Assembly: GCA_038400315.1 (NCBI GenBank)
Contig: CP151667.1
Span: 1,499,174-1,563,173, forward strand
Source of the DNA: Isosphaeraceae bacterium EP7
Lineage (GTDB): Bacteria > Planctomycetota > Planctomycetia > Isosphaerales > Isosphaeraceae
Direction of reading: 5' to 3'
Length of the DNA: 64,000 nucleotides
Below, piece after piece: positions 1 through 64,000 of this stretch (within the stretch, counting starts at the first letter, position 1; each line of letters starts with the position of its first letter). The translations under genes and the position numbers were made by a program. The notes beneath the pieces were generated by a model. The model was not told the origin of the DNA. It did no database searches and saw only the letters and a list, made by a program, of their open reading frames with translations.

Positions 1-344
1 CCAAGACCCGCAAAGGCCAATATCGGATCAAGATCGCCAATCCCGATCACCCGGTCACGAAGGGCCTGACCGACTTCGACCTGTCTGATGAGCTTTACTA
101 CAAGCTCCAGTTGGTGCCCGGCGGTATCCAACCCCTGGCCACCACCGAATTCGAGGGTCAGGCCTGGCCCGTCGCCTGGGTCCGCGAATACGGCAAGGGG
201 CGCGTCTTTCATACCCCGCTGGGCCACCGCGATTTCGGCCCGGGCAAGGCCGATCCGCTGCATACGCCCGAGTTCGCCAGGCTCCTGGTCCAGGGGCTGA
301 CCTGGACCGTGGATTCCTTGCCGAAGCCGACGGCCGCTCGCTAG
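1..344 (+). CDS. ThuA-like domain protein, C-terminal part (5' end outside window)
   Basis: Only the last 113 codons are present; the first complete codon begins at base 3 and the stop is TAG at 342-344. The visible stretch has the pattern of the end of a ThuA/trehalose-utilisation-like domain: an NPDHPVTKGL segment, then VAWVREYGKGRVFHTPLGH, then a helix ending in a short Pro-rich tail. ThuA-like proteins have a class I glutamine amidotransferase-like fold and in planctomycetes are common beside sugar-catabolism genes. The conserved GHR near the end is typical of the family. Substrate and upstream domains cannot be judged from this fragment. Confidence 0.75.
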   Translation, partial: KTRKGQYRIKIANPDHPVTKGLTDFDLSDELYYKLQLVPGGIQPLATTEFEGQAWPVAWVREYGKGRVFHTPLGHRDFGPGKADPLHTPEFARLLVQGLTWTVDSLPKPTAAR

Positions 345-451
345 ATCGGATTGGCGTTGAGATCGGCTCGGGCTCGAGAACCCAGCGGAGCAGGGGAAGG
401 GAAAGCTCCGCGTCGGGCGCCACGCGAACGGGGGAGGGTGAACGGTTGGGA

Positions 452-841
452 ATGGTTGGACTTCGCGTCGCGATTGCGGCCATTGGCGTGGCGATCCACG
501 TCGTCGGCCTGTCCCTGGCCAGGCGATCCTTCCGACTCTCGACATCGGGCATCCGGACCGTCGCGACCGTGGTGGCCTCCGAAGGCGACGGAGAGAGCGT
601 CCCCGAGATGACCGTGGAGTTTGAAGGTCGGTTTGCCGGGGAGTGTCGTCGGGTGATATTGGTCTTCGGCAGCGGGGGGCCATCGGTCGGAGAGGCGATG
701 GAGATCCTCTACGACCCGAATGACCCCGACCTTGCCTGCGGTGCGTCCTGGTCGCAGCTCTGGTTGCTGCCTGTCTTGTGCGCAAGTCTCGGCATCATCG
801 TCGTGGTGGTGGCCTGCATCGGGAATCCAGGCGGCGAGTAG
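452..841 (+). CDS. DUF3592-like small membrane protein
   Basis: A 129-residue protein with a hydrophobic helix at about residues 5-22, a soluble middle part and a second strongly hydrophobic helix near 104-122. The middle holds a T-x-A-x-VV-x-S strand, a short beta-rich section and the phrase ILYDPNDPDLA. A YDPxxP motif between two membrane segments is the hallmark of DUF3592 proteins, whose function is unknown. ATG 452 lies 11 bases after a GGGGAGG sequence. An in-frame TTG at 446 would add two residues and is an alternative start. It stands alone, followed by a gene on the other strand. Confidence 0.7.
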   Translation: MVGLRVAIAAIGVAIHVVGLSLARRSFRLSTSGIRTVATVVASEGDGESVPEMTVEFEGRFAGECRRVILVFGSGGPSVGEAMEILYDPNDPDLACGASWSQLWLLPVLCASLGIIVVVVACIGNPGGE

Positions 842-897
842 GGCTCGCGGCGCAAATGATCGCTCGTCGCGAATCGCGATGCGACGATCAGTGCCGC

Positions 898-1314
898 TCA
901 TTGCCCCGCGGGAAGTGCCCCCAACTGTGTCATCAGGCCGAACGTATCCATAAGGAACCGGGTCTCCGTGATTTTCCCGTCGTTCAGCCGGTCGAGGGCC
1001 ATGCCCGACACCGTGACCTTGCGACCCGTGGCCGGCACACCGAGGAATGGCCCGAGTTGGGTTCCGGTCCATACGAACCGGGTGAGCACACGGTCGCCGT
1101 CGACCATTTGCTCCTCGACGGACCACTGGAGGTCGGGGAACGCGACCCGGGCGCTTCTCAACATTTCCTGAAAGCCTGATAGGCCGGGATCTCGACCCGG
1201 GAAGGGAACGTGCTGGACCACGTCCTCCCTCATGAACCGGCCCAGACCGTCGAAGTCCCCCTGATTCAGGACCTCGTCGACGAATTGACGGACGATCGCC
1301 GCGTTGTCGGACAT
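898..1314 (-). CDS. SnoaL-like / ester cyclase family protein
   Basis: A 138-residue single-domain protein of the NTF2-like alpha+beta barrel type. The order of elements fits SnoaL-like polyketide cyclases: an N-terminal helix (AAIVRQFVDEVLNQGD), a loop with a VQHVPFPGRDPG segment, a helix, and strands containing RFVWTGTQ and GRKVTVSGMALDRL followed by ITETRFLMDTFGLMTQLG. In bacteria without a polyketide cluster such proteins are usually of unknown substrate, and no biosynthetic genes lie nearby. ATG 1314 is preceded by GGGAGC at a good distance. The family call is secure; the reaction is not known. Confidence 0.82.
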   Translation of the reverse strand: MSDNAAIVRQFVDEVLNQGDFDGLGRFMREDVVQHVPFPGRDPGLSGFQEMLRSARVAFPDLQWSVEEQMVDGDRVLTRFVWTGTQLGPFLGVPATGRKVTVSGMALDRLNDGKITETRFLMDTFGLMTQLGALPAGQ

Positions 1315-1377
1315 CGGTAAGCTCCCAGCTGGCGAGGAAAATGCACGTTCACCTTACCATGGTGGAGAGCACCGTCC

Positions 1378-1545
1378 ATGACCCGAATTGGGACATCGCC
1401 ACATGTCCCGGAGAGCCCATCCGAGATCATCTTTGCCGCGATCCTCTCGCCCTGCGCGGGGCACTTCGACTGGGCCGCGATCTTCCTTGGCGGCCCGATG
1501 ACGAACATGATTTGGGCCATCGCGGCAATCGCCGTTGCCGTTTAG
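1378..1545 (+). CDS. possible small membrane protein (55 aa)
   Basis: An ATG at 1378 opens a 55-codon frame ending with TAG at 1543-1545. A GGTGGAGAG sequence lies just upstream at a suitable distance. The first 16 residues are polar, and the rest is almost entirely hydrophobic with a central CAGHFDW break, so it could form two short membrane helices. It sits between two minus-strand genes and is followed by a perfect 9-bp hairpin. I recognise no family. It could also be a chance frame or the tail of a lost gene. Confidence 0.35.
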   Translation: MTRIGTSPHVPESPSEIIFAAILSPCAGHFDWAAIFLGGPMTNMIWAIAAIAVAV

Positions 1546-1548
1546 GTG

Positions 1549-1573
1549 TCCGACGAGTGCTGCGCTCGTCGGA
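1549..1573. terminator. hairpin between convergent frames
   Basis: TCCGACGAG at 1549-1557 pairs perfectly with CTCGTCGGA at 1565-1573, with further pairing inside the seven-base loop. It lies between the end of the 55-codon frame and the stop of the minus-strand GH38-like gene, so it could end transcription from either side. There is no T run, which makes an intrinsic terminator plausible rather than certain. Confidence 0.5.
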
Positions 1574-1587
1574 TCAGGGCGACATGC

Positions 1588-4515
1588 TTATCCGAGAGTG
1601 ACCTCGATGCGGGCGATCTCGTTGGGGGTGAGGTCGACCAGGACGGAGTCGCCCTCGATGGAGAGGTCGACGATGGACTCGTCGTGATAGTCGACCTGCC
1701 GGGCCGAGATGGGGTTGCGGAAGGTGCGGAGGCGGCAGCGGATCGAACGGCCGGCAGTCTCGACGAGGTGGAAGACGAGGGCCAGGGGGGGCTCGCCTTC
1801 GGGGCGACGGGCGGGGGTGACGCTCGTGACCATGACGGAGGGGCTGTCGACCTGGAAGAACCAGCCGACGGGGCCGGTCCGGGGAATGTTCTCGACCGGG
1901 ATCACGTAGGGAGGCGTGACCATGTCCTGGGCCGCCGAGAACGGTTCTTCGAGGTCGAGGACCACGCCCAGGCGGAATTCGCGGGCGGTCTCGCGGCCCG
2001 TGACGAGCAGGGTGTCGAGCATCCGGGCGCCATGGCGTCGGTGGTGGGCCAGGCCGCCTAAGAGGATCGCCGTGCGGCGCCTCTGACTGGTGATGTCGAA
2101 TGCGTCGGGCGTCTCGGGGCGTTCGACCCGGGTCGGCTCGGCGGAGATCAGGCTGGTCCGGCGCAGGGACGATTCGGAATCGGCCCAGGCCCAGCGGCAG
2201 GAGATCGAGTGGGCCCAGGGGTCGGCGTCGGCCAGCTTCGTGAGCAGGTCGGCGTCGATGTCGGAGAGGGTGACGTCGAGGTCGAGGACCGGCCGGCCTG
2301 CCCAGAGGCGGAAGCGCTGGGTGAAGCGGGCGAGGGTTTTGCCGGCGGGGTCGAGGAGCTTCCCCTTGCTGATCGCCTGGACCAGGGCTGGGCCAGCGTA
2401 GTCAACCTCGAAGAAGTCGGAAACCATCTTCGATGCGGCGGCCTCGCCGTTCGCGTCCCGCAGTCCGTTGATGACGAGCTGCTGACCGATCCGAGCGGAG
2501 GCGTCGCCGGCGGCCTTGATCCCGCGGATCCCGCCGGAGGCCTCGTCGATGGTGACCTCGAGCGTCTCGTTCTTGAGGACGCGGGCCTTCGCCGAGAGGA
2601 CGCCGATGGGAGGCGGGGGGAGGGTGGCGTCGGTGGCGCGAGAGACCCAGGCGTAGCCGAAGCCGGCGAGCTCGACGACGGCGAGGACCCCTTCGTCGGT
2701 GAACTGGGCAGCGCGCAGAGGGCCGGTCGGGCGCAGGTCGGCGTCGGCCTCGGGGAGCTGGACGGCGACTCTGCGGGGCGTGGCCAACGGGTTGAGGATC
2801 AGATATCCAGGGCGGGCCCCCTCGGCGGGGACCGGCCCGACGATGGCGCGAGCGGCGGCGGCCAGGGAGTCGGGCTCGCGGAGGGCGAGGGAGGCTCGGG
2901 TCTCGTCGAGGCGGCCGGTTTCGAGGTCGTCCTCGATCCGGTCGATGGGCGTCCCCTCGGGCACGCTCGGGTTCGAGGTCAGAGCGAGGACGAGGGAGTC
3001 GAGCCAGCGGATCGAGTCGAATCGGGCGCGGAGGCGGGTGTGGGCGGCCAGGCCTGAAATCGGGGCGGGGTCTCGGCGGGCGACGGCCTGGGCGAGGTAG
3101 GGGAAGATGTAGTCATCGAGGTCGGGGCGGAAGGTCTCGAACGGCCGGTCGGTCAGGTGGAAATAGTCATTCAGGGTGACCAGGCGGGCCAGGACCGGGG
3201 AGTAGGCCGCGACCCGGCGGAGGTCGGCGTACCATCCGGAGAGGGGCTCGGGCCAGTGGACCATCGGCAGGGTGGCAACGTGGTCTTCCTTCATGGACGT
3301 GGCCAGGCGCCAGGGGAGATGCGCCCCTTGAGCCTCGCGGTCGGCGCCGATCGGCGTGCGGGTCAGGGCTTCCAGGGTCGTGCCGTCGGGGGCTTCCCAG
3401 AGCCGCTTGGCCTCGTGCCGCTGGGGGAAGGAACCGGCGTCGAAGCCCATGTGGACGGCGAACCTGAAGCCGAATCGCTTGGCCACCTGGACGAGCTGCG
3501 GGTAGAGGCCGAACCGGCGGCGGGCCAGGGTCTCGACGTTGCGGTCGTCCAGGTTCGCGCGGTAGGCCTCGCCCCCTTTGCGGAACTGCCAGAGGACCGA
3601 CTCTAGGGGCAGGAGGGGTTCCTCGGTCTCGCTGTAGGCACCGCCGACGATGTCGAGGCGGCCGTCGGTGATGGCCTCGCGGATGCGTTCCATCCCTTCG
3701 GGTCGCTTCTCGGCGAGCGATTCGATCGACTTGCCGGTCGCGAGCAGGGTCAGGGGGGCCCGCGACTGGAGCAGGGCCTCGACGGACTCGGGGCGGGTGG
3801 CCGGATCGAGCAGGCAGATGTCGAGCAGGTAGGCGTCGACCGGGTAGAACCGCTCACGGGCCTGCGTCAGCATCTCGAAGGAGGCGCGGAGGCGGTTCAC
3901 GGAGGCGGCCGGATCGCCGGCGGCCCAGGCCCTGGCGCCCGCGGAAACCTCGCGCCAGAGGTTGTCGAGGTCGAGCCCGTCGGAGTGGCCCATCGCCGAG
4001 GTCAGGTCGCGCAGCCAGCGTCGCGAGGCCCCGAGCGCGAGATAATCGGCGGCCGTCGGGTCTTCCAGATTTTTCGACCGGGGCTCACCGAGCAGGAACA
4101 GGATCTCGGCCACCGTGGCGAGGCGGTCTTCGCCCACGGCGACGATTGGCACGCCGAGGTCGGCGGCCTGCGACTGGTAGCCCGACGGGAGCTTGTCGGC
4201 GGCGCCTGCCGGGACGAGCCAGATTTCGCCGGTCGACGGGGCGGGGGGATAGTCGAACTCTTCGTGACGGGGGAGCCAGCCGGCCAGCGAGAGGAGCGCC
4301 GGATGCCAGGGGGCCGACGCGGCGACCCAGGCCTGGCGAGCGTCGCGCTCGGAGAGGTCGGCGGCCGGCTCGCGGCCGTCGCCGGGAATGAGGATGACGA
4401 ACGTGCGCCGGTTGGCGGGCGTCGGTTCGTCGACCACCTCCGCGATCGGCTCTTCGATCACCTCGGGCGTGATCTCGGGGTTCGAGGCGACTTCGGGCTC
4501 GTGCGGCGTGTCCAT
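1588..4515 (-). CDS. GH38-like (alpha-mannosidase fold) large protein, catalytic status uncertain
   Basis: A 975-residue protein without a signal peptide; the first 35 residues are acidic and Pro-rich. The middle (about residues 225-560) reads as the barrel of the GH38/GH57 superfamily: LLDICLLDP, then a helix pair, DGRLDIVGGAYSETEEPLLP, an RRRFGLYPQL element, and FRFAVHMGFDAGSFP. The C-terminal 350 residues are beta-sandwich-like and end in VDLTPNEIARIEVTLG, as in alpha-mannosidases. I do not see the usual GH38 His-x-Asp metal site or a clear nucleophile Asp motif, so it may be a diverged or non-catalytic member. Start ATG 4515 overlaps the Shine-Dalgarno context of the end of yceH (4-base gap), implying coupled expression. 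Confidence 0.6.
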   Translation of the reverse strand: MDTPHEPEVASNPEITPEVIEEPIAEVVDEPTPANRRTFVILIPGDGREPAADLSERDARQAWVAASAPWHPALLSLAGWLPRHEEFDYPPAPSTGEIWLVPAGAADKLPSGYQSQAADLGVPIVAVGEDRLATVAEILFLLGEPRSKNLEDPTAADYLALGASRRWLRDLTSAMGHSDGLDLDNLWREVSAGARAWAAGDPAASVNRLRASFEMLTQARERFYPVDAYLLDICLLDPATRPESVEALLQSRAPLTLLATGKSIESLAEKRPEGMERIREAITDGRLDIVGGAYSETEEPLLPLESVLWQFRKGGEAYRANLDDRNVETLARRRFGLYPQLVQVAKRFGFRFAVHMGFDAGSFPQRHEAKRLWEAPDGTTLEALTRTPIGADREAQGAHLPWRLATSMKEDHVATLPMVHWPEPLSGWYADLRRVAAYSPVLARLVTLNDYFHLTDRPFETFRPDLDDYIFPYLAQAVARRDPAPISGLAAHTRLRARFDSIRWLDSLVLALTSNPSVPEGTPIDRIEDDLETGRLDETRASLALREPDSLAAAARAIVGPVPAEGARPGYLILNPLATPRRVAVQLPEADADLRPTGPLRAAQFTDEGVLAVVELAGFGYAWVSRATDATLPPPPIGVLSAKARVLKNETLEVTIDEASGGIRGIKAAGDASARIGQQLVINGLRDANGEAAASKMVSDFFEVDYAGPALVQAISKGKLLDPAGKTLARFTQRFRLWAGRPVLDLDVTLSDIDADLLTKLADADPWAHSISCRWAWADSESSLRRTSLISAEPTRVERPETPDAFDITSQRRRTAILLGGLAHHRRHGARMLDTLLVTGRETAREFRLGVVLDLEEPFSAAQDMVTPPYVIPVENIPRTGPVGWFFQVDSPSVMVTSVTPARRPEGEPPLALVFHLVETAGRSIRCRLRTFRNPISARQVDYHDESIVDLSIEGDSVLVDLTPNEIARIEVTLG

Positions 4516-4519
4516 CGGG

Positions 4520-5275
4520 TCAGGCTCCCAGCGCCGCTTTCAGCTCGCGGACTTCTTCGGTGAGGGTATTCACCGCGTTTTTCAGGGTCTCGATCTCGGC
4601 CCGCAGCGACGCCGCCTCGGCCGCCCAGCCGCCGCCGGCGCTCGCTCCGGTTTCAGGCCTGGCCGACGAGGCGCGTGGCGGCGGAGCGTCGTCGATGTTG
4701 TCGACCGGGGCATTGGCCTGAATCTGGCGGGCGCGTTCCAGCTCCTCGGGCTTGCCGAGCGCGTGCATGACGACCACGCCCCGGCGCGTGCCGGGGGGGG
4801 AGAGCTGCACGACGAGCCCGCGGGCGATCAGGTCTTCGAGCACCGCTTGCAGGCCGGCCATGTCGGGGACCGGGTTCATCATCCGCGAGGCCCGCGCCCG
4901 CAAGTCGCCCTCGGTCTGGGCGCCCCGCAGCATCAGCTCGGCGAGGATGGCCATCTCGTTGGGCTTGTGCTTCAGGCCCAGCCACTCGTAGAGGTCGTGC
5001 TTCCACTTGACGGTCCGGCCCGACCCCTCGACCTGGGTGGTTGCCCCCTTCTTGCGGAGGCCCTGGAGGATCTCTTCGGCGTCGTCGGCGTCGAAGTTGG
5101 TGACGGGGTCGCGGTTCGACTTCTGGTTGCACGCCGTGACGATGGCGTTGATGGTCATCGGGTAATATTCGGGCGTCGTCTTCTGCTTCTCGACGAGCAC
5201 GCCCAGCACCCGTCGCTCGCGGGACGATAGGGGCGGTCGATCGGGCTGGCTCGGGCTCTGGTTTGCTGAGTCCAT
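4520..5275 (-). CDS. yceH: YceH (DUF480) family protein
   Basis: A 251-residue protein with the complete DUF480 pattern: PLSSRERRVLGVLVEKQKTT, then PMTINAIVTACNQKSNRDP, a second winged-helix unit beginning KHKPNEMAILAELMLRGAQT, and a RGLVVQL strand. E. coli YceH is built of tandem winged helices and its role is unknown. The C-terminal 60 residues are a linker and a predicted coiled coil of the form EIETLKNAVNTLTEEVRELK, as in the family. ATG 5275 has GAGGAAG about ten bases upstream; an in-frame codon 14 positions earlier is less likely. It is the first gene of a probable pair with the GH38-like gene. Confidence 0.9.
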   Translation of the reverse strand: MDSANQSPSQPDRPPLSSRERRVLGVLVEKQKTTPEYYPMTINAIVTACNQKSNRDPVTNFDADDAEEILQGLRKKGATTQVEGSGRTVKWKHDLYEWLGLKHKPNEMAILAELMLRGAQTEGDLRARASRMMNPVPDMAGLQAVLEDLIARGLVVQLSPPGTRRGVVVMHALGKPEELERARQIQANAPVDNIDDAPPPRASSARPETGASAGGGWAAEAASLRAEIETLKNAVNTLTEEVRELKAALGA

Positions 5276-5401
5276 CGGGGTAGGCTTCCTCGTGCGAGAC
5301 GCGACGGCTCGCGGCAAACCCGGTCGGTGCGGCGGCGAGGGGGGCCATGGTAGCCGCCCGCGTCGCCCCGCTTCAAGTCACGAGCCCTGCGCCGGTTGGC
5401 T

Positions 5402-6190
5402 TCAGAACTGCTTCAGGCGGTCGATGATCGTACGTGCCTGCTCGGGGACGTCGCCGGCGGGATCGGGCCAGACGGTCAAGTAGCCCCGGTAGTCGATCTC
5501 CTCCAGCGAGCCGAGATATTCCTCCCAGTCGAGTGCCCCGGCCGGGAAGCCCGAGCGGCGCTGCTGGATGATGCCGGGGGCGCGACCCTGGCCCGTCGCG
5601 TCGGTCGCGTAGGCGTGCGCCACCCAGGGGCCGAGCGCACGGGTCGAGGAGACCGGATCGAGGCCCGCGGAGATCAGCGAGCCGGGGTCGACACTCGCCG
5701 CCAGGTCGGGCTGGCCGAGTGCATCGAGGAACGTCCGGAGGACCTCGCCCGAGTCGGGGCCGGTCTCGATGGCGAACCGGATGCCCCTGTGGCCGGAACG
5801 GCGGGCCAGTTCGGACAGCGCGAGCTTGAAGGTGGCCAGCCGCTTGGGCTCGTCCTCGGGGGGGACCCCACCGACGCGGGCCACCACCATCCTCGCGCCT
5901 AGCTCATAGGCGAGGGTGAAGGCGCCTTCGGCGCGACTGAGGCGGTGTTCGAGCTGGTCCTCGCTGTCGAAGGCGCGGCGGGTGGGCAGGCTCAGGGCGA
6001 TGAGGCTCAGCTCGACCGAGCGCAGGGTGTGGCGCAGGTCTCTGCGGCCGCTCTCGCTGAGCCGCTCGGGGCCGAGCTCGCCCGCGGCGTCGAAGATGAC
6101 GCCCTTGGCGCCCAGGCGGGCGGCCTCGCGCAGGTTCGCCTTGACGTCTCCGTTGACCGAGAGCCTCAGGCCGATGGGGGAGCGGATCAT
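5402..6190 (-). CDS. sugar phosphate isomerase/epimerase-like TIM barrel protein
   Basis: A 262-residue protein of the xylose isomerase-like TIM barrel family (AP endonuclease family 2). It contains the expected successive strands: IGLRLSV, GAKGVIFDAAGEL, LSLIALSLPTRR, GARMVVARVGG, GIRFAIETGP with the strand-end Glu, DLAASVDPGSL, VAHAYATDATGQG and GYLTVWPDP. Family members isomerise or epimerise sugars or inositols with a divalent metal held by Glu, Asp, His and Glu. Some of these ligands are visible (Glu in the IETGP strand, Asp in the SVDPG strand), but the final Glu strand is replaced by TVWPD, so activity is uncertain. ATG 6190 gives the expected domain start. It is divergent from pabB. 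Confidence 0.75.
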   Translation of the reverse strand: MIRSPIGLRLSVNGDVKANLREAARLGAKGVIFDAAGELGPERLSESGRRDLRHTLRSVELSLIALSLPTRRAFDSEDQLEHRLSRAEGAFTLAYELGARMVVARVGGVPPEDEPKRLATFKLALSELARRSGHRGIRFAIETGPDSGEVLRTFLDALGQPDLAASVDPGSLISAGLDPVSSTRALGPWVAHAYATDATGQGRAPGIIQQRRSGFPAGALDWEEYLGSLEEIDYRGYLTVWPDPAGDVPEQARTIIDRLKQF

Positions 6191-6339
6191 GTCGGGCTTG
6201 ACCTCTTCGTTGGGCGGGCTCGGTGCCGTTCGGCGTGTCGGCCCCGGTTGGCGCGGCCGCCGAGGTTCGGGTCTAATGTCGGTCGTCGCCGGTCGGGTGG
6301 GGCACATCCGTCGGCCGGCCCGGGGCATCTGACTTCGCC

Positions 6340-7749
6340 GTGACCGCCGAACGAGTCCTGCGCAACGTCGATGTCAGCCCGGCCGCACTCCCCGCGATCG
6401 TGGGCCGCTGGACCGAACCGGCCCTGCTCGAAAGCGGACCGGGCTTCGGCGCCGCAGGCCGCTGGAGCATCCTCGCGGCCGAGCCCCGGCTCGTCTTCCA
6501 GGGCGGTGAGGCGGGCTGGACCGTCGAGGACCAACATGGCCTGACCCTGGCCGCCGGTCAGTCAGACCCGCTCGCGGCACTGGCCGACCTGGTGCGCAGG
6601 TTCGGTCTGGATCGCCCAGGACAGCAACGCGGCCCCGACGAATGCCCGTTTCAAGGGGGCCTCGTTGGTTTCTTTGGCTACGACCTGGCACCCACGTTCG
6701 AGACGCTCCCGCGCAAGGCAACCGCCGATTCGAGGATGCCCGACGTTCGGTTCGGCCTCTACGATACCGCAATCCTCGTCGACCACGCCAGCGGACAGGC
6801 CGCCGTCCATGCCTGGGACCTGCTGGGTGAAGGGCGTGATGCGCCTGCCTCACGCGTCGAGGACTGGTCCCGGCGAGTTGCCAGGCCGTCACCGATGAGA
6901 CCCCCAACCCCCCCGAGGTTCGGCGACATCCGGTCGAACTTCGAACCTGACGAGTATCGGAGGGCGGTAGGCCGGGCGCTGGAGTATCTGCGGGCCGGGG
7001 ACATCTTCCAGGTGAACCTCTCGCAGCGGTTCACGGTCGAGGGGATCTTCGATCCGCCGGATCTGTACGCGAGCCTCAAGCTGATCAGCCCGGCGCCTTA
7101 CTCGGCGATGCTTCGCTGGGGCGACTTCGCCGTGCTGAGTGCCAGCCCCGAGCTTTTCTACACCACCGAGGGCCGTCGGATCGTGACCCGGCCGATCAAA
7201 GGCACCCGTCCGAGGGGCCGCGACGCTGCCGAGGATGCGAGGCTGGCCGCCGAGCTGAAGTCCTCCGCCAAGGATCGGGCCGAGCTGACCATGATCGTCG
7301 ACCTGGAACGCAACGATCTGGGGCGGGTCTGTGAATATGGGTCGGTGACCGTCTCCGAGGCGCTCGCGGTCGAGAGCTTTGCACAGGTCCATCACCTGGT
7401 CGCCACGGTCGAAGGACGACTGCGGGAAGATGTCGGGCCGATAGACGTGGTCCGGGCGATGTTCCCGGGAGGGTCGATTACCGGGGCTCCCAAGATCAGG
7501 GCGATGGAAATCATCGACGAGCTGGAGCCGGTTCGGCGGGGCCTGTACACCGGCTCGATCGGCTATCTCTCTCAAGGCCGTTCTGCGTTCAACATCGCGA
7601 TTCGCACAATTCTTGTCGAAGGGCCAAGGGCGAGCTATCAAGTAGGAGGCGGGATCGTCGTCGACTCCGACCCTGATGCCGAATACCGCGAGACGCTGGA
7701 CAAGGGGCGGGCCCTGTATCAGGTGCTTGGAGGGGGAGTCTACGCGTGA
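6340..7749 (+). CDS. pabB: aminodeoxychorismate synthase component I
   Basis: A 469-residue chorismate-utilising enzyme. It carries the N-terminal Anth_synt_I region (SGPGFGAAGRWSILAAEP, GGLVGFFGYDLAP) and the C-terminal chorismate-binding domain with DIFQVNLSQRF, LSASPELFY, RPIKGTRPRG, DLERNDLGR, MFPGGSITGAPKIRAMEII and GGGIVVDSDP. The Lys of the PIKGT motif is the mark of PabB, which forms 4-amino-4-deoxychorismate for folate synthesis; TrpE has PIAGT. The start is GTG 6340. No PabA glutaminase gene lies in the window, so ammonia must come from an amidotransferase encoded elsewhere. Its last four bases overlap the start of pabC, so the pair is translationally coupled. Confidence 0.93.
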   Translation: MTAERVLRNVDVSPAALPAIVGRWTEPALLESGPGFGAAGRWSILAAEPRLVFQGGEAGWTVEDQHGLTLAAGQSDPLAALADLVRRFGLDRPGQQRGPDECPFQGGLVGFFGYDLAPTFETLPRKATADSRMPDVRFGLYDTAILVDHASGQAAVHAWDLLGEGRDAPASRVEDWSRRVARPSPMRPPTPPRFGDIRSNFEPDEYRRAVGRALEYLRAGDIFQVNLSQRFTVEGIFDPPDLYASLKLISPAPYSAMLRWGDFAVLSASPELFYTTEGRRIVTRPIKGTRPRGRDAAEDARLAAELKSSAKDRAELTMIVDLERNDLGRVCEYGSVTVSEALAVESFAQVHHLVATVEGRLREDVGPIDVVRAMFPGGSITGAPKIRAMEIIDELEPVRRGLYTGSIGYLSQGRSAFNIAIRTILVEGPRASYQVGGGIVVDSDPDAEYRETLDKGRALYQVLGGGVYA

Positions 7750-8576
7750 TCTGGGCGAACGGCCGCATCTGGGACGAGGGCGAACAGCCTGCGGTCAGCC
7801 TGGATGACCGCGTGTTCGTCCACGGCCTCGGCCTGTTCGAGACCATGCGCACCTGGGAAGGTCGCGCCTTGTTGCTTTCCCGGCATCGGGCAAGGCTGAT
7901 GAGTTCCGCCGTTCGACTGGGCATCGCGGTCTCGCCCGACGCACTACCCGACGCGGAGGCCGTCGCCCGGCTGATGGCGGCCGAGGCGATCGTGGGCGAC
8001 TGCGCCTTGCGGCTGACCCTGACGGGCGGGCGTTCGCCGTCCGAGCCCGGCTTGGCCTGGCTGAAGACGATGCGACTGCCCCCGGAACGACGAGCCGGCG
8101 GCCTGACCTTGATCTTCGGCGGCGACGTCCTTCATCGGGGCGACCCGCTGGCCGGTCACAAGACCTTGAACTACTGGGGCAGGCGAATGGCGCACGAGCA
8201 GGCGACCGCGCTGGGGGCCGACGAGGCCCTGCTGGGCACGCCCGACGGCAAGGTCTGGGAAGGGTCGCGCACGAATCTGTTCCTGGTTCGCGGCGGCAAG
8301 TTGGTCACCCCGACGCTGGATGGGCCGATCCTCCCCGGCCTGATGCGTGGAGTCGTCTTGGAGCGGGCCAGGGCCCTGGGGCTGACCTGCGAGGAGCGGG
8401 AGATCGGCTATGGCGAGCTGGATGACGCCGACGAGTTGTTCCTCACCAATGCGGTACGCGGAATCCAGCCCGTGGGCTGCACGCCGGGCCGTCAGTTCCC
8501 CGCTCCCGGGCCTCTGACCGGGCGGCTGGACGCGGAACTTCAGGGTTGGCTGGCTTCCGGAGGCATCGACCGATGA
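7746..8576 (+). CDS. pabC: aminodeoxychorismate lyase (class IV PLP enzyme)
   Basis: A 276-residue fold-type IV PLP enzyme. It reads IWANGRIW, then VSLDDRVFVHGLGLFETMRTW, a HRARLMSSAVRLGI helix, the PLP-lysine region HKTLNYWGRRMA, ADEALLGTPDGKVWEGSRTNLF, and LFLTNAVRGIQPV near the C-terminus. Class IV enzymes include branched-chain aminotransferase, D-amino acid aminotransferase and PabC. Position directly behind pabB makes 4-amino-4-deoxychorismate lyase, which releases p-aminobenzoate and pyruvate, by far the best reading. GTG 7746 overlaps the pabB stop as GTGA, and its own end overlaps the next gene as ATGA. Confidence 0.9.
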   Translation: MIWANGRIWDEGEQPAVSLDDRVFVHGLGLFETMRTWEGRALLLSRHRARLMSSAVRLGIAVSPDALPDAEAVARLMAAEAIVGDCALRLTLTGGRSPSEPGLAWLKTMRLPPERRAGGLTLIFGGDVLHRGDPLAGHKTLNYWGRRMAHEQATALGADEALLGTPDGKVWEGSRTNLFLVRGGKLVTPTLDGPILPGLMRGVVLERARALGLTCEEREIGYGELDDADELFLTNAVRGIQPVGCTPGRQFPAPGPLTGRLDAELQGWLASGGIDR

Positions 8577-9682
8577 CCATTCCCCTCTCCGAAATGATCC
8601 GCTGGCTCGGCGAATTCGCCCCGCTCGAACTCGCCGAGCCTTGGGACAACGTCGGCCTCCTGCTCGGCGACCCCGACCAGCCGGTTCGCAAGGTGATGAC
8701 CTGCCTGACCGTCACCGGGGCGACCGCCGCCGAGGCCATCCAGTCGGGCGTCGACCTGATCGTCAGCCATCACCCGATCCTGTTCCGACCGGTGCAGAAA
8801 ATCGTCGGGGGCAATCACGAGACGGCCGAGGTCTGGGCTCTGGCCAGGGCCGGAATCGCGGTCTACAGCCCTCACACCGCGTTCGATAACGCAATCTCGG
8901 GGATCAATGCCGGCCTCGCGCGAAGGCTCGCCCTGGTTGACCTGAAGCCCATGCGGCCGGGCGCACCGCTGCCGCACTCCAAGATCGTCGCCTTCACGCC
9001 CGAGGCCGATCGCGGGCCCGTGCTTGCCGCCGCCTTCGCAGCGGGAGCGGGGCGGATCGGGAATTACGCGGAATGCTCATTCGGGGCGAAGGGGCAGGGG
9101 ACGTTCCACGGCGACGAGAACTCCTCGCCCAAGGTCGGCCAGGCGGGGACGCGGGAGACGGTAGACGAGTGGCGGCTGGAATTCGTCTGCCCTGCCTGTC
9201 GAGTTGAGGCCGTCGTCGGGGCGATCCGCGTGGCCCACTCATATGAGGAGCCGGCCATCGACGTCTTCCCGTTAGCCGGCGGACCGTCCGGTCCGGGCTC
9301 CGGTCGGATCGGCACGCTACCCGACGCGATCTCGCTGGGAGAGCTGGCGGACCGGGTCGCGGGATTGCTGCCCACCCCGGCGGTCCAGATTGTCGGCGAT
9401 CGGGACCGGACGGTGCGGCGGGTGGCGATCTGCTGCGGCGCGGGGGACGATTTCGTGCCCGACGCCGCCGGGCAAGGAGCCGACGTGCTGCTCACCGGCG
9501 AGGCCCGATTCCACCGCTGCCTTGAGGCTGAGGCCCTCGGGCTCGGCCTCGTCCTGCCCGGACATCACGCGACGGAGCGGCCGGGAGTCGAGGACCTGGC
9601 GGTCGCCCTGGAGATGGCCTTCACCAGCCTCGATGTCTGGGCCAGCCGTCGAGAGACGGACCCGGTCCGGTGCCCCTCCTGA
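8573..9682 (+). CDS. Nif3-like dinuclear metal centre hexameric protein
   Basis: A 369-residue Nif3/YqfO-type protein. Metal-binding motifs are intact: SHHP at residues 65-68, HTAFDN at 101-106, and GHHATERPGVEDL near the C-terminus. Between the two halves is a 100-residue insertion, as in YqfO-type rather than short YbgI-type members. These proteins are toroidal hexamers with two metals per subunit; proposed roles include GTP cyclohydrolase I type 2 activity, but this is not settled. ATG 8573 overlaps the pabC stop (ATGA), which fixes the start. The link with pabBC would fit a pterin/folate-related role, though that is inference. A perfect hairpin follows at 9712. Confidence 0.88.
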   Translation: MTIPLSEMIRWLGEFAPLELAEPWDNVGLLLGDPDQPVRKVMTCLTVTGATAAEAIQSGVDLIVSHHPILFRPVQKIVGGNHETAEVWALARAGIAVYSPHTAFDNAISGINAGLARRLALVDLKPMRPGAPLPHSKIVAFTPEADRGPVLAAAFAAGAGRIGNYAECSFGAKGQGTFHGDENSSPKVGQAGTRETVDEWRLEFVCPACRVEAVVGAIRVAHSYEEPAIDVFPLAGGPSGPGSGRIGTLPDAISLGELADRVAGLLPTPAVQIVGDRDRTVRRVAICCGAGDDFVPDAAGQGADVLLTGEARFHRCLEAEALGLGLVLPGHHATERPGVEDLAVALEMAFTSLDVWASRRETDPVRCPS

Positions 9683-9711
9683 TCAACCCTCAGATCGCTT
9701 CGCGCATGAAA

Positions 9712-9735
9712 GAACCCCCGTGGAAGCGGGGGTTC
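9712..9735. terminator. bidirectional hairpin terminator
   Basis: GAACCCCCG at 9712-9720 and CGGGGGTTC at 9727-9735 form a perfect 9-bp stem around a six-base loop. It lies between the convergent Nif3-like gene and the acidic-tailed gene and can serve both. No U tract follows. Confidence 0.7.
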
Positions 9736-9761
9736 GAGTGGCGCGGTCGGGGGGGACGCGG

Positions 9762-10178
9762 TCAGGCTTCGACGTCGGCGTCGACCTTGGCGTCGTCTTC
9801 AGTCTCGACGTCGGCATCAAGATCCGCGTCGGGATCGAGCAGGGACTCGAGTTCGGATTCGAGGTCGGTTTCCGGCTTGTCGGTCTCGGTCTCGGTCTCG
9901 GCGGCCGCCTCGGCCGCGCCCGCCTTGCCGCCGCGGGTGCTGGGCACTGCGAGGAAGGTCTGGTGCTCCCACTGGCCGGCCCAGGCCAGGCCCGCCCAGC
10001 GCTGGAGGGAAATCGTGCGGACCGTGGGCCGGTCCTCGTCGCGGATCACTTCACCCCATGCGTTCGTGTAGGCGGCGCGGACCTGGGCCGAGCTGCCGCC
10101 GACGCAGAGCAGGCGTTCGCCATTGGGGGTGAGGCAGGCCACAGCTCGCCAATCCTGGACGCCCGAAGATTCGCTCAT
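9762..10178 (-). CDS. hypothetical protein with acidic C-terminal tail
   Basis: A 138-residue protein with no family that I recognise. Residues 1-85 look globular, with several Trp (DWRAVAC, RWAGLAWAGQWEHQTF) and a CVGGSSAQVRAAYTNAWGEV segment. Residues from about 86 on are a low-complexity tail dominated by Asp and Glu (repeated ET, DLESELE and DADVD patterns). Such tails are usually disordered and may bind basic partners or metal ions. The coding sequence of the tail has GTCGGCGTC-like repeats (plus-strand sense). ATG 10178 is the best start. Codon use matches the neighbours, so this looks like a real gene of unknown role. Confidence 0.6.
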   Translation of the reverse strand: MSESSGVQDWRAVACLTPNGERLLCVGGSSAQVRAAYTNAWGEVIRDEDRPTVRTISLQRWAGLAWAGQWEHQTFLAVPSTRGGKAGAAEAAAETETETDKPETDLESELESLLDPDADLDADVETEDDAKVDADVEA

Positions 10179-10674
10179 GCTCGTCGATTCCCAATCCCGG
10201 CCCGGATGGGCGCGGGGTCAATCCAATATGGGCCGCCCGGGGCCGACTCGGGTCGCCTCGGACGGACAAAGGTGAACGCCAATAACCCGCGCCCCGATCG
10301 GGGGATCGGTGGCGGTGGGACGACCGAGCCGAGAAGGTGCGAACCCCCGTCGGACCCGACCTCATCGCCGACGCCAACCGATTGCTCCGTGGCACCATCG
10401 GGGATGCCCGAAGGCAAACCCATGACCACGAATTGCAATCCGAGCGACGTGGCGTCCTCGCGACACCGGCCGTCGATTTCCTACGACGAAGCTGGTGCCT
10501 CATGCCCACTCAAATTGTAGTGCGGCACTCCATCATAGGCGAACGAAAATTCCAAAAATCGTTGAAAGTCGTTTCCTTAATGAGAGATCGGTCCGAAGAT
10601 CCTCGCTCAGACGGCGAAGAAATCGGGGTCAATTCTTGTCCCGTCTCAGATCAATTAGACTGAACTTCCGTATT
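10179..10674. other. intergenic region, partly AT-rich
   Basis: This 496-base stretch separates the start of the acidic-tailed gene from the end of the MDR gene, both on the minus strand. The part at 10505-10680 is clearly poorer in GC than the neighbours and probably holds the 3' region of the MDR gene and nothing coding. A 108-codon plus-strand frame (10337-10663) has no codon bias or recognisable motif, so I do not annotate it. Confidence 0.5.
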
Positions 10675-11670
10675 TCAGGCACGATGGCCGATCGTCAGCA
10701 GGACTTTCCCCTTCTTGCCGACCACCTCCGAGGCGCGGACGGCCTCGGCGATCCGATCGAGCGGGAATGACTCGCCGGGTTCGGATTCGAGCACGCCCTC
10801 GCGGATCAGGCCGCCGATCTCGCGAAACATTTTGATGTTCTTCAGGATCGATCGGCCAAGCATGAAGTGGCCGAGGTAGAACCCCTCGATGCGCTTGCCG
10901 GCGATCAGCGAGCGGGTCCGCAAGGTCAGGGGCTCGTACGAGAGTGTGCCGTAGACCAGCATCCGGCCGTCGAGGGCGAGCGAGTCGTAAATCGCCGAGC
11001 CGGTGCTTCCGCCCACGGGGTCGATCGCGTATTTGACCCCATCGACCCCGACGATCTTGCGAACCTGGTCCTCGATCGGCCCGTCCGACGACGAGATGAC
11101 CGCGTCGGCGCCGAGCGCCTTAAGTTCGTCGATCGCCTCATGGCGGCGGACGACGTTCAGGGTCTTGAAGCCGTCGTGCTTGCCCAGCTTGATGATCATC
11201 TTGCCCAGGGTCGAGCCCGCGGCGCTCTGGAGCAGCCAGGCTCCCTTGGGCACCTGCAAGACCTTGCGCACCATCGCCAGCGCGGTGGCCGGGTTGATGA
11301 AGAACGAGGCCACCTGCTCGTCGGGCAGGTCCTTGGGGACGGGCACGACGCGGTTGGCCTTCACCACAACGTACTCGGCCCAGTTGCCCCCGGCCTGGTT
11401 CAGCACCGCAACCCGGCGCCCTTTCATGAACGAGCCCAGGAGGCCGGGGCCGGCCGATTCGACGACGCCCACCCCTTCGTAGCCCGGCGTGGCGGGCAAC
11501 GTGAGGTTGACCATGTATTTGCCGCGGATCGTCATGATGTCCGACGGATTGATCGGGCTGGCGATCATCCGGACGAGGACCTGGCCCGGGCCCGGCACGG
11601 GCGTCGGCACCTCGGCGTAGCGCAGGACTTCGGAGGGCTCGCCATACTGGTCGAAGACCGCGGCATTCAT
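10675..11670 (-). CDS. zinc-independent MDR oxidoreductase, enoyl reductase-like
   Basis: A 331-residue medium-chain dehydrogenase/reductase. It has the GroES-like N-terminal half (MNAAVFDQYGEPSEVLRYAEV, PGPGQVLVRMIASPINPSD, PGYEGVGVVESAG) and a Rossmann half with WLLQSAAGSTLGKMIIKLGK. The zinc ligands of alcohol dehydrogenases are absent, as in quinone oxidoreductases and the ETR/MECR 2-enoyl-thioester reductases; NPSDIMTIRGKY and FFINPATALAMV are closest to the latter group. Likely reaction: NADPH-dependent reduction of an enoyl thioester or quinone; the substrate is unknown. ATG 11670 marks the usual domain start. It is divergent from the sulfurtransferase gene, with 137 bases between them. 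Confidence 0.82.
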   Translation of the reverse strand: MNAAVFDQYGEPSEVLRYAEVPTPVPGPGQVLVRMIASPINPSDIMTIRGKYMVNLTLPATPGYEGVGVVESAGPGLLGSFMKGRRVAVLNQAGGNWAEYVVVKANRVVPVPKDLPDEQVASFFINPATALAMVRKVLQVPKGAWLLQSAAGSTLGKMIIKLGKHDGFKTLNVVRRHEAIDELKALGADAVISSSDGPIEDQVRKIVGVDGVKYAIDPVGGSTGSAIYDSLALDGRMLVYGTLSYEPLTLRTRSLIAGKRIEGFYLGHFMLGRSILKNIKMFREIGGLIREGVLESEPGESFPLDRIAEAVRASEVVGKKGKVLLTIGHRA

Positions 11671-11807
11671 GCGGGATCTCGCGGCGGGTTCGGATGGGGC
11701 GCCCGGCGATCCATTCGCCGGCGCAATCTCTCGCAATGGCGGGTCGAACCCGCCTGGTCTCCGGTATCCTAAACTGAGACCCCTCTCCCAGACCAGGATC
11801 TCCACCC

Positions 11808-12677
11808 ATGGCCTTCGATTCCTTGGTGTCGCCCGACTGGCTTGAAGACCACCTCGACGACCCGGCCGTCCGGGTCGTCGACATGCGTGGTTATGTCTCG
11901 ACCCGTCCCATCGCCCCGGGCGTTGAGGAGGCCACCTATCGCGGGGCGCGCGACGAATATCTCGCTGGACACATCCCGGGGGCCGTCTACATCGACTGGA
12001 CGGTCGACATCATCGACCCCGATGACCCCGTCCCCGCCCAGATCGCGCCGCCAGCCAGGTTTGCCGAGGCGATGTCGGTCCGAGGGATTGGCCCGGGGAC
12101 CCGGGTCGTCGCCGTCGACCACATGGGCGGTCAGTTCGCCACCCGGCTCTGGTGGGCCCTACGCTATTACGGCCACGAGAATGTCGGCGTGCTCGACGGC
12201 GGCTGGAACCGCTGGATGGATGAGGAGCGGCCCACCGCCGAGGGGCCCGTCGAGGTTCCCCTTGCCGAATTCGTCCCTCGCGTCCAGCCCGCCTGGCGAA
12301 CCACGGCCGAGCAGCTTGCCACCGAGCTTGGAAGCAAGCGGATCCAGATCCTCGACGCAAGGGATGCCGCCCAGTATACGGGGGCCAAACGCAGAGGGCT
12401 GCGCGGCGGGCACATCCCGGGCGCCATCAACGTCCCGCGCGAGGTCGCCTTCGCGCCGCAGGGGGGCTTCGCCACCGTGAACCAAGTTGATGCAAAGCTC
12501 AGGGCGCTGGGGGTCCGGGACGATACGCCGATCGTGGCCTATTGCAACGGCGGGGTCGCCGCGACCGTCATCCTCTTCCAGCTCGACCGATCCGGGCACA
12601 CCTTACTGTCGAATTACGATGGGTCGTGGAACGAGTGGGGCGAGCGCACCGACTTGCCCGTGTCGACAGGATCGTAG
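11808..12677 (+). CDS. two-domain sulfurtransferase (rhodanese)
   Basis: A 289-residue protein with tandem rhodanese domains. The first (about residues 5-140) holds VRVVDMRG, AGHIPGAVYIDW and GVLDGGWNRW, but its loop reads DHMGGQFATR, with no Cys, as expected for the inactive N-terminal domain of thiosulfate/3-mercaptopyruvate sulfurtransferases. The second has ILDARDAAQY, GGHIPGAINVP and the active-site loop YCNGGVAAT with Cys246. It would transfer sulfur from thiosulfate or 3-mercaptopyruvate to cyanide or thiol acceptors; the loop is not diagnostic between these. ATG 11808 has AGGA nine bases upstream. An imperfect GC-rich hairpin follows at 12745-12761. Confidence 0.9.
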   Translation: MAFDSLVSPDWLEDHLDDPAVRVVDMRGYVSTRPIAPGVEEATYRGARDEYLAGHIPGAVYIDWTVDIIDPDDPVPAQIAPPARFAEAMSVRGIGPGTRVVAVDHMGGQFATRLWWALRYYGHENVGVLDGGWNRWMDEERPTAEGPVEVPLAEFVPRVQPAWRTTAEQLATELGSKRIQILDARDAAQYTGAKRRGLRGGHIPGAINVPREVAFAPQGGFATVNQVDAKLRALGVRDDTPIVAYCNGGVAATVILFQLDRSGHTLLSNYDGSWNEWGERTDLPVSTGS

Positions 12678-12867
12678 CGAGATTGGCCACGATCCAATCG
12701 AGGCCTGAACTTCGGGGATTTCGACGGGACTGACGACTTGTCGGGGCCTTCCCGGGAGGCCATAGTGCGTCTTCCGAGCGCACCCTTCCACGCCCCGTTC
12801 AACGGCGGCGAGTCAGGGTGTAGGACTCCAAAATCCAAGACCCCGATGGTCCCCGGGAACCCGCTCG

Positions 12868-13491
12868 ATGACCGATCAAGACCCGAAATCCAGGAGCGGC
12901 TCGAGCCGGCGCGATTTCTTGCGCGGCTCCAGCCTGGCGGCCGCCACGGCCGTCCTGACCGGACCGGCGCAGGTCGCGCTCGACGAGGCGACCGGGGCCG
13001 AGCCCGAGGTCAAAGTCCTCACCGGCGAGGTCTCGCTGACCCTGAAGGTCAACGGCGAGGAGAAGACATGCAAGGTCGAGCCGCGTAGCACGCTGCTCGA
13101 CACCTTGCGCCATCGCCTGGACATCACCGGCCCCAAGCGCGTCTGCGACCGGGCGAGCTGCGGCGCCTGCACGGCGATCGTCGACGGAGTCCCCGTCTAC
13201 TCGTGTACCACGCTCGCCGTGACGTGCACGGGCAAGACGATCGAGACCCTGGAGAGCTTCGGCACCGACGCCAACAGCGTGCCTCATGCCTTCCACCAGG
13301 CCGACGGCCTGATGTGCGGCTATTGCACCCCTGGCTTCGTCACCGCCTGCAAGGCCTTCCTCGACAAGAACCCCAATCCGACCCTCGACGAGGTGAAGAA
13401 GGGGCTCGACGGCAATATTTGCCGGTGCGGGACGTACATGGGCGTGCTCGAGGCGGCCCTCGCCGCGGCCAAAGCGATGAAGGGAGCCTGA
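12868..13491 (+). CDS. 2Fe-2S subunit of molybdenum hydroxylase (Tat-exported)
   Basis: A 207-residue small subunit of the xanthine oxidase family, similar to PaoA/YagT. The N-terminus is a Tat signal: SRRDFLRGSSLAAATAVL. The plant-ferredoxin-like cluster site CDRASCGACTAIVDG plus a later YSC follows, then the second 2Fe-2S domain with CGYCTPGF and NICRCGTYMGV. It passes electrons between the molybdopterin and FAD subunits. It is the first gene of a four-gene operon; the next start is two bases after its stop. ATG 12868 directly precedes the Tat motif. Substrate of the complex is unknown; aldehydes or N-heterocycles are typical. Confidence 0.93.
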   Translation: MTDQDPKSRSGSSRRDFLRGSSLAAATAVLTGPAQVALDEATGAEPEVKVLTGEVSLTLKVNGEEKTCKVEPRSTLLDTLRHRLDITGPKRVCDRASCGACTAIVDGVPVYSCTTLAVTCTGKTIETLESFGTDANSVPHAFHQADGLMCGYCTPGFVTACKAFLDKNPNPTLDEVKKGLDGNICRCGTYMGVLEAALAAAKAMKGA

Positions 13492-13493
13492 CC

Positions 13494-15617
13494 ATGCCCT
13501 GGCCCGAGAACCCCAAGCTCATCGGCACCCGGATCCCCCGTCTCGACGGGATGATCAAGGCCACAGGCAAGGCCAAGTACCCCTCCGACGAACATCCCGA
13601 GGGGATGCTTTTCGGCGTGATGCTGTACAGCCCCGTGCCGCACGCCAAGATCAAAACGCTCGACCTGAAGCCCGCCGAGGCCATGCCCGGCGTGAAGGCG
13701 GTCATCGGCATCGTCAAGGAAGGCGGCCTGGTCCGCTATCACGGCGATGACATCGCCGCCGTGGCCGCCGAGACCGAGGAGCAGGCCCGCGACGCGGTGC
13801 GTGCCATCAAGGTCGAGTACGAGATCCTGCCGCACGTCGCCACCGAGCCGCAGGCGATGGCCGACGGGGCACCGGAAGTCGTGCGCGGCGGCAACGTGAA
13901 GAAGGGCCGCGCCACTTCGGTCGGCGATGCCGACGCGGGCCTGGCCAAGGCCGACGCGGTCGTCGAGATGACCCTCAACGTGCCGGTCATCACCCACGTC
14001 TGCCTGGAAACCCACGGCCTGACGGCGCGCTGGGACAGTAAGGAAAAGATCACCGCCTGGGCCAGCACCCAGGCCGTCGGCGCGACGGCCGCGGAGCTTG
14101 CAGGCCGGTTCAACATCCCGGTCGGCGACGTGACCGTGCTGACCGAGGTGATGGGCGGAGGCTTCGGCTCCAAGTTCGGCGCCGACGTCTGGGGCATCGC
14201 CGCCGCGGAGCTGGCCCAGAAGGCCGGCAAGCCGGTGAAGATGTTCCTCGACCGCGTCCAGGAACACCTTGCCGGCGGCAACAGGCCCAGCGCCACCGCC
14301 AAGGTCAAGATGGGCGCGACGAAGGACGGCAAGATCAGCGGCATGATCGCCGAGACCTACGGCACCGGCGGGATCTCCCGCGGGGCCCAGTTCCCGCTGC
14401 CTTATGTCTATGCCGTTGCCGACAACAAGCGGACCCACTCCGACGTCTTCCTGAACGGCGGCAACGCCCGCGCCATGCGTGCCCCCGGGCATCCGCAGGG
14501 CTGCCTGATCATGGAGTCGGTGGTCGACGAGCTGGCCGACAAGCTCGGCATGGACCCGATGGAGTTCCGGCTCAAGAACCTGGCGCCCAATGACTTCCGC
14601 ACGGGCATCTACGAGGCCCAGGTCGCCATCGGCGCCGAGGAGATCGGCTGGAAGAACCGCAAGGCCCGCGGTCAGAGCAGCAAGGGGCCGATCAAGACCG
14701 GCTACGGCATGGCCCTGCACCAGTGGGGCGGCGGCGCCGCCCCCGACAAGCAGGTCACCTGCATCATCAACCCCGACGGCTCCGTCGAGGTCCGCAGCGC
14801 CACGCAGGACATCGGCACCGGTGCCCGGACGATCCTGGCCATCATCGCCGCCGAGCTGCTGGGCCTGAAGGTCACGGACATCAAGAGCAACATCGGCAAC
14901 TCGACCTTCCCCCCGGGGCAGGCCTCGGGCGGCTCGACGACCACCCCGTCGATGAGCCCGCCGTGCTTCGCTGCCGTCAGCGCGGCGCGCGACGCCCTGT
15001 TCAAGAAGATCGCCCCAGGCCTGAACGCCGAGCCGGGCGACCTGTCGCTGGCCGACGGCAAGGTCCTGGTCAAGGGCGAGGCCAAGCTCGACTGGAAGGA
15101 CGCCTGCCGTAAGCTCGGCATGATGCCCATCAACGAGCTGGGCAAGTTCGAGGAAGGCCTCTCCAGCGTCGGCGTCGCCGGCTGCCAGTTCGCCGAGGTG
15201 TCGGTCGACATCGAGACCGGCGTCGTCACGCTCAAGAAGATCGTGGCCGTGCAGGACTCGGGCCTGATCATCGATAAGCTGACCTGGGAGAGCCAGGTCT
15301 ACGGCGGCGTCATCGGCGGCCTGAACTACGGCCGGTTCGAGGAGCGGGTCATGGACCCGACCACCGGCGTGATGCTCAACGCCGACATGGAACTGTATAA
15401 GCTCGCCGGCGCCAGCGACATGCCCGTCATCGTCGTCAAGGCGTACGAGACGCCCGAGATGAAGGCCCGCGGAGTCATCGGCATCGGCGAGCCGCCGACC
15501 ATCGGCACCGCCGCAGCCATCGGCAACGCGGTGGCCAACGCCATCGGCGTGCGCGTGGCCAACTGGCCCATGACCCCCATCAACGTGTTGAACGCCCTGG
15601 CGTCGGCCAAGAGCTAA
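13494..15617 (+). CDS. molybdopterin-binding subunit of xanthine dehydrogenase family enzyme
   Basis: A 707-residue catalytic subunit similar to PaoC/YagR. It starts with GTRIPRLDGMIKATGKAKYPSD, the aldehyde oxidase a/b hammerhead domain, then carries the cofactor motifs GGGFGSKFG, RAPGHPQG and, near the end, GIGEPPTIGTAAAIGNA. The active-site Glu is residue 666 (codon 15489-15491). No signal peptide is seen, so export would need co-translocation with the Tat-tagged small subunit. An open frame continues upstream, but ATG 13494, two bases after the previous stop, is the right start because homology begins there. The Gln or other substrate-specific residue is not resolved. Confidence 0.92.
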   Translation: MPWPENPKLIGTRIPRLDGMIKATGKAKYPSDEHPEGMLFGVMLYSPVPHAKIKTLDLKPAEAMPGVKAVIGIVKEGGLVRYHGDDIAAVAAETEEQARDAVRAIKVEYEILPHVATEPQAMADGAPEVVRGGNVKKGRATSVGDADAGLAKADAVVEMTLNVPVITHVCLETHGLTARWDSKEKITAWASTQAVGATAAELAGRFNIPVGDVTVLTEVMGGGFGSKFGADVWGIAAAELAQKAGKPVKMFLDRVQEHLAGGNRPSATAKVKMGATKDGKISGMIAETYGTGGISRGAQFPLPYVYAVADNKRTHSDVFLNGGNARAMRAPGHPQGCLIMESVVDELADKLGMDPMEFRLKNLAPNDFRTGIYEAQVAIGAEEIGWKNRKARGQSSKGPIKTGYGMALHQWGGGAAPDKQVTCIINPDGSVEVRSATQDIGTGARTILAIIAAELLGLKVTDIKSNIGNSTFPPGQASGGSTTTPSMSPPCFAAVSAARDALFKKIAPGLNAEPGDLSLADGKVLVKGEAKLDWKDACRKLGMMPINELGKFEEGLSSVGVAGCQFAEVSVDIETGVVTLKKIVAVQDSGLIIDKLTWESQVYGGVIGGLNYGRFEERVMDPTTGVMLNADMELYKLAGASDMPVIVVKAYETPEMKARGVIGIGEPPTIGTAAAIGNAVANAIGVRVANWPMTPINVLNALASAKS

Positions 15618-15638
15618 CAAAGGGAGGCGACCGATCTC

Positions 15639-16631
15639 ATGAAAGCCTTCGATTTCGCCAGCCCTTCCAGCCTTTCCGAAGCCCTGGGCGCCCTGGCCGA
15701 CTCCGACGATTCCGCGGCACTGGCCGGCGGGACCGACCTGATCAACCGGATGAAGGACTACGTCACCAGCCCCAAGCGGGTGGTCTACCTGAAGGACGTC
15801 AAGGGCCTCGCCGGTATCACCGGCGACCCCAAGGCGTCGGGCACGACCGTCGGTTCCGGCACCCTGCTGGCGTCGATCGTCGAGCACAAGGGGATCAAGG
15901 AGGCGTATCCCGCCCTCTGGCAGGCGGCCTACGAGGTGGGCACGCCGCAACTGCGGAACATGGCCACCGTCGGCGGCAACCTCCTCCAACGCCCCCGCTG
16001 CTGGTACTACCGCAGCGGCTTCGGCCTGCTGGGCACCAAGGACGGCAAGAGCCTGGTCCGCGCCGGCGACAACCGCTACCACTCGATCTTCATGACCGAG
16101 GGTGACGCCCTGTTCGCCAGCCCGTCGAGCCTGGCCGTCCCGCTCGTCGCGCTAGGAGCCACCGCGACCCTGGCCGGCCCCAAGGGGGAACGCACCGTCC
16201 CCGTGGCCGAGCTCTATCGCATCCCCAAGACGGCCGAGGAGGGCGAGCTTGCCATCCAGCCGGGTGAGATCCTGACGAAGGTCATGATCCCGCCGGCCAA
16301 GGGCAAGAACGCCTCCTACGAGATCCGCGAGAAGAACGCCTACGACTGGCCGCTGGTCATGGCCTCGGTCAACCTGACCCTGGACGGCGAGACGGTTTCC
16401 AAGGCGTCCGTCATCCTCTACGGAGTCGCCCCGATCCCCTACAAGTCGGAGGCCGCCGAGAAGGCGATCACCGGCAAGAAGGTGGACGAGGAGACCGCCG
16501 CCGCGGCGGGCGCCGCCTCGGTCGAGGGGGCCAAGCCGCTGTCAACCAACGGCTACAAGGTGGCCCTGACGAAGACCGCCGTGAAGCGTGCGCTGCTGGC
16601 CGCCGTGGGCAACCGCTACTGGGAGGCCTGA
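15639..16631 (+). CDS. FAD-binding subunit of molybdenum hydroxylase
   Basis: A 330-residue subunit similar to PaoB/YagS. The FAD-binding motifs AGGTDLINRMKD and NMATVGGNLLQRPRCWYYR are present, followed by the CO dehydrogenase flavoprotein C-terminal domain (EIREKNAYDWPLVMASVNL). In PaoB a loop after TVGGNL binds a 4Fe-4S cluster through four Cys. Here only Cys121 remains and the loop reads GLLGTKDGKSLVRAGDNRYH, so the cluster is probably lost. GGGAGG lies ten bases before ATG 15639. It is the third gene of the operon and closes the electron path to an unknown acceptor. Confidence 0.9.
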   Translation: MKAFDFASPSSLSEALGALADSDDSAALAGGTDLINRMKDYVTSPKRVVYLKDVKGLAGITGDPKASGTTVGSGTLLASIVEHKGIKEAYPALWQAAYEVGTPQLRNMATVGGNLLQRPRCWYYRSGFGLLGTKDGKSLVRAGDNRYHSIFMTEGDALFASPSSLAVPLVALGATATLAGPKGERTVPVAELYRIPKTAEEGELAIQPGEILTKVMIPPAKGKNASYEIREKNAYDWPLVMASVNLTLDGETVSKASVILYGVAPIPYKSEAAEKAITGKKVDEETAAAAGAASVEGAKPLSTNGYKVALTKTAVKRALLAAVGNRYWEA

Positions 16632-16636
16632 CCGCC

Positions 16637-16873
16637 ATGTCCGAGGCCGAAGACGACCCGCTGCCGATCGTCGACCTCAGCATCCCCCTCTGCCGCAACC
16701 TGCGGAACAAGGGGATGTACGTCTACACCGACGGCGGGGGGGGCGAGCACGGAGACTACGACAACAGCATCTACTGGTGCCTGCAAACCATGAAGTCGTT
16801 CGGCCCCGACGACGAACTCGTCGACGCCCACGAATGCAGGGCCCCCGATCGGCCCTGCTACCTGCCGCTCTGA
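16637..16873 (+). CDS. small Cys-containing protein ending the molybdenum hydroxylase operon
   Basis: A 78-residue soluble protein starting five bases after the stop of the FAD subunit gene, so it is very likely co-transcribed. It contains four Cys (19, 48, 67 and 74), a GMYVYTDGGGGEHGDYDNS segment and an IYWCLQT helix, and ends CRAPDRPCYLPL. I recognise no named family. The position suggests a role with the enzyme, for example cofactor insertion, cluster delivery or electron transfer, but that is inference from context only. A strong hairpin terminator follows 20 bases downstream. Confidence 0.72.
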   Translation: MSEAEDDPLPIVDLSIPLCRNLRNKGMYVYTDGGGGEHGDYDNSIYWCLQTMKSFGPDDELVDAHECRAPDRPCYLPL

Positions 16874-16892
16874 TCGAGATCGAGCGAAACAG

Positions 16893-16933
16893 ACGGGCCC
16901 GCGGACTGGCTTCAGAGCCGGCCGCGGGCCCGT
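16893..16933. terminator. strong hairpin terminator
   Basis: ACGGGCCCGCGG at 16893-16904 pairs perfectly with CCGCGGGCCCGT at 16922-16933 (12 bp), and the loop holds a second GGCT/AGCC stem. A short T stretch follows on the plus strand and GAAAC precedes it, so it can end the molybdenum hydroxylase operon and also the convergent permease gene. Confidence 0.85.
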
Positions 16934-17005
16934 TTGCGTAGAATCCACGTCGATCGACTGAGATCCGTTCGACCGAGCTTGCCGACCTCATCGGCGGAGT
17001 CTGAC

Positions 17006-18163
17006 TCACGATTCCGAGGCCACTCGCACCCCTCGCCCCTCTCGGGGACCGCCGTTGGCCTGCCGTTCCTTCGCGTCGGCCATCCGCCGCTTCCAGATCT
17101 CCAGCGTCGCCTCGGTGACGGCCAGGATCGCCGGCCCCAGGATCATCCCGGATACTCCGAACACCGCCAGCCCGCCCAGGAAGGCGAGCAGCACCGGCAC
17201 GTTGTGCATCCGCATCCTCGCGCCGGCCAGCCGGGCGTAGAGGATGTTGTCGACGAAGGTTGCGGTCACCACCCCGACGAGAATCAGAGCGGTGGCACCG
17301 GGCCAGTTCCCGTTCATGATCAGGTAGGCCGTCGCGGGAACCCAGATCAGGCCTGCTCCCAGGACGGGCAGCAGGCTCAAAAGGAACATGATGATCGACC
17401 ACAACATTGGCGCGGGGAGCCCACTCGCCCAGAACGTCAGGCCGAACGCGGTCGAGTCGATGAGGCCCGTGATCACCGTGGCATAGAGCGTCGCATGGAC
17501 CGAATCGCTGGCGCGCTCGATGAGAAGGTTACTCTCGCCCTCCGAGAGCGGCAGCAGGTCCCGCAGGCCATCGAGGAAGGTGTCGCGGTCCCGGAAAAGA
17601 TAATAGAGGATGAACATCGCCAGCATGAACTGGATGGCGGCAACCGCCGACCCACGCGCGAGGTTCGAGGCATTCTCGGCGTTCGACGCAACGAATTTGC
17701 GTGCCGTGTCTTCGACATCGAGCCCGACCCGTTCTGCCCAACCGACCACCTTGCCCAGGACCGGGATCGAGGCGATCTTCCCGCGGATCTGGCCCTCGCC
17801 CGCCGAGCCGTCCTGCATCCGCCTGGCGGCGACGGCCGTCTCGCTACCGATCTGATAGGTCGCGAACAGGCCGGTGGACAGGATCACGGTCGCGACGACC
17901 ATGGTGCTGAACGCGGCGGCAAGTCCACGTCGAGTGACGAGGAGGGTGATCCATCGGTGGAGTGGCCAGGCGAGGATTGCCAGCGCAACGGCCCATGTGA
18001 TGGCGGGCAGAAACGGGAGGGCGAGTGAGAACGTAAGGCCGATCAGCACCGTGGTCAGGGCGATCAGCGAGAACAATCGCACCCGTTCGACTGTCGAGGC
18101 CTGCCCGGCCTGGGCCATCATCGGCCGGGGCTCCAGGGCGGTGGGTTCTACGTTCCGCATCAT
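17006..18163 (-). CDS. AI-2E family transporter / PerM-like permease
   Basis: A 385-residue polytopic membrane protein. After a short Pro-rich N-terminus come the usual eight hydrophobic segments: ALTTVLIGLTFSLALPFLP, ITWAVALAILAWPLHRW, a long soluble loop (about residues 105-175), AIQFMLAMFILYYLFRDRD, ATVITGLIDSTAFGLTFW, IIMFLLSLLPVLGAGLIW and the final VLLAFLGGLAVFGVSGMILGP motif. This is the AI-2E transporter (PF01594) pattern; members export AI-2 or exchange ions, and the substrate cannot be told here. ATG 18163 has GGAAGAGG upstream and is followed by a second Met. It is convergent with the molybdenum hydroxylase operon. Confidence 0.88.
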   Translation of the reverse strand: MMRNVEPTALEPRPMMAQAGQASTVERVRLFSLIALTTVLIGLTFSLALPFLPAITWAVALAILAWPLHRWITLLVTRRGLAAAFSTMVVATVILSTGLFATYQIGSETAVAARRMQDGSAGEGQIRGKIASIPVLGKVVGWAERVGLDVEDTARKFVASNAENASNLARGSAVAAIQFMLAMFILYYLFRDRDTFLDGLRDLLPLSEGESNLLIERASDSVHATLYATVITGLIDSTAFGLTFWASGLPAPMLWSIIMFLLSLLPVLGAGLIWVPATAYLIMNGNWPGATALILVGVVTATFVDNILYARLAGARMRMHNVPVLLAFLGGLAVFGVSGMILGPAILAVTEATLEIWKRRMADAKERQANGGPREGRGVRVASES

Positions 18164-18645
18164 GAAGTCGCCTCTTCCACCGGAAGGATCCGGCTCGAAT
18201 CGATCTCGAGGTGATCGGCCTCGTTGCAATAATCCGCAGACCCGGCTTGCATTCAATGTGCCGTGAATGAGTTAGGCGTCGCTTACCTATCCGTCAGCGT
18301 TTTCGGCGCGGAGCCTCGAGAAATCGCCCATCATCTTGCGTGGGGCGCGATTGGGAGTCCGGCCGGCCTGCCTTTCGCAGCGAGGTTCCTAGGACCTGTC
18401 CGGACGTCAACGAAGTCGGACACCGATGCCTCCGTCCGTAGCCACCGTCCTTGGCCGCGCATTCGACGGCCTCACCCCGGCGGACGAAGGCCGACCCTTC
18501 AGTGAGGCACCCCTTGCCCCTGACCACCCGTCCGCGGGCGTGCACGACTTCGCCGGCGAGGTACCCTTGTTGTCCCGACTGATCCGTCAGGGTCTTTGCC
18601 GTCAAGGCCGCCGGGGTTGCAGAGCCTTGTCCCTCTGACAGTCCT
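18164..18645. other. 482-base gap with an unplaced 103-codon frame
   Basis: Between the permease start and the end of the next minus-strand gene. A minus-strand TTG-started frame (18294-18605) encodes a Gly/Arg-rich sequence beginning TAKTLTDQSGQQGYLAGEV and containing RGKGCLTEGSAFVRRGEA. The reading frame stays open upstream to the neighbouring stop region. The base composition and amino-acid content are unlike the flanking genes. It may be the remnant of a mobile element or a non-coding segment; I cannot decide from sequence alone. Confidence 0.3.
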
Positions 18646-20148
18646 CTAAGGGCGACGGATTGCCTCGACGAGGCTCCGGGTCGTCATCTCGACGGCAAAC
18701 GGGTGGGCAGGGACGGCGTGCTGGGCGTCGGCGAGCTGCCAGCCGAGGGTCAGGGCGGCTCTTGCCAGCTTGGGTTCGCCGGAGGCCGCCCAGAAGCCGG
18801 TCATCCATGAGACCATCCGGCGATAGGTGTCGAGCCGGCCCATCAGTCGGTGTTCGAAGTAGAAGCGATAGGCGCCCGAGTCGAGGGCGGGGTTGGGTTC
18901 TCGTGTCGGATCGCGGGTGGCGATCTCCTCGGCGATCTCCGACGTCAGCGGCGAGCGGTCGACCCAGTCGGGGCAGGCGTCGAGGACCAGGCGCGTGATG
19001 GCCGGCATCTCCTCGAAGGGGACGGCCTCGGGGTCGAGCCCTTCGAACATCGGCGCGATGCCGCTGGTGGCCCAGGCGGCCCGGATCCGGGCGTTGGAGA
19101 GGTCCGACCCGAGGGTCCGTTCCAGCCAATATTGGAGCGCCGGCGTGGTCTCGGGGCCGCAGTGCATCAGGCAATCGCCGAGCATCGAAAGGACGATCCC
19201 CTCCGGGGCCTCGACCGCGTCGATCTCGGTGCTCTGCTTGAACTCGTCGAAGCGCGTGCCCGAGCGATCGTCTTCCAGCCCGACGACCTCGGCAACGCCG
19301 TGCGCAGCGTCGCAGTGAAACGCGACCGTCACCCGCCTCGTCCCTTCGAGGGTCGTCAGCACGATCAGGCCCCGACCCTGGCCGTCCATCCCCGTCACCA
19401 GGCACCGCTCGGGCCTGCGGACCGCCGGGATCGTCTCCTCGACCGAGGATCCGGGGTGCCGATGCGAGTGGGCCAGAACGCGGACAGCCTTGTCTGGGTG
19501 GTGATGGGCGATGTTCGTCCAGGCGCGTGCCACGTCGGGGCTCGACTCATCGAAGGCAGCCAATGCGTCCATCGCGGCGTCGCGTGTCTCGGGCTCGTGG
19601 CTGAAGGTCAAGAGCCGCAAGAACTCAATCAGGCCGGGGCCGGCGGGCCTGGCGGCGAGCCCCTTCAAGATCTCCGCACGCATCGCCGGCTCGACGGCTC
19701 CCAGGCCGTGCAGGGCAACCCAGAGCTCTCCAGGTTCATCCTCGAGCTGGCTGGCGAGGAGCTCGATCGAGCCGCCGTCCTCATCGACCACCTCGGCCAA
19801 TTCGTCCCAGAGTTCGCCGAGCGCCGGGAACTCTTCGAGAATACCCGCCCCTTCGATCACGGCGAGGGCCTCCCAGATCGCCTCGGGCGGCAGAGCGGGG
19901 TTCTCTTCGAGGGCGTGGGCCAGCGCCCGATAGACGTCTTGAGAATCGACATACTCGACGAGCTGGAGCAGCGCGATGATGTCGGTCGCGACCAGGCTCT
20001 GGATCCGTGGCCCGAGCCATGCGGCCAGGTCCTCGCGCGGGTGCTCGCGGATGACGCGTTCGAGGTCAAGGGGGGGCGCATCGGCCGGTCGGGCCATTCC
20101 AGGAGCCGGCGACGGCTCGTCGGAGGTGCGCAGCAAGTCCTTGCTCAT
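18646..20148 (-). CDS. hypothetical protein with HEAT-like helical half
   Basis: A 500-residue soluble protein that I cannot place in a family. The first half is rich in Leu/Ala helices of 30-40 residues (DIIALLQLVEYVDSQDVYRAL, WEALAVIEGAGILEEFPAL, LIEFLRLLTFSHEPETRDAAMDAL), as in HEAT or armadillo-like repeats. The second half starts with a beta-rich segment (RCLVTGMDGQGRGLIVLTTL, RRVTVAFHCDAAHGVAEVVGL) and returns to helices. No catalytic motif or membrane segment is seen. ATG 20148 is the most likely start, since the 30 residues before it are Ser/Arg-rich and non-conserved in character. It lies behind the UvrD-like gene on the same strand, with 109 bases between. Confidence 0.6.
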   Translation of the reverse strand: MSKDLLRTSDEPSPAPGMARPADAPPLDLERVIREHPREDLAAWLGPRIQSLVATDIIALLQLVEYVDSQDVYRALAHALEENPALPPEAIWEALAVIEGAGILEEFPALGELWDELAEVVDEDGGSIELLASQLEDEPGELWVALHGLGAVEPAMRAEILKGLAARPAGPGLIEFLRLLTFSHEPETRDAAMDALAAFDESSPDVARAWTNIAHHHPDKAVRVLAHSHRHPGSSVEETIPAVRRPERCLVTGMDGQGRGLIVLTTLEGTRRVTVAFHCDAAHGVAEVVGLEDDRSGTRFDEFKQSTEIDAVEAPEGIVLSMLGDCLMHCGPETTPALQYWLERTLGSDLSNARIRAAWATSGIAPMFEGLDPEAVPFEEMPAITRLVLDACPDWVDRSPLTSEIAEEIATRDPTREPNPALDSGAYRFYFEHRLMGRLDTYRRMVSWMTGFWAASGEPKLARAALTLGWQLADAQHAVPAHPFAVEMTTRSLVEAIRRP

Positions 20149-20257
20149 GGCGGTCCCGAGGTCCCTTGAGGAATCCAACGCCCGCGAGGTCAGTCCCTCG
20201 CCTCCCGAGTCAAAGGATGCACCCGATCGCCGGCCCATTCAAGGTGAACCCGACCGA

Positions 20258-22309
20258 TCAGTGCTCGGGCGCATCGTCCTCGGGGACTTCCGGGGGTGGG
20301 GTGGCCCAGGCCAGCTCGTGGGCGGTCTCGATGACCGCCTGCTCCAGCAGCTCGTCGGGCACTTCCTTCAGGAACCGGCTCGGGGTCGTCACCATGTACG
20401 CGCCACGGCCGCCGCGCTGGATGATGGCGGGATAGGTTAAATAAAGCTCGTCCATGGCCCGGGTCACGGCGACGTAGAAGATGCGCCGCTCCTCATCCTC
20501 GCCGCCGGGCTCGTTCAGACCACGGTAGTTGGGGAAGCTCTCCTCGATCAATCTGGGGATGAACACGCGCGACCATTCCAGGCCTTTCGCCTGGTGGATC
20601 GTGCTGAGGACCAGCATCTCGGTCGGCTGCTGGCTGTCGAGGGTGTCCATGCCGTAGACGTCGCCGGCGAGCAGGAGATCGGCGATGAGCTGTTCGAGGC
20701 TCTGATAGCGGGCCGCCAGCACGGCCATCTGCTCGATGTCCGCGAGCCGGTTCTCGGGCCGCTCGTACTTCACCTTGACCGTCGCAGGGTAGCCTCCCTG
20801 AAGGATGGCCCCGATGGCTGCGGCGGGTTCGGCCTCGGGGTTGGTCCCCTGGATCTTCCGGACGTCGGCGATGAAGCCGGCGAGGAACCCCTTCGACTTG
20901 GCGGGGACGATCGCCATCGCCTCGCCGGTGGCGATCGCCGCCATCGGGTCCTTGGTCGCCGCGATCTGCGTCCAGAGGGCCGCCGCCTTGGCTGGGCCGA
21001 TCCCCGGGATCAAGAGCAGAAGCCGGCGCCAGGCGGGCTCGTCGAGCGGATTGACCACGATCCGCAGGAAGGCCAGGACATCCTTGATGTGGGCCTGCTC
21101 GAAAAAGCGCTGGCCGCTCCGCACCGAGTAGGGAACCCCGCGCGTGACCAGTTCCCCTTGCAGCAGGATGCTGTCGTGATGGTTGCGGTACAAGACCGCC
21201 ATCTTGCCCAGCCCGACCCCTTCGTCGCGGAGGTCGAGAATCTGCTGGCAGAGGAACTCAGACTCCTCGTAAGAGTCCGACGCCGGCACGACCAGCGGCC
21301 TGACTCCGCCGGGCTCGCGGGCCGAGACGAGCGTCTTGGGGAAGCCTTCCTGGTTGTGCGCGATCGACGCGTTTGTGAAGGCGACGATCTCCGGGGTCGA
21401 CCGGTAGTTCACCTCCAGGCGGTAGACACGCGTCCCAGGGTTGCGGTCGGGGAAGTGGAGGATATTGTCATAGTTGGCGCCACGAAACTTGTAGATCGAC
21501 TGGGCATCGTCGCCGACCGCCGTCAGGTTCCCCGCGCCTGCTCGGGCGATCGACTCGACCAGCTCGATCTGGATGGAGTTGGTGTCCTGCATCTCGTCGA
21601 CCAGGAGGTGCTGGAACATCCGCCCTTGCGCGGCCTTCTGCTCGGGGAATTCGGCGATCAGGCGGCCCCACTGGAGCAGCAGGTCGTCGTAGTCCATGCT
21701 GTTGCTGGCGAGCTTGCGCGCGGCGTAGGCGACACGCACCGCCTCGATCGGCTCTGTCCACTCGGCCAGGTCGGGGGCACGGACGGCGATGACCTCGGCC
21801 AGCGGGCGGCGGACGTTGGCGGCGAAGCTCATCAGGTGGAGCACCGTCGCGGGCTTGGGCGCCATCTTGCCGGCCGAGCTGATCCCGGCGTCTTCCATCG
21901 CCAGCCGGACCAGGTCGGCCTGGTCCTCGCCGTCCAGGATGGTGAAGTTGGGCCCGTAGCCCAGTGTCGCCGCCGATCGACGCAAAATCCGATTGCCGAT
22001 ATGATGGAACGTGCCCGCCCAGACTTTGGCGGCCGACGGCCCGACGAGCGACTCCAGCCGGCTCATCATCTCGCGGGCCGCGCGCCGGGTAAATGTCACC
22101 AGCAAAATCTGCTCGGCGGGAACTCCCTTGGCGATCAGATAGGCCACCCGGTAGGTGATCACGCGGGTCTTGCCCGACCCAGGCCCGGCCAGAATCAGGT
22201 TGAAACCGTCGGGGGCCGTCGCGGCGTCGCGTTGCGCCGGGTTCAGGTCATTGGCCAGGAGCGCCGCCAGGCGGTCGTCGACGGTCTTTCGCAGCCTGAT
22301 CTTGCGCAT
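20258..22309 (-). CDS. UvrD/Rep-family superfamily 1 DNA helicase
   Basis: A 683-residue SF1A helicase with all motifs in order: Q motif LNPAQRDAAT, motif I AGPGSGKTRVITYR, Ia LLVTFTRRAAREM, II LLVDEMQDTNSIQ, III GDDAQSIYKFRGA, IV RLEVNYRST, V VLSTIHQAKGLEW and VI EERRIFYVAVTRAMDEL. It would unwind DNA 3' to 5' using ATP in repair or replication restart. Length is close to UvrD and PcrA (about 720). The C-terminus after motif VI is short and ends with an acidic PEDDAPEH tail, and the usual PcrA/UvrD C-terminal RNA polymerase-binding Tudor domain is not apparent. The start is ATG 22309; the frame upstream is not conserved in style. Confidence 0.93.
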   Translation of the reverse strand: MRKIRLRKTVDDRLAALLANDLNPAQRDAATAPDGFNLILAGPGSGKTRVITYRVAYLIAKGVPAEQILLVTFTRRAAREMMSRLESLVGPSAAKVWAGTFHHIGNRILRRSAATLGYGPNFTILDGEDQADLVRLAMEDAGISSAGKMAPKPATVLHLMSFAANVRRPLAEVIAVRAPDLAEWTEPIEAVRVAYAARKLASNSMDYDDLLLQWGRLIAEFPEQKAAQGRMFQHLLVDEMQDTNSIQIELVESIARAGAGNLTAVGDDAQSIYKFRGANYDNILHFPDRNPGTRVYRLEVNYRSTPEIVAFTNASIAHNQEGFPKTLVSAREPGGVRPLVVPASDSYEESEFLCQQILDLRDEGVGLGKMAVLYRNHHDSILLQGELVTRGVPYSVRSGQRFFEQAHIKDVLAFLRIVVNPLDEPAWRRLLLLIPGIGPAKAAALWTQIAATKDPMAAIATGEAMAIVPAKSKGFLAGFIADVRKIQGTNPEAEPAAAIGAILQGGYPATVKVKYERPENRLADIEQMAVLAARYQSLEQLIADLLLAGDVYGMDTLDSQQPTEMLVLSTIHQAKGLEWSRVFIPRLIEESFPNYRGLNEPGGEDEERRIFYVAVTRAMDELYLTYPAIIQRGGRGAYMVTTPSRFLKEVPDELLEQAVIETAHELAWATPPPEVPEDDAPEH

Positions 22310-22809
22310 GCTTCGACCTGCCTGGACGTTGGGGCCTGCCTCTGATGCCGTGGACCACCAGTATAGACGCGTCGCCCGGGGAGCACAGCCGTCGAATTCC
22401 TGCAAAACCTGGGACGCCGACGAATCCCTTTCGAACCTTCAGGGGGCCGCCGACGTAAGACCCCCGTCAAGCCCTCCGCCCCGGTCGAGTCGGTGGCCGG
22501 GCACGAGTGCCCTCATCGCACCTAGCTTACCAAGGCGTTTCTGGCGATTATCGGACACTGGACATCCCGGTCCGGATTGGCTAGATTCTCCCTGGCAGCA
22601 CGCCGGCTCATCCGTCGCGGAACATGCGGACGAACTCCGCGTGCCCTTCCGCCGGACACGGCGATCGTCACGTCTCGTCCGTAAACTCCCGTCTCCGGAT
22701 CGCCGTGACTTCCGCCGAGTCGTCCAATCCCCCGGGCCGACCTCCGAAGGACCTGGTGCGCGCACTTCGCGCTTCCTTTGTCAATGCCCGAAGGCCTACG
22801 AGCCCCGCC
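22310..22809. other. divergent intergenic region, helicase / rho
   Basis: A 500-base stretch between two divergent gene starts, so it must contain promoters for both. An open frame runs upstream of rho without conserved residues and I treat it as leader sequence. Long rho leaders are often used for autogenous attenuation in bacteria; I see no clear hairpin-plus-T element here and claim nothing specific. Confidence 0.4.
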
Positions 22810-23940
22810 ATGAGCACGGCCGAACTCCTTCATGCAGGCATCCTGGAAACCCACGCCAAGGGGTATGGGTACCTCCGCGATCCGTCGCGCCACTACAAGG
22901 CCGGCCCGCACGATGTCTACGTCCCCGCGCCGCTCATCGCCCGCTATGCGTTGCGGCAGGGGGCCGAGGTCGCCGGTACCGTCGAGTCGGTCCGCAAGCC
23001 GGGCGAGGCGCCCAGGCTCAGCGACGTGCTCAAGATCGAGAAGCAAGATCCGGGGGCCGGGGGCGGACGCCGCGGCTTCGACGACCTGACGGCCATCGAC
23101 CCCCACGAGAAGATTAACCTGGAAACCGGCCCCGAGCCCCTGGGCATGCGGGTGATCGACCTGCTCACCCCCATCGGCAAGGGGCAGCGAGGCCTGATCG
23201 TCGCCCCCCCGCGAACCGGCAAGACGATCCTGCTCCAGCAGATGGCCGCCGCCGTCGCGACCAATCATCCCGAGCTCCATCTGATGATGCTGCTCGTCGA
23301 CGAGCGGCCCGAGGAAGTCACCGAGATGCGCCGGGCGGTCCGGGGCGAGGTCATCGCCTCCTCGTCCGACCAGGACACCGAGGAGCACATCCGCCTGGCC
23401 CAGCTCGCCGTCGATCGCGGCAAGCGGATCGCCGAGGCGGGCGGCCAGGCGCTCATCCTGCTGGATAGCCTCACCCGCCTGGCCCGGGCGTACAATAAAG
23501 GGTCCAGCTCGGGCCGGACGATGACCGGCGGCATCGACATCAAGGCGCTCGACGTCCCCAAGCGGCTCTTCGGCGCCGCCAGGGCCTTCGAGGAGGGGGG
23601 ATCGCTGACCGTGATCGCCACCTGCCTGATCGACACCGGCAGCAAGATGGACGAGATCATCTTCCAGGAGTTCAAGGGGACAGGGAACATGGAGGTCGTC
23701 CTCGACCGCCGCCTGGCCGATCGACGAGTCTGGCCGGCCATCGACCTTCCCCAGTCGGGCACGCGCAAGGAAGAGAAGCTACTCGACGCCAAGACGTTCA
23801 CCTGCATGAACCTCCTGCGCCGGACCCTCGCCGACATGAAGCCGGTCGAGGCGATGGAGTCGCTCACCAAGCAGCTGGCCAAGTACCCCAGCAACGCCGC
23901 CTTCCTGGAAAAGATTGGCCAGTTCCAGAAAGACAAGTGA
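22810..23940 (+). CDS. rho: transcription termination factor Rho (short form)
   Basis: A 376-residue Rho. The cold-shock-like RNA-binding domain starts almost at residue 10 (GILETHAKGYGYLRDPSRHY, DVYVPAPLIARYALRQGAEV), and the ATPase core follows with GKGQRGLIVAPPRTGKTILL (Walker A), LMMLLVDERPEEVTEM, ALILLDSLTRLARAYN and GGIDIKALDVPKRLFGAAR. The hexameric helicase ends transcription of untranslated RNA. E. coli Rho has 419 residues; the missing part is the N-terminal helical SAP-like domain. ATG 22810 has only a weak AAGG upstream, so a longer N-terminus on the open upstream frame cannot be excluded. The next gene converges with a 15-base gap. Confidence 0.93.
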   Translation: MSTAELLHAGILETHAKGYGYLRDPSRHYKAGPHDVYVPAPLIARYALRQGAEVAGTVESVRKPGEAPRLSDVLKIEKQDPGAGGGRRGFDDLTAIDPHEKINLETGPEPLGMRVIDLLTPIGKGQRGLIVAPPRTGKTILLQQMAAAVATNHPELHLMMLLVDERPEEVTEMRRAVRGEVIASSSDQDTEEHIRLAQLAVDRGKRIAEAGGQALILLDSLTRLARAYNKGSSSGRTMTGGIDIKALDVPKRLFGAARAFEEGGSLTVIATCLIDTGSKMDEIIFQEFKGTGNMEVVLDRRLADRRVWPAIDLPQSGTRKEEKLLDAKTFTCMNLLRRTLADMKPVEAMESLTKQLAKYPSNAAFLEKIGQFQKDK

Positions 23941-23955
23941 GCGTCCGGTCGGGGC

Positions 23956-24573
23956 TCACGGATTGACCTTGATCCGGATGTTGCGGAACTCGATCGGCCG
24001 TCCCTCCGATTGCCAGCCGATCGCCCCCTCCGCGGGCTTGGCCTTCGTCCCCGACGCGATCTCCAGGCCGTTCATTCGGACGGTGATCGACGCGTCCTGG
24101 CTGACGACCTCCAGGGTGTTCCACTCGCCCACGGGTCTGCTCGCCTTGCGCTGGGCCGTCGCATCCTTGCTGGCCGCCAGCTCGGCGTCCAGCGGAAACA
24201 GGTTGCCCGGGTCGGCGTAAAGGAGTTGCACCTGGATCGACCGGGGCCAGACCTTCGAGGGCGGCTGGAGGTGCAAGAGCACACCGCTGTTGCCGTCGAA
24301 GGCCGCGTCGGACGTCAGCCCTTCGGGACGGTCGTACCTCCAGTCGAACCTCAGGACGTAATTCTTGTAGGCCGCCTTGGTGGCGAAATAGCCGTCGGGC
24401 TCGCCGGTCAGGCGCACCGACCCCTCATGGACCAGGATCGAGCCCGGCCCAAGACCGACCAGGTCGAATTGCGCAGGATTGTTGCCGGCGACCATCGGCA
24501 CGAATCCATCCTGATCCCCGGCCGCCGCAAGGCACGCCAGGGCCATCGCAGCCCACACCAATCGACTCATCAT
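23956..24573 (-). CDS. secreted DUF1080 (3-keto-disaccharide hydrolase fold) protein
   Basis: A 205-residue protein with a short signal peptide (MMSRLVWAAMALACLAAAG) followed by one DUF1080 concanavalin-like beta-jellyroll domain: VRLTGEPDGYFATKAAYKNY, LRFDWRYDRPEG, GNSGVLLHLQPP, SIQVQLL, GEWNTLEVVSQDASITVRMNG and GAIGWQSEGRPIEFRNIRI. Some members of the family hydrolyse 3-keto-glycosides; others are likely carbohydrate-binding. It would act outside the cytoplasm. ATG 24573 has GAGGAC close upstream. A 6-bp stem (23937-23942 with 23954-23959) spans its stop and the stop of rho. Confidence 0.88.
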   Translation of the reverse strand: MMSRLVWAAMALACLAAAGDQDGFVPMVAGNNPAQFDLVGLGPGSILVHEGSVRLTGEPDGYFATKAAYKNYVLRFDWRYDRPEGLTSDAAFDGNSGVLLHLQPPSKVWPRSIQVQLLYADPGNLFPLDAELAASKDATAQRKASRPVGEWNTLEVVSQDASITVRMNGLEIASGTKAKPAEGAIGWQSEGRPIEFRNIRIKVNP

Positions 24574-24769
24574 GAGCGTCCTCAGTCCGGCGTTCGGGGC
24601 CCGTTGCGTGGCCATCGCGGCTCGGCTCCAGTGTACCCTGGGCCGCCGGCTCGGTCTTGTCCCGGTGCAGGGCGACGACTACCTTTGAAGATCGAACCGG
24701 ATCAATCCGGCGAGAAATTCCGGCGACCCGACGGCACTGGGGCTGCCTGGCGACTCGGGGGTGTCCATC

Positions 24770-26287
24770 ATGGCCGATTCCGATCCACCCAAACGTCCAC
24801 GACCGCAACCCGCGGCCGGCGGCGGCCCACTCCCCAGGCTCTGGAAGATCGAGCCCGAGACGGAGGCGGCCGCGCCCGAGAAGACCAAGAAATCGGCCAG
24901 GGACTCCGAGAAGAAGAAGGCCGCCAAGGCCAAGGCGAAGAAGGCCGAAGACGACGAGCAGGTGAGCGTCGACACCTACGACAAGCGTAGCCGCGACCGA
25001 CTCCTGGTCAGCTCGGCCCTCATCGGCCTCTGCATCGTCGGCCTCTTCACGCTTTATTTGAGGTTCCGTACGGTCGAGGAACGCTTCGACGACCTTCCGG
25101 ACGAAGCCGCTCCGATCCCCGTTCGGGTCGGGAAGGCCGCCGCGGTTGACCTGAAGGCCGAGGGCGAGGCCACGAACATGCTCGACCAGGCCCGCCAGGT
25201 GGCCGGGGTGGGCAAGCCCGAGATGGCCGCGTCAATGCTGGGCAAGATCGTCAAGGCATACCCGGGCACGACCGCCGCGCGGGCGGCCAGAGGCTCGCTC
25301 GACCAGGCGGCCAAGGGACTCCCACTCTTCGCCGAGAAGGGGGCCCTGATCGCCGAACGCGTCGAGCCTGACTCGGCGGAGAAGTCCCCGGCCGTCGTCG
25401 AGCCCCCGACCCCTCCCGAGCCGCCCAAGGTCGTCGTGCATCCGCTTCCGCCAGGCTTCCGGGCTGTCGAGGGGGCACCGATCGACGCTGAGGGATGGCC
25501 GGCGTCGATCCTCTGCGACCGCGACGGTTCGACGATGGTGTTCATCCCCCGCGGCGAGTTCGTGATGGGACGCGACGAGGGGCCGGCGCAGGAACAGCCG
25601 GCGCACCGGGTCCGCCTCTCCGCCTTCTATATCGACCGCCACGAGGTGACCAACCGCCAGTATCAGATCTATGCCGCACCCCACGACAAGCTCGCCTCTC
25701 CGTCTCGGTCCGCCCGCGCTGGAGAGTCCTCGGGCGATCCGGCGGCCGACCTGCCGGTCGTCGCGATCACGGCAAGGCAGGCGCACGACTTCGCAGCCTG
25801 GGCCGGCAAGATGCTGCCGACGGAGGCCCAGTGGGAGAAGGCCGCTCGCACGGCCGACGGCCGGATCCATCCCTGGGGCCCCGGTGCCGGCCCCTGGGAC
25901 AAGCCCAAGGAGACCCGGGACGTCGCGCCCGTCATGACCGAACCCGGCGACCAGTCGCCCTTCGGCGTCTTCGACCTGGCCGGCAATGCCTGGGAGTGGA
26001 CGGCGGACTACTACGACCCGAGGGCTTACAAGGCACTCCCCGCGGGCCCGGTCGTCGATCCCACGGGCGCGCCGTTCAGCCGCGCAAGGCCTCCGCAGAT
26101 GACCGTCAGAGGGGGGTCGAAGCTCTGGGTCTCGAGCTGGCGTGAGGGGATGAAGGCCGACGCTCGCGCCCGATATCTTGGATTCCGCTGCGTCCTCCAG
26201 GTCGAGGGCGCCGCACGACCCGATCGATCCATCTCGCCCGAGACCCAGGGGCCCGCCGGTGCGCCGGTCGGGGTCGTCCCGTTCTGA
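24770..26287 (+). CDS. membrane-anchored SUMF1-fold (FGE-sulfatase domain) protein
   Basis: A 505-residue protein. Residues 35-65 are Lys/Ala/Glu-rich (AAKAKAKKAEDDEQ), a single membrane helix lies at about 79-97, a helical linker with a TPR-like piece at 128-190 and a Pro-rich stretch at 205-225, then the FGE-sulfatase/SUMF1 domain from about 250: MVFIPRGEFVMGRD, PAHRVRLSAFYIDRHEVTNRQY, LPTEAQWEKAAR, GVFDLAGNAWEWTADYY, VRGGS and YLGFRCVLQ. The Cys pair that formylglycine-generating enzymes use is absent (GGSKLWVSSWREGMKADAR), so it is not a sulfatase-activating enzyme; a binding or signalling role is more likely. ATG 24770 is preferred over GTG 24761. Confidence 0.85.
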   Translation: MADSDPPKRPRPQPAAGGGPLPRLWKIEPETEAAAPEKTKKSARDSEKKKAAKAKAKKAEDDEQVSVDTYDKRSRDRLLVSSALIGLCIVGLFTLYLRFRTVEERFDDLPDEAAPIPVRVGKAAAVDLKAEGEATNMLDQARQVAGVGKPEMAASMLGKIVKAYPGTTAARAARGSLDQAAKGLPLFAEKGALIAERVEPDSAEKSPAVVEPPTPPEPPKVVVHPLPPGFRAVEGAPIDAEGWPASILCDRDGSTMVFIPRGEFVMGRDEGPAQEQPAHRVRLSAFYIDRHEVTNRQYQIYAAPHDKLASPSRSARAGESSGDPAADLPVVAITARQAHDFAAWAGKMLPTEAQWEKAARTADGRIHPWGPGAGPWDKPKETRDVAPVMTEPGDQSPFGVFDLAGNAWEWTADYYDPRAYKALPAGPVVDPTGAPFSRARPPQMTVRGGSKLWVSSWREGMKADARARYLGFRCVLQVEGAARPDRSISPETQGPAGAPVGVVPF

Positions 26288-26335
26288 GAGCCTCATCGCC
26301 GCGCCATCCCCGAATCACGGCCCCGAGTTCGATCA

Positions 26336-26360
26336 ACATGTTTTGAAATAATGAACATGT
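26336..26360. repeat. paired AACATGT elements upstream of glycosyltransferase gene
   Basis: AACATGT occurs at 26335-26341 and again at 26354-26360, centre to centre 19 bases apart, in an AT-rich patch (TTTTGAAATAAT) inside an otherwise GC-rich 286-base gap. ACATGT is itself palindromic, so the two sites form both a direct and an inverted repeat. Two helical turns of spacing suits a dimeric DNA-binding protein. It lies about 215 bases before the glycosyltransferase start. The role is inference. Confidence 0.35.
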
Positions 26361-26573
26361 GGCTACTCTCATCCTCGCACGTCCTTGAATCGAGGGTTCG
26401 GGTCGAATAGACTGGAGCGCTCGGGCCCGCGGCCGCCCTGAAGCCCGGCCCCGGAGCGTGATTTCGGATCGGATTCGGCCGACTCGTCCGCATCGATTCG
26501 TCCGCGGACGCATCGGGCAGGGATCGGCCTACGAATTTCCATCTCGCAGGGTCTACGCGACCTGAAAAGCCTC

Positions 26574-27695
26574 ATGATGACCCAAGATCCCCGACCGAAA
26601 CGGCGCTTGCTCGTCATCCACCGCGGCCTCTCCTCCGGGTCGCCCGAGGGGCATCAGGTCCAGGGTTTCGAGATCTTCCGCGACGACTTCCTGAGGCGCC
26701 TGAACGTCGAAGTCGTCATGGTCGAGGCCCTGACCCTGGGCGAGATCGAGCGGGCCTACGACGCGAATCCGTCGGACGTCGCTCTCGTCATGATCTCGTG
26801 GCGTGAGACGGCCGAGGACGCCGCGGCCTTCTTCCGCGGGCTGTCGGAGAAGCCCGGGCGCGGGAAGATCATCTTCCTCGATTATTATGCCCCCACCTCG
26901 ACGCCCCACTTCGGCGTCCTGCCGCACGTCGACCGCTTCGCGAAGCGGCAGGTGCTGAAGGATCGATCGGCATACCAGCGAGACTACGATGGCGGGCTGC
27001 TCTTCACCGACTTCCTCTCCAAGGAGCTCGGCTACGAGCTGAACGGCTGGAATTTTTCGTCCAAGCCCGACCCCGATCAGGTCCACAAGGTCAAGTCCTG
27101 CTGGAATCTGTCGACGACCCGCAAATATATGAACCTGCTTTCCGTCACCAGGCCGCTGCGGGCCGCGTGGAATCTGAGGCCGATCGTCCTGAACCGGCGG
27201 ATCGGCAAGATCAACATCAACGCCCACAAGGAATGGTATCAGCAGTATCGCGAGCTGGCGCTGGAGAAGATGGAACCGCTGACCCGACGCTACCGGAGCA
27301 CGGGCAACGGCCCGATCCCCGCGCGGCGATACCTGATGGAGATGATGATGTGCAAGATCGTCGTCAGCCCATTCGGCTGGGGCGAGCTCTGCTTCCGGGA
27401 CTACGAGACCGTCGCGGCGGGCGCCTTGCTCATCAAGCCTTCGATGGAGCATCTCGTCACCAGCCCAGACATCTTCAAACCCAACGAGACCTACGTCCCG
27501 ATCCGCTGGGACCTGACCGATCTCGTCGAGGTCTGCGAGCACTACCTGTCGCACCCGGACGAGGCCCGGCGGATCATCAAGAATGCCCAGGACGTGCTCC
27601 ACGACTACTATCACGGCGACGGCTTCGTCAACGACGTGGGCCGGATCATCGACTTCGGCGAGGCCGACGTCGAAGGGGCGACCACCTCTGCCTGA
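26574..27695 (+). CDS. CgeB-like glycosyltransferase
   Basis: A 373-residue protein with a Rossmann-like start (RRLLVIHRGLSSGSPEGHQ) and, in the C-terminal half, the block KIVVSPFGWGELCFRDYETVAAG followed by LLIKPSMEHL, NETYVPIRWD and YLSHPDEARRIIKNAQD. This block is the nucleotide-sugar-binding region of group 1 (GT-B) glycosyltransferases of the CgeB/DUF3880 type, with the conserved Glu in the YETVAAG motif. Donor and acceptor are unknown. No signal peptide or membrane helix is present. ATG 26574 and the adjacent ATG 26577 are both possible. A very strong terminator follows. Confidence 0.78.
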   Translation: MMTQDPRPKRRLLVIHRGLSSGSPEGHQVQGFEIFRDDFLRRLNVEVVMVEALTLGEIERAYDANPSDVALVMISWRETAEDAAAFFRGLSEKPGRGKIIFLDYYAPTSTPHFGVLPHVDRFAKRQVLKDRSAYQRDYDGGLLFTDFLSKELGYELNGWNFSSKPDPDQVHKVKSCWNLSTTRKYMNLLSVTRPLRAAWNLRPIVLNRRIGKININAHKEWYQQYRELALEKMEPLTRRYRSTGNGPIPARRYLMEMMMCKIVVSPFGWGELCFRDYETVAAGALLIKPSMEHLVTSPDIFKPNETYVPIRWDLTDLVEVCEHYLSHPDEARRIIKNAQDVLHDYYHGDGFVNDVGRIIDFGEADVEGATTSA

Positions 27696-27719
27696 CGGGT
27701 GGCGCGATCCCGAGAAACG

Positions 27720-27765
27720 ACGCCGGCCCGCCGAGGACAAATTGTCCGCGGCGGGCCGGCGTTTT
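27720..27765. terminator. strong bidirectional terminator
   Basis: ACGCCGGCCCGCC at 27720-27732 pairs perfectly with GGCGGGCCGGCGT at 27750-27762 (13 bp), and the inner arm GGACAA/TTGTCC closes nearly the whole loop. TTTT follows on the plus strand and TTTC on the minus strand, so it can end both the glycosyltransferase gene and the convergent M50 gene. Confidence 0.9.
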
Positions 27766-27795
27766 CGAGGTTCGATGGGCCATTGGGCCCCACGC

Positions 27796-29979
27796 TCAGA
27801 GCGTGAAGTGGAACGTCTTGGTGATCATCCGCCAGAGCCAGCCGGCCACCGTCTGCGATCCGGCATCGATCTTGGCGAAGCCACGGAGGCCCGACTGGAG
27901 CTCAAGGTTTTCATTGTCGATGGGGACGATGACCTCGTAAACCGCCGTTAGCGGATTGAGCTGGCCGGTCTTCTGGTCCTGCTTGGTGGCGATCTCGCCG
28001 CCGCCGGTGTTGGATAGCTCGGGCCGGATGTCGGAGCTGTTGCGGGTGGCCATCATGCTGACCTTGCCGAGGAAGGTCTGCTCGCTGTGGCCGTAGACCT
28101 TCACCCAGGCCCTGGCATCGGTGCGCACCATGTCGTAATCCGACTGGTCGATGATGATGTGGGCCTCAAGCCGCTTGGGGTCGCCGATCTCGCAGATCGG
28201 CTTGCCCGGCTTGAGATGCTGGCCCACCGTCTCGGGGTGGGGCATGCCCATCACCTGGCCGTCGCGTTCGGCCACCAGGACGAGCTTGCCGACCTGCTCG
28301 TTGAGCTTCTCGACGACGGGCTCGAGGTCGGCGGCCATCTTGACGTTCAGGACCATCTGGGCCTGGCTCATCAGGTCGGCGCTGGTGCTGAACCAGCGTG
28401 CCTTGTCGAAGTGGCTGTCGTGCTGCTCCTGGAGCATCAGCCGCTCGCGGAGCTTCTCCGGATTGGAGAGGGTCGCCAGGACCTGCCCCTTCTTCACCCA
28501 TTCGCCGTCGCGGACCCGCAGGTCCTTGAGGATGCCGGGGACCTCGGCGTAGACGTACTGGGGCTTGGCCGGCTGGAGCACCATGGAGCCCTGGAGTCGG
28601 AGCGGAGTCGGGATGCTGAGGATCGCCACGACGGCGGCCAGCGCCACCGCGGCGAAGCTGGCCGCGCGTACCTTCTTCACCTTGCGCATCCTCCCGGGAG
28701 TGCGGACGAATTTGATGACCTGGTAGAGGGGCATCCCGACCATCGGGATCAGCGATCCGATCGCAAGCGCGGCACTGATCGACCCCAGCTTGTAAGGCTT
28801 CAGGAACTGGTACAGGAAGAAGAGGATGCTGAACGTGACGACCCAGCGATAGACATAGCTGGCGACGGCATAGGTGACGAACAGCCCTCGTCTCGATCGC
28901 GGCATGTAGCTCTGCACGGGCACTTCCAGCCCCAGCACCTTCTCCTGGAACATGTAGGTGAAGAACTGGGTGCTCTTGATCCGCAGGTTGGGGATCTCGA
29001 GGAAGTCGGCCGTGACGTAGTAGCCGTCGTACCTCAGCAGGGGGTTGGCGTTGAACAGGATGGTGTTCACCGAGCAGATGAACATCGTCGCCAGGCAGAG
29101 GCTGTTCAGGAGCCCTTGCTCGGTGTTCCACCAGACGAAGGTGGCCAGCGAGGCGAGGAAACACTCGACGTAGATGCCCGCCGCGCTGATCCAGATCCGC
29201 TTCCACTTGCTGGGAAGCAGCCAGCTGTCGGTGACGTCGCAATAGAGGGCCGGCGTGAGCACGAGGAGCAGGGCCCCCATCTCGTGCACTTCGCCGCCGA
29301 AGTGCTTGGCGGTCAGCCCGTGGCCGAACTCGTGGATCACCTTGATGATCGCGAGACTGCACCAGAAATAGATGATCGTCGACCAGTTGAAGAAGCTCTG
29401 GAAGTCGGGCAAGCGGCCGCTGAAGGTCGACCACTGGCTGATGACCAGCGTGATCGCCGCGAGCATCATGCCGACGCTGACGACGATGAAGGTCCTGGTG
29501 TAAAGCCAGCGGAAGTATGGATACATCCAGGTCAGCAACCGCTCGGGGTCGATGATCGGGACCTTGATGTAGAGGATGTTCGCCAGGAACGACCAGACCT
29601 GCTTCATCGCCTTCTTGCGGCGTCTGGTGATGAGCGCCTTGGCCTGGTCGGGGCTGTCGATCTGGGCGATCCCGGCTTCATGCAGCTGGGCGGCGAACCG
29701 GACGAGGTCCTCGACGGAGATCGTCTGCGGCCGATACTTCCGCTCGAACGCCCGCTTGACGTCCTGGAGGTTGTTCTTGCCGTCGAACTGCTGGAGCAGG
29801 AAGTACTCCTCGATCTTGAATCGGAAGTACTTCAGCGCGATCGGGTCCTTGATGACGTAGTGCGTCATCCCCTCATAGAACTGGGGCTGGACGATCAGGT
29901 CGGGCCGCAGCTTGACTTGCAAGTGCTCGGCGGCCTGGCCCATGGGGGTGACCGGCGCGATGGATGGGGCGGCACTCAT
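27796..29979 (-). CDS. PqqD-like / M50 site-2 protease-like / lipoyl-domain membrane protein
   Basis: A 727-residue protein. Residues 22-110 look like a PqqD-type winged helix (IVQPQFYEGMTHYVIKDP, KYFRFKIEEYFLLQQFDG). A polytopic membrane region follows with the zinc site HEFGH at 216-220 inside a helix and the second half-site NANPLLRYDGYY from residue 310, both typical of M50 site-2 proteases. Further helices run to about residue 455, then a barrel-sandwich (lipoyl/biotinyl-like) adaptor part begins (YAEVPGILKDLRVRDGEWVKKG), with a coiled coil and a beta-barrel to the end. Family members act beside peptide or antimicrobial exporters. It is the last gene of a three-gene cluster, 125 bases behind the short adaptor gene. 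Confidence 0.87.
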   Translation of the reverse strand: MSAAPSIAPVTPMGQAAEHLQVKLRPDLIVQPQFYEGMTHYVIKDPIALKYFRFKIEEYFLLQQFDGKNNLQDVKRAFERKYRPQTISVEDLVRFAAQLHEAGIAQIDSPDQAKALITRRRKKAMKQVWSFLANILYIKVPIIDPERLLTWMYPYFRWLYTRTFIVVSVGMMLAAITLVISQWSTFSGRLPDFQSFFNWSTIIYFWCSLAIIKVIHEFGHGLTAKHFGGEVHEMGALLLVLTPALYCDVTDSWLLPSKWKRIWISAAGIYVECFLASLATFVWWNTEQGLLNSLCLATMFICSVNTILFNANPLLRYDGYYVTADFLEIPNLRIKSTQFFTYMFQEKVLGLEVPVQSYMPRSRRGLFVTYAVASYVYRWVVTFSILFFLYQFLKPYKLGSISAALAIGSLIPMVGMPLYQVIKFVRTPGRMRKVKKVRAASFAAVALAAVVAILSIPTPLRLQGSMVLQPAKPQYVYAEVPGILKDLRVRDGEWVKKGQVLATLSNPEKLRERLMLQEQHDSHFDKARWFSTSADLMSQAQMVLNVKMAADLEPVVEKLNEQVGKLVLVAERDGQVMGMPHPETVGQHLKPGKPICEIGDPKRLEAHIIIDQSDYDMVRTDARAWVKVYGHSEQTFLGKVSMMATRNSSDIRPELSNTGGGEIATKQDQKTGQLNPLTAVYEVIVPIDNENLELQSGLRGFAKIDAGSQTVAGWLWRMITKTFHFTL

Positions 29980-30104
29980 GGGTTCGTCGGCCCTCGCGGT
30001 CTTCGGTCTGGGCGGCCTTGGGTCGTTCTTGTGGGGTCAGACTGGGGTGCGGCACGCGACACGGGGCCGCACCCTTGGGCGAATTGGATGGTCAAGTCCG
30101 CGAC

Positions 30105-31049
30105 TCAGCGAGGCTGGTTAGCCGCACCCTGGGTCAGGTTGGGGGCGGCGGTCGGCTCGTTGGTCAGGTGGATGGTCATGCGCGCCTTCAGGCCCGGGCG
30201 AAGCTCGCCGTTGGGGTTCTCGAACTCCGCGTAGATCCGCACCGAGGCGTCGCCGATCGGCTGGATCCGGGGGTCGATGAACGTCACCTTGCCGCGGAAG
30301 ACCTTCGATGCGAACGGGTTCACGCCGCCGCCGCTGATGACGGGCTGGAGGTCGACCAGCTGGCCTTCCTTCACCTTGTAGGACTCATCCACGGGCACAT
30401 ACGCGAAGGCGCGAAGGCGGGCGAGGTTGCCCATCCGCACCACGGCCTCGTTGGCCCTGATGCTCTCGCCGGGCTGGCGGTGGACCTCGATGATCACGCC
30501 GTCGATGGGGGCGCGAATCGTGTGTTCTTCGAGGATCTGCTGATTCAGCTCCAGCTCCGCCACGTCGATGGCGGTCTTCTCCTGGGCCTCGGTCTGCGTC
30601 GCCTCGGCGATGTTGACCTCGGCCTCTTCCTTGCGGAGCTGTTCGCTGGAGACGCTGCCCGCCGTCTTGAGATTCAATCGCTTGCTCGTCGCGAGCACGG
30701 CGAGAGCGTGGTCGTACTGGGCCTTGGCCTTGGCCATCGGGGCCTTGGCACGTGCGGCAAGCTGGGCCTTCTTCACGCTCAGCTCGGCAACTTTGCGGTG
30801 CAGGTGGCCGATCTCGCCCCCCGCGATCACCGGCTTGCCGATGGTCAGCTCCAGCTTCTCGATGACCCCTTCGCGAAGAGCCGCCACGTCGGACTTCTCG
30901 ATCCAGTCGATCGTCACCTCGTTGAGCACCAGGGTCGGCACGCCCACCGGATTCGGGGGGGCGGGGGCCTGGGGCTCGGCGAACGAGGCGGCGGAGAGGG
31001 CAACCATCGACCCGGCCGCCAGGGCGAACATCTTCTTGGGCACCAGCAT
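30105..31049 (-). CDS. short HlyD/RND-type periplasmic adaptor
   Basis: A 314-residue protein with an N-terminal signal (MFALAAGSMVALSAASFAE). Residues 50-80 and 178-200 form the two halves of a lipoyl-like barrel (GVIEKLELTIGKPVIAGGEI; IRAPIDGVIIEVHRQPGESI), separated by a helical hairpin with many Ala, Lys and Glu. A beta-barrel domain (LRAFAYVPVDESYKVKEGQ, GKVTFIDPRIQPIGDASVRIYAEF) follows and it ends LRPGLKARMTIHL. Such proteins bridge an inner-membrane transporter and an outer-membrane partner. The start ATG 31049 has a perfect GGAGG six bases upstream. It lies between the GAF-adaptor and M50 genes on the same strand, and no ABC or RND pump is in the cluster. Confidence 0.88.
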   Translation of the reverse strand: MLVPKKMFALAAGSMVALSAASFAEPQAPAPPNPVGVPTLVLNEVTIDWIEKSDVAALREGVIEKLELTIGKPVIAGGEIGHLHRKVAELSVKKAQLAARAKAPMAKAKAQYDHALAVLATSKRLNLKTAGSVSSEQLRKEEAEVNIAEATQTEAQEKTAIDVAELELNQQILEEHTIRAPIDGVIIEVHRQPGESIRANEAVVRMGNLARLRAFAYVPVDESYKVKEGQLVDLQPVISGGGVNPFASKVFRGKVTFIDPRIQPIGDASVRIYAEFENPNGELRPGLKARMTIHLTNEPTAAPNLTQGAANQPR

Positions 31050-31186
31050 CGTAGGCCTCCGGGGCGGTCCCGAATCTGTCGGGAGCCGGCGTTCGTTGGG
31101 TCGAAATGGGGGAGGGATGTTCGTCGTCGAAGTCCGCCGCGGGGTCATCGGCTACGGAGACCCGCGCGGCGTCAATTCCGCTCGAT

Positions 31187-33295
31187 TCAACGCAGGAAGG
31201 GCCAGCGGAACAGGACCGACTCGTAGTAGACCTGGACCACGTCGCGGAGCAGGACATAGGCCAGCCGGGCTTTCCCGCACTCGACGCGGGCTCGCACCTC
31301 GGCACCGGGCCTGATCTCAAGGTTCTGCTTGAGGAACTCGGACCGGACCTCGTCGCTGAAGCCGACGGTCACCTTGACCATGTGCTTGCCCTCGACCGTC
31401 TCGGGCTTCGAAGAGATCCGCCGGACGTAGCCGTGGTAGCGGTGCTCGGGGTCGGTGGCCGCGACGAAGTAGGCCGGCAGCCGGCTCGAAGGGGGCTTGG
31501 TCCCCTTGGCAATCTCCGTCTTCAGTCTGCTCTGTGCGGCAAGGACGGGCGCCATGTCGTCGTCGGGAATCTGGACTTCCAGCGACCAGTCGCCGTCGGT
31601 GGCCAGCACCTGGACCAGGGCCTCGCCCACCTCGACCGGCTTGTTCAGCAGGGTCTTCTTCACTTCCCAGGTCGTGATCACCCCGTCAAGCGGCGCGGTC
31701 ACCGAGAGCGACTCGATCTGATCCTTGATGATCTCGATCTGCTCCTGGGCGCTCTTGACCTTGATGGTCGCCTCGGCCTTCTGCCCCTGGATCTGATTCT
31801 TCTCCTCGTCGAGGATATTCCGCGAGCCGCCGGGGGCGAGCTGCGAGTCCAGGTGGCTGGCCCGGCTCATGGCCTCGGCCCGCTCGGCGATCTTCTCCTT
31901 GAGCTGCTTCTCCAGCTCGCGGCTCTCGATGCGGCAGAGCAGATCGCCCTTCTTCACCAGCTGGCCGTGATCGACGGGCACGTCCACCACCACGCCCCGG
32001 TCGGGAGCGTAGGTGTTCCGGCGTCCCTCGGGCAGGATTTCGCCACGCCCTTCGATCGTCAGCTCATAGGGGACGAAGGTCAGCACCAGCAGCCCGATAA
32101 TCACCGCGGAGATGGCCGCCAGGATCTTGGCGAAGGTGCGTCCGCGGAAGAACCGGCGGGGCGAGCCTGCCAGCTTCAGGAGCGGCAGCAAGGTCTTGTC
32201 GTGCTCGGACGCATTCCACAGGGCGGTCGAGGCGTGTCGCGAGACGACCTCGGTCCGGGCGTGCATGTCCGAAGGGGCGACCTCGTCGCCGATCTGCTCG
32301 GACACCAGGCAGCCGAACGGCACCTTCTCCTTGCTCGGGTCTTCCTCGGGCTTATGCAGCAGCGTGACGATGACGACCTTCGAGCCCGACTCGTCGACGT
32401 ACATCTCCAGCACGTCGCGGATGTCGGGGGCAAAGCCCTCGGTGTTCCCTGTGTAAACCAGGTCTTCGCCGCTGCGGAGCACGACCTTGCAGAGCTTGGT
32501 CATCTCGCGGATCAGGTTGGCTCGCTGCTCGACGACTTCCTGGCCGCTGACGGCCTCGATCATCGTCCGGCCGCCCACCTTCAGGCAGACGCTCAGCCGG
32601 TCGCAGCCCACCAGCCGCTTGCCGTCGTTGGCCACCGAGTAGGTGGCCTCACGCAGGTTCAGCGACGAATGGACCTGATGCGTGAACCCTTCGAGCTGAT
32701 TCCAGAGCCGCTGCTGCGACATCATCTGCCGCATCTGGCGATTCTTGAGGAAGTTCGCCGCCAGGTCCGACAGGTCGCCCACGAACCGGAGCGTGCTCTT
32801 CTGGGTGGCCGCGCGGCGGGTCGGATCCATCAGGATCTCGACCAGGCCGACCACCTGCTTGTCGACCACCAGGGGGGCCAGGATCAGGGCGTAGCCGGTC
32901 GGGTTGCCGGCATTCGGCACCCCCTCGACCGCCGCGCCCGGCGGGATGATTTGCGGCGAGTTGGCCTGCATCATGCAGCCAAGCAACGCATCGTGAGGCT
33001 GGGTTCTCACCTGCCCGTTCATCAGGCCGGTGGATCCGAAGTTCAGGTGATGCTGAAGCTTCAGGCTACCGCGACCGTCGAGCATCCAGAGCGCGCCGCC
33101 GGAGGCCGCAACGGCCGCCACGGCGCGATTGAGGAACTCGACGTGGAACTCGGCCGGCTGGATGTCCGACTCGGCCAGTTCGGCGATCTCGGCCACCAAC
33201 TTGCGGATCTGGTTTTTCGTCTGCTCGAGCAAGCTCGGGTCGATCGTCTCTTCCGGCATGTTGGTGGTTCCCGCCCGGTTGGTGCCCGCGTCCAT
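31187..33295 (-). CDS. GAF-domain protein fused to HlyD-type adaptor
   Basis: A 702-residue protein of unusual build. Residues 45-180 read as a GAF domain (AAVAASGGALWMLDGRGSLKL, GYALILAPLVVDKQVVGLVEIL), and 205-365 look like a second GAF-like unit (SLNLREATYSVANDGKRLVG, DRLSVCLKVGGRTMIEAVSG). One membrane helix lies at 389-408. The outer part has lipoyl-like halves at about 428-460 and 528-560 around a coiled coil (ELEKQLKEKIAERAEAM, EQIEIIKDQIESL) and a final beta-barrel. It could sense a cytoplasmic ligand and signal across the membrane to the adaptor. Starts ATG 33295 and ATG 33259 are both possible. First gene of the cluster, divergent from the epimerase. Confidence 0.85.
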   Translation of the reverse strand: MDAGTNRAGTTNMPEETIDPSLLEQTKNQIRKLVAEIAELAESDIQPAEFHVEFLNRAVAAVAASGGALWMLDGRGSLKLQHHLNFGSTGLMNGQVRTQPHDALLGCMMQANSPQIIPPGAAVEGVPNAGNPTGYALILAPLVVDKQVVGLVEILMDPTRRAATQKSTLRFVGDLSDLAANFLKNRQMRQMMSQQRLWNQLEGFTHQVHSSLNLREATYSVANDGKRLVGCDRLSVCLKVGGRTMIEAVSGQEVVEQRANLIREMTKLCKVVLRSGEDLVYTGNTEGFAPDIRDVLEMYVDESGSKVVIVTLLHKPEEDPSKEKVPFGCLVSEQIGDEVAPSDMHARTEVVSRHASTALWNASEHDKTLLPLLKLAGSPRRFFRGRTFAKILAAISAVIIGLLVLTFVPYELTIEGRGEILPEGRRNTYAPDRGVVVDVPVDHGQLVKKGDLLCRIESRELEKQLKEKIAERAEAMSRASHLDSQLAPGGSRNILDEEKNQIQGQKAEATIKVKSAQEQIEIIKDQIESLSVTAPLDGVITTWEVKKTLLNKPVEVGEALVQVLATDGDWSLEVQIPDDDMAPVLAAQSRLKTEIAKGTKPPSSRLPAYFVAATDPEHRYHGYVRRISSKPETVEGKHMVKVTVGFSDEVRSEFLKQNLEIRPGAEVRARVECGKARLAYVLLRDVVQVYYESVLFRWPFLR

Positions 33296-33574
33296 TGCGC
33301 CGCGGATCGGAACGGCGACGTCGCCGCGTCGCGCACGGAGCCTTTCGAGGCACGCAGTCAACGGGACGCCGCCGGGCTCCACCTTCCTGGAGATTTTTCA
33401 AACCAGGAGGAAATCCAGGGCCCACCGCCTGGCCCACCACCCCTCGCGAGGCCCGTCCCGGCTGAGTCGCTCGCGGGCGTGGTAAGCTCGTCAGGACGCT
33501 CCATCGTCGGCCCTCGGCGCCCATCGTGGGGACGGCCCTCGCTGACGATCCTTCAACCAGGCGGACGACGACCC

Positions 33575-34573
33575 TTGGCCCTGCTCATCACCGGTGCCAC
33601 CGGGCTGCTCGGCAGCCATATCGCCGAGAAGCTCGTCGCAGAAGGGCGGACTGTCCGTGCCTTCGTCCGCCCCTCGAGCGACACCTCATTTTTGCGTGAA
33701 CTCGGCGTCGAGCTGTTCGTCGGCAACCTCACCGATCCCGACGCCTGCGCCCGCGCCACCAGGGGGGTCGACGTCGTCTACCACTCGGCCGCGAAGGTGG
33801 GCGACTGGGGGCGCTGGGCCGACTTCCGGCGAGACTGCATCGAGTCGACCGCCACCCTGGCCCGCGCCGCCGCGGGTTCGGGCGTCCGCAGGTTCGTCCA
33901 CATCAGCTCGACGAGCGCCTACGGCCACCCGCACGACCGCGAGCGGCCCGTCGACGAGACCGAGCCCATGGGCCAGAACCTCTGGGTCTGGGACCCCTAC
34001 ACCCGCAGCAAGGTCGAGTCAGAGAACGCCTTGCGCCGGGTTGCGGCGGACGACAAGCTCGACATCACGATCATCCGGCCGAGCTGGCTGTACGGTGAGC
34101 GCGACCGGACCACCGTGGCCAGGCTCGTTGCCCGCCTGCGCAAGCACAAGCTCCCCACGATCGGCCGGGGAGACAATCCCCTCTCGGCCATCTACGCAGG
34201 CAACGTCGCCGACGCCGCGATCCTCGCCGCGGCCGACCTCGGCTCCGTCGGCGAGGCCTATAACATCACCAATCAGGGATTCATCAGCCAGCGCGACTTC
34301 CTCAATCTCTTCGCCGCCGCCTGCGATGCCCCGCCCGTACGCCGCAAGGTCCCTTACCGCCTGGCCTACTCCGCCGCCTTCGCCCTGGAGGCCGTTTGTC
34401 GTACGGCAGGGAAGCGCAAGCCACCCCTCATCACGCGATACGCCACATGGTTGATGGGGCGATACCTCTCCTACAGCACCGAGAAGGCCCGAACCAAACT
34501 CGGCTGGACACCCGCCCTGGGTTACGACGAGAGCATCCGCCGAAGCGTCCGCTGGTACCTGGAACAGCCCTGA
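33575..34573 (+). CDS. NAD-dependent epimerase/dehydratase (extended SDR)
   Basis: A 332-residue extended short-chain dehydrogenase. The dinucleotide motif TGATGLLGSHIAEKLV is at the N-terminus; DVVYHSAAKVGDWG, FVHISSTSAYG, DPYTRSKVESE (YxxxK) and TIIRPSWLYGERD follow. Family members change nucleotide sugars or, as in dihydroflavonol reductase-like groups, reduce ketones. The AAKVG and WLYGER patterns are closer to the 3-beta-HSD/DFR-like groups than to GalE. TTG 33575 directly precedes the motif and has AGGCGGA upstream; the frame remains open far upstream only because of the GC-rich antisense of the adaptor gene. Substrate unknown. Confidence 0.87.
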   Translation: MALLITGATGLLGSHIAEKLVAEGRTVRAFVRPSSDTSFLRELGVELFVGNLTDPDACARATRGVDVVYHSAAKVGDWGRWADFRRDCIESTATLARAAAGSGVRRFVHISSTSAYGHPHDRERPVDETEPMGQNLWVWDPYTRSKVESENALRRVAADDKLDITIIRPSWLYGERDRTTVARLVARLRKHKLPTIGRGDNPLSAIYAGNVADAAILAAADLGSVGEAYNITNQGFISQRDFLNLFAAACDAPPVRRKVPYRLAYSAAFALEAVCRTAGKRKPPLITRYATWLMGRYLSYSTEKARTKLGWTPALGYDESIRRSVRWYLEQP

Positions 34574-34579
34574 GCCGAC

Positions 34580-34601
34580 CGCGCCCCGATTTCGAGGCGC
34601 G
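34580..34601. terminator. hairpin between convergent genes
   Basis: CGCGCC at 34580-34585 pairs with GGCGCG at 34596-34601 around a ten-base loop that can pair further (CGA/TCG). It lies seven bases after the epimerase stop and twelve before the DUF1559 stop on the other strand. There is no T run, so terminator function is only probable. Confidence 0.4.
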
Positions 34602-34612
34602 AGCCCGGGGCC

Positions 34613-35662
34613 TCAGAAGCTGTCGGAGCTGATGACCTCGCCGCCGCCGCGTGTCGAAAGCGCCTGATAGATGCCCAGCTTCGCGCCTGGCTTGAGGGTA
34701 AGCCCGTACACGTCCGGGTCCGCCTTGGTCGTCCCGACCGGCAGCCCATCGGACTGAGGAGCCGGGATGGTCCAGCAATCGATCGTGTCCTTGAGGAAGT
34801 GGACCGAACCGTCGCAGAACGCCGCGTTGGCCCCCCCGGGGTGGAAGCTCATCATGTTCATTCGGCCCCAGGTGATCAGGGCGTTATTGTCCGGGTCATT
34901 GACCGGGTCGCTGTAGCGCCTGGCCCAGTTCGGCGGGAACCTCGCCTCGACTGAGAGCGAGTCGGGCAAGCCCACGCTCCAGGGGTGCGAGAACGATTGC
35001 GTCGCCTCGGAGAAGACCCCTTGGCCGTTCTCCGAGTACATGATCGTGTTGCTCATCCCATCGGTAATCGCCGAGATCGGCACCAGGCCCCCGGAAATCA
35101 GCGGGCCCTTGGCGTAATTTGCCATCAGGGGATCGGTGTACAACGTGAAGTTTGTCGGGTCGAAGAGCACACTGAACGCATTCCAGGGCCCCACGTTCCC
35201 CGAATAATGGGTGTGGAATTCCAGGTACGGCGGCGGTCCGAAGTGCAGGGGACTCGCTTTCAAGGCCGACGGATCGCTCGGGCACGAGAAGGCGGAGATA
35301 CCCACGCCGGGGATCGTCCAGTTCGACGAGTCGGAGAAGCCGACCGAAAAGTTGTTGGCGTTGAAGACTTGGGTCTGCTCCATGAACGGGCAGATGCGCA
35401 GCAGCGACGAGTAGCCGATGCTGCCTCCATTGCACTGCATCGCGGGCGGGAGGCAGCCGTTGGCCGCCTCATAATTGAGCGCCGCCAGCGAGATCTGCTT
35501 CAGATTGTTGGTGCACTGGGCACGCCTGGCCGCCTCGCGGGCGCTCTGCACGGCGGGCAGCAACAGCGCGATCAAGACGGCGATGATCGAGATCACCACC
35601 AGCAGCTCGATCAGGGTGAACCCGCGTCGAGGGCGTTGCGTGGGCGGCAGGGTGTCGGCCAT
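34613..35662 (-). CDS. DUF1559 prepilin-type protein
   Basis: A 349-residue planctomycete-type DUF1559 protein. It begins with a type IV prepilin-like N-terminus: a Pro/Arg-rich leader, then GFTLIELLVVISIIAVLIAL with cleavage expected before Phe, followed by LLPAVQSAREAARRAQCTNNLKQI. The C-terminal region has the family motif FHPGGANAAFCDGSVHFL. Such proteins are present in tens to hundreds of copies per planctomycete genome and are thought to be pseudopilin-like surface or periplasmic proteins. ATG 35662 has GAGGA upstream. A small lipoprotein gene lies 47 bases upstream on the same strand, a common pairing. Confidence 0.95.
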   Translation of the reverse strand: MADTLPPTQRPRRGFTLIELLVVISIIAVLIALLLPAVQSAREAARRAQCTNNLKQISLAALNYEAANGCLPPAMQCNGGSIGYSSLLRICPFMEQTQVFNANNFSVGFSDSSNWTIPGVGISAFSCPSDPSALKASPLHFGPPPYLEFHTHYSGNVGPWNAFSVLFDPTNFTLYTDPLMANYAKGPLISGGLVPISAITDGMSNTIMYSENGQGVFSEATQSFSHPWSVGLPDSLSVEARFPPNWARRYSDPVNDPDNNALITWGRMNMMSFHPGGANAAFCDGSVHFLKDTIDCWTIPAPQSDGLPVGTTKADPDVYGLTLKPGAKLGIYQALSTRGGGEVISSDSF

Positions 35663-35709
35663 GGCCGGATTCCTCGGGGCGGAAAAGGGGATGGGGCGGG
35701 GCGGTTGCG

Positions 35710-35919
35710 TCACTTGACGCGGGATGACTTGCGGCCGGCGGCGGGAGCGAGCGGGACCGTCGCGCCGGGCGCATAGGACCTGAAGGACGACTTAGGGATG
35801 TCGATCGAACCAGATCCACGGACCGTCCCGTCCTGCTGGTTGCAGCCCGAGAGGCTGCCAACCAGGGCGCACAGGGCGATCGGGGAGAACCTCAGGAGTA
35901 GACGAGGAGCGTACATCAT
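35710..35919 (-). CDS. small lipoprotein
   Basis: A 69-residue protein with a lipoprotein signal: MMYAPRLLLRFSPIALCALVG and a lipobox LSGC giving a lipidated Cys at residue 26. The mature part is about 44 residues, rich in Gly, Ser and Pro, and ends in a basic KSSRVK. It precedes the DUF1559 gene with 47 bases between, and small lipoproteins are often found beside DUF1559 genes in planctomycetes; a common operon is likely. In-frame ATGs at 35916, 35919 and 35928 make the exact start uncertain. No catalytic motif is present. Confidence 0.72.
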   Translation of the reverse strand: MMYAPRLLLRFSPIALCALVGSLSGCNQQDGTVRGSGSIDIPKSSFRSYAPGATVPLAPAAGRKSSRVK

Positions 35920-36672
35920 CGAGATCATCTCTCGCAGCCGGGCCATCGGCCTGAGTGGCAATGCCATCCCAGGCGTAGCACGGGTTCAATCGAGCGAATC
36001 ATGTTCAATCGACGTGGAAACGTCCGGACGCCGGGCCGCATCCGGATCGAGCGTCGCGCGCCTGGACTCGCTCGGGTCTTTCGAGATCGGAGAGGCACGC
36101 AGACCACGGAACCCGACGGTCCACGACAAGTCTCTGACCGAGACCACCGGGGGAGGGAGGCGATCGGTCGGACCTGGGTTGAATTGTCTTCGATCATCGA
36201 AGTGGAGAAGTGATCGACGACGACCCATCAGGGAGAGTGATGAGCATTGACGAAAGAGAGTACAGCGATCGAGTTTTAAGGTCAAGCGTTGAAATCCCGA
36301 TCGTCTCGATCGATTTAGTGATTTAAAGGGAGGGCTCCTGCGAGCTTTCGCCGAGATCGACGGTTAAATCTGGCCAGGTGCCCGCCGGGTGTCCCCTCAG
36401 CCATTCGATCATGCGAGGAATCTAGGTCATGTGGACCAATGGGGCCAATTCGTTGAATCGTTAGAATCCACCCTTCTCGCCTATTCCCGAAAGTTCCCCG
36501 AGGGTTCAGACCTTGCCGCCGCCCGCGACGTAGGACACGATGGGATTGAGAAATCGGGCCGGAACGACGCAGCCCCGGCCCGGCCTCCTCCCGGCGCGAC
36601 GACCGACTCGGCCTCCCACCCCGGACGGCGCGCTCCGCACGATCGCTCGCGACTCATCAATGAGGCACACCG
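35920..36672. other. 753-base divergent intergenic region
   Basis: It separates the lipoprotein gene (minus) from the metalloprotease gene (plus) and must carry both promoters. The stretch 36235-36420 is AT-rich with TTTTAAGG and GATTTAGTGATTTAAAG, the likely promoter area. GATCG-TCT-CGATC at about 36300 is a small palindrome. Frames of up to 99 codons here lack the codon bias of the neighbours, so I annotate no gene. Confidence 0.5.
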
Positions 36673-39651
36673 ATGAAGCGACTCGCAGTGGCTCTCGGCC
36701 CGCTCGGCCTGGCCTTATCCATCTTCCAGATGCCCGCCGGTGCCCAGGAAACCGCGGTCAAGGCCGCCGATGTGCCCAAGGCCGCGGCGGGTGAGACCAA
36801 CCTCGATCTCTCGCAGCTGCTCTCGCGCGGCCGATCGGGCGGGGGCGGGGGGAACTCGGACCCGTCGAAATTCCGCGACTTCAACGAGGTCACCTCAGGG
36901 TCACAGAAGTTCGAGGGGCTGTTCACTCTTCACAAGAAGGATGACCACCTCTACGCCGAGATCAAGCCGTTCCAGTTCGAACAGCCGATGCTCGCCCCCA
37001 TCACCATCGCCCGCGGCCTGGCCAACGCCGGCATGCCGATGAACTTCGGCGAGGAATGGGTCGTCCTGTTCAAGCGCGTCGGCGATCGGGTCCAGCTCGT
37101 CCGCCGCAACATCTACTTCAAGGCCGCCCCCGGCTCCTCGCTGGAGAAGGCGGTCAGGCAGAATTACACCGACTCGATCCTGATGGCGTTGCCCATCGTC
37201 AGCCTCAACCCGGCCGGCCAGAGCGTGCTGATCGACCTGTCCGACATCTTCCTCAGCGACTTTGGCCAGCTCGGCCTCGGCGGCCTCGACCGCTCGCGCA
37301 GCAGCATCGACAAGGTGAAGGCGTTCGCCAACAACATCGAGATCGAGGTCGAGGCCACCTTCACCGGCCGGTTCGGCGGCGACGCGGTGGTCGACTCGCG
37401 CGGGACCACGGTGGTCATCCACTACGGCCTGGTCAAGCTCCCCGACGGCGGCTATCGCCCGCGCGTGGCCGACGACCGGATCGGCCACTTCATCAGCGCG
37501 ACGAAGGACTTCTCCTCGAACGACCCGGACACCACCTTTGTCCGCTACGTCAACCGCTGGAGGCTGGAGAAGGCCGACCCCCGCGCCAAGCTCTCCCCCC
37601 CCAAGCGGCAGATCATCTGGTACGTCGAGGACACCGTCCCCATCGAGCTGCGCCCGCACGTCGAGGAGGGGATCCTGGAGTGGAACAAGGCCTTCGAAAA
37701 GGCCGGCATCCGCAACGCGATCGCCGTCCGCTGGGTCGACCCCACGAAGGATGAGTTCGACCCCGAGGACATGAATTACTGCACGCTCCGGTGGATCACC
37801 ACCCCGCGCACGTTCGCCATGTCCTGCTTCCGCGCCAACCCCTTGACCGGCGAGATCATCGACGGCGACGTGATCTTCGACGCGAGCTGGGTCCGCTACT
37901 GGAAGGACCAGTTCGCCGTGATGACCGGCAACCCGCTGGCCCAGGGCGCGAACGGCGAGAGCCTGCGTGGCGAGATCATCAGCCCCATCCTCGCGGCCAA
38001 GATGCGCTACGGCCGTGCCGGTTCCACCGCTACCAACGGCCAGGGAAACGCCCCCCGGCTCGTCCCCTCGGACTGGACCGCGCTCGATGCCAGGCTCGCC
38101 GATCGGATGGGCTATTCCCGCCACGATGAGTGCCAGATGAGCACCGGCATGCAGGCCGAGATGGGCCTCGCCGCCCTCATCCTGGCCGATGGGGCCAAGC
38201 CCGAAGAGAAGAAGGACGACAAGGCCAAGCCCGAGGAGAAGAAGGACGACAAGGCCAAGCCCGAGGAGAAGAAGGACGACAAGGAGAAGGAGAAAGAGAA
38301 GAAGGAGGACAAGGAAAAGGAGAAGGACGCGGAGGCCAAGCAGTCCGACGAGTTCATCGGCGCGCTCATCAAGGAGGTCGTGATGCACGAGGTCGGGCAC
38401 TCGCTCGGCCTGCGGCACAACTTCAAGGCGAGCACGATGCTCAACGCCGACCAGCTCAACGACGAGGCGATCACTCGCGTCAAAGGGCAGTCCGGCAGCG
38501 TCATGGACTACAACCCCGTCAACTTCGCCCCTCGCGGCAAGACGCAGGGGGAGTACGTCACCTCGACCCTCGGCCCGTATGATTACTGGGTCATCGAATA
38601 CGCTTACAAGCAGATCGACGGGTCGGAAGAGTCGGGCCTGAAGAAGATCGCCGCTCGCGCCCCCGAGCACGACCTGACGTACGGCACCGATGAGGATATG
38701 TACCTCAACAACGACCCGCTGGTGAACGTCTTCGACCTGGGCGCAGACCCCTCCAAGTTCGCCAGGGAACGCATCGAGCTTTCGGTGGCCCTGATGAAGG
38801 AGCTGGACGCCAAGGCGGTGAAGGACGGCGAGTCGTGGACCAAGACGAGGCGCGCCCTGTCGGTTTTGCTCGACCAGTGGGGCAACGCGGCCACCCTGAT
38901 CTCGTCCTACGTCGGCGGTCAGAGCGTGCATCGCGACCACAAGGGGGACAAGGACGGCCACGACCCGATCGTCCCGGTCTCCGGTGCCAAGCAGCGTGAA
39001 GCCCTGTCCATGGTCGTCGACCAGGTCCTCTCAGACAAGGCCTTCCAGTTCAATCCCGCGCTCCTCCGCCGCCTGGGCGTCGAACGCTGGAGCCACTGGG
39101 GCAGCGGCAACGAGGGCTCGGTCGAATTCCCCGTCTACGATCGCGTGCTGGCCATCCAGAAGATCGCGCTCGGCCAGTGCCTGAGCGGCGACGTGCTGGC
39201 CCGGCTCCAGGTCCAGGAGCTGCAATCCGATCCTGGCTCGGCCCCCCTGACGATGTCGGAGGTCTTCCGAGCCCTGACCGATGGCATCTACACCGAGTGC
39301 CAGCCCGCCGCGACCCCCGCCGGAGAGAAGCCGAAGCCGGTCGCGTGCTCGACGATCCGCCGGAACCTCCAGCGCGAGTACCTCCGACGGCTGGCGACGA
39401 TGGTCCTGGGCGCCCGCCGCAACGCGCAAGCCGACGTGCTCACGTTCATCATGTTCGGCGGATCGGGGTCCATCCCGGCCGACGCCCGCAGCCTCGCCCG
39501 GATGCACCTGAAGCAGATCGGTGACAAGATCCAGAAGTCGCTCGACCAGAAGGACGCCCCGGTCGACGACACCACCCGCGCTCATTTCGAGGAGTGCCTC
39601 GACGTGATCAAGCGGGTCTCCAACGCCGGAATCCAGGCCAACGAGCCTTGA
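36673..39651 (+). CDS. secreted zinc-dependent metalloprotease (DUF5117/metzincin-like)
   Basis: A 992-residue protein with a Sec signal peptide (MKRLAVALGPLGLALSIFQ, cleavage near AGA-QE). Residues 60-300 resemble the DUF5117 N-terminal domain (GLFTLHKKDDHLYAEIKPF, TFVRYVNRW). The catalytic domain holds IIWYVEDTVPIELRPHVEEG and the zinc site HEVGHSLGLRH at 572-582 (His572, His576 and His582, Glu573), with a met-turn SVMDY at about 609-613. Between them (residues 508-552) lies a highly charged insertion starting with three copies of AKPEEKKDDK. The C-terminal 300 residues are helical. It would cleave proteins outside the cytoplasm. It stands alone and converges with the subtilisin-like gene at a strong hairpin. 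Confidence 0.87.
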   Translation: MKRLAVALGPLGLALSIFQMPAGAQETAVKAADVPKAAAGETNLDLSQLLSRGRSGGGGGNSDPSKFRDFNEVTSGSQKFEGLFTLHKKDDHLYAEIKPFQFEQPMLAPITIARGLANAGMPMNFGEEWVVLFKRVGDRVQLVRRNIYFKAAPGSSLEKAVRQNYTDSILMALPIVSLNPAGQSVLIDLSDIFLSDFGQLGLGGLDRSRSSIDKVKAFANNIEIEVEATFTGRFGGDAVVDSRGTTVVIHYGLVKLPDGGYRPRVADDRIGHFISATKDFSSNDPDTTFVRYVNRWRLEKADPRAKLSPPKRQIIWYVEDTVPIELRPHVEEGILEWNKAFEKAGIRNAIAVRWVDPTKDEFDPEDMNYCTLRWITTPRTFAMSCFRANPLTGEIIDGDVIFDASWVRYWKDQFAVMTGNPLAQGANGESLRGEIISPILAAKMRYGRAGSTATNGQGNAPRLVPSDWTALDARLADRMGYSRHDECQMSTGMQAEMGLAALILADGAKPEEKKDDKAKPEEKKDDKAKPEEKKDDKEKEKEKKEDKEKEKDAEAKQSDEFIGALIKEVVMHEVGHSLGLRHNFKASTMLNADQLNDEAITRVKGQSGSVMDYNPVNFAPRGKTQGEYVTSTLGPYDYWVIEYAYKQIDGSEESGLKKIAARAPEHDLTYGTDEDMYLNNDPLVNVFDLGADPSKFARERIELSVALMKELDAKAVKDGESWTKTRRALSVLLDQWGNAATLISSYVGGQSVHRDHKGDKDGHDPIVPVSGAKQREALSMVVDQVLSDKAFQFNPALLRRLGVERWSHWGSGNEGSVEFPVYDRVLAIQKIALGQCLSGDVLARLQVQELQSDPGSAPLTMSEVFRALTDGIYTECQPAATPAGEKPKPVACSTIRRNLQREYLRRLATMVLGARRNAQADVLTFIMFGGSGSIPADARSLARMHLKQIGDKIQKSLDQKDAPVDDTTRAHFEECLDVIKRVSNAGIQANEP
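38194..38283 (+). repeat. three tandem 30-base units inside the metalloprotease gene
   Basis: Three nearly identical 30-base units each encode AKPEEKKDDK; the first differs at one position (GAA for GAG). A further KEKEKEKKED stretch follows. Such in-frame units can change in number by slipped replication, altering the linker length before the zinc-binding helix without shifting the frame. Confidence 0.85.
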
Positions 39652-39690
39652 TCCAGGGGGATCTCGTCCTTCACCTCCCTTCGAACGTCC

Positions 39691-39730
39691 GGCGGCCGCC
39701 GACATCCAGGAGTGGATGTCGGCGGCCGCC
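39691..39730. terminator. perfect 18-bp hairpin terminator
   Basis: The 18 bases at 39691-39708 (GGCGGCCGCC then GACATCCA) pair without mismatch with 39713-39730, leaving only a GGAG loop. It lies between the two convergent secreted protease genes, 40 bases after one stop and 34 before the other, and can end transcription from both sides. No long T run follows; stem stability alone would be high. Confidence 0.8.
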
Positions 39731-39763
39731 TTCGCATCTCGGGTCGATTCTTCGGGCCCCGGA

Positions 39764-42700
39764 TCAGAACTTGATGCCGAAGGCCTTCTCGAAGAACGAC
39801 TCCTTCTTGTTGGCCGCTGCCTTGATGGCTGCGGCCTTCTTCTTGGCCGCCGCGGTCGCCGCGTCGGCTGCGGCCGTGTCGGTCTTGGTGGTGTCGGTCT
39901 CGGCCGGGATGGTCGAGGTCGGGGCGAGATCGCCGGTCGGCGTCGCGGCCCCCACGATCGGCTTCGCGGCCGAGAGCTTGGAGGACGACCCGTTCAGCGT
40001 GGCCGCCGTCAGGTTCGCCAGGTTGACTCGTTGCGTCGGGGTCGTGGCCGTGGGGGCCGTGTTGTTGACGATCGCCGGCTGCGTCTTGGCGGGGTCGGGC
40101 GTGGTGACCGTCACCTTCGACGTCGGTTCGGGCGTCGGGTTGACCTTCTTCTCGATCGGGGTCAGGGGCCTGATCGACCCGTCGAAGAGCGCGAGGAACG
40201 GGGAGCTGAAGGCCGAGGAAATGCCCTTGTTGACGCCGAACTTGTTCGGGCTGATGCCGCGGAACCTGGCAACCTGCTGCTTCGAGACCCAAGCATACTT
40301 GGGCAGCGTGTGCTGCAGGTCGGTGGTGTTCCGCTTGGCGTCGGGGTTGACCAGGAATCCGTTGGCCGAGGCCCGCTGACGGTCCACGATCACGGCGGAG
40401 TCGGGAACCGGCATCACGTTGTGGTCGAGGTTCTTCAGCTCGGAGATCGGGATGACCCCCTGAAGCGACCCGTGGGCGGCGTATTCCAGGAAGTTGAAGC
40501 GACGCTGGAGCACGTCGGGCTGGTCGGGCTGGTCAGGGGTCGTCAAGGCAGCGTAGACAGGGCTGGTGAGGTCGACCACGCCTTCGGCACTGCGTTCGTT
40601 GCCGCCGAGCAGTCGGGCCATGGCTCCGGCCTCGGCCATCCCGGTCTTCGCCGAAGTATTGACGAAGTCCTGAACTTCCTGGGCCGAAAGCAGCGCGTCT
40701 TTGTTCGCGTCGATGATTTCCAGGTAACCGCGCGGAATCAGGTAATCCAGCGCGATCTTGGTCTCGATCGCCGCGATCGCGTTGCCCACATCGACCCGGG
40801 CGTACGACCTGGGCTGGAGGCCACCGAAGAGGGTGTAGGTCAGGGCCAGGGTCGTCGAGTCGTTCGCGTCGGTCACCGGAACGGCCGTCCAGGAAAGGAT
40901 CGCGTTGATCCCGTCCGGGTTGTTGTAGGCGCTCAGGTTGGTGATCGCCTTCTTGCCGAAGTTCAGCTGATTGACGCCCACGGGTGTCGTGAGATACCCG
41001 TCCACGGTCGAGTCGGACAGCCGGATGGTGTCCCAGTACGACAGGGCCGACTGCACGAGGGCATACGAGCCGGTCGCCACCGCGGCGGACAGCGATGTCC
41101 CGCCTTCCTGCACCGTGTTCAGGATCAGGCCCGAGCTATCCACGGCGGCCGCGGCGCCGGTGCCGCCGGTGACGGTCGTCCTGGCGAAGGTGGGGACGTC
41201 AACGGCCGGGGCCACGTAGTCGGTGGTGATGCTCCGGTTCGTCGCCGCGATGAGCTTGTCGGAGTAGATCGTGATGTTGCCGTTGGTCAGCGACGCGATC
41301 GAGCTCGAGAGCGTGGTGTTCAAGGCCCCGGTGTTGCCGTAGAGCAGGACCGGCCCCAGGGTGCTGGGCAGCACGCCCGTCTCCGGGTCGTTGGGCGTGG
41401 AGTACACCCCGGCGGTGTAGGGATAAGGGATCGTCCCGCCGACGGAGAGCACTTCGTTCAGCACCGCCGGCAGCGACATGCCGTTGACGTCGCCGATGCT
41501 GGGGTTCTGCGTGCTGTTCGTCGCGCCAAACGTGTTGCCGCCGGTGGTGCCGCCACCAGTTCCGCCGCCGGTGCCGGTCGTGGTGGAGCCAGCGGGGGCT
41601 CCGAACTGGCCCGCCGCGGCGATCGGGGCGATTCCCAGCGAGCGGAACTTCTTGAGCTGGTTCTTCAGCGAGGCGACGATCTGCGGATACCGCTTGTAAG
41701 CGGTCATCTCGGTGTCGAACGTCTGAACCGTGCCGAAGCCCATCGAGGTCGCGATGACCCTGGCCTGGTTCAGAGGACGAACCGGATCCTTGACGAACGG
41801 ATGCTTGGTGACGTACCCGAGGCCGTCATAGAAGTTCTGCGGAGACGAGACCGCGTTGGAGGTCTGCGACGTGGTGGTGGCGCCACCCGTCCCGCCCGTC
41901 GTGGTGCTGGACTGCGACGAGCTCAGGAATGGGTTGAAGATATTGACCGGCATGATGGTCGCTTGGGGAACGAACTGGGCGATGACGCCTGCGACGATCG
42001 TTCCGTGGCCAGCCGCTCCGGTGATCGAGAGCCCTGTCCCGCCCGTCCCAGTTCCGGTTCCGGTTCCGGTTCCGGTTCCGGTGCCAGTTCCACCGGTTCC
42101 GCCTCCGCCTGCACCACCTGCACCACCTGCACCGCCTGCCCCACCAGTTCCGCCCGTCCCGCCAGTTCCGCCCGCAGCGGTTCCTGGAGCGGTCGCCGGC
42201 GAGAGGTCCACGTTCCCGGCACCATTCGTGATGATGTTGGAGCCGGTCGAGACCCGTCCGCGGAAGTTGGGGTTATTGGCGTCCACGCCGCTGTCGATGA
42301 CCGCGACGGCCGCGTCCTGCCCGTCGTAGGGCACGCCCAGGGTCCGCAAGTCATTCAGGCCGACGATCGCACCCGTGGCCGAGCTGGCCAGGCTCGACGA
42401 GCTCTTGAACTGCCAGATGCCGTCGTCGTCCGAGGCGTACAGGGTGGTCCCGTCGGCCGAGAACGTGATCGTCAGGCTCGACAACGAGAACGCCGTCGAG
42501 TCCAGCGCACCGTTGGTGTTGAAGTTCTGGGCGAAGTTATACACCGTGCCATCCGGAGTGATCCGGACGATGCGTCCACCCGTGTTGAATACGCCGAGGT
42601 CGGCGTCTCCGATCCCGGGGATTCCCTCGGGGTTGAAGTTTTCAACCAGGAACGAGCCGATGGCCTGGATCGGTGCGAGGGTCGTCGTGGTGGTCCCGGT

Positions 42701-44065
42701 CGCACCGGGCACGGTGCCGACGGCCGCCAGACCCGACGCCAGGTCGGACACGAAGAGGTTGCCCGCGTAGAGCGGGGTCGGGTCGATGGTCGGGTTTACG
42801 TTCTGCCCGACGAAGACGAGGCTGGAATCGGCGACCGGCGTCGGTGCGGTGACGGTCCCGGTGATCGAGACACCCTGCGAGAAGTACCCAAACCTGTCGA
42901 ACGCCGCGTCCTGGAACCGCCGGAACGTCGTCGGCAACGCGGGATAGGTGTCGATGAGCGGGGTAATGGTGGCGGGGAAGTTCCCCTGGTTGATGATCAG
43001 CTCGCCGTTGGAGCCCTGGATCCCGCTGAACCCGTCCGTGGCGGGGATACCGCCGCCCGCGGGGGTTCCGAAGTCGGTGAACACCGAATAGACCGGCGAT
43101 TCGTAGAGCGTGTTCGCCGACACCAGGGCGACCTGCGGCCCTAGGTTCATCTTCGACTGGGTCACGCCAGTCGGCAGCAGGGAGGCGTTGCTGATCGCCT
43201 GGCCTGGCCGGTAGACATTGGCATCGAAGAAGAGCGCCGAGAAGTTGCCCGTCCCCGTCGTTCCGTTCACGGCTCCGGTCGTGGAAGCTCCGGTGCCGGT
43301 GCCCACGAACAAGCCGCGAAGGAAGTTCTGCTGCTCGGGCGGCGGCACCAGCACCGCCGACGGGTTGATGGTCAGACGCAGGGCGGTCTGGCCGTCGGTC
43401 ACATAGGTGAAAGCACCCATGAACGACCCGTCGGGGGCGATCCGGTAGACGGCATCCTTGTTCGGATTGGCGCGGTCGGCCGTGCTCACGAACATGGAGG
43501 GTCGGCCGTCGAAGTAGCCTTCCATGTCGAACGCGATGTCGTACCAGTTGACCAGGCCCGTGGCGGCGCCCACGCTGGCCGCCGCCGTGCCGCCCGGCTC
43601 ATTCTGGGCGATCACGGTGTTCAGGTCGAAGAAGACCGACGACTTGCCGGTGGCCGTGTCCACGCGGTAGATCACGCCGGGGCGGTTGACCGCCGTCGTG
43701 CTCGAGCCCGCACCACGCGAGATGGCGAAGATGGCCTTGCCGAAGTCGCCGCCGGGGCCCGCCTCGATCTTGACGATGTCGCCACCGAAGGCTTCGTCCA
43801 GGCTCGTCAGCTGAGAGACCGTGGTGTAGGGAGCCGCGGTCGGGAACGCTGGGTCGGTGATGCCCTGATTGATCTGGGTCGTGTAACCGTTGACGGTCGT
43901 GCTCGGCTGGGTCGAGAACGCCGTGGCCACCACCGTCGTTGGAGATGCAGAGACGAACGGTGCAAGCACCTTTCGCTCTTCGAGCTGCTGGATCTGCTCC
44001 AGCTTGAGTTTGCGCGGGCTCCGCCGCGAGGGGCGATCGTCCCGGGGTCGGGAAGGATGAGACAT
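39764..44065 (-). CDS. large subtilisin-like (S8) surface protein with propeller-like insert and EF-hand
   Basis: A 1433-residue protein. The N-terminus is basic with LEERKVLAPFVSAS at residues 28-41, a planctomycete secretion-type motif rather than a classical signal. Residues 95-560 hold repeated WYDIAFDMEGYF/FDRFGYFSQG-like and TFSADGTTLYASDDDG strands, as in beta-propellers. The S8 triad follows: Asp591 (VAVIDSGVD), His687 (AAGHGTIVAGVIA) and Ser991 (EGGTSLSAAVATGS). A Gly/Thr-rich repeat separates Asp and His. The usual oxyanion-hole Asn is replaced by Gln820 (AAAGQFG). A calcium-binding EF-hand (DANKDALLSAQE) starts at 1119, and the tail is Ala/Lys-rich. ATG 44065 has TAGGAGA upstream, a strong start. 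Confidence 0.87.
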   Translation of the reverse strand: MSHPSRPRDDRPSRRSPRKLKLEQIQQLEERKVLAPFVSASPTTVVATAFSTQPSTTVNGYTTQINQGITDPAFPTAAPYTTVSQLTSLDEAFGGDIVKIEAGPGGDFGKAIFAISRGAGSSTTAVNRPGVIYRVDTATGKSSVFFDLNTVIAQNEPGGTAAASVGAATGLVNWYDIAFDMEGYFDGRPSMFVSTADRANPNKDAVYRIAPDGSFMGAFTYVTDGQTALRLTINPSAVLVPPPEQQNFLRGLFVGTGTGASTTGAVNGTTGTGNFSALFFDANVYRPGQAISNASLLPTGVTQSKMNLGPQVALVSANTLYESPVYSVFTDFGTPAGGGIPATDGFSGIQGSNGELIINQGNFPATITPLIDTYPALPTTFRRFQDAAFDRFGYFSQGVSITGTVTAPTPVADSSLVFVGQNVNPTIDPTPLYAGNLFVSDLASGLAAVGTVPGATGTTTTTLAPIQAIGSFLVENFNPEGIPGIGDADLGVFNTGGRIVRITPDGTVYNFAQNFNTNGALDSTAFSLSSLTITFSADGTTLYASDDDGIWQFKSSSSLASSATGAIVGLNDLRTLGVPYDGQDAAVAVIDSGVDANNPNFRGRVSTGSNIITNGAGNVDLSPATAPGTAAGGTGGTGGTGGAGGAGGAGGAGGGGTGGTGTGTGTGTGTGTGTGGTGLSITGAAGHGTIVAGVIAQFVPQATIMPVNIFNPFLSSSQSSTTTGGTGGATTTSQTSNAVSSPQNFYDGLGYVTKHPFVKDPVRPLNQARVIATSMGFGTVQTFDTEMTAYKRYPQIVASLKNQLKKFRSLGIAPIAAAGQFGAPAGSTTTGTGGGTGGGTTGGNTFGATNSTQNPSIGDVNGMSLPAVLNEVLSVGGTIPYPYTAGVYSTPNDPETGVLPSTLGPVLLYGNTGALNTTLSSSIASLTNGNITIYSDKLIAATNRSITTDYVAPAVDVPTFARTTVTGGTGAAAAVDSSGLILNTVQEGGTSLSAAVATGSYALVQSALSYWDTIRLSDSTVDGYLTTPVGVNQLNFGKKAITNLSAYNNPDGINAILSWTAVPVTDANDSTTLALTYTLFGGLQPRSYARVDVGNAIAAIETKIALDYLIPRGYLEIIDANKDALLSAQEVQDFVNTSAKTGMAEAGAMARLLGGNERSAEGVVDLTSPVYAALTTPDQPDQPDVLQRRFNFLEYAAHGSLQGVIPISELKNLDHNVMPVPDSAVIVDRQRASANGFLVNPDAKRNTTDLQHTLPKYAWVSKQQVARFRGISPNKFGVNKGISSAFSSPFLALFDGSIRPLTPIEKKVNPTPEPTSKVTVTTPDPAKTQPAIVNNTAPTATTPTQRVNLANLTAATLNGSSSKLSAAKPIVGAATPTGDLAPTSTIPAETDTTKTDTAAADAATAAAKKKAAAIKAAANKKESFFEKAFGIKF
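42032..42175 (-). repeat. Gly/Thr/Ala-coding microsatellite in the S8 gene
   Basis: This segment encodes about 48 residues of GGT, GGA and GT units. On the plus strand it contains tandem GGTTCC hexamers (about 42052-42085) and CACCTGCAC nonamers. The unit lengths are multiples of three, so slippage keeps the frame. It sits between the catalytic Asp and His of the protease and probably forms a flexible loop of variable length. Confidence 0.85.
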
Positions 44066-44338
44066 TCCATTATCTCCTAGGGCGAGACCCGTCCGTCCTG
44101 AACCGGTGCCGATGTGCCCTAACAGGGAAGATCGGCTCAACCGGCTACGGCGATCAACGAAAAGTCCGCACGCACCCGGACCTCCCGGATCGACGCGCCG
44201 CGGCCCAATAGCTATGGATCCAAGGATCGGCGCGGTAAGGCCCGTATAATCAGTTTTCCGGATCAAGATCAGATCTGCCGGATCTGCCAGCGATGCCGAT
44301 CCCGATCCGAGACCTCCCAGACTCAACCCCAGTCGACG

Positions 44339-44388
44339 AAAAAACCCCCGCCACCGGCCACCAAGGATCGGTGGGCCGGAGCCGGGGG
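44339..44388 (-). terminator. intrinsic terminator of the DUF3467 gene
   Basis: CCCCC at 44345-44349 pairs with GGGGG at 44384-44388, and the inner CCGGCC/GGCCGG arms continue the stem with small bulges. Read on the minus strand it is followed by TTTTTT (the six A at 44339-44344), the full form of an intrinsic terminator for the minus-strand DUF3467 gene. Confidence 0.88.
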
Positions 44389-44436
44389 AACGCGGTCGTG
44401 GGGCAGGGGGCCGCGGGTGGCGGCCCCCTCACGCGA

Positions 44437-44784
44437 TTACTCGCCGGAGACGGGACGAGCGGCGAAGCCCTGCTGGGCCGTGCCGGCGCGGCGACGGACG
44501 TCCAGCTCGATCGAGCCGAACATGCCCTCGTGGCGCTGGATCGTCATGCTCAGGGCGGTCAGCAGCCGCTTGGCGGTGTAGAAGTTCATGACCAGCCGCT
44601 GGTTGGCCTTCACGTCCTGACGGCCCGCGGCGAACGGCTGGGGGTTGAGGCCGAAGTCGAGGATGACCTCTTCCGGGGTCGCCGTCACACGGCAGAAATT
44701 CGAGTACGACGGCACGGTCGCCGAATCGTCCACCACGACTTCCGTCTGCTGCTGGGCTTGTTCCGGCGTCTGTTCTTCGGTCAT
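44437..44784 (-). CDS. DUF3467 family protein
   Basis: A 115-residue protein. After an acidic Gln-rich N-terminus (residues 1-23) it follows the DUF3467 pattern: YSNFCRVTATPEEVILDFGLNP, then NQRLVMNFYTAKRLLTALSMTIQRHEGMFGSIEL. The family is of unknown function; some members lie near chaperone or proteolysis genes. It lies 144 bases behind waaA on the same strand and just ahead of an intrinsic terminator, so it may be expressed from the waaA transcript or its own promoter. No membrane segment is present. Confidence 0.85.
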   Translation of the reverse strand: MTEEQTPEQAQQQTEVVVDDSATVPSYSNFCRVTATPEEVILDFGLNPQPFAAGRQDVKANQRLVMNFYTAKRLLTALSMTIQRHEGMFGSIELDVRRRAGTAQQGFAARPVSGE

Positions 44785-44928
44785 CTTCGGTCTCTTTTCT
44801 CGGTTCTACGCCGCGGAGAGTGGGAACCCACACGCCCGGTCGACCTTCGACCCGGGTTCGGCCCTTCGGCGGCGTGCGTTGTTGAGCTCGGCCTAGGCTG
44901 GCGAGTGAACCGCAACGGACGGCGCCGG

Positions 44929-46236
44929 TCAAGCCGTAATTTCAGCCATGACCGGGCCGACCAATCGATCCAAAGTGCCCAGGGTCCGTGACGTTGCACC
45001 TTCCTGGGCCAGGACGAACTTGCGGGCGGCCGCCCCGCGGTCCGCGGCGCTCTCGGGGTCTTCCAGCGCGTCGACCAGGGCCTCCGTCAACTCGCGGCCG
45101 TCGGCCACGGCGCGGGCCCCGCCCACGCTCAGAAGATGCTCGACCGTCTCGCGGAAGTTGGCCGTATATCGGCCGAAGAGCACCGCCGACCCGTAGGCCG
45201 CCGGTTCCATCATATTCTGTCCGCCCCGGCCTGGCTTCAAACTTCCGCCAACAAAAGCGACATCCGCAAGGCCCCAGACCGCAGCAAGCTCGCCCACCGT
45301 GTCGACTAGCAAGACCGGTGGGGCACCGCCCACGCACGCCACCGGCTCGATGTCCGTCCGCCGGAGGACTCGCTCTCCGCTGCGCTCGACCATCGAGGCC
45401 ACCCGGTCAAATCGCTCGGGATGACGCGGGACCAGGACCAGCCTCAGCCTCGGATGGAGCGTCCTGGCCTCGAGATAGGCCGCCAGGGCCGCCTCTTCCT
45501 CCCCCTCCATCGTGCTGCCCGCCACGAAGATGAGGTCCGTCGGGGCCAGGCCGAGCTGCTGCCGAAGCGCCCTCGTCCGTGCATTTCCCCGGTCACTCTC
45601 CAGGCCGTCGTATTTCACCGAGCCCGTCACTCGCACCCGCTCGTCGGGCACGCCCAGGTCGACGAACCGGTCGGCATACCCCTGGCTCTGCGCCGCGACT
45701 GCATCAATTCGCCTCAGGGTGGAGGCCAGCGGGACCCTGATCCGGCGATACCCGGCGTGGCTCCGCCGACTCAGCCGGCCGTTGATGATCGCCACGCGTG
45801 CGCCTTGCTCCTTCGCCGCGGCCACCAGGTTCGGCCAGATTTCCAGCTCGACCAGGGCCAGGACGGTCGGATTGACCCGGGACATGGCCCGACGGGTCGC
45901 CCAGCTGAAGTCCATGGGGGCGTAGAAGGTGACCAGGTCGGGAAACGTCTTGCGCGCCACCGCCAGGCCCGTCTGAGTGGTCGTCGAGACCACCACCTGC
46001 CAGCCAGGCCGGCGACGCTCGATCTCGGCGACCAGGGGGCGGAGCAGCATCACCTCGCCGACGCTCACCGCGTGGAACCAGATGCAAGGCCCTTCGCCGA
46101 TCCGCCAGGGGGCCTTGCCCAGAACCTTCTCGGCCCACCCCTGGCGATATCGGCCCGTCTTCCACGACCGATAGACCAGCGCGGGTGAGCAGGCCAGCAA
46201 GACGAGGAGGTAGAGCGCATCGAGCACGATGGACAT
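44929..46236 (-). CDS. waaA: 3-deoxy-D-manno-octulosonic-acid transferase
   Basis: A 435-residue GT-B glycosyltransferase (GT30) matching KdtA/WaaA in length and motifs: an N-terminal membrane-anchor helix (ALYLLVLLACSPALVY), GYRQGWAEK-like segment YRQGWAEKVLG, the catalytic Glu in WFHAVSVGEVMLL, VSTTTQTGLAVARKTF, FYAPMDFSWATRRAM, LVELEIWPNL and the C-terminal PGRGGQNMMEPAAYGSAVLFG. It transfers Kdo from CMP-Kdo to lipid A precursor at the cytoplasmic face of the inner membrane. Its presence supports LPS synthesis in this organism. ATG 46236 is set by the start of the anchor helix and AGGA nine bases upstream. Confidence 0.95.
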   Translation of the reverse strand: MSIVLDALYLLVLLACSPALVYRSWKTGRYRQGWAEKVLGKAPWRIGEGPCIWFHAVSVGEVMLLRPLVAEIERRRPGWQVVVSTTTQTGLAVARKTFPDLVTFYAPMDFSWATRRAMSRVNPTVLALVELEIWPNLVAAAKEQGARVAIINGRLSRRSHAGYRRIRVPLASTLRRIDAVAAQSQGYADRFVDLGVPDERVRVTGSVKYDGLESDRGNARTRALRQQLGLAPTDLIFVAGSTMEGEEEAALAAYLEARTLHPRLRLVLVPRHPERFDRVASMVERSGERVLRRTDIEPVACVGGAPPVLLVDTVGELAAVWGLADVAFVGGSLKPGRGGQNMMEPAAYGSAVLFGRYTANFRETVEHLLSVGGARAVADGRELTEALVDALEDPESAADRGAAARKFVLAQEGATSRTLGTLDRLVGPVMAEITA

Positions 46237-46463
46237 CCGGGAATCCTTTCCCAAACGCGGCGGGGACAATCGAGGGCGCAGGCGGCGGCGGGAAGCACGC
46301 ATCCTTCGTGCAGAGACTCAATACTTCAAGCAACCGACGCGCCAACCTGCACGGACAATCGTTTCAACCGGGACAGTTTCAAGGGGCCGCACGCAAGATC
46401 GCCGCGGACTGCATGTAGTAACGGCAAGTCAGCGAATCACTTACGGCAAGCCTGTCGGAACGA

Positions 46464-46499
46464 GACGGCCCCGCCCGGATCGAGTCCGAGGGGGCCGTC
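46464..46499 (-). terminator. hairpin downstream of secA
   Basis: GACGGCCCC at 46464-46472 pairs with GGGGCCGTC at 46491-46499 in a perfect 9-bp stem. It lies 24 bases past the secA stop in the minus direction, before waaA, and is the probable secA terminator. Only a weak T-rich tail (TCGTTCC) follows. Confidence 0.65.
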
Positions 46500-46522
46500 C
46501 TGTCCAATTCATCGGTCGGCCG

Positions 46523-50155
<3,633 letters not shown>

Positions 50156-50651
50156 TGCCGCCTAAGCCCCGCACCGAAGGTGCCTTCAGATCCGTTCTAA
50201 CTCGCGTCTTACGATTCTTTTAAATCGAATCGACCCGACCCGTCAAGCCGCCCTTGGCCAGCATCGCCGGCGGGGTCGCACCATAAAATTGACACGACCT
50301 CGCCGGTTTCTCGCCGCAATTCCAACTTAGTATCCTAGGAGACTTCGTCAAACTTCCGTGGCGGCCGATGGTTCATGCAAACACGCAATGTATTGCGGCT
50401 GCTCTATGGAATCTCGCGTACTCGCGCCGCGGATATCAACTTAACTTATCTGTAGATAACCACTTGCAACGATTATTGGTCAGCCTGAACTTGAATCTTT
50501 GAACCATTCTTTACCATCGATTCCGCCAACTAACACCAAGACGAAACGAACCCGGGACGACCTCGGTGCCAATCTGGAGACGGCCAGGCTACAATCATGC
50601 TGGCCTGTCCTCGGATGGCCTGGGCGACTGTCGGGCAGGGGAGGGGTAGGC
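50156..50651. other. AT-rich divergent region upstream of secA and the MBL gene
   Basis: A 496-base gap, clearly poorer in GC than the rest of the window between 50200 and 50520. It holds two perfect 6-2-6 palindromes with a central GT, CGCAAT-GT-ATTGCG at 50384-50397 and TTATCT-GT-AGATAA at 50446-50459, and an inverted repeat CGATTC/GAATCG at 50212-50232 in the secA leader. TTGACA occurs at 50289-50294 without a good -10 partner. It must hold the promoters of both genes. No coding frame is convincing. Confidence 0.5.
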
Positions 50652-51455
50652 GTGTCGAGCTCGGTCGTGGATCGGTCCCGCAGGCATCTGACGATTCTGG
50701 GCAGCGGCACCTCCACCGGAGTTCCGGTCCTGGGTTGCGATTGCGCCGTCTGCCTCTCAGACGACCCTCGGAACCAGCGGACCAGGCCCAGCGTCCTGTT
50801 CCGCCTGCCTGCCGGCGACCTGCTGATCGACACCAGCCCTGAGATGCGTCTCCAGCTGGTCCGCGAGCGAGTTGGCTTCGCCCACGCGATCGCCTACACC
50901 CACAATCACGCCGACCACCTCTTCGGTCTCGACGACGTCCGCCCCTTCCCGCGCCAGATCGGCGGCCCGGTGCCCATCTTCTGCGAGCAGGAGGTGGAGG
51001 ACACGATCCGCCGGGTCTTCCACTATGCCTTCGCCGAAGGGGCCTCTCGCGTGCCAACAGGCGGCCTGCCCAAGCTGGAGTTCCACCGGATCGCCCCAGG
51101 CATGCCGTTCGAGGTTCTGGGCCAGCGGATCATGCCGCTCAGGCTGGTGCATGGCCGGTTCGACGTCCTGGGCTTCCGGATCGGCAACCTGGCGTACTGC
51201 ACCGACGTCAGCCGGATTCCCGACGAGACCTGGCCGCTGCTCGAAGGGCTGGATGTCCTGATCCTCGACGCCGTCCGGTTCGAGCCGCACCCGACCCACT
51301 TCAGCCTCGGCGAGGCCCTGGCGGTGGCGGAACGACTGAAGCCGGGTCGCACCTATCTGACCCACCTTTCGCACGCCTTCGACCACGACGCCACTGAGCT
51401 CGACTTGCCCCCTCGCGTCAATCTGGCCTACGATGGGCTGTCGATCGATTTCTGA
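50652..51455 (+). CDS. MBL-fold metallohydrolase (PhnP-like)
   Basis: A 267-residue metallo-beta-lactamase-fold protein. It starts with LTILGSGTSTGVPVLGCDCAVC, typical of PhnP and related phosphodiesterases, then RTRPSVLFRL, LIDTSPEMRLQL, the metal motif THNHADHLFGLDD (THxHxDH), a later LAYCTDVSRIPDET strand, LILDAVRFEPHPTHFS and TYLTHLSHAFDH. Members hydrolyse cyclic phosphodiesters or act on lipoyl intermediates; the substrate here is unknown, and the CDCAVC zinc-binding loop is present. GTG 50652 has GGAGGGG a few bases upstream, fixing the start. First gene of a plus-strand run, 20 bases before the pyrophosphorylase gene. Confidence 0.9.
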   Translation: MSSSVVDRSRRHLTILGSGTSTGVPVLGCDCAVCLSDDPRNQRTRPSVLFRLPAGDLLIDTSPEMRLQLVRERVGFAHAIAYTHNHADHLFGLDDVRPFPRQIGGPVPIFCEQEVEDTIRRVFHYAFAEGASRVPTGGLPKLEFHRIAPGMPFEVLGQRIMPLRLVHGRFDVLGFRIGNLAYCTDVSRIPDETWPLLEGLDVLILDAVRFEPHPTHFSLGEALAVAERLKPGRTYLTHLSHAFDHDATELDLPPRVNLAYDGLSIDF

Positions 51456-51475
51456 CAGCCGGAGCCAAGTTCCAC

Positions 51476-52900
51476 ATGCCCGTCGACCCCACGCTCGCCG
51501 CTCGTCTGGCCAAGAATGGCCAAAGTCACCTCCTACGCTGGTGGGACGAGCTGGATGGCCCGGCCCGGGACAGCCTGACCGCCGAGCTGGAAGCCATCGA
51601 CTTCGATCGACTCACCACCCTGGTCGACGAACTGGTCCTGCACGAGCCCGAGACCTCGCCCGCGTCCGACCGGATCGAGCCGATCCAGGTCAGCCGCCTG
51701 CCCCGCACCGACGGCGAACGCGTTTCCAGGCGTCATATCGCCGAGGTCGGTTCGACCGCCCTAGCCAACGGCGAGGTCGCTGTGGTGGTCGTCGCCGGCG
51801 GATCCGGGACGCGTCTCGGTTTCGAAGGGCCTAAGGGGACTTACCCGATTGGCCCGGTCTCTCAGGCGAGCCTCTTCCAGATCCATGCCGAGAAGGTCGC
51901 CGCGCTCAGCCGCCGCTACGGCCGGGTCGTCCCCCTCTATGTGATGACCAGCCCCGAGAACAACGCGGCGACCGTGGCATTCTTCGCAGAGCGTAAGGAT
52001 TTCGGCCTCCAGCACGTCCGGTTCTTCGTCCAGGGCCAGATGCCGGCCGTCGACCGCGCGACGGGCAAGGTACTTCTCGCCGAGAAGGGCCACCTCGCCC
52101 TCAGCCCCGACGGCCACGGCGGGACCCTCGCCGCCCTCGCCGCCCAGGGTGCCGGCGGATCGCCGAGCTGCCTCGACGAGATGCGGACGATGGGCGTGCG
52201 GACCCTGTTCTACTTCCAGGTCGACAACCCGCTCGTCAAGATCGCCGACCCGGCCTTCGTCGGCCTGCACCGCTCCGCGAACGCCGAGATGTCGTTCAAG
52301 GTCGTCGAGAAGCAGGCCCCCGACGAGAAGCTGGGCGTGGTCGTCAGCGTCGACGGCAAGCCACAGGTGATCGAATACTCCGACCTCCCCGACGAGCTGG
52401 CCGAACGTCGAGACCCCGACGGCGGGCTCCAGCTCTGGGCCGGCAGCATCGCCGTTCACATCCTCGAGCGGTCCTTCGTCGAACGCCTGGTCAATGGGCT
52501 TCACCTCCCCTATCACAGGGCCATCAAGAAGGTTGGGTTCATCGATGATGCCGGGAACCAGGTGAAGCCCGACCTCCCCAACGCGGTCAAGTTCGAGACG
52601 TTCATCTTCGATGCCCTGCCTCTGGCCGCTCGATTCGCCATCGTCGAGACCGATCGGGCCGTCGAGTTCGAACCGCTGAAGAACGCCACCGGCACCGAGT
52701 CGCCCACGACGGTCCGCCAGCGCATGAGCGACCTCTTCGCCGCCTGGCTCGAGGCCGCAGGTGCCCACGTCTCTCGGCGTCCCGACGGCTCGGCCGCGTT
52801 CCCGATTGAGATCAGCCCCAACTTCGCGCTCGACTCCGCCGAGCTCAAGGCCAAGCTTGCCCACGGGCTCATCGTTGACGCCCCCCTATATCTCAAATAA
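51476..52900 (+). CDS. UDP-sugar pyrophosphorylase (UDPGP / AGX type)
   Basis: A 474-residue enzyme of the eukaryotic-like UDPGP family. The nucleotide-binding signature is VVVVAGGSGTRLGFEGPKGTY, followed by VPLYVMTSPENNAAT, FFVQGQMPAVD, LSPDGHGGTLAALAAQG, YFQVDNPLVKIADPAFVGLH and the C-terminal VKFETFIFDALPLA. It would form UDP-GlcNAc or UDP-glucose from UTP and the sugar 1-phosphate; the two cannot be told apart with confidence, but the GHGGTLAAL and FFVQGQMPAVD segments are closest to UDP-N-acetylhexosamine pyrophosphorylases. It lies between the MBL gene and a mannose-1-phosphate guanylyltransferase gene, so the context is nucleotide-sugar supply. Confidence 0.9.
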   Translation: MPVDPTLAARLAKNGQSHLLRWWDELDGPARDSLTAELEAIDFDRLTTLVDELVLHEPETSPASDRIEPIQVSRLPRTDGERVSRRHIAEVGSTALANGEVAVVVVAGGSGTRLGFEGPKGTYPIGPVSQASLFQIHAEKVAALSRRYGRVVPLYVMTSPENNAATVAFFAERKDFGLQHVRFFVQGQMPAVDRATGKVLLAEKGHLALSPDGHGGTLAALAAQGAGGSPSCLDEMRTMGVRTLFYFQVDNPLVKIADPAFVGLHRSANAEMSFKVVEKQAPDEKLGVVVSVDGKPQVIEYSDLPDELAERRDPDGGLQLWAGSIAVHILERSFVERLVNGLHLPYHRAIKKVGFIDDAGNQVKPDLPNAVKFETFIFDALPLAARFAIVETDRAVEFEPLKNATGTESPTTVRQRMSDLFAAWLEAAGAHVSRRPDGSAAFPIEISPNFALDSAELKAKLAHGLIVDAPLYLK

Positions 52901-52961
52901 GCCGCGCCAAGGGCGTGCTCTCCTTTAACCAAACGCCCTTGCGCCGGAGATCGAGACGACC

Positions 52962-54041
52962 ATGTTGCACGCCGTCGTGATGGCCGGAGGGAGCGGGACC
53001 CGGTTCTGGCCCAAGAGTCGCCGCAATCGACCGAAGCAGCTCCTGAGGCTGCACGGCGATTCGACGATGCTCCAGCAGACCGTGGAGCGGATCGCCCCGC
53101 TGACTGCCCCGGAGCGGACCTGGATCATCACGGGGGCCGACCAGGCCGAGGCCAGCCGCGGTCAGCTTCCCGACCTGCCGGCTTCAAACATCGTCTGCGA
53201 GCCCTGCCCGCGAGACACCGCGGCGTGCGTCGGCCTGGCCGCCACCATCGTGGCCGCCTCCGACCCCGACGCCACCATGATCGTGATGCCCGCCGATCAC
53301 GTCATCGCGCCGGCCGAGACCTTCCGCAAGACCGTTCGCGCGGCCCTGGACGTCATCGACGCCGACCCAACCGCGTTCGTCACCTTCGGCATCCGGCCCA
53401 CCCGGCCCGAGACCGGCTACGGCTACATCGAACGAGGAGAGCTGCTCGGCCAGCCCGGCGGGATCGCCCTGAACCGGGTCATCCAGTTCCGCGAGAAGCC
53501 CGACGCGGCCACCGCCGAATCGTTCGTGGCTGCCGGAAATTTCGCCTGGAACTCGGGCATCTTCGTCTGGCGGGCCCGCGCGATTCTGGACGCCCTCGCC
53601 ACGCATAAGCCCGAGATGGCCAAAGGCTTGGAGCGGATCGGCCGGGCCCTCGGCACCGCCGACGAGGCGGCCGTCATCGCCCGCGAGTTCCCCGCGTTGG
53701 AGAAGATCCCGATCGACAAGGCCGTCATGGAGAAGGCCTCCAACGTCCGGGTGCTCGAGGTCATCTACGACTGGAACGACGTCGGCGACTGGCGGGCCTT
53801 GACCGCCCTGGTCCAGCCCGACGAGCACGGGAACACCATTCAGGGGCGCGTCCTGGCCCGCGACACCAGGGGCTCAATCCTCGTCGCCGATGATGGCGCC
53901 TTGATCGCCACCCTGGGTGTCGAGGATCTGGTCGTCGTCCAGTCGGGGGGAGCGACCCTCGTGGCCAGGATCGACCAGCTCGACAAGCTGAAAAGCCTGG
54001 TTGAGGGTTTGGGCGCGGCCGGCCTGGGTGACATCCTCTGA
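52962..54041 (+). CDS. manC: mannose-1-phosphate guanylyltransferase
   Basis: A 359-residue nucleotidyltransferase. The signature VVMAGGSGTRFWPKSRRNRPKQLL opens the protein, followed by IVCEPCPRDTAACVGLAA, MIVMPADHVIAPAETF, TFGIRPTRPETGYGYIERG, IQFREKPDAATAESFVAAG, FAWNSGIFVWRA and VIYDWNDVGDWRAL. This is the GDP-mannose pyrophosphorylase pattern; it makes GDP-mannose from GTP and mannose 1-phosphate for surface polysaccharides. It is the single-domain form, without the C-terminal phosphomannose isomerase domain of bifunctional ManC/AlgA proteins. It follows the UDP-sugar pyrophosphorylase by 61 bases on the same strand. Confidence 0.93.
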   Translation: MLHAVVMAGGSGTRFWPKSRRNRPKQLLRLHGDSTMLQQTVERIAPLTAPERTWIITGADQAEASRGQLPDLPASNIVCEPCPRDTAACVGLAATIVAASDPDATMIVMPADHVIAPAETFRKTVRAALDVIDADPTAFVTFGIRPTRPETGYGYIERGELLGQPGGIALNRVIQFREKPDAATAESFVAAGNFAWNSGIFVWRARAILDALATHKPEMAKGLERIGRALGTADEAAVIAREFPALEKIPIDKAVMEKASNVRVLEVIYDWNDVGDWRALTALVQPDEHGNTIQGRVLARDTRGSILVADDGALIATLGVEDLVVVQSGGATLVARIDQLDKLKSLVEGLGAAGLGDIL

Positions 54042-54072
54042 CCCCGAAACCGACACGGGAGGAGGACCTGAG

Positions 54073-54549
54073 ATGAGCATGACACGCATCCTGGGCCTCG
54101 ACTTCGGCACCCGACGGGTGGGCGTCGCCGTCAGCGACCCTCGTCATTTGTTGGCCACTCCGGTCGAGGTCTATCATCGACGCGACCTGACCCAGGATGC
54201 CCGCCACTTCCGCCAGATCGTGGCCGACAATGACGTCGATCGTATCGTCGTCGGCCTGCCGCTGCACACCGGCGGAGGCGAAGGAGACCTGGCTAAGGCC
54301 GCCCGTGCCTGGGGCACCTGGATCGCCGGGATCACCGGCCTGCCTGTCTCCTATTACGATGAGCGATATACCTCGGTCGAGGCCGAGGAGACGCTGAGGG
54401 CGGCCGGATTGAAGGCGAAGAAGCGTCAAGAGTTGCGCGACATGCTGGCGGCCCGGATCTTGCTCCAGAATTACCTCGACGCCGGCTGCCCCTTGGACGA
54501 GGCGACCGCCACCTCGTTGATGGATCAGCCCATTCCCGATGAAGGCTGA
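54073..54549 (+). CDS. ruvX: putative Holliday junction resolvase / pre-16S rRNA nuclease RuvX (YqgF)
   Basis: A 158-residue RNase H-fold protein. ILGLDFGTRRVGVAVSDP carries the first catalytic Asp, DRIVVGLPLHTGGGEGDLA the middle strand, and YYDERYTSVEAEETL the Glu-containing strand; the C-terminal DMLAARILLQNYLD helix with the last Asp is present. In E. coli the protein processes the 5' end of 16S rRNA. ATG 54073 has GGAGGAGG seven bases upstream. It lies 31 bases behind manC and three before the epimerase gene, so the run is probably one operon. Confidence 0.93.
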   Translation: MSMTRILGLDFGTRRVGVAVSDPRHLLATPVEVYHRRDLTQDARHFRQIVADNDVDRIVVGLPLHTGGGEGDLAKAARAWGTWIAGITGLPVSYYDERYTSVEAEETLRAAGLKAKKRQELRDMLAARILLQNYLDAGCPLDEATATSLMDQPIPDEG

Positions 54550-54552
54550 CGA

Positions 54553-55419
54553 ATGGCCCGCTCCACGCTCATCGTCGGTTGCGGCTATCTGGGAATCCGA
54601 GTTGGCCGTCGCCTCGCCGAGCTTGGCGAGGTCGCCTACGGCACGACCCGGACGCCCGGCCGTTTCGATGAGCTTCAGGCACTCGGGATCAAGCCGGTCC
54701 TGGCCGATGTCCTGGACGAGTCGAGCCTGAAGGGCCTTCCGGCCGTCGATCGAGTGCTGCACTGCGTCGGTTTCGACCGGACCGGCGGTGTGCCGATCGC
54801 GGATGTCTATGTCGACGGATTGGCCCGAGTGCTCGAGCACCTGCCCGACTCGGTGAAGACGTTCGTCTACGCCAGCTCGACGGGCGTCTATGGTCGGGAT
54901 GACGGCGGTTGGGTAGACGAGGCCTATCCGCCTGAACCCCGCGGCGACAGCGGGCGGGCCTGCCTGGCGGCGGAAGGCCTGGTTCGCGGGCGGGCAAACC
55001 TCGCGTCGGTCATCCTCCGTTACTCGGGGCTGTATGGGCCCGGCCGAGTGGTCCGGCGGGCGAGCATCGAGAAGGGAGAGCCGATCCCCGGCGACCCCGA
55101 GAAGTGGCTGAACATGATCCACATCGAGGACGCGGCAAGCGCGGCGATCGCGGCCCTGGATCGGCCGGAAGCCGGAAACCTGTACGTCGCCACCGACGAC
55201 CGACCGGTCCCGAGGCGCGAGTATTATGAGCTGGTCGCCCAGGCCCTCGGGGTCGCGCCCCCTCCGTTCGCCCCGCCCAAGCCGGGAAGCGCGGCGGCAG
55301 GGCGTGACGATACCAACAAGCGTGCGTCATGCCGGAAGATCAAGGAGACGCTCGGACTATCCTGGACTTATCCGGACATCTCGACCGGTGTTCCCGCGGC
55401 GTTGCGAGCGACGGACTGA
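54553..55419 (+). CDS. NAD-dependent epimerase-like SDR (YeeZ-like)
   Basis: A 288-residue atypical extended SDR. The dinucleotide motif is VGCGYLGIRVGRRLAELG rather than GxxGxxG of the usual form, as in the YeeZ-like group. KTFVYASSTGVYGRDDGGWVDE, VILRYSGLYGPGRV, MIHIEDAASAAIAAL and NLYVATDDRPVPRREYYELVA follow. The YxxxK catalytic pair is not clearly present (the usual segment reads SGRACLAAEGLV), so it may bind a nucleotide without standard dehydrogenase activity. Start ATG 54553 is three bases after the ruvX stop. Function unknown. Confidence 0.85.
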   Translation: MARSTLIVGCGYLGIRVGRRLAELGEVAYGTTRTPGRFDELQALGIKPVLADVLDESSLKGLPAVDRVLHCVGFDRTGGVPIADVYVDGLARVLEHLPDSVKTFVYASSTGVYGRDDGGWVDEAYPPEPRGDSGRACLAAEGLVRGRANLASVILRYSGLYGPGRVVRRASIEKGEPIPGDPEKWLNMIHIEDAASAAIAALDRPEAGNLYVATDDRPVPRREYYELVAQALGVAPPPFAPPKPGSAAAGRDDTNKRASCRKIKETLGLSWTYPDISTGVPAALRATD

Positions 55420-55471
55420 GCCGTGCGGACCCGGGTGAGGCCGTGCCCAGAGATCCAGGAGGCGGACGCCG

Positions 55472-55999
55472 ATGCTGGACTTCTCGACCCTCGCCCGTCG
55501 TCCGCTGCTGTCGAGGCTGCTCGCCCTGACGAGCATGACGCTGGCGTTCCTCTGGGTGATGGCGTTCCTGGTCGTGTTGTTCAACCTCTTGCAGATGCCC
55601 ACGGCATTCACACCGACCGGGGTATGGATCTCCGGTTGGCTACGACTGCTTGCCGGCGCGGATCCTCAGCTCTTCCTCGTGTTGCGAGGGCCGCTGGCGA
55701 TCCTCCTGTTCCTGGCGGGGACGGCGACCGCCTGGGGCGATCCTCGAGGCCGGTTGATGCATCAAGCATGGGCCTGGTTCAACCTCGGAGTCTTCGCCTT
55801 CGGCCTGATGTTCGCCATTCGGTGGCTCCCGGCCGACTGGTTGAGCGCCGTCTACTCCTTGACCGTCATCCTCGTCCTGGAACATCCGGCCCTGGTCGCC
55901 GATTTCGAGCAGCTCTCGTTGGCCAAGGCCGAGCGTTCCCGAAGGATGACCGAACATTTAGAGCCCGACGACGAATTCTCTTGGGAGGACCCACTCTGA
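55472..55999 (+). CDS. hypothetical four-helix membrane protein
   Basis: A 175-residue protein with four hydrophobic segments at about 17-41, 65-86, 98-115 and 121-138, and a charged C-terminal tail of about 35 residues ending DDEFSWEDPL. I know no family. It shares with the next gene product the phrase H-xx-WAW in the third segment and a TI/TV-rich helix followed by xPxxxxxF and an RS/RA-rich end, which suggests the two are diverged tandem copies. It is 52 bases behind the SDR gene. No catalytic motif is seen. Confidence 0.7.
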   Translation: MLDFSTLARRPLLSRLLALTSMTLAFLWVMAFLVVLFNLLQMPTAFTPTGVWISGWLRLLAGADPQLFLVLRGPLAILLFLAGTATAWGDPRGRLMHQAWAWFNLGVFAFGLMFAIRWLPADWLSAVYSLTVILVLEHPALVADFEQLSLAKAERSRRMTEHLEPDDEFSWEDPL

Positions 56000-56026
56000 T
56001 TGGGGCCGTCTCGGGAGGGTTTTTCG

Positions 56027-56515
56027 ATGAACGATCGTCAATGGATTCAAAAGCCGGGCTCGGTCACCGCGATCGGCCTGATTAGCCTCGTCTGGTCGTT
56101 GGTTTCGCTGGTCGGCTTCGGCGCCCTGGCCCTGGCCGCCATCGGCCTGGGCACGCTCAGCTGGCTGGGCGGGCCGGTGTTCGGGGCGGTCGGACTGGCC
56201 CTCGGCATAGTCCTGATCATCCTGGCCGGCCTCAAGTCGATGCTCAGCTTGGTCCTGTTCTTTGCCGCCTGGAGGACGCTGGAGGGGAGGCCTTCGGGGC
56301 GGTCACTTCACCGTGTCTGGGCCTGGACCATCCTGGTGGTCGATGCCCTCGACCTGATCTTCACAGGCGGGATGGACCCGACTGCGTGGTGGGGCCTGGG
56401 GTACGCCTTCACGATTCTATTCATCACCGATCAGCCCGAGGCTCGGGCCTTCTTCGACCGCGAACAACGGGCCTGGTCAATGCCTCGCAAGGTTCGGTTC
56501 GATACGGACTTCTGA
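56027..56515 (+). CDS. hypothetical membrane protein, related to the preceding one
   Basis: A 162-residue protein with four membrane helices (about 13-44, 46-73, 90-108 and 112-127), the first two very Gly/Ala/Leu-rich. The C-terminal part LHRVWAWTILVVDALDLIF and AFTILFITDQPEARAFFDRE parallels HQAWAWFNLGVFAFGLMF and SLTVILVLEHPALVADFEQL of the upstream gene product. ATG 56027 has GGGAGGG eight bases upstream. The gap to the previous stop is 27 bases, so they are co-transcribed. A 10-bp hairpin follows. Function unknown. Confidence 0.72.
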   Translation: MNDRQWIQKPGSVTAIGLISLVWSLVSLVGFGALALAAIGLGTLSWLGGPVFGAVGLALGIVLIILAGLKSMLSLVLFFAAWRTLEGRPSGRSLHRVWAWTILVVDALDLIFTGGMDPTAWWGLGYAFTILFITDQPEARAFFDREQRAWSMPRKVRFDTDF

Positions 56516-56578
56516 ACGGCCCTAGAGTTGCTAACTTGAAGGGCCGAGCGCACGCGCATGCCGCGTGCTGACCCCAAG

Positions 56579-56602
56579 GCGTGCCCGGACGGCCGGGCAC
56601 GC
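56579..56602 (+). terminator. hairpin between membrane-protein gene and DUF4126-like gene
   Basis: GCGTGCCCGG at 56579-56588 pairs perfectly with CCGGGCACGC at 56593-56602 around an ACGG loop. It lies 64 bases after one stop and 24 before the next start. There is no T run, so it may be a weak terminator or a leader structure of the next gene. Confidence 0.5.
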
Positions 56603-56626
56603 CCCCCAAGTCGAGGAGTCCGTCCG

Positions 56627-57190
56627 ATGTCCCAGACGACGTTCGAGCGTGCGATCAAGCTGGCGGCGGTCAGCGGCCTGAAGGCCGCTCTCGGCCCGGC
56701 GTTGCTAGCCGCCTCTCGCAACCGGCCCGAGGCCAAGATGCTGGCCATCGCCGCGATGGGGGAGATGGTCGTCGATAAGCTGCCCTACGTCCCCAGCCGG
56801 TCGAGCTGGCCGCTGCTGATCCCACGCGCCGCGTCGGGTGCCTACGTCGCCAATGAGCTCGGCAAGGAAGATCCGTCGTCGGATCCCTGGATCGCCGCGG
56901 TCGGCGCCGCGGTCGCGGTGGGCGTCGGCACGTTCGCCCCGATCATCCGGGGCACGTTGACCCACGTCCTGGGCGTGCCCAATGCCCTGGTCGGCGTGGC
57001 CGAGGACTATCTCGCCCTGAAGCTGGGTGCCGAGGCTGTCGGCATGGATATGGAGCGGATCGGCGCGATCGCCAAGGAAGCGGTCGGCGATCTCGGCCTC
57101 CCCGTGGATAAGCTGTACGACGAGGTGGCCGAGCAGGTCCGTCCGATCCTGAAGTCGGTCGGTCAGTCGGTGGGCGCCGGCTCGATGTAA
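56627..57190 (+). CDS. DUF4126-like membrane protein
   Basis: A 187-residue protein. The N-terminal part (IKLAAVSGLKAALGPALLAA, then GEMVVDKLPYVPSRSSWPLLIPRAASGAYVA) has the DUF4126 feel: a SGLK/R-xx-L helix and a (D)K-x-P segment followed by an R-xx-SGA motif. Gly/Ala helices (WIAAVGAAVAVGVGTFAPIIRG) and an amphipathic helical C-terminus follow. Function unknown. GAGGAG lies nine bases before ATG 56627. Its last 28 bases overlap the convergent clpS gene, tail to tail. Confidence 0.65.
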   Translation: MSQTTFERAIKLAAVSGLKAALGPALLAASRNRPEAKMLAIAAMGEMVVDKLPYVPSRSSWPLLIPRAASGAYVANELGKEDPSSDPWIAAVGAAVAVGVGTFAPIIRGTLTHVLGVPNALVGVAEDYLALKLGAEAVGMDMERIGAIAKEAVGDLGLPVDKLYDEVAEQVRPILKSVGQSVGAGSM

Positions 57191-57570
57191 CAGCCGAGCG
57201 GGCCCTTGGAAACGCTCATGCGCGGGTCGGCCCCGCAGGCAAGGACTTGCTCGCGCTTGAGTTCCGCCTTTTCTTTGTGCGTCGTATAGACGATCGCCCG
57301 CCCGGTGTTGTGGATCCGCCAGGTCAGGGTCTCGGCGGTCGCCAGCGGGTGGGCGAACAGCTTCGTCAGCAGGTCGATGACATATTCGAACGTGTGTTCC
57401 TCGTCGTTGAGGATGATCACGTTGTACGGTGGCTGGCGACGTGTCCTGGTTTCCTGGTCGGTCGCCGCCTTGGGCCGGGTCAGGGTGCGGACGACCGTCT
57501 GGGTCTCGCCGCCCGCTTCTTCGGTTTCGTAAGCGTCGCTCATGGCCGAAGCCTCGGAGGAATTGGACAC
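57163..57570 (-). CDS. clpS: ATP-dependent Clp protease adaptor ClpS
   Basis: A 135-residue protein. After a 45-residue acidic/Thr-rich extension comes the ClpS core: PPYNVIILNDEEHTFEYVIDLLTKLF, HPLATAETLTWRIHNTGRAIVYTTHKEKAELKREQVL and SVSKGPLGCYIEPA. The NDEEHTFEYV segment forms the N-degron pocket. ClpS delivers N-end-rule substrates to ClpAP. A typical ClpS has about 105 residues, so the N-terminal extension is long. GTG 57570 has AAGGAGG at ideal spacing; an ATG at 57543 would remove nine residues. Its 3' end overlaps the DUF4126-like gene by 28 bases. No clpA is in the window. Confidence 0.93.
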   Translation of the reverse strand: MSNSSEASAMSDAYETEEAGGETQTVVRTLTRPKAATDQETRTRRQPPYNVIILNDEEHTFEYVIDLLTKLFAHPLATAETLTWRIHNTGRAIVYTTHKEKAELKREQVLACGADPRMSVSKGPLGCYIEPAPTD

Positions 57571-57659
57571 GGGGGCCGCCCTCCTTTAGAATAGTCGGAC
57601 GAATGAACGTGCGGTAGGTAAAATTTGAAGGGGACGGTCCGAGCCGGCCCGAGGTATCG

Positions 57660-57977
57660 ATGCCCGAGATGACTAGCGGTACCGCCTTGCGGCATTTGCA
57701 GGCCGCCCAGGCGGGGATGAAGAAGGTCCGGCAAGCGATGCGACTGGCCAAGGGAGACCCCGACTCGCTCGTCCGGATTTCCCGGGCGGGTTGGCAATCT
57801 CTGGCCGCGACCCACAAGCAACTCTCCGAGATCCCTTACGAAGCGGCCAGCGAGCCGGTGATGACCAAGCAACTGGCCGTCCAGCGCTATGCCACGTCGC
57901 TCCTGGTCCGGCTCCGGCGGATCGCCCGCAACGAGGTGGGGACGGTCGACGACGATTCCGACGACCTGGACGATTGA
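57660..57977 (+). CDS. hypothetical helical protein with acidic tail
   Basis: A 105-residue, mostly alpha-helical protein of unknown family: SGTALRHLQAAQAGMKKVRQ, LVRISRAGWQSLAATHKQL, SEPVMTKQLAVQRYATSLLVRLRRIAR and a short Asp-rich tail DDDSDDLDD. No membrane segment or catalytic motif. GAGGT lies five bases before ATG 57660. It stands between clpS (divergent, sharing the upstream region) and the methyltransferase gene, 69 bases ahead of the latter on the same strand. Codon use fits a real gene. Confidence 0.62.
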   Translation: MPEMTSGTALRHLQAAQAGMKKVRQAMRLAKGDPDSLVRISRAGWQSLAATHKQLSEIPYEAASEPVMTKQLAVQRYATSLLVRLRRIARNEVGTVDDDSDDLDD

Positions 57978-58046
57978 CCCCGAGCCGACCTCCCCTGATC
58001 CCAACCGCCGCCTCGACCCCGGACCTTGCCCGTGTGCCCTGCGCCC

Positions 58047-59372
58047 ATGAGTCGCCCGCCGCGCGTCCCGAATGACGCGCCCGATGTCGCCCCATTGCCC
58101 GACCGCGGGCTCGAGCAGGAAATCACCCCGATCAGCGTGGCCATCCGGGCGAACGGCTTCCACCCGTTCGTCTACAAGAAGATGGTCCTGGGACCGACCG
58201 GGTCTGCTCGTCCGCGCGACGGGGACATCGTCCGGGTTGTCGACCGCGACGAGCATCCGATCGGCTATGCCCTCTGGAACGCCCGATCGCAGATCGCTCT
58301 GAGGATTCTCTCCCGTGCGGAAACCCCGCCCGCGACCGACTTCTGGGTCGATCGCGTCGACCGCGCCATCGACCTTCGCAAGAACATGCTGGGGCTCGAC
58401 GCCCAGACGAACGCCTATCGGGTGATCCACGCCGAGGCCGACGGCCTCTCCGGCCTGATCGTCGACCGTTACGACGACGTGCTCTCCGCCGAGATTTACA
58501 GCCTGGGGATGTACCAGCGTAGTGGCGCGATCCTGCGTCTGATCGCCGACCGGCTGGGGACGAAGCACGCCCGGGTCCAGGTCGACGAGCGCATTGCCCT
58601 GGCCGAAGACTTCCCGGGCCGCCCCGCCGCCACCCCGAGGGTGCCACCGAAAGTCACGATCAAGGAGAACGGCCTGCGCTATCGGGTGCTGTTCGAGCAC
58701 TCGCACAAGACCGGCTTCTTCTGCGATCAGCGGGACAACCGCCGCGACCTTGCGAAGTTTACGGTCGACCGATCGGTGCTCGACCTCTGCTGCTACACCG
58801 GCGGATTCGGCATCAGCGCCCTTGCCGCGGGCAAGGCGAAGGATGTGACGTGCGTCGACCTCGACGAGCGTGCGATCGCGATGGCTCGCGACAACGCCAA
58901 CGCCAACAACGTCAAGCCCACGCTGGTGCATGCCGACGCCTTCGGCTACATGCGTCAGATGGGCATGAACCAGAAGCAGTACGGCGTGGTGGTTCTCGAT
59001 CCGCCCAAGCTGATCCCGGGCCGGCTGGACATTTCCAGCGGCAAGCGGAAATACTTCGACCTGAACGTGCTGGCGATGGGGTTGGTCGAGCAGGGCGGCT
59101 TGCTTCTGACCTGCTCATGCTCGGGCCTGCTCTCGCCGGAGGAATTCCTCTACCTGCTCCGCGCCGCGGCGCGCAAGGCGGGCCGAGGGGTGCAAGTCCT
59201 GGCGATGACAGGCGCGGCGCCCGATCATCCGGTCGGCCTCGATGCGCTCGAAGGGGCCTATCTCAAGGCGGCCTGGCTGCGGATGGGCGACAAGTTCGCC
59301 CCGCCCGGAATGGCCTTCAGCCCCGAGAGTGACCGCGACGGCAATGCCGAGGGCGACGGCGACGCGGAATGA
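58047..59372 (+). CDS. class I rRNA large subunit methyltransferase (RlmI-like)
   Basis: A 441-residue protein with an N-terminal PUA-like domain (FHPFVYKKMVLGP, RDGDIVRVVDRDEHPIGYALW), an EEHEE-type middle part (GLSGLIVDRYDDVLSAEIY) and the SAM domain: HSHKTGFFCDQRDNR, VLDLCCYTGGFGISALAAG, VTCVDLDERAIAMARDNANANN and VVVLDPPKLIPG. RlmI methylates C1962 of 23S rRNA at position 5. The catalytic Cys is probably in the LLLTCSCSGLLSPEEF motif. ATG 58047 is the likely start; an in-frame TTG at 58026 is possible. The acidic C-terminal tail (DGNAEGDGDAE) is extra. Confidence 0.88.
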   Translation: MSRPPRVPNDAPDVAPLPDRGLEQEITPISVAIRANGFHPFVYKKMVLGPTGSARPRDGDIVRVVDRDEHPIGYALWNARSQIALRILSRAETPPATDFWVDRVDRAIDLRKNMLGLDAQTNAYRVIHAEADGLSGLIVDRYDDVLSAEIYSLGMYQRSGAILRLIADRLGTKHARVQVDERIALAEDFPGRPAATPRVPPKVTIKENGLRYRVLFEHSHKTGFFCDQRDNRRDLAKFTVDRSVLDLCCYTGGFGISALAAGKAKDVTCVDLDERAIAMARDNANANNVKPTLVHADAFGYMRQMGMNQKQYGVVVLDPPKLIPGRLDISSGKRKYFDLNVLAMGLVEQGGLLLTCSCSGLLSPEEFLYLLRAAARKAGRGVQVLAMTGAAPDHPVGLDALEGAYLKAAWLRMGDKFAPPGMAFSPESDRDGNAEGDGDAE

Positions 59373-59433
59373 TCACATCGCGGAAACGGTCGACGAGAGC
59401 TCATCCGGCCTGGACAAGGCAGGGGGGGTGGCA

Positions 59434-60123
59434 ATGCCTAGTCTGACGGTCGAAAATTACGTGAAGATGATCTTTCAGATCTCCTCACGAGAGTCTGGCC
59501 GGCCGACCGTTGGCACGGGCGAGCTTGCCAATGCGCTCGACGTCTCGCCGGGCACCGTCACAGGGATGCTCAAGACGCTCTCGGAGTCCGACCTCGCCAC
59601 CTATACGCCGTACGAAGGCGCGCAGCTCACGAGCAGCGGCCGCCGGCTGGCTCTGGCGGTGATTCGCCGTCATCGCCTGGTCGAGCTCTTCCTGGCGCGG
59701 ACCCTGCAAATGTCCTGGGACGAGCTGCACGACGAGGCCGAGAACCTGGAGCACGCCGTCTCCGATCGCCTGGTCGACCGGATGGACGCCTTCCTCGGCT
59801 ACCCGGCCGTCGACCCCCACGGCGACCCGATCCCTCAGGCCGATGGGACCCTCAACGAGCCGACCTGCGAGGCCCTGGTCCAGCTGGCACGCGGCAGCCG
59901 GTTCCGGGTGGTCCGGGTCGTCGATCAGCACCCGGCCTTCCTGCGATACCTGACCGAGTGCGGCGTCGAGATCGGCGTCGAGGGGACGTTGCTCGAAAAT
60001 CGGCCCGAGGCGGGGGCGGTCGTGATCGTCCTGAGGGATCAGCCGATCGCGATGGGCGTCGACATCGCCGGCAAAGTCCTTGTCTCCCCAATCGACGGCA
60101 CAGGCCCCACCGCCGCCGGCTGA
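59434..60123 (+). CDS. DtxR/MntR family metal-dependent transcription regulator
   Basis: A 229-residue regulator. Residues 1-65 are the winged helix: LTVENYVKMIFQIS, TGELANALDVSPGTVTGMLKTL and TYTPYEGAQLTSSG. The dimerisation/metal domain reads VIRRHRLVELFLARTLQMSWDELHDEAENLEHAVSDRLVDRMDAFLG and DPHGDPIPQ, with Glu and His ligand residues in EAENLEH; where MntR has Asp8 and Glu11 this protein has Asn and Lys. A FeoA/SH3-like domain fills the C-terminus. It would repress manganese or iron uptake genes; none are near. A GGGGG stretch precedes ATG 59434; GTG 59428 is an alternative. Confidence 0.9.
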   Translation: MPSLTVENYVKMIFQISSRESGRPTVGTGELANALDVSPGTVTGMLKTLSESDLATYTPYEGAQLTSSGRRLALAVIRRHRLVELFLARTLQMSWDELHDEAENLEHAVSDRLVDRMDAFLGYPAVDPHGDPIPQADGTLNEPTCEALVQLARGSRFRVVRVVDQHPAFLRYLTECGVEIGVEGTLLENRPEAGAVVIVLRDQPIAMGVDIAGKVLVSPIDGTGPTAAG

Positions 60124-60237
60124 TCGCGGCGAATTCGCTCCGAGGGCGCGTCCGGGGCACCGATGAAATCGGAGTCGAGAGGTCGTCGCCCGAGACGGGT
60201 GAGCCTCGGTGGATCCGGTCGTCGGGAGGAAGCCATC

Positions 60238-60954
60238 ATGGATGGTGCGGTTGGGAATTCCGGCGGGCCGAGCCGGCTGTCGAAGCGTCGCAAGCCTGGC
60301 ATTGAACCTTGCGAGGGGCGCCTGCTCCTCTCCACGGTCACCGGTATCAAGCAGGCCCAGGTTCAGGCCCCCACGCAGACGAGGGCCCAGGCCGCCGCGG
60401 GCTTCCCCCAGAGCGGGGGTATTCTGGGCACGGCTCTCTCCACCGGGGTTGACCCCGCCGTCATCGCCGGCGGCGTGGGCGTGCCCACCCGGCACGAGGC
60501 GAGCCGGAACGCGTTCGTCGCCAAGTTCGCGGGCAACTACGACAGTGTCGGCGGGCGGACGAGCGAACTCGCCGCCACCACCAGGCTGGCCGCCAATGGC
60601 GCTTGGACCAATATCCTCAAGGGGTCAACCCTGGCGATCCTGTCGACACCCAAGCCCTCCGCGACGAACCCCGGCTTCGCCCAGGGGATCGTCGAGTTGA
60701 ATCCTCGATCGATCAGCGTCACGGGCCAGCTCATCCTGCGAGTCGAGGGCACCGTCGGAGATACCAACCTGCCCACGCCCACGAAGCTGACCTGGGTTGT
60801 CGACCCCACCAGCAGCGGCGCCTACAACAACGCGACCGGGCAGGGGACCGTCGAGCTGCGGTATTTCCCCAAGGGACCCCGTAACGGCGGGACCACGGGA
60901 TCCTTCCGCATGATCATCACCGGCACGCTCATCCGCTCCGGGCTCCCCTTCTGA
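60238..60954 (+). CDS. secreted protein of unknown function with LExR-LLS-type N-terminus
   Basis: A 238-residue protein. The N-terminus is basic and carries RRKPGIEPCEGRLLLSTV at residues 17-34, a pattern seen at the start of many large secreted planctomycete proteins, here in a short one. The middle is Gln/Ala/Gly-rich with no motif; the last 130 residues form a beta-rich domain (AKFAGNYDSVGGRTSEL, GIVELNPRSISVTGQLILRVEG, TVELRYFPKGPRNGGTTGSFRMIITGTL). No enzyme signature is seen. GGGAGGAAG lies eight bases before ATG 60238. It stands alone behind the DtxR-type gene. Confidence 0.7.
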   Translation: MDGAVGNSGGPSRLSKRRKPGIEPCEGRLLLSTVTGIKQAQVQAPTQTRAQAAAGFPQSGGILGTALSTGVDPAVIAGGVGVPTRHEASRNAFVAKFAGNYDSVGGRTSELAATTRLAANGAWTNILKGSTLAILSTPKPSATNPGFAQGIVELNPRSISVTGQLILRVEGTVGDTNLPTPTKLTWVVDPTSSGAYNNATGQGTVELRYFPKGPRNGGTTGSFRMIITGTLIRSGLPF

Positions 60955-60982
60955 GGGATGTTTCGCGGAATCGCGATGGCGA

Positions 60983-62125
60983 TCAGGAGCGGATCGCCTC
61001 CTCGACACTGGCCGATGGCTCGCGGCCGACCCGGAACGGCTCCAGGTCGATCGCGGGCTCCAGGCCCAGCACCAGGTCGGCGAGGATCTCCGCGGTGGCC
61101 GGGGATTGTTGCAACCCGGCCCGCTTGTGCCCGGTGGCGACGTACAGGTTCGAGAGCCCCGGGACCGGCCCGAGATAGGGCCTGGTGTCGACACTTCCCG
61201 GTCTCAGCCCTGCCCACGACGTCTCGACCTCGGCGTGGGCCAGCGCGGGGCAGAGGATCAGAGCCTGCTCGATGAGCGACCTGACCTCGGGCTCGGTCGA
61301 TTCGATGTCGAAGCCCGCGTCTTCCTCGGTGGCACCCATCAGCGTCCGGCCGTCGTCGCGGGGGATGAGGTAGTGCTTGCCGTGCTCGACGATCCGACGT
61401 AGCGCCGGTGTTTCACCGCGGAACATGACGATCTGCCCCTTCAGGGGCGGCGTCGGTACCTGGGCCCCGACCCCCGCGAGCAGGGCCTCGGACCAGGCGC
61501 CAGCGGAGACGATCGCCGCGCCGCACGGGATCGTGGCTTCGCTCGTTTCGACGCCCGTCACTCGACCTCCGACGCGACGGAATCCGGTGACGGCCCGACC
61601 TTCAAGCAGCGTCACGCCCCTCGCGCGGCAGGCCTCGACGAGCGCCCGGACGTGCCTCGGGTTACGGATCTGGGCGCGATCGGGCAGGAAGTACGCGAGG
61701 CGGATCGACGGGCCGAGGCCGGGTTCGACCCGGTGAAACTCGGACGGAACGAGCCGCTCGTAGGCGATCCCCTCGACCCTCCATCGGCCTGCCGTGGTCT
61801 TCAGGTCGAGCTCATCGCGGTCGGTGATCGCGACGTCCACGCCGCCCGTCCGGCGATATCCGTTGTCGATGCCCGTCTCGGCCCGCAGCCATTCCGTCCA
61901 GGCCGGGAACAGGGCCGCGGATCGCGCCCGCAGCGCCGCGATTGGGTTGATTCTGGGATTGGTCTGCTCCGGGGCGATCATTCCGGCGCCGGCCCACGAT
62001 GCCGCGCGGCCCATCGCCTGCGATTCGACGACCGTCGAGCGGTGTCCGCGACGTGCCAGCTCGTAGGCGATCGACAGCCCGATCACCCCGCCGCCTACGA
62101 TCACGACCTCAGTGGATTCGTCCAT
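60983..62125 (-). CDS. thiO: glycine oxidase ThiO-like FAD-dependent oxidoreductase
   Basis: A 380-residue DAO-family flavoenzyme. It starts with the FAD Rossmann motif VVIVGGGVIGLSIAYELARRG, then AASWAGAGMIAPEQ, RNPRHVRALVEACRARG, AAIVSAGAWSEALL, PPLKGQIVMF, HYLIPRDDGRTLMGATEEDAGFD and the C-terminal GLRPGSVDTRPYLGPVPGLSNLYVATGHKRAGLQQSPATAEILADL. This is typical of ThiO, which oxidises glycine to dehydroglycine for thiazole synthesis. No other thi genes are in view. Its ATG overlaps the stop of the beta-propeller gene (TAATG), so it is translated by coupling. Confidence 0.9.
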   Translation of the reverse strand: MDESTEVVIVGGGVIGLSIAYELARRGHRSTVVESQAMGRAASWAGAGMIAPEQTNPRINPIAALRARSAALFPAWTEWLRAETGIDNGYRRTGGVDVAITDRDELDLKTTAGRWRVEGIAYERLVPSEFHRVEPGLGPSIRLAYFLPDRAQIRNPRHVRALVEACRARGVTLLEGRAVTGFRRVGGRVTGVETSEATIPCGAAIVSAGAWSEALLAGVGAQVPTPPLKGQIVMFRGETPALRRIVEHGKHYLIPRDDGRTLMGATEEDAGFDIESTEPEVRSLIEQALILCPALAHAEVETSWAGLRPGSVDTRPYLGPVPGLSNLYVATGHKRAGLQQSPATAEILADLVLGLEPAIDLEPFRVGREPSASVEEAIRS

Positions 62126-62985
62126 TACTTCCCGGCCCGCGCCCTGGCGGCCTGCCAGGTCGCTTCCTTGATTCGATAGACACCGCGAAATTCGCCCGCG
62201 AGCAGCAGGTCGGCCCCGTCCCAGCTGATCGATTCGATCTGATCCAGGACGATGAATCGGAGCGACCTGTGCGGCGTCAGCGTGCCGTCGAGCCCGCGAT
62301 CATAGACCCGCACTCCCCCCATCCAGCACACGGCCAGCCGTCGCCCGTCATCCGAGAGCGAGCAGCCGGTCGCCGCGTCCTCGAACCCTTCAAGCTTGCC
62401 GAGCCTCACCGGGATCGCGGGCTTCGAGGGGCCGGTCGGGGTCATCGGGATCCTGAACAGGACCGCGTCGCGGCGGTCGAATTGCTTGGTGATCAGGATG
62501 ATCGAGGTGCCGTCGAGGTAGAAGGCTTCGGCATCGAAGCGATTCTTCTTGCCGCCGTCGAATGCGTAGTGGATCGCCTCGCGGACGGGCAGGGGGCCTT
62601 CGGGGGCGGGCAGGGCGGGGTCGGGCTCGTCGATACGATAGATGGCACGATTCGCCAGGGCTCCGCCGTTGTTGCCGATGTCGCCGATCCAGATCGATCC
62701 GCGGTCGTCGACGATCAGCTCTTCCCAGTCGACATTCGGCGCTTCGACGGCATATTCGCGGATCAAGGACCCGTCGGCCCGCACGGCGAAGAGGGCCGGG
62801 GGGTTGCCCGAGTCATTGATAACCCAGAAGACCCCGGGGTGACGGCGGCTGCGGGCCAGGCCCGAGGCCTCGCGGATGGCCGGGTGTTTCAGGGTCCCGG
62901 CGCGTTCGAGCTTGACCTTGTCATCGGCGACGCCCGGCGAAGCGACCAGGGCCAGCCAGACTGCTGTGACTGCCGTCGTATTCAA
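62125..62985 (-). CDS. exported beta-propeller-like protein
   Basis: A 286-residue protein with a signal peptide (NTTAVTAVWLALVASPGVA). The mature part repeats strand pairs of the form REASGLARSRRHPGVFWVIND, LFAVRADGSLIREY, VDWEELIVDDRGSIWIGDIGNN, FYLDGTSIILIT and CSLSDDGRRLAVCWMGG, as in six- or seven-bladed propellers, with a conserved DxG/NDSG near the first blade. I do not recognise a reaction. TTG 62985 has GAGGGGAAG seven bases upstream and gives a proper signal peptide, so it is preferred over the longer frame. It is coupled to thiO through a one-base overlap. Confidence 0.75.
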   Translation of the reverse strand: MNTTAVTAVWLALVASPGVADDKVKLERAGTLKHPAIREASGLARSRRHPGVFWVINDSGNPPALFAVRADGSLIREYAVEAPNVDWEELIVDDRGSIWIGDIGNNGGALANRAIYRIDEPDPALPAPEGPLPVREAIHYAFDGGKKNRFDAEAFYLDGTSIILITKQFDRRDAVLFRIPMTPTGPSKPAIPVRLGKLEGFEDAATGCSLSDDGRRLAVCWMGGVRVYDRGLDGTLTPHRSLRFIVLDQIESISWDGADLLLAGEFRGVYRIKEATWQAARARAGK

Positions 62986-63217
62986 CGATTCTTCCCCTCG
63001 ACGCCTGGCGCCGGATGACGCCCCTCCGCTATCAGACCCAATCTGATGAGTCCCGGTCAACCGAGCCCCGTCGGCTGGCCCTTGTGGGCGGCCCTTCGAG
63101 CGGTCACATTGGGGGCGACTCCGGCCGGATCGGACCGGACTTCCTCAACGATGCGCAGGTCGACATCCCATGGAAAGCCCGCAAGTCCGCCCCGGTCTCG
63201 TCAAGGACGAAGGACCG

Positions 63218-63448
63218 ATGACCCGCGTGGTGGCGTTCTTCTATAACGCCGCCCAGGGGAACGTCACGATCCAGATGCTCGCGGCCATCGGCATCCCCAG
63301 CGACAAGCTCGGAGTGACGCCGCCCGAGAAGATCGAGACCGGCCAGGGGATGCTGCTCTCGATCCCCTGCCCGGACGAGAAGAAGCTGCAAGCCGTCGAG
63401 AAGCTCTGCCGCCAGCAGGGGGCTGAAGTCCACCGCCAGCGCCGCTGA
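63218..63448 (+). CDS. small hypothetical protein
   Basis: A 76-residue protein starting TRVVAFFYNAAQGNVTIQML and containing IGIPSDKLGVTPPEKIETGQGM and a LSIPCPDEKKLQAVEKLCRQQGAEV end. The order of a beta-alpha-beta start, a Gly-Pro-rich middle and a strand-helix end suggests a small ferredoxin-like fold. Two Cys are present. AAGGACGAAGG precedes ATG 63218. I recognise no family. Such small proteins are frequent in planctomycetes; the clear codon bias supports a real gene. Confidence 0.6.
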   Translation: MTRVVAFFYNAAQGNVTIQMLAAIGIPSDKLGVTPPEKIETGQGMLLSIPCPDEKKLQAVEKLCRQQGAEVHRQRR

Positions 63449-63554
63449 GGGAGAGGGAGGCGAGACTCTGGCGGGGGGGCTTCGCGCCTGCTACGATCCG
63501 GCCCGCCAAGCCCGGATGACCCCGCCCCAACTCCCCCCTCCCGAGAGGACTGCG

Positions 63555-64000
63555 ATGCGTCTGCCCAAGCCCCTGGCGGCCCTCGGCACCTGCCTGGCCG
63601 CCCTCATCCCGCTCTGCGCCCTGGCCGACTCGCCGGCCGTTCCCGACTACGCCAAGAACCCGCCCAAGGTCGAGTCGGGCCCGCCGGTCTTCGCCTTCAA
63701 CGGCAAGGACCTGACGGGCTTCTACCCCTACACCCACAAGAACAAGTTCGCCGATCCGGACAAGGTCTTCACCGTGGTGGACGGCCAGATCAGGATCTCG
63801 GGCGAAGACTTCGGCGGCCTGGCCACCGGCGGCAACTTCAGCGATTACCACCTCGTCACCGAGTGGCGTTGGGGGACCAAGACGTGGCCTCCCCGAGTCA
63901 AAGCTTCGCGCGACTCGGGCATCCTGCTCCATTGCGTCGGCGCCGATGGCGCGGTCGGCGGGCACTGGATGGAATCCCAGGAGTGCCAGATCATCGAGGG
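63555..64000 (+). CDS. secreted DUF1080 protein, N-terminal part (3' end outside window)
   Basis: At least 148 codons of a protein beginning with a signal peptide (MRLPKPLAALGTCLAALIPL, cleavage near ALA-DS). After a Pro-rich linker the DUF1080 domain starts: VFAFNGKDLTGFYPYTHKNK, KVFTVVDGQIRISGEDFGG, GGNFSDYHLVTEWRWG and SGILLHCVGADG, ending at the window edge within a strand ESQECQIIEG. It is a 3-keto-disaccharide hydrolase-fold protein, likely acting on sugars outside the cytoplasm. It is the second DUF1080 member in the window, and unlike the one at 23.9 kb it has the common NGKDLTGF start. Confidence 0.9.
   Translation, partial: MRLPKPLAALGTCLAALIPLCALADSPAVPDYAKNPPKVESGPPVFAFNGKDLTGFYPYTHKNKFADPDKVFTVVDGQIRISGEDFGGLATGGNFSDYHLVTEWRWGTKTWPPRVKASRDSGILLHCVGADGAVGGHWMESQECQIIE

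Follow-up and report, generated by a model that had tools for sequence, protein, structure and literature searches.

Three adjacent genes of the window, the whole 64,000-nucleotide stretch of DNA analyzed here, form a conserved envelope machine whose association goes beyond chance. We put at roughly 0.7 the probability that this trio is the inner-membrane and periplasmic core of a secretion system that works in one step and without an ABC transporter, in which a short SecA ATPase would serve large, repeat-type cargo proteins that carry an LExRxLL leader. The pairing of leader-bearing cargo with one gene of the trio, gene A, is well supported, and we infer leader binding and cleavage, a SecA motor, a pore formed by the M50 domain or another protein, exit through TolC, and a GAF gate. 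The original prediction for this DNA had suggested a stand-alone machine for peptide processing and export or for envelope signaling. Our results support an envelope machine that is conserved, that has a PqqD-like domain of the leader-binding type, and that is not regularly accompanied by an ABC pump; they do not support the stand-alone character or the small-peptide cargo. Also missed in that first reading were a leader-bearing gene and a DUF3467 gene in the window and a short SecA gene elsewhere in the genome.

Architecture and conservation of the trio

All three genes lie on the minus strand, separated, as first described, by gaps of 137 and 125 bases. Gene A (27796 to 29979, 727 aa) encodes an RRE/PqqD-like N-terminal domain (about residues 15 to 110), an M50 site-2-protease-type membrane domain, and a C-terminal HlyD/lipoyl adaptor. 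Gene B (30105 to 31049, 314 aa) encodes a HlyD/RND-type periplasmic adaptor whose N terminus looks by eye like a signal peptide, and gene C (31187 to 33295, 702 aa) combines a GAF region at the N terminus with a single strongly hydrophobic segment (residues 391 to 409) and a HlyD/lipoyl adaptor. Pfam confirmed the earlier call of two HlyD-type adaptors beside an M50 protein that itself ends in an adaptor, with matches to Peptidase_M50 and HlyD_3/HlyD_D23 in A, HlyD_D23/HlyD_3 in B, and GAF_3 and HlyD_3 in C; NCBIfam gave HlyD-type matches in all three alike. At six loci of two families (L048, L049, L050, L052, L053, and L084), B is enlarged to about 630 to 690 aa, and the added part of the only one scanned, that of L048, is a WD40 beta-propeller.

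The M50 motifs of gene A read HEFGH and NPLLRYDGYY in the window. HExxH, the pattern by which active sites were counted after HE[FL]GH had given an undercount, is conserved in 54/54 planctomycete copies of A and in 72 of 73 named copies, the sole exception being a gene call cut at its N terminus. A strict pattern for the second motif matched 47/54 planctomycete and 73/73 named copies. Against the daptide metalloprotease model NF041824, gene A scored 171.4 bits, below the curated cut-off of 300.

The PqqD-like domain predicted on A was not called by Pfam in the window copy, but PF05402 matched 43 of 48 N termini of the family (47 plus the window copy, 13 of 60 nonredundant N termini having been dropped). 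An HMM of the A N termini, searched against PDB sequences, matched just four (best E value of 0.00056), all of them either PqqD or TfuB1, a lasso-peptide RRE. The structural model of the first 125 residues (29605 to 29979, minus strand; pLDDT 87) likewise has a PqqD/RRE winged-helix fold. Foldseek placed three RRE chains at the top (leader-bound TfuB1, TbiB1) with E values of 0.007 to 0.01 and none at E<=0.001, and the best VIA match was leader-bound TbiB1 (5v1v; Z 10.4, rmsd 2.5, 87 aligned). The top VIA Z values were 10.4, 10.1, and 9.9, with PqqD (5sxy) at 8.5; a methyltransferase domain also scored 9.8. The N-terminal domain of A models as an RRE-type domain, by its fold of the leader-binding kind.

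Gene A is present in all 40 genomes of our relatives set (the window's own genome and 39 relatives) and, at E<=1e-30, in 32 of 149 genomes drawn across the Planctomycetota, where 14 genomes with weak matches only (to the adaptor part or short stretches; E values of 2e-6 to 9e-4) were scored as A negative. Co-conservation of all three genes, which had been suggested as a check, is seen: the strict order C-B-A was found at 25 of the 54 planctomycete A genes called, and most other neighbors were variable. Genes were called with a simple, self-trained script that failed on one locus (L041) and may miss or cut genes, so that our counts of linkage are approximate and likelier to be underestimates.

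A tblastn search of plasmids gave 75 records, and a scan of genome contigs confirmed at least 559 relatives and returned 80 named loci, in 74 of which A was called; the other six were dropped. Among these 74 loci, which are mostly proteobacterial, C lies directly upstream of A in 69, a short SecA gene lies next or next but one downstream of A in 68, and the C-A-SecA arrangement occurs in 64. Operons on alphaproteobacterial plasmids run in the order giant gene (12 to 38 kb), DUF3467, C, A, and short SecA, some then continuing with B and TolC; the Alisedimentitalea plasmid operon lacks DUF3467, and the Thalassospira operon lacks SecA.

As originally predicted, no ABC pump accompanies the trio in the window: a motif scan of the window's gene calls found no ABC motif, and the trio neighbors scanned with Pfam are not pumps. 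Nor did a dedicated ABC pump emerge from the homologous loci, where the ABC motif occurs in 2/61 planctomycete and 7/80 named loci and one RND-like gene was seen by eye (L058). The neighbor cluster that holds both planctomycete ABC proteins spans 5 of the 61 loci. A TolC-family (OEP) gene is linked in 10 of the 80 named loci.

The short SecA-like ATPase and the SecA-less subtype

The window genome encodes two SecA_DEAD proteins. One is the housekeeping SecA, which lies inside the window (46523 to 50155, 1210 aa) and whose SecA_SW wing-scaffold domain is matched in two stretches, a split that resembles the rearrangement reported for Planctomycetes in PMC4452313. The other is a short protein of 649 aa with SecA_DEAD, PP_bind, and a P-loop and without SecA_SW, encoded about 3.5 Mb from the trio and unlinked to it.

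Clustering of neighbors (families in at least four loci) yielded a family, mostly of 630 to 680 aa, adjoining A; the three scanned members are SecA-like and have no wing-scaffold match. In 68 of the 74 named loci the short SecA gene is the first or second one from A; this, together with the unlinked copy in the window genome, speaks against a machine that stands alone. An unlinked pump that always accompanies the trio had been proposed as something to look for, and the partner looks like the short SecA, which is found in 38 of the 40 genomes of the relatives set (the window's own included; two of the 38 as fragments), G015 and G025 having a long SecA only. Linkage (>200 bits) was seen at 11/61 planctomycete trio loci. 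On five plasmids, A is followed by a gene for a 638- to 668-aa protein that is 40 to 45% identical to the window genome's short SecA over 509 to 611 residues and is annotated as a translocase, SecA, prepilin peptidase, helicase, or hypothetical protein. The short SecA recurs beside A in Proteobacteria, in Desulfomicrobium, and in one Nitrospiraceae genome.

In a quick unrooted tree (19 named rows, every third named short SecA being taken and about two-thirds left out), the housekeeping SecAs of E. coli and the window pair with each other (SH-aLRT 100) apart from 40 short ones, which indicates that the short SecA is not a recent truncated copy. The housekeeping pair attaches on the planctomycete side of this tree, so that the tree does not establish a single clade for the short SecAs. 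At L207, in a genome without A (G107), a short SecA gene occurs with no A, B, or C called nearby and in an apparently different gene context.

A and adaptors, in some cases together with TolC, also occur in stretches that lack a SecA-like gene: plasmid loci of E. coli, Azospirillum, and Cupriavidus, and planctomycete loci L075, L076, and L088 to L090. The giants at these loci were assigned to DUF4347 by annotation (Azospirillum), by Pfam (L075), or by clustering and eye (the rest, the start of the Cupriavidus cargo being unseen), and those leaders that were read are of the same type (LESRQLFDGA, LEERIVLDA). The leader and A, both kept at these loci, thus appear to be the invariant pair, with a motor that may vary or come from elsewhere; the SecA-less subtype is the main weakness of the SecA-motor part of our proposal. 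One such locus, L178 on E. coli plasmid NZ_CP081687, encodes a giant Ig-like protein with the LESRQLFDGA leader, TolC, two HlyD adaptors, and an M50-HlyD protein. The variant was found in 24 of 5426 E. coli genomes, with the M50-HlyD gene on plasmids in 21 of 25 places. Locus L058, from a single-contig genome without a short SecA (G025), has A and B near a gene that by eye resembles an RND pump, and this gene, with the short SecA absent, points to a possible alternative partner.

Leader-bearing giant proteins as candidate cargo

A candidate cargo gene lies 6.5 kb beyond the trio (39764 to 44065, minus strand). Its 1433-aa product carries an LExRxLL-type leader with the core LEERKVL (43964 to 43984, minus strand; context LEQIQQLEERKVLAP), and Pfam found no domain in it. 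It matches the leader profile described below with an E value of 5.1e-5, although that profile includes it as one of its rows; the NCBIfam model NF012209 (LEPR-XLL) matched neither this protein nor, at E<=0.001, anything else in its genome. The same genome has further leader-bearing large genes (L115:2-4648 and L117:513-11297), one of which encodes 3594 aa with subtilase and Ig-like domains. At two other loci, leader-bearing giants were seen by a second trio copy (L057:11527-19500, with DUF5649 repeats, and L080:12344-19501).

All 7/7 plasmid giants whose N terminus was read carry an LExRxLL leader: those of Thalassospira (HVEPIEPRILLSADP), Methylosinus (FDTLEPRVLLNADV), Pseudosulfitobacter (LHLETFEPRVLLSADL), E. 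coli (FALESRQLFDGA), Pontibrevibacter (LDPMEPRVLLSADP), Alisedimentitalea (VVEQLEPRLLLAADF; annotated start downstream of the leader, which was read after extending the frame upstream), and Azospirillum (MALEPRFMFDAAG). An Omnitrophota protein carries it as well (MESRILLSAND), and planctomycete genes show RELEPRVVLTA, KLEERIVLDA, and SLESRTLLSA. The leader of the proteobacterial candidates is the form known in NCBIfam as the LEPR-XLL domain (NF012209).

Small modified peptides had been suggested as the substrate, an idea that the linked candidates do not support, since they are large, the smallest having about 700 aa and the largest being open frames of >12,000 aa; LEPR-XLL was found on open frames of up to 14,390 aa. 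Among genes with intact N termini (those with cut N termini were excluded), the motif occurs at the 80 named loci in 11/32 genes of >=1000 aa versus 4/539 shorter ones (Fisher, 3e-12) and at planctomycete trio loci in 9/23 large versus 4/539 shorter genes (Fisher, 4e-11). Size is confounded with the leader in these counts and contributes by itself, since in random stretches 2/18 large genes of A-positive genomes carry the leader, with 0/9 in A-negative ones. Random 20-kb samples had the motif in 3/561 genes (A positive) and 0/287 (A negative), too small a sample, and in 3/660 and 1/358 with the later pattern and gene set. In 27 of 28 leader-bearing large genes, no 15-residue mean hydropathy exceeded 1.6 as far as 30 residues beyond the motif (the remaining one reached 3.15), so that the leader, judged by hydropathy, mostly does not resemble a Sec signal peptide.

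Homologues of DUF3467, encoded in the window 11 kb beyond the trio (44437 to 44784, minus strand, 115 aa), lie between the giant gene and C in many operons. DUF3467 is the only short recurrent neighbor family that clustering gave (families in at least four loci), the LExRxLL leader is absent from it, and small precursor peptides were rejected as candidates on this result. The idea, suggested by eye, that DUF3467 is a SecB-like chaperone was also dropped: its model (pLDDT 83) gave only weak COMMD/PC4/Pur-like matches (Z<=5.8), and SecB appeared neither among the structural matches nor in the PDB sequence search, an absence that is not proof.

Since the curated LEPR-XLL model had no match in genomes of the class Planctomycetia among 149 planctomycete genomes, we built a broader leader profile (A4) from 21 planctomycete rows of ten A-positive genomes, with thresholds set after the tables had been seen and relatedness uncorrected. 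At E<=0.01, this profile matched 21 of the 32 A-positive and none of the 117 A-negative planctomycete genomes (7e-18, uncorrected for relatedness); with the ten training genomes removed, the counts were 11/22 and 0/117 (1e-10). The leader-positive genomes fall in 14 of the 20 A-positive families, six of the 14 without training rows, and 11 of the 32 A-positive genomes have no match at E<=0.01. Seven A-negative genomes match at E<=0.02 (G042, G059, G105, G107, G137, G143, and G157), and at E<=1 the profile matches 113/149 genomes, which is the noise level. At E<=1, a threshold that should give about one match by expectation, the window genome itself gives 36; of these, 11 are at E<=0.01, including the candidate cargo gene of the window.

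With the curated model, LEPR-XLL was found in 7/149 planctomycete genomes, all A positive and three of them of one genus (Fisher, 1.2e-5), and outside the phylum in 40/47 A-positive genomes and 0/14 controls; these 47 were drawn from 50 of the 80 loci, with L215, L227, and L267 left out, and two of the seven misses show visible variants (L239 and L287). Among 337 alphaproteobacteria, it occurs in 2/18 A-positive and 0/319 A-negative genomes, the pair consisting of the center genome, which was chosen for having A, and one weak match (E value of 9.2e-4). Most of these 18 genomes have distant copies of A (25 to 31% identity).

Proposed mechanism, alternatives, and known systems

We propose that cytoplasmic binding of the leader falls to A's RRE/PqqD-like domain, as the fold of this domain and the association with leader-bearing genes suggest. 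The short SecA would thread the unfolded giant through a path made of the M50 membrane domain and its partners, and the M50 site of A may cut the leader. A TolC-family channel would then be reached through the adaptor domains of all three proteins, some of the loci having OEP genes linked; C may sense or gate through its GAF region, and DUF3467 would be an accessory. In the Planctomycetia several cargo genes at dispersed sites seem to share a single trio, and in Proteobacteria the cargo often lies within the operon. We are evenly divided on a wider claim, namely, that this is a distinct secretion system in which LExRxLL is read by an RRE and cut by an adaptor-fused site-2-protease-type enzyme, with a SecA-like ATPase exporting giants without ABC, RND, or possibly SecYEG, and that it is a general route for many dispersed surface proteins in the Planctomycetia. 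If true, such a route would account for the way in which these bacteria get their giant gene products out of the cell. Giant surface proteins, both in Planctomycetes and in many Proteobacteria, would then have an assigned transporter and signal as well as a defined cargo set; RiPP-type leader recognition would be joined to protein secretion; and a module whose role was "completely unknown" in 2015 would become directly testable in cultivable bacteria.

Several of these features could be read otherwise. The RRE and M50 domains of A, its similarity to daptide and YydH/LiaK metalloproteases, and the lack of a pump beside the trio in the window would also suit a stand-alone unit for peptide processing or envelope signaling, in which the RRE-M50 protein processes a small peptide and the adaptors signal or export without a motor. 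We consider this improbable, given the short SecA by A in 68/74 named loci and in 38/40 genomes, the large size of the linked cargo candidates, and a leaderless DUF3467 as the short recurrent family from clustering. It is very improbable, too, that the partner of the adaptors is some ordinary ABC or RND pump encoded at an unlinked site and that the link to SecA is incidental. HlyD domains normally partner such pumps, and single ABC- or RND-like neighbors do occur at L043, L090, and L058, with the ABC motif in 7/80 named loci; however, ABC genes are rare neighbors overall, and it is the short SecA that recurs across Proteobacteria, Desulfomicrobium, and a Nitrospiraceae genome.

The leader, for its part, might be a sorting or anchoring signal for another system that co-occurs with A through lifestyle or lineage. 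Random large genes of A-positive genomes carry it (2/18), and relatedness is uncorrected in our genome counts, but its physical linkage to A in unrelated phyla, the 0/117 A-negative planctomycete genomes, and the RRE, a peptide-binding type of domain, on A leave this explanation a low probability. Finally, a site-2 protease domain and a GAF domain would befit a regulated intramembrane protease acting on an anti-sigma factor or similar, with C as a GAF sensor and export secondary. We consider this highly improbable, since M50 is joined in one protein with an RRE and an adaptor, and since there are operons that also encode leader-bearing giants and SecA and, in some cases, TolC.

The ABC-less secretion system that we favor invites comparison with type I secretion, which runs through HlyB-HlyD-TolC, uses LapBCE-type machines for giant adhesins, and in its classic form reads a C-terminal cargo signal. 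Adaptors are common to both, TolC genes are linked to the module at some loci, and the candidate cargo here is likewise made of giant repeat proteins; here, however, no regular ABC transporter is found, and the leader is N-terminal, unlike the C-terminal signal of classic type I cargo. To our knowledge, no secretion route has been stated for LEPR-XLL proteins. Among titles and abstract beginnings in the open-licence PMC literature, we found no paper joining LEPR-XLL or DUF4347 to the module, and a term search found no SecA in the main texts of PMC10632474, PMC6461901, PMC12288469, and PMC11573180. A shares its RRE-M50 fusion with daptide pathways, for which PMC10036551 describes RREs fused to a PF02163 (M50) peptidase and leader recognition by RREs; relative to those peptidases, A has an extra HlyD domain and giant candidate cargo.

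The closest precedent is the "secondary SecA_DEAD" module, related to type I secretion, that Kamneva, Poudel and Ward (2015; PMC4452313) predicted. According to the main text of that paper, this protein is tied to M50+HlyD, HlyD, and GAF+HlyD clusters, SecA is proposed as the ATPase and M50 as a possible pore, the broader role is called unknown, and genomes are noted in which the module's partners are not co-encoded. Our trio corresponds to the same three clusters, with a short SecA without wing-scaffold and no ABC transporter. PqqD, leader, LEPR, and DUF3467 have no match in that main text, and our literature searches did not turn up the cargo, the leader, or the recognition domain in print. 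The module is already known as a prediction; what we add to it is the RRE domain, the SecA-less variant, and a probable cargo class together with its leader.
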